DNA from: Candidatus Gastranaerophilales bacterium
GTDB taxonomy: Bacteria > Cyanobacteriota > Vampirovibrionia > Gastranaerophilales > Gastranaerophilaceae
Assembly: GCA_944323655.1 (NCBI GenBank)
Contig: CALUTL010000018.1
Coordinates: 1 to 32,479, forward strand
Direction of reading: 5' to 3'
Length of the DNA stretch: 32,479 bases
This document shows, piece by piece, positions 1 through 32,479 of this stretch; the first letter of the stretch is position 1, and every line of letters starts with the position of its first letter. The notes under the pieces are model-generated. The model was not told the origin of the DNA. It searched no databases and saw nothing but the letters and a program-made list of their open reading frames with translations. The translations under genes and the position numbers were made by a program.

Positions 1-558
1 GACAAACCGTTCTTGATGCCTGTTGAAGACGTATTCTCTATCACAGGTCGTGGTACTGTTGCTACAGGCCGTGTAGAACGTGGTGTTGTTAAAGTTGGTG
101 ATGAAGTTGAAATCGTTGGTTTAGGCGAAACTAAGAAAACAACTGTAACAGGCGTTGAAATGTTCAGAAAATCTCTTGACCAAGGTCAAGCAGGTGACAA
201 CATCGGTGCTTTGCTCCGTGGTGTTGATAAAACTGATATCCAACGCGGTCAAGTTCTTGCTAAACCGGGAACAATTCATCCGCACACTAAATTCACAGCT
301 AACGTTTACGTTTTAACTAAAGAAGAAGGCGGACGTCACACTCCATTCTTCCCTGGTTACAGACCTCAGTTCTACATCAGAACAACTGACGTTACAGGTT
401 CTATCCAATTTGACGGTCAAATGGTAATGCCTGGTGATAACGTTGTTATGACAGTTGAACTTATCGCTCCGGTAGCTATCGAAGAAGGTATGAGATTCGC
501 TATCCGTGAAGGCGGACGTACAGTTGGTGCAGGTGTTGTTGACAAAATTATTGAATAA
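1..558 (+). CDS. tuf: Elongation factor Tu, C-terminal part (5' end outside window)
   Basis: EF-Tu is the GTPase that brings aminoacyl-tRNA to the ribosome. The frame is open from base 1 and encodes the end of the G domain junction followed by the two beta-barrel domains: the domain II stretch with [13 protein letters not shown] (residues 13-25 of the visible part) and the domain III stretch with [12 protein letters not shown] and the closing [10 protein letters not shown]. About 185 residues of the usual ~395 are present, so roughly half of the gene, including the GTP-binding motifs, lies to the left. It ends in TAA and is followed by a strong terminator rather than rpsJ, so it is the last gene of its transcript. 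The sharp cut inside tuf fits a contig boundary at a duplicated gene. Identity is certain. Confidence 0.98.
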
Positions 559-586
559 TTTTGAAAACAATATTAAAATCCTTAAA

Positions 587-620
587 AGAGTTTGCTTTAT
601 TTAAAGCAAGCTCTTTTTAT
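587..620 (+). terminator. Rho-independent terminator of tuf
   Basis: A 12-bp stem (587-598 with 603-614, one G-U pair) closes a 4-nt loop and is followed by a T-rich tail. It lies 28 nt after the tuf stop. Confidence 0.92.
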
Positions 621-682
621 TTTTAACTGTTAAAAAATATTTTTACAGGTTTTAGATGAATATAAAATATAGGAGATTTTAT

Positions 683-1039
683 ATGCAAATTAATACTCAA
701 CCATCATTCACAGGAAAATTTTCCGCAAAAACTCTTGCCAAATTTCAGCAAAACTTGGCTCCGGCAGATTACAAACAAGTAAAAAAGTTTAAAGCCGGCA
801 ATAAATTTACTAAATTTGATATTATTACAATACAAAATGAACCGCAAAGATTGTCTAACGGTGTTGTTATTATGCCAAAAGAAACCTTTGCAGAGTTTTC
901 AAATGCCCAATCATCAAATAATATAAAAGCAAGAATTAAGCTTGCTGATGGCGAATTACCTTTTAATATGGAAACTTTCAAACTCTTTACAAAAGAACTT
1001 GTAAAAAAAGGCGAACAATTACTTGGAATGATAAAATAA
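683..1039 (+). CDS. Small orphan protein with N-terminal SFTG motif
   Basis: An unrecognised 118-residue basic protein. The ATG at 683 is chosen over an upstream ATG at 656 because AGGAG sits 7 nt before it. The protein starts MQINTQPSFTGKF; a short SFTG or SFTS element near the N-terminus recurs in the gene at 25135. The rest alternates basic helices (KTLAKFQQNL, YKQVKKFKAG) with beta-like stretches, without transmembrane segments, signal peptide or cysteines. It is a monocistronic unit between the tuf terminator and its own hairpin. Composition and spacing argue that it is expressed. Function is unknown; I regard it as a lineage-specific protein. Confidence 0.8.
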   Translation: MQINTQPSFTGKFSAKTLAKFQQNLAPADYKQVKKFKAGNKFTKFDIITIQNEPQRLSNGVVIMPKETFAEFSNAQSSNNIKARIKLADGELPFNMETFKLFTKELVKKGEQLLGMIK

Positions 1040-1042
1040 CAC

Positions 1043-1085
1043 AACAGCCTGTTTTAATATAAAAACAGGCTGTTTCAATCCTTTT
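1043..1085. terminator. Hairpin shared by two convergent genes
   Basis: A perfect 13-bp stem (1043-1055 with 1062-1074, 6-nt loop). Tails on both strands are only moderately T-rich. It lies between the stop at 1039 (+) and the stop at 1096 (-) and probably ends both transcripts. Confidence 0.75.
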
Positions 1086-1095
1086 AAATATTTGA

Positions 1096-1269
1096 TTAAT
1101 TTGCTTGAGCAGATTGAATTTCGTCAAATTTGCCGTAAGTTTGTGAATTTCTCAAATATTTAGTTAATGATTTTGCGATCATTTCAGATCTTTTTGCGTT
1201 TTCTTTTTCTAAAAGCTTGAAGTATTCATCCAATGATGACATAATATAGCCTTTTTCTCCGTTTTCCAT
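1096..1269 (-). CDS. 57-residue orphan protein downstream of RHH regulator
   Basis: A short gene beginning at the ATG whose complement is 1267-1269, with a strong GGGGGA ribosome-binding site 4 nt upstream. It encodes 57 residues beginning MENGEKGYIMSSLDEYFK, mostly predicted helix with charged K/E faces (LLEKENAKRSEMIAKSL). It follows the RHH gene (stop at 1323) by 53 nt on the same strand and is probably co-transcribed, ending at the 1043-1074 hairpin. The RHH-plus-small-protein order resembles antitoxin-toxin or antitoxin-partner loci, but no toxin family is recognisable. An internal ATG (residue 10) could also be used. Function is unknown. Confidence 0.68.
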   Translation of the reverse strand: MENGEKGYIMSSLDEYFKLLEKENAKRSEMIAKSLTKYLRNSQTYGKFDEIQSAQAN

Positions 1270-1322
1270 AAATTCCCCCTGAACTTTTTATTTTAATTTA
1301 ATTATCCTCAATTGTTAGATAT

Positions 1323-1511
1323 TTAACTTAGCAGATTGTCAAGCAATTCAGCATTTGTTTCCGCTCTTTTGGAATTTCGCACTTGATTACGATACATATA
1401 TGTTCTGAGTGCTTCCCTTATTAACTCTGATCTTGTGCGGTTTTCATTAAGTGCAAGATTGTCTATCTCGTCCAAAAATCTTTCCGGCATTGAAATAAGT
1501 ACTCTGGCCAT
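1323..1511 (-). CDS. Ribbon-helix-helix DNA-binding protein (CopG/ParD-like), copy 1
   Basis: A 62-residue transcriptional regulator. The ATG at 1511 is preceded by AAAGGAGAAATTT, so an upstream in-frame start at 1553 is rejected. The sequence has the RHH layout: an N-terminal beta strand (ARVLISMPE, residues 2-10), helix A (FLDEIDNLA), then the turn and helix B with the signature RTRSELIREALRTYMY (residues 25-40), and a charged tail. Such proteins bind operator DNA as dimers, with the strand pair inserted in the major groove. By hand alignment it matches the gene at 18612-18800 at 41 of 62 positions with no gaps, so the two are paralogues. Both have the decamer AAAAAATTGC (plus strand) about 60-72 nt before the ATG, suggesting self-regulation. 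It may be an antitoxin-like or general regulator. Confidence 0.9.
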   Translation of the reverse strand: MARVLISMPERFLDEIDNLALNENRTRSELIREALRTYMYRNQVRNSKRAETNAELLDNLLS

Positions 1512-1559
1512 AAATTTCTCCTTTAATTTTCCCATCTGATAACTGTTTTGCAACTCTTA

Positions 1560-1592
1560 TATATATAAAGGATATTCTTTTTAAAAAATTGC
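1560..1592 (-). promoter_or_regulatory. Predicted promoter and operator of RHH copy 1
   Basis: On the minus strand a TATATA -10 (1560-1565) is preceded at the -35 position by GCAATTTTTT (1583-1592). The same decamer stands at the matching place before the paralogue at 18612-18800, so it may be the binding site of these regulators. Confidence 0.45.
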
Positions 1593-1663
1593 CTTTTTAA
1601 GATATCAAATATAAGAAAATCGTAATATATCTTAATACAATGTGCGTTTTTTATATTATAACC

Positions 1664-2386
1664 CTAAAACCGCCTTACATAATAATTTGTATCATTTTTT
1701 AACAGTTGACGAATTTTTTCTAACTCCTTATCAGGAAACCCCTTTGACAAGATTTTAGCAGTTTTTTCTCTAATTGTATACTCATTTATAGATTTTGTTA
1801 CATTTATAATATTTTTTAAATCAGAAATTTCTATCAATTCAGAAAAAACATAAATCGTTTCCAAATACCAATACAATTTAAAAACTTCTTTATTTATCTT
1901 ATATTTTCCTTCCTGAAGGTCAAAATCCTGAACATTAAGTGCTACGCAAAGGCATCTTTTTACAAGTTCCGGAACAAACAACGAGCAAAACTTTTCATCA
2001 GAAGTCAGCTTTTTGAGTGCGGAAATTATATTTCGGCAGATATTACCGTTAATATCAATAATAGCATCCAAAAATTTAAGGTAATTTTCAGAAACCCTAA
2101 ATTTGGCGAAAACATCGGGAATTGAGGCAAAGTCAGCAATTTTAGCAGAAACAGCTTCTCTGATTTTGCCGTCTTGGCCGGTCAAATTATCAAGAAGAAT
2201 TTGAGCTTCTTTGGAATTATTTACGGTATCAAGTTTTAATACCGCAAGCTGTTTTTCAACAATATTGCCATTTTCAAGCATTCTTATAAGCTCATCATGG
2301 CTTTGATTCTGCCCGACAAGCTCGTATGCCAGTTGGAAATTTTCATCCAAAGTTTCACAATATCCTGAATTTTCCATATTTTTCAT
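1664..2386 (-). CDS. HEAT-repeat-like helical protein
   Basis: A 240-residue cytoplasmic protein made almost entirely of predicted paired helices, for example residues 30-75, where an IVEKQLAVLKLD helix is followed by SKEAQILLDNL, a HEAT or Armadillo pattern. No catalytic motif, signal peptide or transmembrane segment is visible. The start is uncertain: the ATG at 2386 and the ATG at 2377 are both in frame and neither has a good ribosome-binding site, the second having GGA about 8 nt upstream. The gene is isolated, with 1512-1663 on one side and a plus-strand gene on the other. HEAT proteins usually act as binding scaffolds. The repeat assignment rests on pattern only and no partner is suggested by context. 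Confidence 0.7.
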   Translation of the reverse strand: MKNMENSGYCETLDENFQLAYELVGQNQSHDELIRMLENGNIVEKQLAVLKLDTVNNSKEAQILLDNLTGQDGKIREAVSAKIADFASIPDVFAKFRVSENYLKFLDAIIDINGNICRNIISALKKLTSDEKFCSLFVPELVKRCLCVALNVQDFDLQEGKYKINKEVFKLYWYLETIYVFSELIEISDLKNIINVTKSINEYTIREKTAKILSKGFPDKELEKIRQLLKNDTNYYVRRF

Positions 2387-2420
2387 CCGAATTATAATTC
2401 AAATAAGACTAAAAACTACT

Positions 2421-2450
2421 TTGTATGTATAATATAACATAAAGTATAAT
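2421..2450 (+). promoter_or_regulatory. Possible promoter for the 2522 gene
   Basis: TTGTAT (2421-2426) and TATAAT (2445-2450) are separated by 18 nt, giving a leader of about 65 nt before the ATG at 2522. Confidence 0.35.
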
Positions 2451-2521
2451 GAAATTTGCAAGGTGAAAGGTTTTAATGTATTATATAGTTAAGGACCCCA
2501 AAGCGGTTAGGAGAAGTTTTT

Positions 2522-2698
2522 ATGAACGATATTATCAAATTTTTCAAAGAGCTTTTTATGTTAAAAAGCGAAGACAGTATAAAAGTCGGATTAGCACAAT
2601 TTAAGAGCACAACACCTATCGAAAAAGCAACAAGCAAAAAAGTTGCAGAAGTAAAAAAAGAAGTTAAACTTTCTGATTTAATGAGAAGAAGTTATTAA
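2522..2698 (+). CDS. 58-residue lysine-rich orphan protein
   Basis: A small gene with a strong AGGAGAAG ribosome-binding site 6 nt before its ATG. It encodes 58 residues: an N-terminal amphipathic helix (MNDIIKFFKELFMLK), then a lysine/valine-rich stretch and the C-terminal LSDLMRRSY. No signal peptide or known domain. Its last four bases overlap the last four of cobO on the opposite strand (2695-2698), so the two stop codons interlock with no room for a terminator. The good ribosome-binding site and coding-like composition support expression. Function is unknown. Confidence 0.68.
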   Translation: MNDIIKFFKELFMLKSEDSIKVGLAQFKSTTPIEKATSKKVAEVKKEVKLSDLMRRSY

Positions 2699-3273
2699 TA
2701 TTCAATACCTTTTCTTGCGGCAATTCCTGTGTCCCAGTAATGTTTAATCGGCTTAATTTCAGATACAAGGTGTGCAAGTTCAATAATTTTAGGATCTGCG
2801 TTTCTGCCTGTTAGAACAATTTCCATTTCATCGGGTTTATTTTTAAGGACTTCTACAACCTCATTTATGTCAATTAAGCCTAAGTCTATAGCTATATTTG
2901 CTTCATCCAAAATCACAAGGTTGTATTCGTCGTTTTTTATAACTTTTTTGGCTAATTCCCAGCCTTTTTTAATTTCAGCAGCGTCATCGGCGTTTTTGTT
3001 ATTTTCATAGACAATTCTATCAAGCCCCGCCTGAACAATAGTAAGATTTTTGGATATTTCAGGAGAAAGGTTTCTGAAAGAATTAAGTTCACCATAATCA
3101 TCGCCGCCTTTTGTAAACATAATTATCAAAACACGCCAGCAGCGCCCAAGAGCACGCATTGCAAGTCCTAAAGATGCGGTTGTTTTCCCCTTGCCGTTTC
3201 CGGTATAAACTTGAATGTAGCCGTGTTTTGCCCAATTCGGGTTTATTAAGTTGTTCTCGCAATAATCTGTCAT
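2695..3273 (-). CDS. cobO: Corrinoid (cob(I)yrinic acid a,c-diamide) adenosyltransferase
   Basis: A CobA/CobO/BtuR-family enzyme of 192 residues, normal length for the family. It transfers the adenosyl group of ATP to the cobalt of corrinoids, making coenzyme B12 forms; in B12 scavengers it activates imported corrinoid. The Walker A loop GNGKGKTT is at residues 25-32, the Walker B-like VILDEAN at about 120-126, LTGRNADP follows, and the C-terminal GIAARKGIEY is the family signature. No other cobalamin genes are in the window. The ATG at 3273 has only a weak AAAAGAAA upstream; a minus-strand TATAAT about 13 nt upstream implies a very short leader. It diverges from the cyclo-ligase gene across only 29 bp. 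Confidence 0.95.
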   Translation of the reverse strand: MTDYCENNLINPNWAKHGYIQVYTGNGKGKTTASLGLAMRALGRCWRVLIIMFTKGGDDYGELNSFRNLSPEISKNLTIVQAGLDRIVYENNKNADDAAEIKKGWELAKKVIKNDEYNLVILDEANIAIDLGLIDINEVVEVLKNKPDEMEIVLTGRNADPKIIELAHLVSEIKPIKHYWDTGIAARKGIEY

Positions 3274-3290
3274 TTTCTTTTAATTTATTA

Positions 3291-3296
3291 TATATT
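3291..3296 (+). promoter_or_regulatory. -10-like hexamer 6 nt before the cyclo-ligase ATG
   Basis: TATATT followed by 6 nt and ATG at 3303, with no ribosome-binding site, suggests a leaderless transcript. No convincing -35 is seen. Confidence 0.4.
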
Positions 3297-3302
3297 AAAA
3301 TC

Positions 3303-3812
3303 ATGGAAAATAAAACAGACTTAAGGATATGGGCTAAAAGTATCAGAAAATCTCTTGATATTAAGCAAATAAGTGAGGTAATTGCAGGGAAAATTTCTAA
3401 CTTGCCGCAATATCGGCATGCTCAAAATATAATGCTTTTTTATCCTTTAAAATATGAAATTAACCTGCTTTCGCTTATGAACAGCAATAAAAATTTTTTC
3501 CTGCCAAAAGTTGAGGGAGGAAATCTTCTTGTCTGCCCATATAAAGAAAATGACAAACTAACTCTATCAGATTTTGGAACAAAAGAACCCCGTACAGAAA
3601 GCGTTTCACCTGAAATTCTTGATTTAGTAATTGTTCCGGCTCTTGCCACTGACAAAAACAATTTCAGACTAGGTTACGGCGGAGGATTTTACGACAGGTT
3701 TCTTGCCAGGAATAAAATTTATTCTCTAACCCCTGTTCCATCTAATCTTCTTATAGATAAACTTCCAACTGAAAAACAAGATGTCCCGATAGATTTAGTA
3801 ATTACGGAATAA
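3303..3812 (+). CDS. 5-formyltetrahydrofolate cyclo-ligase
   Basis: This enzyme (MTHFS/YgfA family) uses ATP to convert 5-formyl-THF into 5,10-methenyl-THF and so recovers folate from a storage or inhibitory form. The family signature LGYGGGFYDRFL lies near residues 120-131, and an acidic N-terminal helix with the basic AKSIRKSLD precedes it. At 169 residues it is shorter than typical members (about 180-200), mainly through compact loops; nothing essential seems missing. The ATG at 3303 is chosen because the upstream extension overlaps cobO on the other strand. There is no ribosome-binding site, but a TATATT hexamer is 6 nt upstream. folP at 9484-10620 is the only other folate gene here. Confidence 0.93.
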   Translation: MENKTDLRIWAKSIRKSLDIKQISEVIAGKISNLPQYRHAQNIMLFYPLKYEINLLSLMNSNKNFFLPKVEGGNLLVCPYKENDKLTLSDFGTKEPRTESVSPEILDLVIVPALATDKNNFRLGYGGGFYDRFLARNKIYSLTPVPSNLLIDKLPTEKQDVPIDLVITE

Positions 3813-3842
3813 AAAAAGAGCCCGCAAGGGAAGCGGACTCTT
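3811..3842 (-). terminator. Terminator of the 3907-4440 gene
   Basis: The stem 3816-3825 with 3833-3842 (one mismatch) is followed on the minus strand by a run of seven T. It lies 65 nt after the minus-strand stop at 3907. The plus-strand tail is poor, though it may also help end the cyclo-ligase transcript. Confidence 0.8.
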
Positions 3843-3906
3843 AATTAGTAAAATGAGTCAGTTAATAAGGGGAGATTAATAGAGAAAATTAAGGGGAGTT
3901 AAAATC

Positions 3907-4440
3907 TTATACATATTCAGGCTTCCAGAAATTAACCGCTTCTTTTGTTGCCTGAGTTGTGCTTTCAAGTTCTGCACGTGCCATTCTCAGCTCTGTTTCT
4001 ACACGTGATTTTTCTTGTTCAATTTCCTGCTCCTGCTGATGAAGAAGTTTTCCTTCATGCTGCTGATATTTTTGCAGTTCTTGTTTATATAAATTTTCAA
4101 ATATCCATCTTTGATATGCTGCTATGGCATTTGGATCCTGATTCTGTGACATTTGCTGCATCTGCTGGATTTGCATCTGAATCTGAGGCCCCATTGCCTG
4201 CATATTATATTGTGCTCCACGTAATGCCCCGTTATGTGAATACATCATAAACGCCATTGACCTTGGAAGCATTGAGGCAGGAACATTCATCATATCAAAC
4301 ATAGATATGTTTCCATCTCCTATGTTGGATGAATATTGCTGTAATTCACTCAGCTTTCTTGTGAGCGACATTAAACGGTATTCTTTTTCGCTTATCTGCC
4401 GCAACAACTGATATTTTCGAGCTTCTAAAGCTAACAGCAT
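3907..4440 (-). CDS. Gln/Met-rich coiled-coil protein
   Basis: An unrecognised 177-residue soluble protein with an excellent AGGAG ribosome-binding site 7 nt before its ATG. It has three parts: an N-terminal helix (residues 1-40, with RKYQLLRQISEKEYRLM), a Met-rich middle (45-100) running into an unusual Gln/Met tract (QIQMQIQQMQQMSQNQ), and a long C-terminal coiled coil of Glu/Gln/Lys (115-170) ending FWKPEYV. No signal peptide, cysteine or membrane segment. Single gene with its own terminator. The N-terminal pattern resembles the smaller coiled-coil gene at 5338, on the far side of clpP, but the similarity is weak. It could be a structural or secretion-associated protein; function is unknown. 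Confidence 0.8.
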   Translation of the reverse strand: MLLALEARKYQLLRQISEKEYRLMSLTRKLSELQQYSSNIGDGNISMFDMMNVPASMLPRSMAFMMYSHNGALRGAQYNMQAMGPQIQMQIQQMQQMSQNQDPNAIAAYQRWIFENLYKQELQKYQQHEGKLLHQQEQEIEQEKSRVETELRMARAELESTTQATKEAVNFWKPEYV

Positions 4441-4498
4441 ACTAAACTCCTACCTGAATTTGTAACTAACCTTGTAACCTTTACCTTTACATGTATAT

Positions 4499-4532
4499 AA
4501 AAACATGCAACCCTTCCGAATTGCATGTTTTT
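4499..4532 (-). terminator. Rho-independent terminator of clpP
   Basis: A perfect 12-bp stem (4499-4510 with 4521-4532, 10-nt loop) gives a T run on the minus strand, 20 nt after the clpP stop. Confidence 0.88.
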
Positions 4533-4552
4533 AATATTTTTGTAAACTTTTG

Positions 4553-5167
4553 TTACAATGAGTTTCTTTCAACTACCTTATCAATAAGTCCGTATTCAAG
4601 TGCTTCTTTTGCTGAAAGGAAGTGGTCACGCTCACAATCCTCTTTAACCTTGTCATAAGGCTGACCTGAATTTTCTGCCATAATGCTTATCAACATATCT
4701 TTCATTCTCAAGATTTCTTTAGCTTCAATCTCAATATCGGTAGCCTGACCTTTTGCACCGCCCAAAGGCTGGTGAATCATAATTCTTGAATTCGGCAGCG
4801 CCATTCTCTTACCTTTTGCACCGGAACTCAACAGGAAAGCACCCATTGATGCCGCATCTCCCAAGCATATAGTGCAAACATCCGATTTTATAAGGTTCAT
4901 TGTATCATAAATTGCCATACCGGCTGTAATTACACCGCCGGGGCTGTTTATATATAACATTATGTCTTTTTCGTTATTTTCACTGTCTAAAAGAAGAAGC
5001 TGGGCTACTACAGAATTTGCAACTTCGTCATCTATTTCTGTACCCAAAAATATAATACGCTCTCTTAAAAGTCTTGAAAATATGTCAAATGACCTTTCAC
5101 CTCTTGAGGATGCCTCTATTACTGTCGGGACATAACCCATTATTCTCAGATATGTATCTTTATCCAT
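4553..5167 (-). CDS. clpP: ATP-dependent Clp protease proteolytic subunit
   Basis: ClpP is the serine peptidase that forms a double seven-membered ring and degrades proteins fed in by a Clp ATPase. The 204 residues match the family length. The catalytic triad is visible: Ser107 in GDAASMGAF, His132 in MIHQPLGG and Asp181 in CERDHFLS. The start with AGGAGAG upstream is unambiguous. Neither clpX nor tig is adjacent, so the usual tig-clpP-clpX cluster is broken here. It diverges from the coiled-coil gene at 5338 and has its own terminator, so it is probably a single-gene unit. Confidence 0.97.
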
Positions 5168-5337
5168 TTTTCTCTCCTATATTTAATATAATTATTATAT
5201 TACAAAAAACCTGCCGCAACAATCTTATGGATGAAATATAATTATTAACAAATGTAACAAAATAAATAAACTCTGAAATCACGCCGTTTTTAATGTTTTT
5301 ATATATACAAGAGAACTAAAATAAGAGGACGAGAGAG

Positions 5338-5727
5338 ATGGCAATATCGAATATTCAAGAAACGTTATTGATGTACACAAAACAAAAATCAATGCTGAAC
5401 GAAAAATTGTCAAACGTTATGTTTAACTTAATGAATGCGTCCAGAGAAAGTGCAGAGTTACAAGAAAAGTATAATTCTCAACAACAATATTACTATTATA
5501 CTTACTATGAATCCGATCCGGATTATTATGATACAGTAATGGCTGTTTTGGAAAACGACCACGAATATGAATTACAAAACTTGAACTCGTGGGAAGAACA
5601 GTTAGAACTTGACAAAAACAACTACGAAACAAGATTAAACGAAATTACAGCGTTTGAAAGTTCTTGGACAAAATTACTTCAAACAAACGTCAAGAACGAC
5701 TTTACATACGGCGGAACAAGCAAGTAA
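5338..5727 (+). CDS. Small coiled-coil orphan with Tyr-rich turn
   Basis: A 129-residue soluble protein with a GAGGACGAGAG ribosome-binding region before its ATG. It is predicted as a helical hairpin: helix 1 (residues 1-45, with YTKQKSMLNEKLSNVM), a striking Tyr/Gln turn (QQQYYYYTYYESDPDYYD, about 49-66), helix 2 (70-120, NSWEEQLELDKNNYETRL) and a short tail. There is no signal peptide or cysteine. The two-helix form with a polar turn is common in secretion-apparatus and filament-capping proteins, but no family is recognised. It is a single gene between the clpP promoter region and its own terminator. Confidence 0.8.
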   Translation: MAISNIQETLLMYTKQKSMLNEKLSNVMFNLMNASRESAELQEKYNSQQQYYYYTYYESDPDYYDTVMAVLENDHEYELQNLNSWEEQLELDKNNYETRLNEITAFESSWTKLLQTNVKNDFTYGGTSK

Positions 5728-5738
5728 TAAATTTTATG

Positions 5739-5770
5739 ATAAGCGGGCTTTTAAAGTCCGCTTATTTGTT
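5739..5770 (+). terminator. Terminator of the 5338 gene
   Basis: A 12-bp stem (5739-5750 with 5754-5765, one G-U pair) with a 3-nt loop and a moderately T-rich tail, 11 nt after the stop. Confidence 0.8.
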
Positions 5771-5771
5771 A

Positions 5772-5777
5772 TAAAAT
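5772..5777 (+). promoter_or_regulatory. -10-like hexamer 6 nt before the DUF3326 ATG
   Basis: TAAAAT at 5772-5777 and ATG at 5784, with no ribosome-binding site between; consistent with a leaderless transcript. Confidence 0.4.
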
Positions 5778-5783
5778 TCAAAT

Positions 5784-6755
5784 ATGCTGAAAACAGGTGA
5801 AAAATTGGGAGCATTCATAGTGCCGACAGGAGTTGCCGCAAGTATCGGAGGCTACGCAGGCGACGCAAGCTGTAAGGCTAGAGATTTCTCTAAAAAATCA
5901 AAGCTTATCGTTAACCCAAACGTCGTAAATGCAGGAGTTTTCTCAGGAATTAACGATAATATGCTTTATACGGAAGGCTTTATTATTGATGAATTTTTTA
6001 AGGGAAATCTCGGTCTTGAGCCTTCTTCTTGCAATAAAATCGGAGTTATTTTTGACAAAGCAATTCCTCAAGAAGTTTTAAACATTCACCTAAATACAAT
6101 CGGAGCTGTCAAAACCGTTTATGGAATTGACGCAGAGGATTACGAAATCACAAAAGAGCCTGTCGGGGTAGATTTTTGGGTTAACGAAAACGGAATTTCA
6201 ACAGGCGGAGTAAAAAATATCGAAACAATTTTTGAGGCCGCAGAAAAACTTCTTGAGCGTGGCGCGGAAGCACTTGCTATCGTCTGCCTTTTTGAAGATC
6301 CTGAAGATGATAATGAAGATTACTCCAACGGCTCAGGTGTCGATCCTGTCGGCGGAGTTGAGGGAATAATTTCTCACGCAGTTTCTGAAAAATTCCTTGT
6401 CCCTTGCGCTCATTCTCCTGCTTTTGAAGATTTTTCAATCAGCACTAATATCGTTAATCCAAAAGCCGCTTCTGAATATATTACGCCGACTTTTCTTCCC
6501 TGCGTGCTTTTAGGACTTAACAATGCACCTAAAATCGTTAAAGAAGAAGGTATTAGGATTGAAAATCTTGATTATTTGGTTATGCCGTATAATTCATTAG
6601 GGTCAACTCCTGTGTTTGAAGCTTTAAAACGTAACATTAAAATCTTTGCGGTTAAAGAAAACAAAACTGCACTTGAGGTTTCAAATTATAATTTCTTTAA
6701 ATCTAACAAAATCATTGAAATTGAAACTTACGAAGAATGTTTGAATTTAATTTAG
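5784..6755 (+). CDS. DUF3326 family protein
   Basis: A 323-residue soluble protein of a family I recall as widespread in Cyanobacteria and of unknown function. Recognisable family stretches are IVPTGVAASIGGYAGDA (residues 12-28), the NPNVVNAGVF region (44-53), LYTEGF (61-66), GVDPVGGVEGIISH (about 187-200), VPCAHSPAF and TFLPCVLLGLNNAP (about 234-247). The conserved Cys-Ala-His and Asp/Gly motifs suggest an enzyme active site, but no reaction is established. It starts at an ATG without a ribosome-binding site. Its 3' end overlaps the murI stop by 9 nt on the opposite strand. Its presence supports a cyanobacterial-lineage host. Confidence 0.88.
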   Translation: MLKTGEKLGAFIVPTGVAASIGGYAGDASCKARDFSKKSKLIVNPNVVNAGVFSGINDNMLYTEGFIIDEFFKGNLGLEPSSCNKIGVIFDKAIPQEVLNIHLNTIGAVKTVYGIDAEDYEITKEPVGVDFWVNENGISTGGVKNIETIFEAAEKLLERGAEALAIVCLFEDPEDDNEDYSNGSGVDPVGGVEGIISHAVSEKFLVPCAHSPAFEDFSISTNIVNPKAASEYITPTFLPCVLLGLNNAPKIVKEEGIRIENLDYLVMPYNSLGSTPVFEALKRNIKIFAVKENKTALEVSNYNFFKSNKIIEIETYEECLNLI

Positions 6756-7544
6756 GGCAAGCTTTGGCAGTTCTTTAATCTCATAAAAAAGAGATGCTGA
6801 TTTTTGGAATTTTTCAGGATTTGCGCTTACGTAAAATTCTTCGCTGCCTTCAAAATCCTGACTGCTCAATAAGTTTTTAGCAGTCAAATCAGCTTTAATT
6901 ATATGCGCAAATTCTATTGACGGATTTATAAATAATTCCCGAGGCGCCAAAGTCGACAAGACATTTAACAAATAAGGATAATGCGTGCAACCGAGAATTA
7001 TTTTATCGGGAGAAAATGCCATCATCTCAGCCATTTTTTCTTTAACAGAAGAAAGTGCAAACTCAGTATTTTCTTCCCCGTTTTCCACAATCTTAACCCA
7101 TCCGGGACAAGCTATCTCTTTAACTTCAAGATTAGAATTATTTTTCTTTAATTCTGTTCTATAGCAATGAGAATTCACCGTTGCGTGAGTGGCAAAAACC
7201 CCGACTTTTTTTAGCGGAAATTTTGCAATATGCCTTGCCACAGGCTGAATTATCGGATAAATTTCAAACGGGTAATCGTTTTTTATTTTGTCGTAAACTA
7301 CCGCTGACGTCGTGTTGCAAGCCATTATTACGGCTTTTACACTTTTCTTTTGCAAAAAATTAAAAATCTCTAGCCCGAATTTCAACAGTTGTTCAGGCGT
7401 CTTTTCGCCGTACGGCATATTTTTTGTATCGCCAAAATAAACATAATTCTCATTTGGTAAAAGTTTCTTAACCTGTTCAAAAACAGTTACACCGCCTACT
7501 CCGGAGTCAAAAAATCCTATTGGACTATTATTTAAGCTGGTCAA
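6747..7544 (-). CDS. murI: Glutamate racemase
   Basis: MurI interconverts L- and D-glutamate, supplying D-Glu for peptidoglycan stem peptides. Numbered from the TTG at 7544, the motifs are FFDSGVGG with the catalytic-site Asp13, PYGEK, the first catalytic cysteine Cys76 in ACNTTSA, and the second, Cys186, in GCTHYP with His188. Length (265) is normal. The start is inside the end of the upstream amidase gene: two in-frame TTG codons exist, at 7556 and 7544, and the GGAG at 7557-7560 is usably spaced only for 7544. Translation is therefore probably coupled to the amidase. Both gene products act on peptidoglycan. The 3' end overlaps the DUF3326 gene. Confidence 0.95.
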   Translation of the reverse strand: MTSLNNSPIGFFDSGVGGVTVFEQVKKLLPNENYVYFGDTKNMPYGEKTPEQLLKFGLEIFNFLQKKSVKAVIMACNTTSAVVYDKIKNDYPFEIYPIIQPVARHIAKFPLKKVGVFATHATVNSHCYRTELKKNNSNLEVKEIACPGWVKIVENGEENTEFALSSVKEKMAEMMAFSPDKIILGCTHYPYLLNVLSTLAPRELFINPSIEFAHIIKADLTAKNLLSSQDFEGSEEFYVSANPEKFQKSASLFYEIKELPKLALN

Positions 7545-9375
7545 AGTAGTTTTCAACTCCTTCCACTATTGCTTTTGCAGTCGCTTTCCTTCTTGCTGAT
7601 CCGCTAAGTTCTGCTCTTTCAGCACTGTTTGATATAAATCCTATTTCCATTAATATCGCCGGAACTGTCGTGTGATTTATTACATAGAACTTGGACTTAA
7701 ACAAACCTCTGTTTTTAGTATTTATAGCACTTGCAAGTGATGCGTGCAAGGTCTGGGCAAGCAAAATACTTTCCTGATGATAATAATGGGTTTCAATACC
7801 GCTTGCTTCGGTTCCCGTACTTGAATTTACGTGAATACTTATAAAAATATCAGGCATAAAGTTTTCGCTTATTGCAACTCTGTCCTGCAATGATACATAA
7901 TCATCGCCATCACGAGTCATCTGTACTACATAACCCTTCTTAACAAGCTTATCTCTTACCTGTTTTGCTACATCAAGAGTTATGTCTTTTTCATTGATGT
8001 TATCTCTTATTGCACCGTAATCAGTTCCGCCGTGACCTGCGTCTATCACAACTTTTCTTACACCTTTACCGGTCGGCTTTGGTGTGGTTACGGTCGGAGT
8101 TATTGCCGGAACAATAATCGCAGGTTGCTGTTTTTTAGGTGATTTGATTATTATTTTAAATGCCTGACCGTCTGCACCTAAAAATGTATTTACCAAGCTG
8201 TTCTGCTCCAAAGGTATTGTCAGTTTTAACCCTATTTTCGGAATCAGACTTATTTTCGCTTCCGCAAAAGGGGTATCTTTATATGCTGCCAGAAAATCAT
8301 CTTCATTATAATTTTCCACATTATACAGATAAACCGTCAAAAGATCATTCTCTCGATTAATCCCGTGCACAACAGGCGCCGTAAATGCCAGAGTCATTGA
8401 ATTTGTCTGTTCGTCAATCTTTTCACTGGAATAAGATATCATATTCGACACGTTTGAAAACAAACTGTAATTCTTTATCTTGTCACTGTTTGCTATTAAA
8501 AGAGATTGGTTATCGCTTGAAAATACAGGAATGTACTTTTTAACATCATCCGTTGTAATTACAATTCTGGCTTTATTCACCGAAAACTGCCCGATTTTAA
8601 CTGTTTCATTTGTCCCGATTGTGTATTCGGTATTTCTAATATCGCCCCGTACAAGAGCGTTCGGAATATCATAAACTATTCTCGAAGGATTGGTCAATAT
8701 CATCGGCTTTTCTATCGTTATTGAGCCAAAACCGTTTAATAAGATGGCATTTTGTTTCGCTGTAATTTTGTCTATGTAATATTTTGTGTTTAACTTAGTT
8801 TCTTTCCGTGACGTTTTTTGAGCATTGAAAGCCTCCTGAATTTCTGTCGCAATATCAGCCTGCAATACCTCAGGTGTCGTCATTGTTAAATATTCATAAA
8901 AATCACTTGATGATGCGTGGTCATCCCTGTAAGTATTTTGAAAATAATCGTTCTGAATTGTTGTATCTTTCAGTTGAATTATTATATTATTCTTAATCCT
9001 GTAAAAATGGATTTTTGAAATATCATAATCAGGATCAAAATACATTACGGTTCTAACGACATCAGGATTTGTGGAATTTTGGCTTACTATCACCTGTTTC
9101 AACCCGTTTGAAGTAAATGTCCAATCCTGCTTCGGAACTGTTAAAACCGACGGGGTTATATCAAAATAAGCCCTTGTCGGATTTTCCATTTTTACAAACT
9201 TTACACTCTTTAAAACCGGCTCAGGGATCGTATCAGGAACCGTTAATAGTATAAACGTATTTGAAGTGTCGTAGTTAAACGACGTAACTTTATAAACATC
9301 TTCCGCAAACACACTCTGGGAAAATGTACAAATAAACAGAAAAATTAGTATTATGATTTTTAAAATTATTTTCAT
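7528..9375 (-). CDS. Exported N-acetylmuramoyl-L-alanine amidase with AMIN domains
   Basis: An AmiC-type cell-wall hydrolase that cleaves the bond between MurNAc and the stem peptide, helping daughter cells separate. The ATG at 9375 (615 residues) is preferred over a TTG two codons upstream because GGA lies 9 nt before it. Residues 1-24 form a signal peptide (hydrophobic core, cut near SVFA-ED). Two AMIN-like modules follow, around 30-140 and 200-300, then a beta-rich stretch and a Pro/Thr linker (about 415-436). The C-terminal Amidase_3 domain has the zinc ligands His448 (DAGHGG), Glu462 (NEKDITLD) and His515 (SIHVN) and the catalytic Glu577 (MEIGF). It is unusually long because of its N-terminal half, as in cyanobacterial AmiC. 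Confidence 0.94.
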   Translation of the reverse strand: MKIILKIIILIFLFICTFSQSVFAEDVYKVTSFNYDTSNTFILLTVPDTIPEPVLKSVKFVKMENPTRAYFDITPSVLTVPKQDWTFTSNGLKQVIVSQNSTNPDVVRTVMYFDPDYDISKIHFYRIKNNIIIQLKDTTIQNDYFQNTYRDDHASSSDFYEYLTMTTPEVLQADIATEIQEAFNAQKTSRKETKLNTKYYIDKITAKQNAILLNGFGSITIEKPMILTNPSRIVYDIPNALVRGDIRNTEYTIGTNETVKIGQFSVNKARIVITTDDVKKYIPVFSSDNQSLLIANSDKIKNYSLFSNVSNMISYSSEKIDEQTNSMTLAFTAPVVHGINRENDLLTVYLYNVENYNEDDFLAAYKDTPFAEAKISLIPKIGLKLTIPLEQNSLVNTFLGADGQAFKIIIKSPKKQQPAIIVPAITPTVTTPKPTGKGVRKVVIDAGHGGTDYGAIRDNINEKDITLDVAKQVRDKLVKKGYVVQMTRDGDDYVSLQDRVAISENFMPDIFISIHVNSSTGTEASGIETHYYHQESILLAQTLHASLASAINTKNRGLFKSKFYVINHTTVPAILMEIGFISNSAERAELSGSARRKATAKAIVEGVENYFDQLK

Positions 9376-9442
9376 AAACAAATATCCACATTAGATATTA
9401 TAATAAGAATATTAAAAACATTCAAAAATGTTACATTTGGTA

Positions 9443-9464
9443 TAAAAACAGCAATCGCTGCTCC
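9443..9464 (-). terminator. Weak terminator after folP
   Basis: A short hairpin (AGCAGC, 4-nt loop, GCTGTT on the minus strand, one G-U pair) is followed by five T. It lies about 20 nt past the folP stop and may only partly block read-through into the amidase gene. Confidence 0.5.
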
Positions 9465-9483
9465 TTTGCAAATTCAACAAAAT

Positions 9484-10620
9484 TTATCCCAAACATTCCA
9501 AAAGTTTTTTATGCAAAGAAACATTGTGAACTCTTATGTAATCAACCCTCTTTTCTACGGCAAGGGTATTTAGTGCAACCGTAAATATGTCTTTAATTTC
9601 ATTAGTTTCTTCACTCATCCCGAGAAGACTTTTTCTAGAAACCCCAAGCATAACCTCACATCCAAGCCCGTAAAATTCTTCTATACGTCTTAAAATCTCA
9701 AAATTATCCTCTCTTGTCTTGCCAAATCCAATTCCGGGATCCACAATTATATTTTCTTTGGCAATTCCTTTTGAAAACGCAAAATCCACTTTTTCTTTCA
9801 ATTTCAAGTAAATTTCATCCGTCAAACTTTCATAATGCGGGTTGTTCTGCATAGTCTGAGGATCCCCCAGAGAATGCTGAATGATAACCTTTACCCCGTA
9901 TTTTGCAATTACGTCCGCCATATTTTTATCGTAATCCAAGCCCGAAACATCATTTATAATTTGAGCGCCTTCCAAAATACATTTTTCTGCAACTTCTGCA
10001 CTTCTTGTATCGACGCTTAAAGGTATTAAAATCCCATTTTCTTTTGCGAATTTTAATATCGGAATTAACCGCTCTATCTGAGCTTTACCTGACACAGGCG
10101 TTGAATAAGGTCTTGTAGATTCCGCACCGATATCTATTATATCGGCACCGCTTGCAACCATATATTGAAAATGCTCTTTTGCTTTTTCATAGTCCAAAAA
10201 TTCCCCGCCATCTGAAAACGAATCGGGGGTAAGATTTAAAATACCGACTATCTTTGTTTTACCTGACTTTTTACAGGATATAAATTCCTCAATTTCTCCG
10301 CCCAATGCCTTTAACCCGAAAGGCTGAAATGCAAGTTTCAATGCGATTTTCTTCAACTGAGAAATACTTCCGCCCAGAATACAATCACTTTTGTCAACTT
10401 TTGCGGTTATAACCTCTCGATGCGTCGCACAATCCGCCCCAACGGAAAGGGCCGTCTGCTTCAAAATATTTGCCTGAGGGGTTGTCAATGAATAAATCTT
10501 GATATTTTTATATTCAAACTTTAAAGCACCATTAGCCGTATAAGTCTTGTCAAACCCGACTCGCTCAAGCTCCTGCGTCATATCATTTGTGCAAATTTCT
10601 TTTATTATAAAATTCTTCAT
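9484..10620 (-). CDS. folP: Dihydropteroate synthase with N-terminal extension
   Basis: FolP joins 4-aminobenzoate to dihydropterin pyrophosphate, the sulfonamide-sensitive step of folate synthesis. The TIM-barrel part starts near residue 123: GILNLTPDSFSDGG (126-139), DIGAESTRP (163-171), DTRSAEVA, then DPGIGFGKT and the closing RVHNV. The first ~120 residues form an extra domain (with PQANILKQTALSVGAD and FQPFGLKALGGEI) of the type I recall from the long DHPS of clostridia. Total length (378) is thus about 100 more than short DHPS. The ATG has no ribosome-binding site but is 6 nt from an extended -10 (TGG-TAAAAT). No other folate-synthesis gene is adjacent. Confidence 0.96.
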   Translation of the reverse strand: MKNFIIKEICTNDMTQELERVGFDKTYTANGALKFEYKNIKIYSLTTPQANILKQTALSVGADCATHREVITAKVDKSDCILGGSISQLKKIALKLAFQPFGLKALGGEIEEFISCKKSGKTKIVGILNLTPDSFSDGGEFLDYEKAKEHFQYMVASGADIIDIGAESTRPYSTPVSGKAQIERLIPILKFAKENGILIPLSVDTRSAEVAEKCILEGAQIINDVSGLDYDKNMADVIAKYGVKVIIQHSLGDPQTMQNNPHYESLTDEIYLKLKEKVDFAFSKGIAKENIIVDPGIGFGKTREDNFEILRRIEEFYGLGCEVMLGVSRKSLLGMSEETNEIKDIFTVALNTLAVEKRVDYIRVHNVSLHKKLLECLG

Positions 10621-10626
10621 ACAAGA

Positions 10627-10635
10627 ATTTTACCA
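10627..10635 (-). promoter_or_regulatory. Extended -10 directly before folP
   Basis: On the minus strand TGG-TAAAAT ends 6 nt before the folP ATG, with no ribosome-binding site. The same nonamer at the same spacing precedes the gene at 13800-14615. Confidence 0.5.
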
Positions 10636-10678
10636 GAAAAAAACCATCCGATAAATATGCTAAATATTCAGAAAACTC

Positions 10679-11188
10679 TTATTTTTCTTTACTTTCGTCC
10701 GTATTTTCTTCTTCGTTTAACGACTGAATAAATTTTGATTTTTTAACATGGTTCTCATAAGCATTGGTTGTAGTAGTTGCTATATTTGTAAGCCCTGTCA
10801 CAAGAGTCAACACTGCCAAGCCAAAACCAAAGCATTTTGCGGTTCCTCTAAAAACTGAAGTCTTAACAAGCTTGCCAAGTACCGGCGCTTTCTGAACCCA
10901 ATCCGAAAAAGCTTCAGCATACTTTCTCATTACTTTACCAAAGCTGCCAAACAAAACCTTTGTTTCTTTTACCGGTTTATTTGCGATTCTAATACTGTCA
11001 ACGACTTCACCTGATAAATTTCCGACTTTTGATGAAGTCTTAAACATACTAAATCCGGCTTTCCTTCCGGCTGCTGCTGCCGCACTCGTTCCAACTGCGG
11101 CTTCACCTACTCTTTTTTTTGTTTCTTCAGAGTTTAAGTTGCCGTTTCTTGCGCTATATAAACTTGTCGCCAATTTATCGACCGGCAT
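10679..11188 (-). CDS. Orphan membrane protein, second gene of a coupled pair
   Basis: An unrecognised 169-residue protein. Its ATG (11186-11188) overlaps the upstream stop by one base (TAATG) and has a strong AGGAGG site, so the pair is translationally coupled. After a polar N-terminus comes an alanine/glycine patch (VGTSAAAAAGRKAGF, about 32-46), a basic central part, and one clear hydrophobic segment (about 117-137, CFGFGLAVLTLVTGLTNIAT), then a charged tail of Lys/Glu. There is no signal peptide, so the tail and N-terminus may be on different sides of the membrane. Likely partner of the 11188-11985 product. Function is unknown. Confidence 0.8.
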   Translation of the reverse strand: MPVDKLATSLYSARNGNLNSEETKKRVGEAAVGTSAAAAAGRKAGFSMFKTSSKVGNLSGEVVDSIRIANKPVKETKVLFGSFGKVMRKYAEAFSDWVQKAPVLGKLVKTSVFRGTAKCFGFGLAVLTLVTGLTNIATTTTNAYENHVKKSKFIQSLNEEENTDESKEK

Positions 11189-11985
11189 TATTCCTCCTCT
11201 GCAAAAGCTTCTTCGCCGTTTAATTTTGCAGCTTTTTCAGCCTTTTCTTTTTCTGCGGCCTCTTTTTGCTCCATCATCGTGGCTGCACCCGTTGAAATAC
11301 CGCCTGCGGCACCTAAGGTATTTGATACAGTATTTTTATAATTTGCTTTTGTCAGCTTATTATAAAGTTTTACTACACCTTCGCCTATTCCGCTAAATAT
11401 TCCGTCTACAAATCCTACAACTTTTTGTACATATTTGTTGTTTGATATCTTTTTAGCAGTATTTGCAAAAAACTCTGCAAATGCTGTCTTTTTAAATTTT
11501 TCTTTCTGGTTGTTTAATTTAGTTTTATTATTTTTATAAGTTTCCGATTGTTTTATTTTAGTAAATTGTTTTCCGATAAATTCTTTTACTTTGTCATAAC
11601 CTTCTGATAGCGGAGTCGAAACTTTTTTCTTAAATCCCGCAACAAGTTTTCTAAACGGTTTTGATTTAACAACATCTTCTCCGCGCTCAATTATGTATTT
11701 TGCACTGTATCCTGTTCCCAATGCGCCTAATGCTGCTGCTGAACCGACTATCCCATATTGCAAAGCCTTCTTCATAGGCTTCACAACAGGAGCATCTTTA
11801 TCATCTACCATTCCCTGCATATCTGAACGTCGGCTGTTCCATTTTGCACGTTCTTCTGCATATTCTGTATATTCTTCAATCAGAATCTGCTCTTTTTCCT
11901 GTTCTGAATCTTCAGCTTTTTTGCTTTCGCCAAATGATGTCATAACTTGATAATTTCGGTTAATTACAGGATGAATTGTTAACAT
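11188..11985 (-). CDS. Orphan Lys-rich membrane protein, first gene of a coupled pair
   Basis: A 265-residue protein without a recognised domain. The ATG at 11985 follows ACGGAGAAAAT. The N-terminus (IHPVINRNYQVMTSFGE) precedes an acidic coiled stretch (22-50), a hydrophobic glycine/alanine segment (about 75-97, YGIVGSAAALGALGTGYSA), a long Lys-rich helical region (100-200), a second short Gly/Ala-rich patch (about 228-243) and an acidic Ala/Glu/Lys tail. It overlaps the next gene by one base. The Gly/Ala segments in both partners could pack together in a membrane. A promoter-like pair is at 12102-12130. Confidence 0.8.
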   Translation of the reverse strand: MLTIHPVINRNYQVMTSFGESKKAEDSEQEKEQILIEEYTEYAEERAKWNSRRSDMQGMVDDKDAPVVKPMKKALQYGIVGSAAALGALGTGYSAKYIIERGEDVVKSKPFRKLVAGFKKKVSTPLSEGYDKVKEFIGKQFTKIKQSETYKNNKTKLNNQKEKFKKTAFAEFFANTAKKISNNKYVQKVVGFVDGIFSGIGEGVVKLYNKLTKANYKNTVSNTLGAAGGISTGAATMMEQKEAAEKEKAEKAAKLNGEEAFAEEE

Positions 11986-12101
11986 ATTTTCTCCGTTTCT
12001 TTATAAGACTATCGTCATTAGTCTAATAAACCTGAAAACTTTTTTTTGCTGTTTTATTTAAAATTCGTTAATAAAAATTTACAAACCCTATACGCAAAAT
12101 C

Positions 12102-12130
12102 ATTATCGCATATTAAACCGATTTTGTAAA
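12102..12130 (-). promoter_or_regulatory. Possible promoter of the coupled membrane pair
   Basis: TTTACA (12125-12130) and GATAAT (12102-12107) on the minus strand with a 17-nt spacer, about 115 nt before the ATG at 11985. A small inverted repeat (AGACTA / TAGTCT, 12006-12024) is in the leader. Confidence 0.4.
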
Positions 12131-12151
12131 CTCTTATATTAATTTTCGTAA

Positions 12152-13093
12152 TTAATCGGAAAGTTTTGCTGCATTTGGATATTTCACCCCTTGATAAGTT
12201 TTGCGGGATATGAATTCTCTATCTATTTTATTCAGACAATCCATTTTTTTTCCGAGCCACTTAGGTTCAATTAGAGTTTTTGAAAAACCGTTACCCGCAA
12301 GCCTATGAATTGTTGTTTCAGGCGGAAGATATTCCAAAAAATCGCAAACAGTTTTTATATATTCTTCCTCACTCATAAAATCAACTTCGCCTGCTCTGTA
12401 CATATCTGCTAACTTTGTATTTTCCAAAGCACACAACTGGTGAATTTTCACCCCGTCAACTTTTAATTCCGCTAGCTTCTGCGCCGTCCGCATAATTTCA
12501 TCGTGGCTTTCCCACAGCCCAAAAATTACGTGAACACAAACATTAATCCCGTATTCTTTTGTCTTTTCATAAGCCCTTAAAAAACAGTCAAAATCATGAC
12601 CTCTGTTTATTTTTTCCAAAGTCTTATCATGAATCGACTGAAGCCCGTATTCTATCCACGTATAATAATCGTCTTTATACCCCGAAATCAGTTTTAACTT
12701 TTCATCATCCACACAATCAGGCCTTGTTCCTATAGAAAGCCCAATTATCCTCTCATCACATAAAGATGAATTATATATTTTCTCTAATTCACCAACTGGT
12801 TTGTAGGTATTTGAAAAGGCCTGAAAATAAGACATAAATTTTTCTGCCTTGAATCTTTCACTTAAATTTTTTATCCCGACTTTAACCTGATCTTCTATGG
12901 ACAAAAGATTTGAATGCGCCTGAGAAAAGCTTCCGCCGTCGTCACAAAATATACACCCGCCCTTTGAAATTGTCCCGTCACGATTCGGGCAGGAAAACCC
13001 CGCATCAAGGGTTATCTTGTAAACTTTTGCCCCGAATTTATTTTTTAAATGCGCGCTAAATTGGTTATATCGCTTGTCGGTACCGTTAAACAT
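12152..13093 (-). CDS. Radical SAM protein, TIGR01212/YhcC family
   Basis: A radical S-adenosylmethionine protein; the family is widespread but its reaction is not settled. Taking the ATG at 13093 (313 residues), the atypically spaced cluster cysteines are Cys35, Cys47 and Cys50 in a CPNRDGT...GGCIFCDDGG stretch. Further family landmarks are FQAFSNTY, IGLSIGTRPDC, IEYGLQS, INRGHD and GVKIHQLC. The related HemN/Elp3/MiaB fold holds one iron-sulfur cluster that starts the radical. An upstream extension to 13147 is rejected because it matches nothing in the family. The start lacks a ribosome-binding site and has TATAAT 7 nt upstream. It follows a zinc-ribbon gene on the same strand. Confidence 0.93.
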   Translation of the reverse strand: MFNGTDKRYNQFSAHLKNKFGAKVYKITLDAGFSCPNRDGTISKGGCIFCDDGGSFSQAHSNLLSIEDQVKVGIKNLSERFKAEKFMSYFQAFSNTYKPVGELEKIYNSSLCDERIIGLSIGTRPDCVDDEKLKLISGYKDDYYTWIEYGLQSIHDKTLEKINRGHDFDCFLRAYEKTKEYGINVCVHVIFGLWESHDEIMRTAQKLAELKVDGVKIHQLCALENTKLADMYRAGEVDFMSEEEYIKTVCDFLEYLPPETTIHRLAGNGFSKTLIEPKWLGKKMDCLNKIDREFISRKTYQGVKYPNAAKLSD

Positions 13094-13100
13094 AAAATTT

Positions 13101-13106
13101 ATTATA
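13101..13106 (-). promoter_or_regulatory. -10 hexamer 7 nt before the radical SAM gene
   Basis: A perfect TATAAT on the minus strand, 7 nt before the ATG at 13093, with no ribosome-binding site between. Confidence 0.45.
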
Positions 13107-13194
13107 CAACAAAAATCATTCCGCCGCCTTGCATCCTTTATAAACACAACTCAGACAAAATGATTTTTAAAAAACTTAACGCTCGCAAAAACGA

Positions 13195-13362
13195 TTATTT
13201 TTCGTCTTCTTCGCCTTTAATCGGGTATACATAATGTTCACCGCAATTCGGACATACAACTTCCTGTTGTTTTCCGTCTTCTAATTGTGCGACTTCAAAC
13301 AATGTTTTACATCCGGATTGTACACATCTTATTGCCCATGTAGGTCTGATTAATCTTGCCAT
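13195..13362 (-). CDS. 55-residue zinc-ribbon protein
   Basis: A tiny protein whose ATG at 13362 follows GAGGGA; an upstream extension to 13452 is rejected. Four cysteines can bind zinc: Cys13 and Cys18 (RCVQSGC, four residues between) and Cys37 and Cys40 (CPNCGEHY). The N-terminus MARLIRPTWAIR is basic and the tail acidic (KGEEDEK). Single-ribbon proteins of this size often bind RNA, ribosomes or RNA polymerase, but no family is identified. It lies 101 nt upstream of the radical SAM gene on the same strand, though that gene seems to have its own promoter. Confidence 0.83.
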   Translation of the reverse strand: MARLIRPTWAIRCVQSGCKTLFEVAQLEDGKQQEVVCPNCGEHYVYPIKGEEDEK

Positions 13363-13524
13363 AATTTTCCCTCTTTTATCAACTGAACATCTACATATTA
13401 TCATCTTGAAACTGTTTATGCAAGTTATAAATATATCTTTACGTCTGCCCAAAAACCCGACATACAGGCAATTTTTTAACTTTTGGAAGATTATATAATA
13501 TTACGGAACGAAAGGATAAAAAAA

Positions 13525-13812
13525 ATGAAAAACTTTTTTATTTTATTTTCAATTCTAACCGTTGGCTTTCTGGCATTTTGGGATGCTAAAACAAGAATTG
13601 ATGAACTTGAAAGTGTTGCAGCTACCACACCATCACAGGTAGAAATGCAGCGAAAAGTTCCAAATTCCGAAGGCAAAGGAGTTTTAAATAAAATCGACAG
13701 CCCCAAAAACTTCAATCCGCCGCAAAATCAAAACAACAATCCTAAAGTTCAAAACATTCCGCAGCAAAAAAAAGACGATTTTAAGCCTTTCAAACCAAAT
13801 CAAAGCCCATAA
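13525..13812 (+). CDS. Small membrane-anchored Pro/Asn-rich protein
   Basis: A 95-residue protein starting at the ATG at 13525, preceded by AAAGGAT; upstream in-frame codons are rejected. Residues 1-18 are a hydrophobic signal or anchor (KNFFILFSILTVGFLAF). The rest is polar and disordered, rich in Pro, Asn, Gln and Lys (for example PPQNQNNNPKVQNIPQQKK). No lipobox cysteine is present, so it probably stays anchored with its tail outside. Its last 13 bases overlap the 3' end of the minus-strand gene at 13800. Function is unknown. Confidence 0.72.
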   Translation: MKNFFILFSILTVGFLAFWDAKTRIDELESVAATTPSQVEMQRKVPNSEGKGVLNKIDSPKNFNPPQNQNNNPKVQNIPQQKKDDFKPFKPNQSP

Positions 13813-14615
13813 AGAATTTCGCCGTAATCTTCTTCATTTTCGGATTTTATATCTCTATTACGGTTAAAATCCGGCATTGTATTATTTATTTTTAACAAAG
13901 CCCCTGGAGAAACACCCTCTGTTGCCTTTGGTGACACAACCGGCTCTGTTGTTTTTGGGAAAAACCTTAATATTACATTTTGCGCAATACTTCTTCCTGC
14001 AATAGCTTCGCTGTACATCAAAACTTGTTCAAATCGCGCTGCTGCTTGAGATGGACTTTTGGCAACAAATTGATCATTATTATTTCCGAGTTTTCTCTTG
14101 TAGCTTCCGCTCCACATTACAAGACCGTTTACACTGTCTATCAATACGGCATTTGTTTCCATCTCAAAAGGATAAACTATATCAAAATTATTTGATAAAT
14201 CTAAAATTTCCCACACTCTGCGTCTTAAGTTACTTTTTTTAGTCATGCCGGAACTTGATATTAATAATACAGACCTTACACCAAAGATATTTGAAATCTG
14301 CTTTATTGTCGGCATATCAATATTATTCGCTCTGTTATACTTCCTTAAAACTTCCTCTGTTAAAGCCATTAGCTGAGGATTTGAGGCAAGCTTTGCTCTT
14401 ACTACATTTAAATCAGGCGCAATAACTTGATTTGTTTTCGCAAAATTTGATATTACATCCTCTGCTACTATATTTGATACATTATCCATACAGTAATAGT
14501 TGCTGCAAACATCCAGTATATCTGCAGGAAGTACCAAAACCCCAAAACTGACTGCTTCTGCATTTAACGGAAATATCAGGCAAATTAATAATATTATTTT
14601 TATGAAAACTTTCAT
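13800..14615 (-). CDS. Exported protein of unknown function
   Basis: A 271-residue protein with a clear signal peptide (KVFIKIILLICLIFPLNAEA, cleavage near residue 21). The mature part alternates strands and helices: VSFGVLVLPADI, the IVAEDVISNFAKT helix, GVRSVLLISSSG, VNGLVMWSGSYKRKLG. This pattern recalls periplasmic proteins with an ABA_GNA1162/CsgG-like fold that senses or assembles surface structures, but I cannot confirm that. Cysteines near residues 37 and 42 could form a disulfide. The ATG has no ribosome-binding site and lies 6 nt after an extended -10 identical to that of folP. Confidence 0.82.
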   Translation of the reverse strand: MKVFIKIILLICLIFPLNAEAVSFGVLVLPADILDVCSNYYCMDNVSNIVAEDVISNFAKTNQVIAPDLNVVRAKLASNPQLMALTEEVLRKYNRANNIDMPTIKQISNIFGVRSVLLISSSGMTKKSNLRRRVWEILDLSNNFDIVYPFEMETNAVLIDSVNGLVMWSGSYKRKLGNNNDQFVAKSPSQAAARFEQVLMYSEAIAGRSIAQNVILRFFPKTTEPVVSPKATEGVSPGALLKINNTMPDFNRNRDIKSENEEDYGEILYGL

Positions 14616-14621
14616 AATTTT

Positions 14622-14630
14622 ATTTTACCA
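14622..14630 (-). promoter_or_regulatory. Extended -10 directly before the exported-protein gene
   Basis: TGG-TAAAAT on the minus strand ends 6 nt before the ATG at 14615, the same nonamer and spacing as before folP. Confidence 0.5.
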
Positions 14631-14718
14631 CAGAATTTCTCATACAACTAACCGATTATTTTTTATATCTAATATTTTAGAATTAAATATAAAACAACAA
14701 TCAACAGGAGAATAGCTT

Positions 14719-15102
14719 ATGGACTATCAAGTTTTAATGGACAAAGCAATAGATGTTTCAAAAAACGCTTATGCGCCGTATTCACACTTTGCCGTAGGCG
14801 CATGTGTTGTAGGTGGAAGCGGGAATTTATACACAGGTTGTAATTTCGAAAATTCAAGTTTTGGACTTACAATTTGCGCAGAAAGAAACGCAATCGGTAC
14901 AGCAATTGCTAACGGCGAAAAAAACATTCAAGCTATTGCTATATACTCTCCAAACAGCGAAGATTGCAGTCCTTGCGGCGCATGCCGGCAGGTAATCTCC
15001 GAATTCTGCGGACCTGAAGGTATTGATGTTATAACCCTCACTTCTGAAGGATTAAAAATCCGCAACCTTAATGAAATTCTGCCCGAAAGATTCAAACTCT
15101 AA
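14719..15102 (+). CDS. cdd: Cytidine deaminase
   Basis: Cdd turns cytidine and deoxycytidine into uridine and deoxyuridine for pyrimidine salvage. The 127 residues match the small tetrameric class. The zinc ligands Cys53, Cys86 and Cys89 and the catalytic Glu55 are seen in CAERNA and PCGACRQ; the substrate-binding YAPYSHFAVGA (18-28) and NFENSS (42-47) are intact. The ATG follows CAGGAG at a good distance. Two bases after the stop begins the small zinc-ribbon gene at 15105, so the two are co-transcribed. Confidence 0.97.
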   Translation: MDYQVLMDKAIDVSKNAYAPYSHFAVGACVVGGSGNLYTGCNFENSSFGLTICAERNAIGTAIANGEKNIQAIAIYSPNSEDCSPCGACRQVISEFCGPEGIDVITLTSEGLKIRNLNEILPERFKL

Positions 15103-15104
15103 TA

Positions 15105-15344
15105 ATGTATTTTATTGAACTTCTTGTTAAATACTTTAAAAAAGATAAAATTGAAAACATCCTGGATAAACTTGAAACAGAACGAGCAATTGACCCGCTT
15201 GACGAAAAGTTTGAAATTAACGACGAAAGCGAACATTGCGAACACCTGTTTCTGCCACTGGACAGCACAGGACAGACTTTTGCCTGCACAAAATGCGGAC
15301 TTGTAATTGACAAAAAGGCTTACGATAACCTTAAATTGCAATGA
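15105..15344 (+). CDS. Small Cys/His zinc-binding protein coupled to cdd
   Basis: A 79-residue protein beginning 2 nt after the cdd stop (TAA-TA-ATG), without its own ribosome-binding site, so it depends on translation of cdd. The N-terminal half is a charged helix (LLVKYFKKDKIENILDKLE). The C-terminal half holds Cys45, His47, Cys61 and Cys64 (HCEH and CTKCGLVI), a plausible single zinc ribbon like those of TFIIB-type or recycled domain proteins. No family is recognised. Its stop is 6 nt from the murT stop on the other strand. Confidence 0.77.
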   Translation: MYFIELLVKYFKKDKIENILDKLETERAIDPLDEKFEINDESEHCEHLFLPLDSTGQTFACTKCGLVIDKKAYDNLKLQ

Positions 15345-15350
15345 ATTAAA

Positions 15351-16694
15351 TCACTTTTTAAGCTTCATCTTATTAATTTTCAAAAGCGCAGTGTATGAAG
15401 GAAGTATCGTAATTTTTTCATCACTATTTTCTGAACCCGAAACAAGTGCAATTGCTTTTTCAATTGATTTTTCTATCACGATTTTATCCTGAGGAACTCC
15501 CGCATACTTAAGCCTTAATGCCATATCCTCCGCTCTTGTACCGGATGTCACAACAAGCTTTCTCGCCCCTTTAAGCTGTTCAAAATCACTGTCCCATAAC
15601 CAGCTTATATCACGACCGTCCGCGTAATTGTCGTTTATTGCAATTAAAATATTTGACTCCAAATCTACAGTCTTAAGCACTTCACTAGCACCTGTCGGAT
15701 TTTTTATAAGCTGAATTAAAGCTGAATGTCCGTTAATTTTTCGAACTTCAGTTCTCCCAAAAATCGACTTGTAACTATCAAGCGCCTTTTGTATTTCCGC
15801 CTGATTAAGCCCGAGTTCAAACCCTAAAGCAATTGCTGCCAGCGCATTATATGCATTATATAAACCAACCAAGTTTATTCTAAATTCATATTCAATTTCA
15901 TTATGCTTAACTTTTAATTCAGACTTGTCATTAAAAACAAATGCTGTTGCGGAATAATCACATTCAGGACGTCTAAATCCGCAATTTTTACAGAAATAAT
16001 GCCCCTGCTGAGCAAAAAATTGTTTTGAATATTCCAAATGTTCTCCACAAACGCAATTGAAAGCTTCTGATGGCGCATTTGAAGTTTGCTTATAATTGCA
16101 ATCATATTGAACATCCTCAAAACCGTAATAAATGGAAGAATTTCCCCCCCCCATGCCTGCGACAAGCGGATCATCAGCATTAAGGACAAGTTTTAAATCA
16201 GGATTTTTAGCAATCGCATTCTTTATAAACCCTGCGGTCGTCGCAAGCTCACCATATCTGTCCAATTGATCTCGAAAAAGGTTTGTTACAACAAGATAGT
16301 CAGCTTTTATATAGTCATAAAGCTTGGTAAGATAAGCTTCATCCGACTCAATTACAGCATAATCAAACTTTCTAAACGGCACAATTCCGAGCGCAAACAT
16401 ATTTGCAACCCCTGTCAGCATATTTGCACCCTTTAGGTTATGAATAACTTTCTGATGCGCAGTTTCCAGAATATGTGAAATAATTCCGGAAGTCGTAGTT
16501 TTGCCGTTTGTACCGGTTACGGTTATAATTTTCTCCTTAACGTAATCGCCGCAATGCGATAAGAATTTCGGGTAATACTTTAAAACCGCCATCCCTGCAA
16601 AAGACGTTCCGCCTGATTTTGAAAACAGCTTAATCCCCATATACGCCGCTCTTGCAAGTATTAAGGAAGTATAAAATTTAAATTTTCCTAACAT
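15351..16694 (-). CDS. murT: Lipid II isoglutaminyl synthase subunit (Mur-ligase-like)
   Basis: MurT works with the glutamine amidotransferase GatD to amidate D-Glu of lipid II to D-isoglutamine. The Mur-ligase P-loop GTNGKTTT is at residues 61-68. A zinc ribbon with Cys214, Cys216, Cys235 and Cys238, typical of MurT, is inserted in the central domain. The C-terminal DUF1727 domain has the NYADGRDISWLWD motif. The 447 residues match the family. AAAGGA precedes the ATG at 16694. No gatD adjoins: the neighbours downstream are on the other strand. A run of nine G (minus strand, complement 16144-16152) encodes part of MGGGN (181-185) and could slip. A Mur ligase near a YtxG/YtxH-like cluster recalls murC-ytxGH in Bacillus. 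Confidence 0.93.
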   Translation of the reverse strand: MLGKFKFYTSLILARAAYMGIKLFSKSGGTSFAGMAVLKYYPKFLSHCGDYVKEKIITVTGTNGKTTTSGIISHILETAHQKVIHNLKGANMLTGVANMFALGIVPFRKFDYAVIESDEAYLTKLYDYIKADYLVVTNLFRDQLDRYGELATTAGFIKNAIAKNPDLKLVLNADDPLVAGMGGGNSSIYYGFEDVQYDCNYKQTSNAPSEAFNCVCGEHLEYSKQFFAQQGHYFCKNCGFRRPECDYSATAFVFNDKSELKVKHNEIEYEFRINLVGLYNAYNALAAIALGFELGLNQAEIQKALDSYKSIFGRTEVRKINGHSALIQLIKNPTGASEVLKTVDLESNILIAINDNYADGRDISWLWDSDFEQLKGARKLVVTSGTRAEDMALRLKYAGVPQDKIVIEKSIEKAIALVSGSENSDEKITILPSYTALLKINKMKLKK

Positions 16695-16773
16695 AAATAG
16701 TCCTTTAGACGTATTTCCAATCTCTCTTTTGTATCCTATAATTCAAATATAATACAAATTAGAAATAATTAAA

Positions 16774-17133
16774 ATGTTTTTATTTATCGCAACAATTTTT
16801 ATAGCAGAATTAATCATATTTTCGACTTTGGTTTTCTACATAATCAAGGCAGATAAAGCCGTTATTGAATTAAACAAACAGGTTACGGAATACAAACCTC
16901 AAATTAAAAATGTACTTAATGGAATAAAAGAAACCGTTATTGAAATTAGCGACAAAAAAGATCTGTTATATGAGTATTTGCGCAAAAAACGTGACCAGTG
17001 GATTTTTAAAACAATTCAAACTGTTCTTATATACTTCTTGCTGTTTTTATTCAGAGGCAAATGCAAAAAAGCGGCAAAGATTTGCCAAGGACTGCTTCTT
17101 GCAAAAGACGTCTGGGACAGCATTCCGGGCTAA
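16774..17133 (+). CDS. Small membrane protein at the head of the YtxH cluster
   Basis: A 119-residue protein with an N-terminal transmembrane helix (FLFIATIFIAELIIFSTLVFYII cut into residues 2-24), a coiled central part (ELNKQVTEYKPQIKNVL) and a second hydrophobic stretch (about 85-97, VLIYFLLFLFRG), then a basic end. The helix-plus-coil plan resembles DUF948 proteins such as the one at 17533. No ribosome-binding site is clear; TATAAT sequences at 16737-16742 and 16748-16753 are possible -10 boxes. It precedes three same-strand genes with the same style, suggesting an envelope-stress or membrane-organising cluster. Function is unproven. Confidence 0.75.
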   Translation: MFLFIATIFIAELIIFSTLVFYIIKADKAVIELNKQVTEYKPQIKNVLNGIKETVIEISDKKDLLYEYLRKKRDQWIFKTIQTVLIYFLLFLFRGKCKKAAKICQGLLLAKDVWDSIPG

Positions 17134-17196
17134 ACAGCTTGTAAATTCTCAAAAAAATGTTATAATAAATACATACAAATGAAAGACGAGGTAAAT

Positions 17197-17514
17197 ATGT
17201 CAAAGAATAAATCCTTTATGTTCGGAATGGGCCTATTAGCAGGTGTTGTCGGCGGAATAGTCGCAGGAGTTCTGTTTGCCCCAAAATCCGGCGAGGAATC
17301 AAGAAGAGAGATTAAAGAAGCCGCTTGCGAATTGTACGAAAAACATTCCCCGGCTATCAATGAAGCAAAAAGACAAGCAATGGAAAATGTCGATTTGATG
17401 AAATATAAGTTAGAAAGACAATTCAGAAAATTTAACAACATGTTAAAATCTAAGAAACTGCAAAAAGCAAAAGAACTTGAAGAAGGTTCTGACGCAACCG
17501 AATTTGACTACTAA
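17197..17514 (+). CDS. YtxH domain protein, copy 1
   Basis: A 105-residue protein. The ATG at 17197 has GAGG five bases upstream and is preferred over one at 17179. The YtxH pattern is a glycine-rich transmembrane helix (FGMGLLAGVVGGIVAGVLFA, about residues 9-28) followed at once by PKSGEESRREI, then a charged amphipathic helix. In Bacillus the family member YtxH is a general-stress protein. The gene at 18040 carries the same APKSGEE-R block, so the two are paralogues separated by a DUF948-like gene. The C-terminal half here is more basic and ends in an acidic tail. Confidence 0.86.
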   Translation: MSKNKSFMFGMGLLAGVVGGIVAGVLFAPKSGEESRREIKEAACELYEKHSPAINEAKRQAMENVDLMKYKLERQFRKFNNMLKSKKLQKAKELEEGSDATEFDY

Positions 17515-17532
17515 TCATAAGGAATAAACATA

Positions 17533-17892
17533 ATGGAATTTTCTCAAATCGCACTAAATCAAGGACTGACATTTTTAGCCTGGGTTACGGGTATCGTAAT
17601 CCTTGCAGTCGGAGGTTTTTTGATAAAACTTCTGATTGACCTGTCAGCACTTTCAAAAAACCTAAACGAGACGTCAATACTTGTAAACACTGAATTGAAG
17701 CCTACATTAAAAGAAATAAACGAAACACTTCATGCGGTAAATTCGCTTGTAAAAAGCACAGACAAGAATGTAGACAGCTTCAAAAGCGCAGTGGAAAAAA
17801 CTTTCGGAAAAACAAAAATGATTTCCGAATCTATTGTCAGCGGAATAATCAAAGGTTTTGTTACCGTAATGGGGCTATTCGCTAAGAAGTAA
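17533..17892 (+). CDS. DUF948-like membrane protein (YtxG type)
   Basis: A 119-residue protein with AAGGA before its ATG, 18 nt after the preceding YtxH gene. One transmembrane helix (about residues 13-37, WVTGIVILAVGGFLIKLLI) leads to a long coiled coil with Asn/Thr-rich heptads (NETSILVNTELKPTLKEINE) and a hydrophobic C-terminus. This is the usual plan of DUF948 proteins. In Bacillus subtilis ytxG (DUF948) and ytxH are neighbours, and the same pairing here strengthens the call. Likely membrane-attached, coil on the cytoplasmic side. Function is unknown. Confidence 0.78.
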   Translation: MEFSQIALNQGLTFLAWVTGIVILAVGGFLIKLLIDLSALSKNLNETSILVNTELKPTLKEINETLHAVNSLVKSTDKNVDSFKSAVEKTFGKTKMISESIVSGIIKGFVTVMGLFAKK

Positions 17893-18039
17893 AAGATTAC
17901 CGTTTTCGGGAATTATTTTTCCTCACGATAAAGATAAAATCAATTACGAAAAGATGTTACGACAAAATCGTTTCCACAGGACAATAAAAACAAATTAAAC
18001 CGGAATATAAAACAAAAAAAGAAAAGGAGTGACCAAATT

Positions 18040-18312
18040 ATGTCAGCAACAAAATTTTTAGCAGGATTTATAGTAGGCGGCGCAATCGGCGCAATTGCAG
18101 GAATTCTTCTTGCTCCGAAATCAGGCGAAGAAACCCGCAAGCTTATTGCAGATACAACTAAAGACGTTATGAACAGAGCAGATGCAACCGTAAAAGAAAT
18201 TCAATCTAAAGCAGACGATGTCGTTTCTGATATGCAAAGAAAAGGGGACGAAATCAGAGATAAGCTTCAAAATCTGCTTAACCAGCAAAAACCTGCTGCC
18301 GTTGAAGAATAA
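18040..18312 (+). CDS. YtxH domain protein, copy 2
   Basis: A 90-residue protein with a strong AAGGAGTGA site 7 nt upstream. The glycine-rich transmembrane helix (FLAGFIVGGAIGAIAGILLA, residues 6-25) is followed by PKSGEETRKLI and a long amphipathic helix with A-D/K-x-x repeats (ADATVKEIQSKADDVVSDM), a late-embryogenesis or apolipoprotein-like coil. It is the last gene of the cluster, followed by a strong terminator. The 147-nt gap before it holds no gene and may carry its own promoter. Probably membrane-anchored stress protein. Confidence 0.87.
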   Translation: MSATKFLAGFIVGGAIGAIAGILLAPKSGEETRKLIADTTKDVMNRADATVKEIQSKADDVVSDMQRKGDEIRDKLQNLLNQQKPAAVEE

Positions 18313-18335
18313 TAATATTTGAAATTTAATTAAAA

Positions 18336-18366
18336 AAAGCTCCGTTTTAAAAGCGGGGCTTTTTAA
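18336..18366 (+). terminator. Terminator of the YtxH cluster
   Basis: A 9-bp stem (18336-18344 with 18354-18362 region, one G-U pair) followed by a T run, 23 nt after the stop at 18312. Confidence 0.9.
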
Positions 18367-18400
18367 TTCGACTGATACTTTGTAATATTAAAACACACAA

Positions 18401-18575
18401 ACGGACACTTTCTAAAAAGTGTCCGTCATATCCCAAATCTTGTAACCGTTCTATCCTGCCGCGAATTTAAATCTTTTTTATGATTCAATTTCTGAACCTG
18501 AATGCCTTAGCATCCTGAAAGTTTGAATTTCTCAAACCGTCTGAGGCAAAGCCCCTGAATTTAACCTTATGCTAA
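18401..18575. other. Candidate folded RNA with three-way junction and hairpin
   Basis: The 299-nt gap 18313-18611 has no gene beyond the terminator. It contains a perfect 11-bp hairpin (18401-18411 with 18416-18426) and a nested set of helices: outer TTAGCAT/ATGCTAA (18507-18513 with 18569-18575) enclosing GTTTGA/TCAAAC (18521-18526 with 18532-18537) and GAGGC/GCCCC (18543-18547 with 18551-18555, one G-U). The outer and inner pairs form a three-way junction. It lies just downstream of the second RHH gene on the minus strand and could be its 3' UTR or a separate RNA. The strand is undecided. Confidence 0.4.
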
Positions 18576-18611
18576 ATCCTAAATAATTTCTGTTACAGAA
18601 TAATCTGTTTT

Positions 18612-18800
18612 CTATTCCAGCAGTGAATCAAGAATATCTGCGTTCCTTGCGGCTGTCGTTGACTCTCGAACTTTCTGTTTGTAAATATAAGTTCTGAGTG
18701 CTTCCCGGATTAATTCGCTTCGTGATCTGTTTTCTACGTCTGCGACCTGATCAATTTTGTTTAAGAAATCCTCAGGCATTGAAATTAATACTCTCGCCAT
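18612..18800 (-). CDS. Ribbon-helix-helix DNA-binding protein (CopG/ParD-like), copy 2
   Basis: A 62-residue regulator, same length as the copy at 1323-1511. The ATG follows AAAGGAGAATAT. The RHH elements are the strand ARVLISMPE (2-10), helix A (FLNKIDQVA) and the highly conserved RSRSELIREALRTYIY (25-40). The C-terminal tails of the two copies diverge most (KQKVRESTTAARN here), which may set partner or operator choice. Unlike copy 1 there is no small gene behind it; instead the folded segment 18401-18575 follows. Promoter with the shared decamer is at 18840-18870. Target genes are unknown. Confidence 0.9.
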   Translation of the reverse strand: MARVLISMPEDFLNKIDQVADVENRSRSELIREALRTYIYKQKVRESTTAARNADILDSLLE

Positions 18801-18839
18801 ATATTCTCCTTTGCTTCTTTGGAACTTATCTCTTATACT

Positions 18840-18870
18840 ATTATAAACAATTTTTGATATAAAAAATTGC
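18840..18870 (-). promoter_or_regulatory. Predicted promoter and operator of RHH copy 2
   Basis: TATAAT on the minus strand (18840-18845) with the shared decamer GCAATTTTTT (18861-18870) over the -35 position, as in the promoter of copy 1. Confidence 0.5.
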
Positions 18871-19014
18871 TATTTTTTATATATAAAATATATGGCATTT
18901 TTAAAAACTCAAGTACCATAAGGGTTTTCAGGGATATATTCAACTTTACAAAACTTAATATTATACTTAATTAAAGTTTTTCTATGTCTTTACAACCTGC
19001 TTGGTTTAAGTTAG

Positions 19015-19020
19015 TATAAT
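19015..19020 (+). promoter_or_regulatory. -10 box of the pyrH operon
   Basis: TATAAT 16 nt before the pyrH ATG implies a leader of about 10 nt that still holds AAGGGG. A -35 is not clear (TTTACA at 18989-18994 is 20 nt away). Confidence 0.45.
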
Positions 19021-19036
19021 ACGAAAAAGGGGAAAA

Positions 19037-19759
19037 ATGGAAAAGCTAAAATATAAAAGAATTCTGTTGAAAATAAGCGGAGAAGCGCTTTTAGGAGATC
19101 AACAGTTTGGGATTGACCAAAAGCCGGTCAAAATGATTGCAGAAGAAATAAAAAAAGCAAAGGATGCAGGAGCAGAAGTTGCGGTAGTTGTCGGAGGCGG
19201 AAATATATTCCGAGGGATGAAAAACAGTGCAAAGCTTGGAATGGATCAGGCTTCCGGAGATTATGTCGGAATGCTTGCAACAGTAATGAACGCAATAGCG
19301 CTACAGTGTGCGCTTAATCAAATTGAAGTTCCATGCCGAGTTCAGAGCGCAATTGCGATTAATCAGGTTGCAGAACCCTACATAAGACACAGAGCAATCC
19401 GCCACCTTGAAAAAGGCAGAGTTGTTATTTTTGCGGCAGGGACAGGCAATCCGTTCTTTACAACAGATACAGCCGCAGCTTTAAGAGCTTCCGAAATCAA
19501 TGCAGAAGCTATGCTTATGGCTAAAAACGGCGTTGACGGAGTTTACACGGATGATCCGAACATCAACCCTGAAGCTAAAAAGTTAGATATAATAACTTAT
19601 GATGATATTATAAAAGACGGTCTTAAAGTTATGGATACATCGGCTTGCGCACTTTGCAAGCAAAACAGCATACCGATTGTCGTGTTTGATTTTCTGTTAA
19701 AAGACGGAATAGTAAAAATTCTGAACGGCGAAAAAGTCGGGACATATATAGGTTTATAG
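19037..19759 (+). CDS. pyrH: UMP kinase
   Basis: PyrH phosphorylates UMP to UDP with ATP, feeding RNA, DNA and cell-wall nucleotide pools. The 240 residues show the amino-acid-kinase fold landmarks: LLKISGEALLG (10-20), the phosphate loop VVGGGNIFRG (51-60) and GTGNPFFTTDTAAALR (135-150). AAGGGG precedes the ATG. It heads the plus-strand operon pyrH-frr-cdsA-rnc-rpe; pyrH-frr-cdsA is a widely conserved order, but uppS, usually between frr and cdsA, is absent. Confidence 0.98.
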   Translation: MEKLKYKRILLKISGEALLGDQQFGIDQKPVKMIAEEIKKAKDAGAEVAVVVGGGNIFRGMKNSAKLGMDQASGDYVGMLATVMNAIALQCALNQIEVPCRVQSAIAINQVAEPYIRHRAIRHLEKGRVVIFAAGTGNPFFTTDTAAALRASEINAEAMLMAKNGVDGVYTDDPNINPEAKKLDIITYDDIIKDGLKVMDTSACALCKQNSIPIVVFDFLLKDGIVKILNGEKVGTYIGL

Positions 19760-19792
19760 ATTAATAAGATTAATAATTGAAAGAGGTAAGAG

Positions 19793-20359
19793 ATGTCAGA
19801 AAGTTTAGATGAATTATTTTTATTCGGAGAAGAAAAAATGGAGAAAGCAATTTCTTCAATGAAGCGTGAATTCGGCTCAATCCGCACAGGACGTGCAAAT
19901 CCGATGATGCTTGATAAAGTTCTTGTTGATTATTATGGAGTTCCGACACCCCTAAGACAGATGTCACAAGTTACGGTTCAGGACGGAACTACTCTTGTAA
20001 TCTCGCCTTACGACAAATCAACACTTAAAGAAATCGAAAAAGCAATTATTAAAGCTGAAATCGGCATTACTCCGAACAGCGACGGCATCTGCATAAGATT
20101 GACTTTCCCGCCGTTAACCGAGGAAAGACGTAAAGAAATCGTTAAAGATGTTAAAAAATTAGGCGAAGAAGCAAAAGTTGCAATAAGAAACGTTCGCCGT
20201 GATATGACTGATGACTTGAAAAAACTTGAAAAATCCGAAAATCTTCCGGAAGATTCCGTAAAAGACAATCAGGATAAAATCCAAAAATTAACAGACAAAT
20301 ATACAGGCATTGTAGACAGCGCAGTTACAGAAAAAGAAAAAGAGGTTATGACCGTATAA
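19793..20359 (+). CDS. frr: Ribosome recycling factor
   Basis: With EF-G, RRF splits the post-termination ribosome. The 188 residues match the family (about 185). Typical stretches are the SIRTGRANPMMLD loop near residues 29-41, VISPYDKSTLKEIEKAI (65-80 region), LTEERRKE and NVRRD near the C-terminal coiled helix. GAGGTAAGAG lies before the ATG, and 33 nt separate it from pyrH. The stop overlaps the cdsA start by one base (TAATG). Confidence 0.98.
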   Translation: MSESLDELFLFGEEKMEKAISSMKREFGSIRTGRANPMMLDKVLVDYYGVPTPLRQMSQVTVQDGTTLVISPYDKSTLKEIEKAIIKAEIGITPNSDGICIRLTFPPLTEERRKEIVKDVKKLGEEAKVAIRNVRRDMTDDLKKLEKSENLPEDSVKDNQDKIQKLTDKYTGIVDSAVTEKEKEVMTV

Positions 20360-21231
20360 TGGACGTTATAGGCGGATTAAACAAAAATGCCACAAGAATG
20401 CTGACAGGCTTTATTCTTGGCACAATAGCAATGACTTGTATAATATTAAGCGGAATCCCGCTTTTGATATTGTTATATGTCTTTGTATTTTTTGCATCAA
20501 GAGAGTACGTCAAGATACTTGAACATAAGGGATTTTATCCGAATCTGAAGGTTATATGGCTTGCAGAATTGGTTTTAGGATATATTGCTTATGTTCAAAG
20601 ATTTGACCTGACAGCACTTGTAATCTCATTTTTCTCAATAATATCTTTTATGTGGGTATTATTCAGAGGTCGCCAGCCTTATATTGCGAATGCTGCAACA
20701 ACCGTTTTAGGAATAATATATTGCGGATGGTTTCCGCTGCACCTTATGTATTTAAGAGAGCTTTCATCATCGGAATTCAGCAGCGGACTTGGGTTTGTGG
20801 TTATGATGTTCACTTCAATTCTTTTAACTGATATCGGATGTTATTACGCTGGAAGACATCTTGGCAAACACAAACTTGCCCCTGTTATAAGCCCGAATAA
20901 AACAATAGAAGGCTCAATCGGCGGAATCATTTCTGCAATTATAGGGGCAGTAATTATATCTTTCTTTATCGGGTTTGAATGGTATTATGCAATAATTTTC
21001 GGGCTTATTTGTACCGTATTTGCACAGATTGGCGATTTGTGCGAATCTTTAATAAAAAGAGATGCGGGAGTGAAAGACAGCGGTGATTCTTTACCGGGAC
21101 ACGGCGGATTTTTAGACAGAACGGACAGTTTTATTTTTACAATTCCCGTAGTTTATTACGTGTGCAAATATTTTATCTTTTCAAATCAAATAATAAACGA
21201 TTTTACAAACCTTATAAAGGGACTGTTTTAA
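20359..21231 (+). CDS. cdsA: Phosphatidate cytidylyltransferase
   Basis: CdsA makes CDP-diacylglycerol from phosphatidic acid and CTP, the entry to all phospholipids. The protein is 290 residues with about seven to eight hydrophobic spans. The family features are SPNKTIEGSIGG (178-189) and the signature ending in KRDAGVKDSGDSLPGHGG (233-250) then FLDRTDS. Start is coupled to frr by a one-base overlap. It is followed by rnc after a single base. Location is the inner membrane. The absence of uppS before it is unusual. Confidence 0.97.
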   Translation: MDVIGGLNKNATRMLTGFILGTIAMTCIILSGIPLLILLYVFVFFASREYVKILEHKGFYPNLKVIWLAELVLGYIAYVQRFDLTALVISFFSIISFMWVLFRGRQPYIANAATTVLGIIYCGWFPLHLMYLRELSSSEFSSGLGFVVMMFTSILLTDIGCYYAGRHLGKHKLAPVISPNKTIEGSIGGIISAIIGAVIISFFIGFEWYYAIIFGLICTVFAQIGDLCESLIKRDAGVKDSGDSLPGHGGFLDRTDSFIFTIPVVYYVCKYFIFSNQIINDFTNLIKGLF

Positions 21232-21232
21232 G

Positions 21233-21928
21233 ATGCAAACCATTGAAGATATCTTTGGGATTAAAGCTGATAACAAAGCGAATTTTGAATATGCAATAAC
21301 GCATCCGTCCTTCACTCAAGAGAATGGGCTTGATTATACTAAATGCTATGAGAGATTGGAATTTTTGGGTGATGCCGTATTAAAACTTGTAGTATCCAAT
21401 ATATTATATAGAGAATTTCCGAATTATCACGAAGGTGAGATGTCGAAAATCCGCTCAATTGCAGTTTCAGACAACGTTTTGTCTGAAATTTCCAAAGAAA
21501 TCGGGCTTGCAGATATTATAAGAACGTCAGAACACGACGCAAAACAAGGGATAAAAAAGCTGACTTCTGTTACAGCCTGTGCGTTTGAAGCGGTTTTAGG
21601 GGCATACTTTTTGGATGGGAAAATGCAACAGCTTGAAAAGAAGCTTGAAGAAATTTTTGCGTCATACATAAAAGAAATAAATGCAAATATGGATAAATAT
21701 AACGCTAAAGCGCTTTTGCAGGAATATACCCAAAGTTTAACAAAAGAAACTCCGAAGTATCGACTTGTAGAAAACAGCGGTCCGGCTCATAAAAGAAAAT
21801 TTACGGTAGAAGTATCATATAACGGTGAGGTTATAGCGCAAGCGGAGGGTAACTCTAAAAAAGAAGCCGAACAAAAATGCGCCTATATAGCCTGCCAAAA
21901 ACTGGGAGTGTTAGAATGCCAAAAATAA
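21233..21928 (+). CDS. rnc: Ribonuclease III
   Basis: RNase III cuts double-stranded RNA, including rRNA precursors, as a dimer. The catalytic signature ERLEFLGDAVL is at residues 40-50 with the metal-binding Glu43 and Asp47, and the second acidic site is in AFEAVLGAYF (Glu near 119). A C-terminal double-stranded-RNA-binding domain follows (about 155-225, with GPAHKRKFTVEV and SKKEAEQKCA). Length 231 is standard. The start is one base after the cdsA stop. rpe begins 13 nt before the end of this gene. Confidence 0.97.
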   Translation: MQTIEDIFGIKADNKANFEYAITHPSFTQENGLDYTKCYERLEFLGDAVLKLVVSNILYREFPNYHEGEMSKIRSIAVSDNVLSEISKEIGLADIIRTSEHDAKQGIKKLTSVTACAFEAVLGAYFLDGKMQQLEKKLEEIFASYIKEINANMDKYNAKALLQEYTQSLTKETPKYRLVENSGPAHKRKFTVEVSYNGEVIAQAEGNSKKEAEQKCAYIACQKLGVLECQK

Positions 21929-22560
21929 TCATTTCTCCTTCAATATTATCAAGCGACTTTGCAAACCTTGAAAAAGAAATAAAAGAAATAGAAAAAGCAG
22001 AGGCAGATTGGGTTCATATAGATGTAATGGACGGGCATTTTGTGCCGAACATAACAATCGGAGTACCTGTCGTAAAATCAATTAAAAAAGTAACTAAATT
22101 GCCTTTGGATGTGCATTTGATGATTGATAACCCTAAGAAATATATAAAACCGTTTGCCCAAGCCGGCGCCGATATATTAACATTCCATTACGAAGCCGTT
22201 GAACGAAATGAAGTAATAGAAATTGCGCAATATATAAAAGATTTTGATATAAAAGCAGGTTTAGCAATAAAACCAAATACAAATCCAGAAGAAATATTAG
22301 AATATATAAGCTATTTCGATATGATTTTAGTAATGACCGTAGAGCCGGGATTCGGCGGGCAGGAATTTATCAGTAAATGCGCACAAAAATTGCCTTTTAT
22401 AAGAGAATTTGCAGAAGGCGACCTTATTCTTCAGGTCGATGGCGGAATTAACCGAGAAACGGCAAGAGTCTGCACCAAATTAGGCGCAAACTCTTTAGTA
22501 GCCGGAAGTTATATATTTAATTCAGAAAATATTTCTGATGCAATTTATTCTTTACGCTAG
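21916..22560 (+). CDS. rpe: Ribulose-phosphate 3-epimerase
   Basis: Rpe interconverts ribulose-5-P and xylulose-5-P in the pentose phosphate pathway. The ATG at 21916 is preceded by GGGAG 7 nt upstream and gives 214 residues; an upstream in-frame start at 21877 lies inside rnc and is rejected. Motifs: SPSILSSDF (6-14), HIDVMDGHFVPN, the active-site DVHLM, VEPGFGGQ and DGGINRET, all metal- or phosphate-binding parts of the TIM barrel. It is the last gene of the operon; its 3' end overlaps the minus-strand gene at 22552 by 9 nt. Confidence 0.97.
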   Translation: MPKIIISPSILSSDFANLEKEIKEIEKAEADWVHIDVMDGHFVPNITIGVPVVKSIKKVTKLPLDVHLMIDNPKKYIKPFAQAGADILTFHYEAVERNEVIEIAQYIKDFDIKAGLAIKPNTNPEEILEYISYFDMILVMTVEPGFGGQEFISKCAQKLPFIREFAEGDLILQVDGGINRETARVCTKLGANSLVAGSYIFNSENISDAIYSLR

Positions 22561-23685
22561 TCCTCGTCTTTCCTTACGTCTGAGGATTTCATCAGGATCT
22601 GTCGTAATTGAAGTGTCTGCTAATGTCGGATCAATGTCAGTTTGTGCTGAACCTTCCTGAACTGATTCATTTGAATTTGCCGTTAAATTATCGGTCGGCT
22701 CTCCACCGGTTGTATCATCTCCGGTTTGAGTACCGTCGGATGCAGTCTTGACATCATTTTCAGATTCTGCAACATCCTTAATTGAAACACCGTATGCATC
22801 TGCTGTTTCTTCGGCAATCTGCATACCCTGCTGACCGACTGTCATTGTTTCAGTACCTTGTTCAACAGCTTCACGGCCTACTTTTTTCCCGCCGCCAAAC
22901 AGCCCGCCAAAGATTCCGCCGAACAATCCACCCAATATCATACCAACTCCGGTAAATGCACCTGCAACCATGCCGGCTACTATACCTATATTTCTTGAGC
23001 TTTTATCACCTAAAAGCTCATTTCCGATGGATACGGTTTCAGAACCAAAATCTATTGATTCCTGTGAAGATACGGCTCCGCCATTAACTATCGCATCTAT
23101 TTCATCCAATTCAGCGTCCAGACCTTCTATTTGATTTTGAGCATTTTGCCCAAGCGCCGCTGCAACCGCTTGCAAGCCTTGTATTTCACCTCGTTCTGCC
23201 GGATTTTGCAATATCCGTGGTTTTTTATTTTCTGCTATCAAAGATTCTATTTGTGATTTTAATGAATCCAACTGAGTCTTTACATTATCTCCTATCGCCG
23301 TCGCTTCATCTCCTATTGCTTCAGCCGAAGCAAGCAAAGGTGCCATCTCTGTAATTGACTGCAAGGTTAAATCTTCTTTTGTTTTGCTTTCTTCTATAAA
23401 GACCTTGCCCTGATTTTTAAGACTCATTCCGCCATCTGAAAGCTGTTGTCGTAAATCAGTTGCAGCATTTCCAGTTGTACCTTCATCTTCTGAAGATGCC
23501 ATTTCATATGTTATCTCATCCGCATTTTCAGTACCTGCCATCTGTCGTGCCCAAGCTAAAACCTCATCCGGCACCTCCTGACCTTCATCTTGATATTCCA
23601 AAACCTCATTTGCTGTTAAATCATTCCAATTAATACTTAAATCCTGAGGTTTTGTTCCGTAGTTACCGCTAATTGCATCTACCAT
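22552..23685 (-). CDS. Acidic protein with glycine-zipper segment and internal repeats
   Basis: A 377-residue orphan with AAGGAG before its ATG. It is strongly acidic. A glycine-rich hydrophobic segment (residues 233-266, with GLFGGIFGGLFGGGKK at its end) could span or pore a membrane. A 13-residue unit occurs on both sides of it: ESIDFGSETVSIG (209-221) and EAVEQGTETMTVG (272-284), with a weaker third copy, EAIGDEATAIG, at 122-132. The C-terminal 70 residues are Thr/Asp/Asn-rich and disordered. No signal peptide. The overall plan, helices around a hydrophobic glycine segment, resembles secreted translocator or effector proteins, but that is only a shape argument. Function is unknown. Confidence 0.82.
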   Translation of the reverse strand: MVDAISGNYGTKPQDLSINWNDLTANEVLEYQDEGQEVPDEVLAWARQMAGTENADEITYEMASSEDEGTTGNAATDLRQQLSDGGMSLKNQGKVFIEESKTKEDLTLQSITEMAPLLASAEAIGDEATAIGDNVKTQLDSLKSQIESLIAENKKPRILQNPAERGEIQGLQAVAAALGQNAQNQIEGLDAELDEIDAIVNGGAVSSQESIDFGSETVSIGNELLGDKSSRNIGIVAGMVAGAFTGVGMILGGLFGGIFGGLFGGGKKVGREAVEQGTETMTVGQQGMQIAEETADAYGVSIKDVAESENDVKTASDGTQTGDDTTGGEPTDNLTANSNESVQEGSAQTDIDPTLADTSITTDPDEILRRKERRGLA

Positions 23686-23949
23686 GGTTTTCTCCTTATT
23701 CTTTTTTGCATAAAAACACTTTTCTATTATCGGAATATGGATTATTAAACTTTAACTAAATTATGCCTAAAACTCTCAAAATCATTGTTAATCAAGAGTT
23801 TTACAGATTTAACAAAACTTCAAATAAGGTTTATTTGTAAAGTTATGTAACAAAATTTATATAAAGTGAATATAAAAAGTCAATATTTTTTTACCTGAAT
23901 TTTTTATATAAGTACGAGAGATAAATAAAGAAAAAGAGAGGCTTTAAAG

Positions 23950-24123
23950 ATGGCTAGAACCTTGCTATTCACTAATGTCACAGAAAAATATAAAGAAACT
24001 TCCGACGCTTTGAAAGAAGTAAAATTTGAAACAAGACAAGTTATCCGCAAAACACTTGTTGAAATGATGAGGCAATCATTCTTTCACGGTGCAAGCCGAT
24101 ACGGAACCAATTTTATAGCATAG
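23950..24123 (+). CDS. 57-residue basic orphan protein
   Basis: A short gene with GAGAGG 8 nt before the ATG at 23950. It encodes MARTLLFTNVTEKYKETSD followed by a basic helix (VIRKTLVEMMRQSFFHG) and ends NFIA. The 264-nt gap before it, shared with the divergent gene at 23685, is very AT-rich and holds a possible -10 (TATAAG region near 23903) and an inverted repeat AAAACTCT/AGAGTTTT (23769-23776 with 23795-23802). The segment after the stop folds strongly (24124-24245). It may be a real small protein or a leader in front of a regulatory RNA. Unrecognised. Confidence 0.6.
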   Translation: MARTLLFTNVTEKYKETSDALKEVKFETRQVIRKTLVEMMRQSFFHGASRYGTNFIA

Positions 24124-24219
24124 CGGCATAAAAATAAATGCCGTGGGTTATGCAAATATGCAGCCCGTTGGAAATTAAGGACAGGAAAGGCAAATTAAGG
24201 ATAGGAATGGAAATAAATT
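24124..24219 (+). ncRNA. Candidate structured GGA-rich RNA
   Basis: Directly after the stop at 24123 come a hairpin CGGCAT/ATGCCG (24124-24129 with 24138-24143), a second fold GGG-TGCA/TGCA-CCC (24145-24166), and a purine-rich stretch with six GGA triplets including two near-copies of a 20-nt unit starting AAATTAAGGA, before a perfect terminator. Such a run of GGA between hairpins resembles RNAs that titrate CsrA. It may be the 3' part of the mRNA of the 23950 gene or an RNA of its own. Confidence 0.4.
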
Positions 24220-24245
24220 AAGACCGGTACATCCGGTCTTTTTTA
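24220..24245 (+). terminator. Terminator of the 23950 transcript
   Basis: A perfect 8-bp stem AAGACCGG/CCGGTCTT with a 5-nt loop and six T. The T run contains the stop of the opposite-strand TspO-like gene. Confidence 0.92.
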
Positions 24246-24644
24246 TGTGTTAAGTTCCAGAATAAGCTTATTTAAAACACAGGCAAATCCTAGCCACAAC
24301 AAATACGGAATCTGCAAAATTCCCGCAATTATCGACAATCTTAAAAATAAAATTATCATCAATGCAACTAAGATAAACAGTAAAATTGCAATTAAAAAAG
24401 CTTTCTTGATATCGTGATCTATAAAAAATACCTTCGTCCAGTATAAATTCACTGATAATTGAACAAAAAACACCAAAATTGCTAAATATTTTATAAATAC
24501 TTGCGGGGCTAAAACAACAAGTATAAATGAAATGAACATTAACAAAAACAGCACACTCCAAACATATTTAAAAACAAATTTTGGCGGCGTTATAGAGGGT
24601 TTTATTATGGTATCAAAAAAATTGTCATCGTAACTGTAAAACAT
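24243..24644 (-). CDS. TspO/MBR family membrane protein
   Basis: A 133-residue protein with five hydrophobic spans, the hallmark of TspO (tryptophan-rich sensory protein / benzodiazepine-receptor-like). Family marks include KPSITPPKFVFKYVWSVLF (residues ~14-32, the Pro-rich first helix start), LSVNLYWTKVFF, and the C-terminal PYLLWLGFACVLNKLILELN. It has fewer tryptophans than classical TspO. TspO binds porphyrins and lipids and takes part in stress responses; the role here is unknown. The ATG at 24644 is chosen over a TTG at 24665; there is no ribosome-binding site, but TATACT is 6 nt upstream. Its stop is inside the T run of the opposite terminator. Confidence 0.82.
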   Translation of the reverse strand: MFYSYDDNFFDTIIKPSITPPKFVFKYVWSVLFLLMFISFILVVLAPQVFIKYLAILVFFVQLSVNLYWTKVFFIDHDIKKAFLIAILLFILVALMIILFLRLSIIAGILQIPYLLWLGFACVLNKLILELNT

Positions 24645-24650
24645 AATTTC

Positions 24651-24656
24651 AGTATA
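24651..24656 (-). promoter_or_regulatory. -10-like hexamer 6 nt before the TspO-like gene
   Basis: TATACT on the minus strand, 6 nt before the ATG at 24644, with no ribosome-binding site. Confidence 0.4.
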
Positions 24657-24783
24657 AAATAACAACTTAATTATAACATTAGACCTGTCGGCAATTAATA
24701 TTACTTAATAATTTTAACTAAATACGAAATATTTTTATATATATGGGTATATATAAAGTATATACTAATTGGAGAGAAGTTTT

Positions 24784-25095
24784 ATGTCTATTAATGCGCT
24801 TGCGGCATCAGCATCCTTTAGCTGCGGAATGTCTGTTAACAACAACGATTATCAGGAGATTATACGAAAATTGAGAGCATACGGGGTTACCCCGAGCGGA
24901 GATTACTATACTGACAAAGCTAAACTCAATAAAATTGAAGAAGCTAAAGACAGTAAAAATACTAAATTTTCAAATTCTGACAACAAAGAAAAGCCTCAAG
25001 AAGTTGAAAAAAACAATGAACCTCAAATTGTTGACAAAGGCGAAGGTACTGATCAATTAGCTATGTTAAACAGACTTCAACTCGGACTTATGTAA
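24784..25095 (+). CDS. Small polar protein with LRAYGV motif and LGL end
   Basis: A 103-residue orphan. The ATG at 24784 has GGAGAGAAG upstream and is preferred over one five codons earlier. The order is a Ser/Ala-rich N-terminus (SINALAASASFSCG), a helix with IIRKLRAYGVTPSGDYYTD (about 28-46), a long acidic-basic disordered tract (Lys/Glu/Asn) and a conserved-looking end, LNRLQLGLM. The LRAYGV unit and the LGL end both recur in the gene at 25767 (LEALGI and KIALGL). No signal peptide. The shared ends on small disordered proteins look like export or docking signals, but this is unproven. Confidence 0.74.
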   Translation: MSINALAASASFSCGMSVNNNDYQEIIRKLRAYGVTPSGDYYTDKAKLNKIEEAKDSKNTKFSNSDNKEKPQEVEKNNEPQIVDKGEGTDQLAMLNRLQLGLM

Positions 25096-25124
25096 TTAAT
25101 AGCAAAAAAAATTTTCACACGTTT

Positions 25125-25130
25125 TATAAT
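25125..25130 (+). promoter_or_regulatory. -10 hexamer 4 nt before the CheD-like gene
   Basis: A perfect TATAAT, 4 nt before the ATG at 25135, with no ribosome-binding site. Confidence 0.42.
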
Positions 25131-25134
25131 ATGT

Positions 25135-25713
25135 ATGAAAAATATATCATTCACCTCAGCCATAAGACCGGTAAGTTCAGCAGAATTTCAAAAAACAATA
25201 GAGAAAATCTCTTATCAAAATCATGTCTGCTACCCTTGGACAATAAGAGAAAGTGTAAAAGCTGCGGACGCTTTCACTTTCGACATTATAGACTGCACAA
25301 TGTGCGGAATTACTGATGGGGAAAAGGTTCTGATGATGCATATTTGTCCGACTATGGATACTAACACAGATTTTTCAAAAATTAAAGATTATTTAAGTAA
25401 AAAAATCAATTTTAAATCTAAAAACCTGAACGCAGTTGTGCTTGGCGCAAAATATTATCCGGATGATAACAGAAGTTTTAAACTTTTTGACAATTTTATT
25501 AAATTTCTTAAATCCAAAAAAGTTCCGACAACAACAGTCCGAGGAGGAGAAGTTTATGAACCTGTGGATGTTTTATACAAAAGTCAAACTGACGAATGGA
25601 TTATTGCAAGCAAATATCTGGACAACTATATTCACAAGGATCAGCCTATTAACGTGTTAAAAAGAATTTTCCCTGAAATTAAACTTTCAGCCTTCGACAA
25701 AATAACTAAATAA
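25135..25713 (+). CDS. CheD-like deamidase-fold protein (tentative)
   Basis: A 192-residue protein that I do not recognise by family but whose layout matches CheD-type glutamine deamidases (CNF1/YfiH fold). After an N-terminal SFTS element and a helix comes FDIIDCTMCGITD (50-61), a hydrophobic strand ending in MMHICPT (67-73), then LNAVVLGAK (98-106) and a helix RSFKLFDNFIKFLKSKKV (113-130) followed by the PTTTVRGG turn. CheD has GSC...H-x-x-LP, then an F-GGA strand, a helix and an EDVGG turn in the same order. Cys54 (or Cys57) and His69 would be the catalytic pair. No chemotaxis genes adjoin. The ATG lacks a ribosome-binding site. Alternative: an unrelated orphan. Confidence 0.7.
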   Translation: MKNISFTSAIRPVSSAEFQKTIEKISYQNHVCYPWTIRESVKAADAFTFDIIDCTMCGITDGEKVLMMHICPTMDTNTDFSKIKDYLSKKINFKSKNLNAVVLGAKYYPDDNRSFKLFDNFIKFLKSKKVPTTTVRGGEVYEPVDVLYKSQTDEWIIASKYLDNYIHKDQPINVLKRIFPEIKLSAFDKITK

Positions 25714-25714
25714 A

Positions 25715-25744
25715 AAAGGAAGCATTAAAAATAACGCTTCCTTT
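25715..25744. terminator. Bidirectional terminator between convergent genes
   Basis: A 9-bp stem (25715-25723 with 25736-25744). On the minus strand a run of six T follows; on the plus strand the tail is TTTAATT. It serves the genes ending at 25713 and 25767. Confidence 0.88.
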
Positions 25745-25766
25745 AATTAATTTATTTTTATTTGGA

Positions 25767-26261
25767 TTACAATCCCAAAGCTATTTTATTGTTAGTAGAA
25801 ATCATGTTCATTGCAGAATACATATTGTTTTGAGAAGTTTGAATATTATCATATCTGTCTTCCAAATTGTTAAGTCTGTTTAAATATGTTGACAATTGCG
25901 CTAATACTGCCGGATTACCTTCTGCATCCTCCAACATAGCTTCCAGTTCACTGCCAATATTATCTAAAATATCATCAATGTCATCATCGCTTGCAACAGA
26001 AACACCAACTTCCGATGCCAAAGCTCTTGCATCAGATAAAATTTCGTTTTCAGAAGGATTATCCTGTTTGTTGTCTGATTTTTGTTCGGCTTCTTTTACA
26101 GCAATTTTTGCCTGTGCCTGTGATTCTGTCATCCCATCAGTAACTGCAATACCTAAAGCTTCCAGTTTTGATCTTGTTTCCTGACTAAGATTTGTTTTTT
26201 TTGACAATGCTTCACTGGCTGCAGATGAACCTGCATTTACTGCCGAAATAGATGTTGTCAT
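25767..26261 (-). CDS. Acidic small helical protein with LEALGI motif and LGL end
   Basis: A 164-residue orphan with AAAGGAC before its ATG. The N-terminus is Ser/Ala-rich and unstructured (TTSISAVNAGSSAASEALS). A helix carries RSKLEALGIAVTDGMTESQ (31-49), related to the LRAYGV unit of the gene at 24784. A Lys/Glu/Asp disordered tract (55-75), an acidic helix region (80-120) and a C-terminal helix (LSTYLNRLNNLEDRYDNIQ, then NNMYSAMNMISTNNKIALGL) follow. The terminal plan, polar N-terminus and amphipathic C-terminal helix ending LGL, resembles flagellin-like or secreted-filament proteins in form only. No signal peptide or cysteine. Confidence 0.77.
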   Translation of the reverse strand: MTTSISAVNAGSSAASEALSKKTNLSQETRSKLEALGIAVTDGMTESQAQAKIAVKEAEQKSDNKQDNPSENEILSDARALASEVGVSVASDDDIDDILDNIGSELEAMLEDAEGNPAVLAQLSTYLNRLNNLEDRYDNIQTSQNNMYSAMNMISTNNKIALGL

Positions 26262-26551
26262 ACCCGTACGTCCTTTCTTTTCAAAATACTCTCTTCCTAA
26301 TAAGATACGGATGTTATTACGGATATTCTCTTTTTAAACTTTAGGATTTTTGGGTAAATATTTACAAATCTTTAGCATTTTATTTTCTGTACAGTTCAAT
26401 GATCTCTGAAATCTTGACGTTATAAAGCAACCTGCTGCTTTTTAAACTGTATTTCATATAAAGCTTTAATAGCCCACGTCACCTATTGCCATAAGTTCAT
26501 CATGATTTACTTTGTATTTCTTTTTGTATGTAAACACTTTTGGTTATATAA
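26262..26551. other. Intergenic region without a gene
   Basis: 290 nt between two minus-strand units. I see no gene. It holds the promoter region for 25767-26261 with a short direct repeat ATCCGTA (minus strand, near 26295-26325), and a weak hairpin AAAGCA/TGCTTT (26424-26442) whose tail on the minus strand is poor. Confidence 0.6.
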
Positions 26552-26731
26552 TTAATATTTATTTTTTCTTATTTTATCTAATTCCTTTGACATTATTTCA
26601 TTTCGTTCGTCAAATTCGCTAACTTTTGCATTGTTAATTAAATCATTTGATACATAATTTTCAGTTACAATATTGCTAAAGCCATCTAAATTTGCACCAG
26701 TTAAAAATTTTTCGGAGTATATTTTTACCAT
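26552..26731 (-). CDS. 59-residue small gene coupled to the glycosyltransferase operon
   Basis: Its ATG (26729-26731) overlaps the stop of the upstream glycosyltransferase gene by one base (TAATG), so translation is coupled. It encodes 59 residues beginning MVKIYSEKFLTGANLDGF, with a Glu/Lys/Asn-rich second half (SEFDERNEIMSKELDKIRK) and no membrane segment. It is too short for a glycosyltransferase or carrier; it may be a small accessory subunit or a fragment of a larger gene. Composition and one-base overlap argue that it is real. Unrecognised. Confidence 0.58.
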   Translation of the reverse strand: MVKIYSEKFLTGANLDGFSNIVTENYVSNDLINNAKVSEFDERNEIMSKELDKIRKNKY

Positions 26732-27822
26732 TAAATCATCTTCTTACTCTCCAACATTTCAAAATCCAATAATAAATCTCTTTCACTTATTTTATTTATA
26801 TCATACTCAAACAAATTACGAACGTCTGCATTTGGCAGTTTAGTTAATGTAAAACCAGACAATACGTTTTCACTTTCCATAGATTTAAAACAACCACGCT
26901 TCAGAAATCTTTGGTATATTATAAATTTTGGAACACCTATTATTGACAAAATCTCAATTAAACCAGATCTTAAACCTATAATTCCTCTTGAATGTTTTGC
27001 TAGTTCTATTATCTCTTCATAACTAAATTTGTCTGTTACACAACCTTCAATATAATTCTCTAATTTTGTTATATTTAAAAATATTTTATATCCTTTACTC
27101 TTTAGCTCCTTTATAATATTTTCCCAAAAATCCCGTGATAATGGAGCTGAAGTATTAACTTCTGGCGCTATTATTATGAATTTTCCTAAATTATTTCTTT
27201 TTATGTAATCTTTTATTTTTAACTTTATTGATTGTGAGGTGCCTGGTAACCTAAAACTATAAACACCACACAATCCTAAATCCTTTAATATATAGGAATA
27301 GTAATGTTCTCCACTCGTGTTTATTAAAATATCTTGATTTAAATAATGTTCAACTGTAAAATACGACCTAATCTCACATCTATCATCTGAATAATAATCC
27401 GCTGAATAAAAATATAAATTTATATTATTTAAAACTAAACATCCTATATTTGGCTCGTATAACTTACATAAATTATATTTAAACTCTTTATCTACAACTA
27501 ATAAAATATCTTCTTCATTTTTATCCTTTATAATTTCTCTAAATAAATTTAAAATTATATATAATTCTCCACTTGGACAACCTGAAAGATTATATACATA
27601 TCTTTTATTTACTTTTATTTGCTGTAAATAATCCGCTAAAACTTTATATCTAGCAATCTCCGGTAGTTTTTTACGATATATTGAAAAACCAAACAAACGA
27701 ATCTCTTTTTCTAAAGTTGCAATAATTTCTTTACAATATAAAAGCCCTAACAAATAATATTTTTTTACACTTTTATTATCTGACTTTGTTTTACATAATA
27801 TTTCTTTTAAGATTTTAATCAT
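26731..27822 (-). CDS. GT-B-type glycosyltransferase-like protein, copy 2
   Basis: A 363-residue protein for surface polysaccharide assembly. The N-terminus has the motif EIRLFGFSIYRKK (about 40-52), common in capsule and O-antigen transferases. The C-terminal half has FIIIAPEVNT, FWENIIKELKSKGYKIFLN and IIGLRSGLIEILSIIGVP, the nucleotide-sugar-binding lobe of a GT-B fold, related to the GT9/heptosyltransferase style. It is a clear paralogue of the next upstream gene: same order of IKLFG, SGE-Y-IL, FLSPEA, FW-E, LRSGL-E. It overlaps that gene by 8 nt. The ribosome-binding site is weak. The donor and acceptor sugars are unknown. Confidence 0.8.
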   Translation of the reverse strand: MIKILKEILCKTKSDNKSVKKYYLLGLLYCKEIIATLEKEIRLFGFSIYRKKLPEIARYKVLADYLQQIKVNKRYVYNLSGCPSGELYIILNLFREIIKDKNEEDILLVVDKEFKYNLCKLYEPNIGCLVLNNINLYFYSADYYSDDRCEIRSYFTVEHYLNQDILINTSGEHYYSYILKDLGLCGVYSFRLPGTSQSIKLKIKDYIKRNNLGKFIIIAPEVNTSAPLSRDFWENIIKELKSKGYKIFLNITKLENYIEGCVTDKFSYEEIIELAKHSRGIIGLRSGLIEILSIIGVPKFIIYQRFLKRGCFKSMESENVLSGFTLTKLPNADVRNLFEYDINKISERDLLLDFEMLESKKMI

Positions 27823-29029
27823 TTTCTTCTGACTGTTTTAATATTTTTTCAATGCACAAATCTTGCGAAATCTCATCCATATTAAATTCACGAATGTTAT
27901 ACTTATCCGTCATTGGAATTTGTTTTATTCCAAATCCCGACATTATATATTTTGTATCCATTTCCGCAAAAATTGGACGCTGTTTAAATTTCGTATACAA
28001 AACATCCATTGAAACACCTGTCTGTATCAAAAATTCCGTCAATCCGCTTCTTAGTGAAATTATCTTTTTTGATAGTCTTGCAAGTGCAAATGCCTCAGAA
28101 AATGTTAAATTACAAGTTTTATAACTTAATGTATTTTCTAATTCAAATTCTTTTCCTGTTAAATTCATAAATACATCATAACCTTTTGATTGAAATTTGC
28201 TTATTAATTCCAACCAAAAATCTTTATCTAACATTTCACAAGATTGAGCTTCCGGAGATAGAAATACAAATTTTTCTAAATTCAGGCCTGTTGATTTTAC
28301 CTTTTCCATCATTGTCTTTTCATCTTCAGGTCTTACCTTAATCTGACGCATTGATATATTTTCTTCCGCCAGTCCTAAACGGTTCATTATCGCTTGAAAA
28401 TAATGATATTGACCAAGCTCGCTATTTTTTATATTCTGTTCTACTTGTCTGAAATAAAAATTATTAAACAGCAAAAAGAATCTTTTTCCGTCTATACTAA
28501 ATGGTTTTTCGAAAAGCTTTAACCTTAATTTCCCCATATATACATAAGGAATTTCCGGACATATCATTCTTATCATTTCTACATGATATTTTTTCGTGGC
28601 AACTAATAAAGGATGCTTGCTACCATTTTTCTTAAACAAACTGTCTAGCAAATACGTCAATATAAGATATATTTCCCCGCTATTTGCTCTTAGAATGTAG
28701 ACATCATCATAATCCCCGTTTATATATTTGAAATATCTTTTCTTAAATATTTTGAATAGCGAAACTTGATGAATTTTTAAATTTCCTAAATAATATTTTC
28801 GGAAATTATCCTTCTCTATTCGTTTTAAAATTGTCTTTCCAAAAAGTTTTATTTCTTTATTTGAGCCATCCGAATCCTTATTATTATTTTTGACCGTTGA
28901 AATAACACCATTTAAAAATTTCTGATTGATTTCTGCTGTTATATAATCCGATGTCTGTTCATAAATCGTAAAATTCAGTATTCTAAAACTTTCTTCTTTG
29001 CCATGCTTGGTATATTTAAATACTTTCAC
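27815..29029 (-). CDS. GT-B-type glycosyltransferase-like protein, copy 1
   Basis: A 404-residue paralogue of the following gene. It starts at GTG (29027-29029) with GAGG seven nt upstream; the GTG overlaps the TAG of the relic CBS reading frame (TAGTG). Marks: EIKLFGKTILKRI (about 60-72), SGEIYLILTYLL, FVFLSPEAQS, FWLELISKFQSKGYDVFMNLTG, and IISLRSGLTEFLIQTGVS. The extra ~40 N-terminal residues are not in copy 2. Two adjacent related transferases usually add successive sugars of a repeat unit. The codons are AT-rich like the rest of this operon, which may have been acquired as a block. Confidence 0.8.
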   Translation of the reverse strand: MKVFKYTKHGKEESFRILNFTIYEQTSDYITAEINQKFLNGVISTVKNNNKDSDGSNKEIKLFGKTILKRIEKDNFRKYYLGNLKIHQVSLFKIFKKRYFKYINGDYDDVYILRANSGEIYLILTYLLDSLFKKNGSKHPLLVATKKYHVEMIRMICPEIPYVYMGKLRLKLFEKPFSIDGKRFFLLFNNFYFRQVEQNIKNSELGQYHYFQAIMNRLGLAEENISMRQIKVRPEDEKTMMEKVKSTGLNLEKFVFLSPEAQSCEMLDKDFWLELISKFQSKGYDVFMNLTGKEFELENTLSYKTCNLTFSEAFALARLSKKIISLRSGLTEFLIQTGVSMDVLYTKFKQRPIFAEMDTKYIMSGFGIKQIPMTDKYNIREFNMDEISQDLCIEKILKQSEEND

Positions 29030-29158
29030 TACGCTACCTCACTATTTAAAAAATCATGAATTTGCATTACCCCAATAGGAGTTTTATCTTCTACATCAAA
29101 AATATTTATAATCTGAATTTTCTTGTACTGATATCGTATTTTCTGTCGTTACTAGCAT
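29029..29158 (-). pseudogene. Relic of a CBS-domain gene
   Basis: Between the HAD gene and the glycosyltransferase lie 130 nt in which the start context (TAATG overlapping the HAD stop, ribosome-binding GAGG) and the end context (TAGTG overlapping the next start) survive but in different frames. Frame one gives 20 residues (MLVTTENTISVQEN...) and stops at a T run. Frame two ends NIFDVEDKTPIGVMQIHDFL then NSEVA, the form of the last CBS motif of KdsD/KpsF-like arabinose-5-phosphate isomerases (P-G-x-x-x-H-D-L-L). Losing one T in the TTTTT near 29098-29102 would join the frames into about 42 residues, far too short for an intact isomerase. It could be a deletion relic or a real mini-CBS with a sequencing error. 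Confidence 0.55.
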
Positions 29159-29526
29159 TACAACACCTCATTAATTTTATATTCAACATCGAAAAATTCA
29201 TCTCTATCTTTATTTACAGCAAATGCCATGTCTAAACCGCTTGGCTTTCTGTCATTTACCAAAATTCTCTCTCCCATTGGCATGTCCGTTAATAGATAAT
29301 CGTATCGAATTCCGTTTTCTTTCAAGAATTTTTTCAAATCTTCGAGATATTCTTCCCTGCGAGCGGTTAACAATACAACCTTATCCTCTTGGGGTAACTT
29401 TTCAAAAAATTCTTTTACTCCATCCAAAAGTGTGTCATAACCATCTATCTTATAGCCGTTATGCTTAACCAAAGTCCCGTCTACATCCAGTATCCACGTT
29501 TTACTTAAAGTTGAAAATTCCAACAT
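29158..29526 (-). CDS. HAD-superfamily phosphatase of the polysaccharide operon
   Basis: A 122-residue HAD hydrolase. Motif I is DVDGTLV (14-20), motif II LLTARRE (52-58), then ERILVNDRKPSGLDMA (86-101) supplies motif III/IV. Both catalytic aspartates (Asp14, Asp16) are present. There is no cap domain, so it suits a phosphosugar substrate. The ATG is preceded by GAGG about 11 nt upstream, within the end of the upstream gene. Next to a nucleotidyltransferase it probably dephosphorylates a sugar phosphate on the way to an activated sugar. Its C-terminus ends NEVL, and its stop overlaps the relic start. Confidence 0.86.
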   Translation of the reverse strand: MLEFSTLSKTWILDVDGTLVKHNGYKIDGYDTLLDGVKEFFEKLPQEDKVVLLTARREEYLEDLKKFLKENGIRYDYLLTDMPMGERILVNDRKPSGLDMAFAVNKDRDEFFDVEYKINEVL

Positions 29527-29529
29527 TTT

Positions 29530-31041
29530 CTACAACACCTCGCTTAACTTTATTATTCCATTGTAGAATGCTCCGCATATACTGTCGTAATCTTCCCACG
29601 CATAAGTCGTCAGGCTCAACCATATTATCGCATTTAACAGTTTTATCTTATATTTGCTTACATTAGGAAGACAGTCAAAGAAAAATTCTTCCATATCAGC
29701 CCAGTTATTTGATTTTATTGCCATTTCTACGTCTTTTTCACGTATATCTAACGTGAATTTTTTACGATTAAACTGATCATACTCACCTTTTAATGAGTAA
29801 TAAAGCTTTGCCCAATCATAATCTACATCTCCGTAAAACTTCGTCTTTCCAAAATATCCTCGAGGATCTATTAAAATTGCCTTCATATTGTATGTGTCAA
29901 ACATTAAATTTGAAAACGTACAATCACCATGTATTAGTTTGAATTCTGTTGGATAAATCGTTTTTATAGTTTCAGCCAATTCTTCTTTGTTAAAAAATAC
30001 ATTCTTATAATAATTTCCGTTTATTTTTATAAACTCTTTATCTGCAAACGGAACAAGATTTTCAACTTTTGAAAGCCTGTCAAAAGTTTTGTTTAAGAAG
30101 TTAGCCTCAACATCTTGAATATTTACCGGCTGCGCCGGCTCTAAATTATGAAGCTCCTTTAATGCCTCAATTAGTTTTCTTAAAATCTCCCGTTTTTGAG
30201 TCTTTGTCAGACAATCATATTCAAATATATTTTTACCTTGAACACGCTTCATTGTTAGGGGTTCATAATCGTATATTTCAGGGATATTTTTGTATCCTAA
30301 TTCTTTTACATGCTTATACCAAGCAATCTCATCAGCAGCGATTTTCTTTCCCTGCTCATTTATGCCGCGCTTTACTATTATATCCCCGTTAAATTCCATA
30401 GAATTAAACGGCCTGCAACGCGGAGTTGAATCGTTATTGTCTGAATATGAAAGAAGAGTGCCTATTTCTTTTGAACCATATAAATCCAAACGGTTAAATT
30501 TAATATCTTGATTTTGAAGCCAGCCGACAAGAGCACCTTCTTCTGCTATATTTTTTAACAAACTTTTGTTCTCAAATATAAATAACCCAGCAATACCGTT
30601 TTCTTTCGAAGGCTCTTTTATAAACTGATTATTTATATACGACCAACGACATTCGAAATCCTTTGAAATTCCTATATAATTACCCTTTGTTTCCGGTATT
30701 TGAAAATTGTCCGACAAAATTAAATCACACCACATTATCATAAACGGTTCTGTGTCCGAATATTCGGATATGGCTTCTTTTATACCCGAAATTGTACCTT
30801 TTTTAGAAGCTTTTACTATTTTATACTTGTACTGTGAACCAAAAGCTTTCAAATACTTCTCTAGCACATCTGTTTTATAATCTGCTATTATTGTGAATTC
30901 TGCATCTTTAAAATTCTGAAATGCATAAAATATAATCGGTAAATTATTCACAGGCACCATGCATTTAGGTTTATTTCTCGTTAAACCTTCTAATCTCGTC
31001 CCTTTTCCACCCGCCTGAATTATTATTTTTTTTATAACCAT
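29530..31041 (-). CDS. Bifunctional sugar nucleotidyltransferase - phosphotransferase fusion
   Basis: A 503-residue two-domain protein. Residues 1-215 are a nucleotidyltransferase: the loop AGGKGTRLEGL (10-20) with Lys25 and Pro26 and the metal Asp in MWCDLIL (103-109). Residues 216-503 resemble an aminoglycoside/choline-kinase fold: MKRVQGKNIFEYD (264-276), the catalytic HGDCTFSNLMFD (371-382) and the metal motif IDPRGYFGK (391-399). Together it can phosphorylate a small polar group or sugar and activate it as a nucleotide, as separate LicA and LicC do for phosphocholine; the substrate here is unknown. AAGGGG precedes the ATG. It heads the operon, followed 3 nt later by the HAD gene. It may use CTP, but GTP and others are possible. 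Confidence 0.88.
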   Translation of the reverse strand: MVIKKIIIQAGGKGTRLEGLTRNKPKCMVPVNNLPIIFYAFQNFKDAEFTIIADYKTDVLEKYLKAFGSQYKYKIVKASKKGTISGIKEAISEYSDTEPFMIMWCDLILSDNFQIPETKGNYIGISKDFECRWSYINNQFIKEPSKENGIAGLFIFENKSLLKNIAEEGALVGWLQNQDIKFNRLDLYGSKEIGTLLSYSDNNDSTPRCRPFNSMEFNGDIIVKRGINEQGKKIAADEIAWYKHVKELGYKNIPEIYDYEPLTMKRVQGKNIFEYDCLTKTQKREILRKLIEALKELHNLEPAQPVNIQDVEANFLNKTFDRLSKVENLVPFADKEFIKINGNYYKNVFFNKEELAETIKTIYPTEFKLIHGDCTFSNLMFDTYNMKAILIDPRGYFGKTKFYGDVDYDWAKLYYSLKGEYDQFNRKKFTLDIREKDVEMAIKSNNWADMEEFFFDCLPNVSKYKIKLLNAIIWLSLTTYAWEDYDSICGAFYNGIIKLSEVL

Positions 31042-31274
31042 TACTAAGATGACCCCTTTTTGTCTCTTTCTTAATATCTTTTTATATTACATATTTATAA
31101 TTTTCAATAAGCTATTTCTTATCTCGTGGTAATTTTAACATAAATAAAAATTACTATCATAAATTAATAATAGTGCAAAAAATTAATATTATATCAATAT
31201 TACTTATAAAGACTTATAAAGATAATCTTAAATCCGATTTAATTTACAAAACATGAATAATTTTCTAAATTATA
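31042..31274. other. AT-rich intergenic region upstream of the operon
   Basis: No gene found. A possible minus-strand promoter is TTGAAA (31102-31107) with TATAAA (31081-31086, 15-nt spacer) before 31041. A tandem 10-bp repeat (ACTTATAAAG, 31202-31211 and 31212-31221) lies nearer the tRNA. Confidence 0.5.
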
Positions 31275-31346
31275 AGCGGACGACGAGACTCGAACTCGCG
31301 ACGTCAACCTTGGGAAGGTTGCATTCTACCACTGAATTACATCCGC
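31275..31346 (-). tRNA. tRNA-Gly(CCC)
   Basis: A full cloverleaf on the minus strand: acceptor GCGGATG with CGTCCGC (one G-U), D arm ATTC/GAAT, anticodon stem CAACC/GGTTG with loop TTCCCAA, so the anticodon is CCC, and T arm GCGAG-TTCGAGT-CTCGT. The discriminator is T and CCA is not encoded. It reads GGG, a rare codon in an AT-rich genome. Confidence 0.93.
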
Positions 31347-31360
31347 TTAAATACACTATA

Positions 31361-31388
31361 ATTTTATCATAAATTTAAATATTTTCAA
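31361..31388 (-). promoter_or_regulatory. Promoter of tRNA-Gly
   Basis: On the minus strand TTGAAA (31383-31388) and TAAAAT (31361-31366) are 16 nt apart, with TGA just before the -10 as an extended element. Transcription would begin about 8 nt before the tRNA. Confidence 0.7.
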
Positions 31389-31494
31389 AACTTTTTTATT
31401 TATAATCTTACAATTACAAAATTTATTAAAGAATTCAATAAAGCTAACCGTTTAATTCAGCCATAGGTTAGTAATATTAAAAAAGGAGAGCTTT

Positions 31495-31748
31495 ATGGTA
31501 GACAATATTAATAACTTTGGCAACGGGCAAGAATGGACAAAACAACGGTACCTGTAGCAAACGGTAATTTCTGTAGGGTTTTAGAATATAATGACGGGGC
31601 AGGAACAACAGTAAAATACAATTACGACGATTCAGAAAATCTGGCTCCAACAGGAGTGAATGTAACTTCAAACGGGGAAACAAAGACAGTAAATTACGAA
31701 AGAAAAGAAACCATCGACCCGAATTTATACAATTTTGTAGAATTCTAA
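31495..31748 (+). pseudogene. Frameshifted small gene
   Basis: A strong AAAGGAGAG site precedes an ATG at 31495, but that frame stops after 20 codons (MVDNINNFGNGQEW...). A second frame, offset from the first, begins at 31533 (ATG) and runs 71 codons to 31748, with YNDGAGTTVKYNYDDSENLAP and NVTSNGETKTVNYERKE cut short here, beta-repeat-like patterns. Joining the frames near 31530 would give one protein of about 80 residues. The cause may be a true frameshift, a sequencing error, or two separate small genes, of which the 31533 start has no ribosome-binding site. Confidence 0.55.
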
Positions 31749-31765
31749 AGGACAATGTAAAGAAA

Positions 31766-31802
31766 CACATGGTTTGATTTCTTGTTCCACATGGTTTGAT
31801 TT
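31766..31802 (+). repeat. 15-bp direct repeat
   Basis: CACATGGTTTGATTT occurs at 31766-31780 and 31788-31802, 22 nt apart start to start, just after the small frameshifted gene. The second copy runs into a T run. Confidence 0.8.
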
Positions 31803-31935
31803 TTTTCGGCAATTTAGTTTTAAAAATTTAAAAATATGAGCTGATTTTTTCTCAAAATCGTCAGTTACTTTTTCGTAAACTTGTTGTCAATTTAATTTAT
31901 ATTATCTTTTTGCCAAAAGTTTATAATGGCAACTA

Positions 31936-32479
31936 TTATATCAAATATTTAATTAAATATTCCTCTTCTTTCGAATGTTCTCTAAAGTATTTATTATGAT
32001 AATCAATTGCCCAATTTACTTTTTCTATAGCTTTTTCATCTGGTGCTTCATTTTTTAATTTAATCAATGTATCTTTTACATATCTTGCCATATCTTCTGT
32101 AATATAATTTGTTAAACCAAGTTGGCTATAATAATTGATAAATAAAAATTTATCACTATCTTTACAATAACTTTTTTTATTTGTTGAAAAATTATCAACA
32201 AAATCTTCATTTAAAATAATTCTTGGGTCTTTTGCTTGTGAATGTTCCATATCAAAAGCAGTAAGTAAACCATCACCATAAACAAAGGTTTCATCTAAAT
32301 ATAGATTCCCGACAGTAATTCCACCTCTTAATAACAGTCCACAAAAAATGGCCATTGCTTGAAATTGCCCGCATATAGCAATCATTCTTGAATACAAGTC
32401 TAAAATGCTGTTGATTTCCAGTCTAAAAAACCGACCAAAGTTGCTCTGGTCGGTTTTCCTGTAAACGGATTTATTACTT
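31936..32479 (-). CDS. Class III nucleotide-cyclase-like protein (5' end outside or truncated)
   Basis: The frame is open from the stop at 31936 to the right edge (181 codons seen). The core reads LLLRGGITVGNLY then FVYGDGLLTAFDMEH and PRIILNEDF, a pattern I associate with short nucleotide-cyclase-like palm domains (RGGIT-G; a later FG-AL-AY-LE; then PRI). The C-terminal ~90 residues are Lys/Glu/Tyr-rich. Within the N-terminal part is a perfect terminator-like hairpin (32429-32455), and two TAA stops in another frame lie upstream of it (32471-32476). So either the protein is long and the hairpin is incidental, or the gene is truncated at a junction after someone else's terminator and starts near the TTG at 32397. 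No catalytic Asp pair is visible in the part seen. Confidence 0.6.
   Translation of the reverse strand, partial: SNKSVYRKTDQSNFGRFFRLEINSILDLYSRMIAICGQFQAMAIFCGLLLRGGITVGNLYLDETFVYGDGLLTAFDMEHSQAKDPRIILNEDFVDNFSTNKKSYCKDSDKFLFINYYSQLGLTNYITEDMARYVKDTLIKLKNEAPDEKAIEKVNWAIDYHNKYFREHSKEEEYLIKYLI
32429..32455 (-). terminator. Terminator-like hairpin at the right edge
   Basis: A perfect 9-bp stem (32429-32437 with 32447-32455, 9-nt loop) with six T on the minus strand. It suits a gene ending at the TAATAA near 32471-32476 (minus strand), but it lies inside the open frame of the cyclase-like gene. Confidence 0.55.

Follow-up and report, generated by a model that had tools for sequence, protein, structure and literature searches.

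The window analyzed here is the whole of contig C18 (32,479 nucleotides; contig end at 32479) from a 1.95 Mb genome in 33 contigs, and its right-hand end is probably the remnant left by an internal deletion in a transposon that carried a defence-type cyclase. According to this reconstruction, a DDE transposon of Mu/TniA-TniB type would have inserted approximately 400 bp from tRNA-Gly, with its right end now forming the right edge of the contig, and an internal deletion with a 1-bp overlap would have removed everything from the middle of the transposase gene through codon 129 of the cyclase-like gene. The full element would have comprised transposase, ATPase, cargo, cyclase-like gene, and right end, with all genes reading towards the right end. 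No intact element was found in which this transposase and cyclase occur together with this right end, and the gene order of the parent element is therefore inferred from other loci. The remnant would be non-autonomous, with the whole transposase and the aspartate-bearing half of the cyclase gone, and its right end would perhaps still be recognisable by a transposase. Mobile-element remnants of this sort are ordinary features, and the case illustrates that a hairpin within coding sequence may be mistaken for a terminator when it lies at the edge of a contig. The features are listed in Table 1.

Table 1. Features at the right-hand end of the window, and gene orders at four loci of intact homologues.
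Feature	Position	Strand	Remark
tRNA-Gly(CCC)	31274..31347	-	~400 bp from the insertion site
Flanking chromosomal gene, apparent pseudogene	31495..31748	+	lacks ~770 bp present in G009
Non-coding stretch between cyclase stop and transposon right end	31756..31935	-	two ATGGTTTGATTT repeats; terminus TGTAAAGAAACACATGG at 31756
Cyclase-like 3' part, codons 130-285 (remnant, 5' part missing)	31936..32404	-	99.8% over 639 bp to L037
Junction of transposase and cyclase similarity	32404..32405	.	1-bp overlap; transposase frame stops just past it
Piece from within a transposase gene of Mu/TniA type (rve, Mu-transpos_C)	32404..32479	-	cut by the contig end
Hairpin, transposase codons GKPTRATLVGFL	32425..32459	-	absent from the terminator scan listing
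L041			HsdM-cyclase-TIR-HsdS-..-HsdR
L042			HsdM-cyclase x3 (tandem paralogues)-HsdS-..-HsdR
L043			HsdM-RhuM/Fic-172 aa-cyclase-HsdS-HsdR
L049			HsdM-272 aa-302 aa-cyclase x2-HsdS-..-HsdR

The first-pass annotation of this DNA had reported a cyclase-like frame with an RGGITVG core and a terminator inside it. Such a frame does exist, running on the minus strand from 32478 to 31936 (180 aa), containing LLRGGITVG, and remaining open into the contig edge. The frame and the hairpin taken for the terminator are both real, split over two genes. Where that frame begins, at SNKSVYRKTDQSNFGRFFRLEINSI, it is transposase sequence read out of frame, since the 76 bases at 32404-32479 match transposase genes: identity is 96% to a gene on contig C7 and 81% to one on contig C6 of the same genome, and 98.6-98.7% to two loci of G011 and one of G009, genomes of the same genus. 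The cyclase-like part begins only at the position matching codon 130 of its 285-codon relative, in agreement with the suggestion that the gene is truncated. The proposed junction is likewise present, at 32404, with the contig stopping 75 bases further on, but it is preceded by the middle of a transposase gene, where the annotation had supposed that another gene ended at a terminator. The window's transposase frame ends in ...FLDWKSTAF, with a stop codon immediately beyond the junction; no transposase-cyclase fusion protein would therefore be made.

The hairpin is strong (16 pairs with G-U counted; -21.5 kcal/mol over 44 nt), and TAATAA indeed lies in another frame, beginning at 32476 on the minus strand, out of the transposase frame. 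A terminator inside the cyclase gene was nevertheless ruled out: the hairpin encodes transposase residues, and its T run makes up the stem's 3' arm, with no further T run behind it by sequence. A terminator scan of 30000-32479 returned a single terminator-like site, at 30750, and none at the hairpin. The counter-argument anticipated in the annotation, that the hairpin is simply part of the coding sequence of an intact gene, holds with regard to coding, but the gene is the transposase and not the cyclase. In the closest transposase genes (own genome and genus) the hairpin reads VINPFTGKPTRATLVGFLDWKSTA, also given as GKPTRATLVGFLDW. Among 11 distinct sequences compared, window included (duplicates and matches shorter than 61 bases were left out), the six closest keep the hairpin. 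The other five, 76-85% identical, all keep a closely similar peptide; four of them have no such hairpin (-6.6 to -10.6 kcal/mol) and in the fifth, L066, a strong hairpin forms from a different sequence (-16.2 kcal/mol). Because the peptide is kept while the hairpin is lost from four of five or replaced, the comparison gives no clear sign of selection on the fold.

The transposon family can be described from an intact copy, L076, in which a transposase with rve and Mu-transpos_C domains (Pfam) is followed by a TniB-like ATPase; Mu-transpos_C and TniB also occur together in a relative within the same genome. This pairing of transposase and TniB-like ATPase, which marks a Mu/TniA-TniB-type transposon, is found in L076, and the window holds only the 76-bp piece. 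As in other transposons of this type, the transposase is followed by an AAA ATPase matching TniB, the right end starts with TGT and carries short internal repeats, and a cargo gene lies nearby. In contrast to them, no TniQ or other target selector was identified, the third gene of the L076 copy encoding a 224-aa protein without Pfam hit, and the left end of the window copy lies beyond the contig; a target-site duplication was likewise not seen for this copy. We take the element to be akin to Tn5053- and Tn7-like DDE transposons. Two further loci have unusual arrangements. At the end of C7 in the same genome (L002:648-2048), rve is followed by HTH_17 where Mu-transpos_C would be expected and the frame runs off the contig; this is either another rearranged transposase copy or an assembly join. 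At L073:4871-5085, a right end is directly followed by sequence that by eye resembles the DNA preceding the L076 transposase; two elements may be joined here.

The right end of the transposon is defined in several copies. Similarity between the window and L037, the locus of the intact cyclase relative, breaks at window position 31756 and L037 position 5202, at TGTAAAGAAACACATGGTTTGATTT, beyond which L037 runs into unrelated DNA. The same terminus is found in L073, again followed by unrelated DNA, and in L077, where it lies next to the chromosomal gene that also flanks the window copy, about 15 bp from the window's insertion point. There are five further matches to the right end in the same genome; those on C29, C3, and C23 start at the base matching 31756, while those on C4 and C6 start three bases inside and three bases outside that position. 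A search of the repeat pattern for both transposon ends found the right end and gave ambiguous left ends. Across the order, 279 of 383 genomes match some part of L037:1992-5205; among the matches listed, most fall in the last 180 bases (the right end), some in the FRG genes, and many are weak. The flanking gene at 31495-31748 is frameshifted and has itself lost about 770 bp internally relative to L077:3034-4083 (G009); a short run of A overlaps at the deletion.

When contigs were scanned for the window's cyclase fragment, one locus was returned, L037, a Candidatus Gastranaerophilales MAG contig that is apparently G328:C19, from another genus of the same family. The window is 99.84% identical to it over 639 bp (31766-32404), and all 153 residues compared are the same. 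By comparison, the one other window gene tested against the L037 genome was 68% identical over 490 of its 1854 bases. This difference suggests recent transfer across genera, and the element may accordingly be one that moved recently; contamination of one bin is less likely. The intact L037 gene (4143-5000, 285 aa) lies downstream of three genes with FRG domains. The window fragment has neither of the two conserved aspartates of its relative (D40 and D110) and is for that reason presumably inactive. A second family member, intact, is present in the same genome on contig C26 (L067:103-840). Downstream of this copy, as far as the contig reaches, the DNA resembles that of L059, in which the next gene is hsdS-like; a transposon end was looked for beside the C26 copy and none was recognised.

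That the intact L037 protein is a class III nucleotide cyclase is predicted from structure and alignment. Neither Pfam, NCBIfam, nor PADLOC gave a hit for it, and the family is recognised by no model of these collections here; Pfam Guanylate_cyc matched one of 26 homologues, at E 0.06. Against PDB sequences, a single-sequence search found no match and a profile search gave two chance-level hits, neither a cyclase. Structure prediction of the protein (L037:4143-5000; AlphaFold2, six sequences) returned a model with mean pLDDT 76.2 and pTM 0.76. Foldseek placed this model with 618 matches at E<=10, ten of them at E<=0.001 (best E 1.8e-4), and the best 50 of the 618 were all nucleotide cyclases. 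Furthermore, VIA-align of the model with adenylyl and guanylyl cyclases reached Z scores of up to 14.7 (154 residues, 2.7 A). In the alignment of 26 homologues, D40 and S109-D110, which are lost in the window, and R156-G157 and P190-R191, which are kept, are invariant in all 26; from their position, D40 and D110 would bind metal. Both hallmarks of class III cyclases, the fold in the predicted model and the two aspartates in the alignment, are therefore present in the intact relative. Pyrimidine cyclases (PycCs) have catalytic motifs in common with class III cyclases and require divalent cations, and EaPycC has two metal-coordinating aspartates (PMC11224242).

The reading that competes most seriously with a biological deletion at 32404 is that assembly, library preparation, or binning produced a chimera at the join, a transposase tail having been wrongly attached where a repeat breaks the contig, with the cyclase intact in the organism. 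We consider this unlikely, though with a probability that is far from negligible. Only 75 bp separate the join from the contig end, which falls within a many-copy repeat family, the junction is seen in one assembly only, and the other odd transposase join, rve with HTH_17, is also at a contig end (C7). These points weigh against the deletion. The explanation as a whole is also weakened in that neither a left end nor a target-site duplication was seen for this copy, and in that a single contig supplies the FRG neighbourhood. However, only 1 bp is common to both sides at the join, which we judge too little for a k-mer misjoin, and a neighbouring gene about 860 bp away, well inside the contig, carries a further internal deletion relative to G009. 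The internally deleted transposon accordingly remains the preferred explanation, and the deletion appears to be biological.

Two other readings give the cyclase fragment a function. In one, a 153-aa C-terminal piece would be expressed from a TTG at 32397, for example titrating dimers of the C26 family member; the open frame, the 153 residues equal to L037, and the intact copy in the same genome speak for it. By inspection, though, no gene start site was inherited, the C26 protein is just 26% identical, and the identity to L037 is accounted for by recency, which makes this reading very improbable. Equally improbable is a working Pycsar-type antiphage locus continuing to the right of the window. 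The link to Pycsar drawn in the first-pass annotation is conjectural. The predicted class III fold and the FRG neighbours in L037 speak for it, and the Foldseek results include 8jsf, a cytidylate cyclase (E 1.5e-3), and 8jsz, a uridylate cyclase (E 3.3e-3), both ranking below several adenylyl and guanylyl cyclases. Against it, the intact cyclase has no PADLOC match and no cyclic-nucleotide receptor was found beside it. PADLOC includes Pycsar models, and gave no hit at E<=1 for the intact L037 protein or the C26 copy; on the window frame it returned a weak RmrA match alone (E 0.035). The profile search of PDB sequences, as noted, gave no cyclase, and no PycC was noticed among the best 50 VIA-align matches listed, which excludes nothing. 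Above all, no intact PycC is present at the window locus, where the gene starts at codon 130 of 285, with codons 1-129 and both aspartates missing and transposase sequence in front of it.

The intact relative resembles the PycCs 8jsf and 8jsz in its (predicted) class III fold, single cyclase domain, and two conserved aspartates, and some homologues lie near other defence genes. It differs from them in having no detectable sequence similarity to the solved chains and in that no PycTM or PycTIR with a cyclic-nucleotide-binding domain was found; that domain (Pfam) was absent from the three L037 FRG proteins and from the TIR neighbour in L041. A TIR-like gene also lies two genes from a cyclase homologue in L099. 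The three L037 FRG genes (Pfam FRG, E 8.8e-14, 2.8e-10, and 1.4e-8), in tandem directly upstream of the cyclase gene, also match the PADLOC models of PDC-S15, an FRG candidate defence protein. Going by its naming, PDC-S15 is presumably a single-protein candidate, whereas L037 has three FRG genes together with one cyclase-like gene. The ART superfamily is described as including FRG domains, which may be NADases (PMC9503650). A linkage of FRG and cyclase genes as an established system was considered and set aside, having been seen in one contig only, L037.

In view of the predicted fold, the conserved aspartates, and the neighbouring genes, the intact family most likely consists of defence signal enzymes. 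On phage attack, the intact cyclase would make a cyclic-nucleotide signal and so switch on partner effectors, the FRG proteins in the case of L037. In the titles and abstract openings covered by the literature search, a coverage lying outside preprints (bioRxiv) and most subscription papers, neither the cyclase family nor the element was described.

Relatives of the window fragment were present in 3 of 14 genomes of the genus, own genome included, and in 32 of 288 of a family-wide sample; with the full-length query, 36 of 383 genomes of the order sample had relatives. The surroundings of 34 loci (L037-L070; 345 kb, several cut by contig ends) were read, comprising L037 and 33 of the 35 non-window places of the family (G213:C101 and G273:C5 excepted, tandem copies counted once). 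Twenty of the genomes holding these loci each supplied one hand-positioned control stretch of 12 kb (240 kb in all). Restriction matches at E 1e-10 were obtained at 12 of the 34 loci, compared with none of the 20 control stretches. The queries came from six of the 12 matching loci (L041, L042, L043, L047, L049, and L063), and with these source loci removed the count is 6 of 28. HsdM, HsdS, and HsdR (Pfam) surround the cyclase at four loci (Table 1); HsdR adjoins it in L050 and L057, and HsdS does so in L091, outside the 34. Relatives of the transposase or TniB were found at 7 of the 34 loci (L046, L052, L053, L056, L063, L066, and L068), compared with 0 of 20 controls. Restriction matches are absent from 22 of the 34 loci and the partners vary, which argues against a fixed system.

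A wider interpretation, tentative and in our estimate rather unlikely, is that the family represents a class III cyclase branch, so far undescribed, which restriction systems have incorporated as a sentinel and Mu-like transposons have spread in modules. One to three cyclase copies would be flanked by hsdM and hsdS, or would adjoin other defence genes that encode nucleases or target NAD; a cyclic nucleotide would be made when restriction is overcome, firing TIR, FRG, Fic, or SIR2 effectors, and Mu-like transposons would distribute the modules among the Gastranaerophilales. If the family does signal, it would represent a second-messenger arm for restriction loci.

Outside the order, phage records gave no match for the window fragment. 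Plasmid records gave 7 distant matches for the fragment and 11 for the intact protein, all annotated as 'hypothetical protein'. Three plasmid neighbourhoods were read: in Rhizobium, an AAA ATPase, an endonuclease, and a patatin-like gene; in Sporosarcina, mostly plasmid upkeep and hypothetical genes; and in Cupriavidus, integrases and a cytosine methyltransferase. No partner was consistent across the three, and a fixed two-gene system beyond the order is correspondingly less likely. On a viral contig, L097, MmeI, cyclase, and DEAD helicase genes lie in a row.

Among the individual arrangements, cyclase-like genes stand upstream of hsdS in type I restriction operons at L041, L042, L043, L049, and L091. 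A Schlafen-type helicase lies beside the cyclase in L054 and L060, with a SIR2-like protein in L054 as well. In these two neighbourhoods (L054:1503-8673 and L060:3848-7949), the Schlafen-type helicase and the cyclase-like protein recur with a third protein, of 469 aa, for which L054 gives a weak HEPN hit; the combination may constitute an unnamed defence locus.
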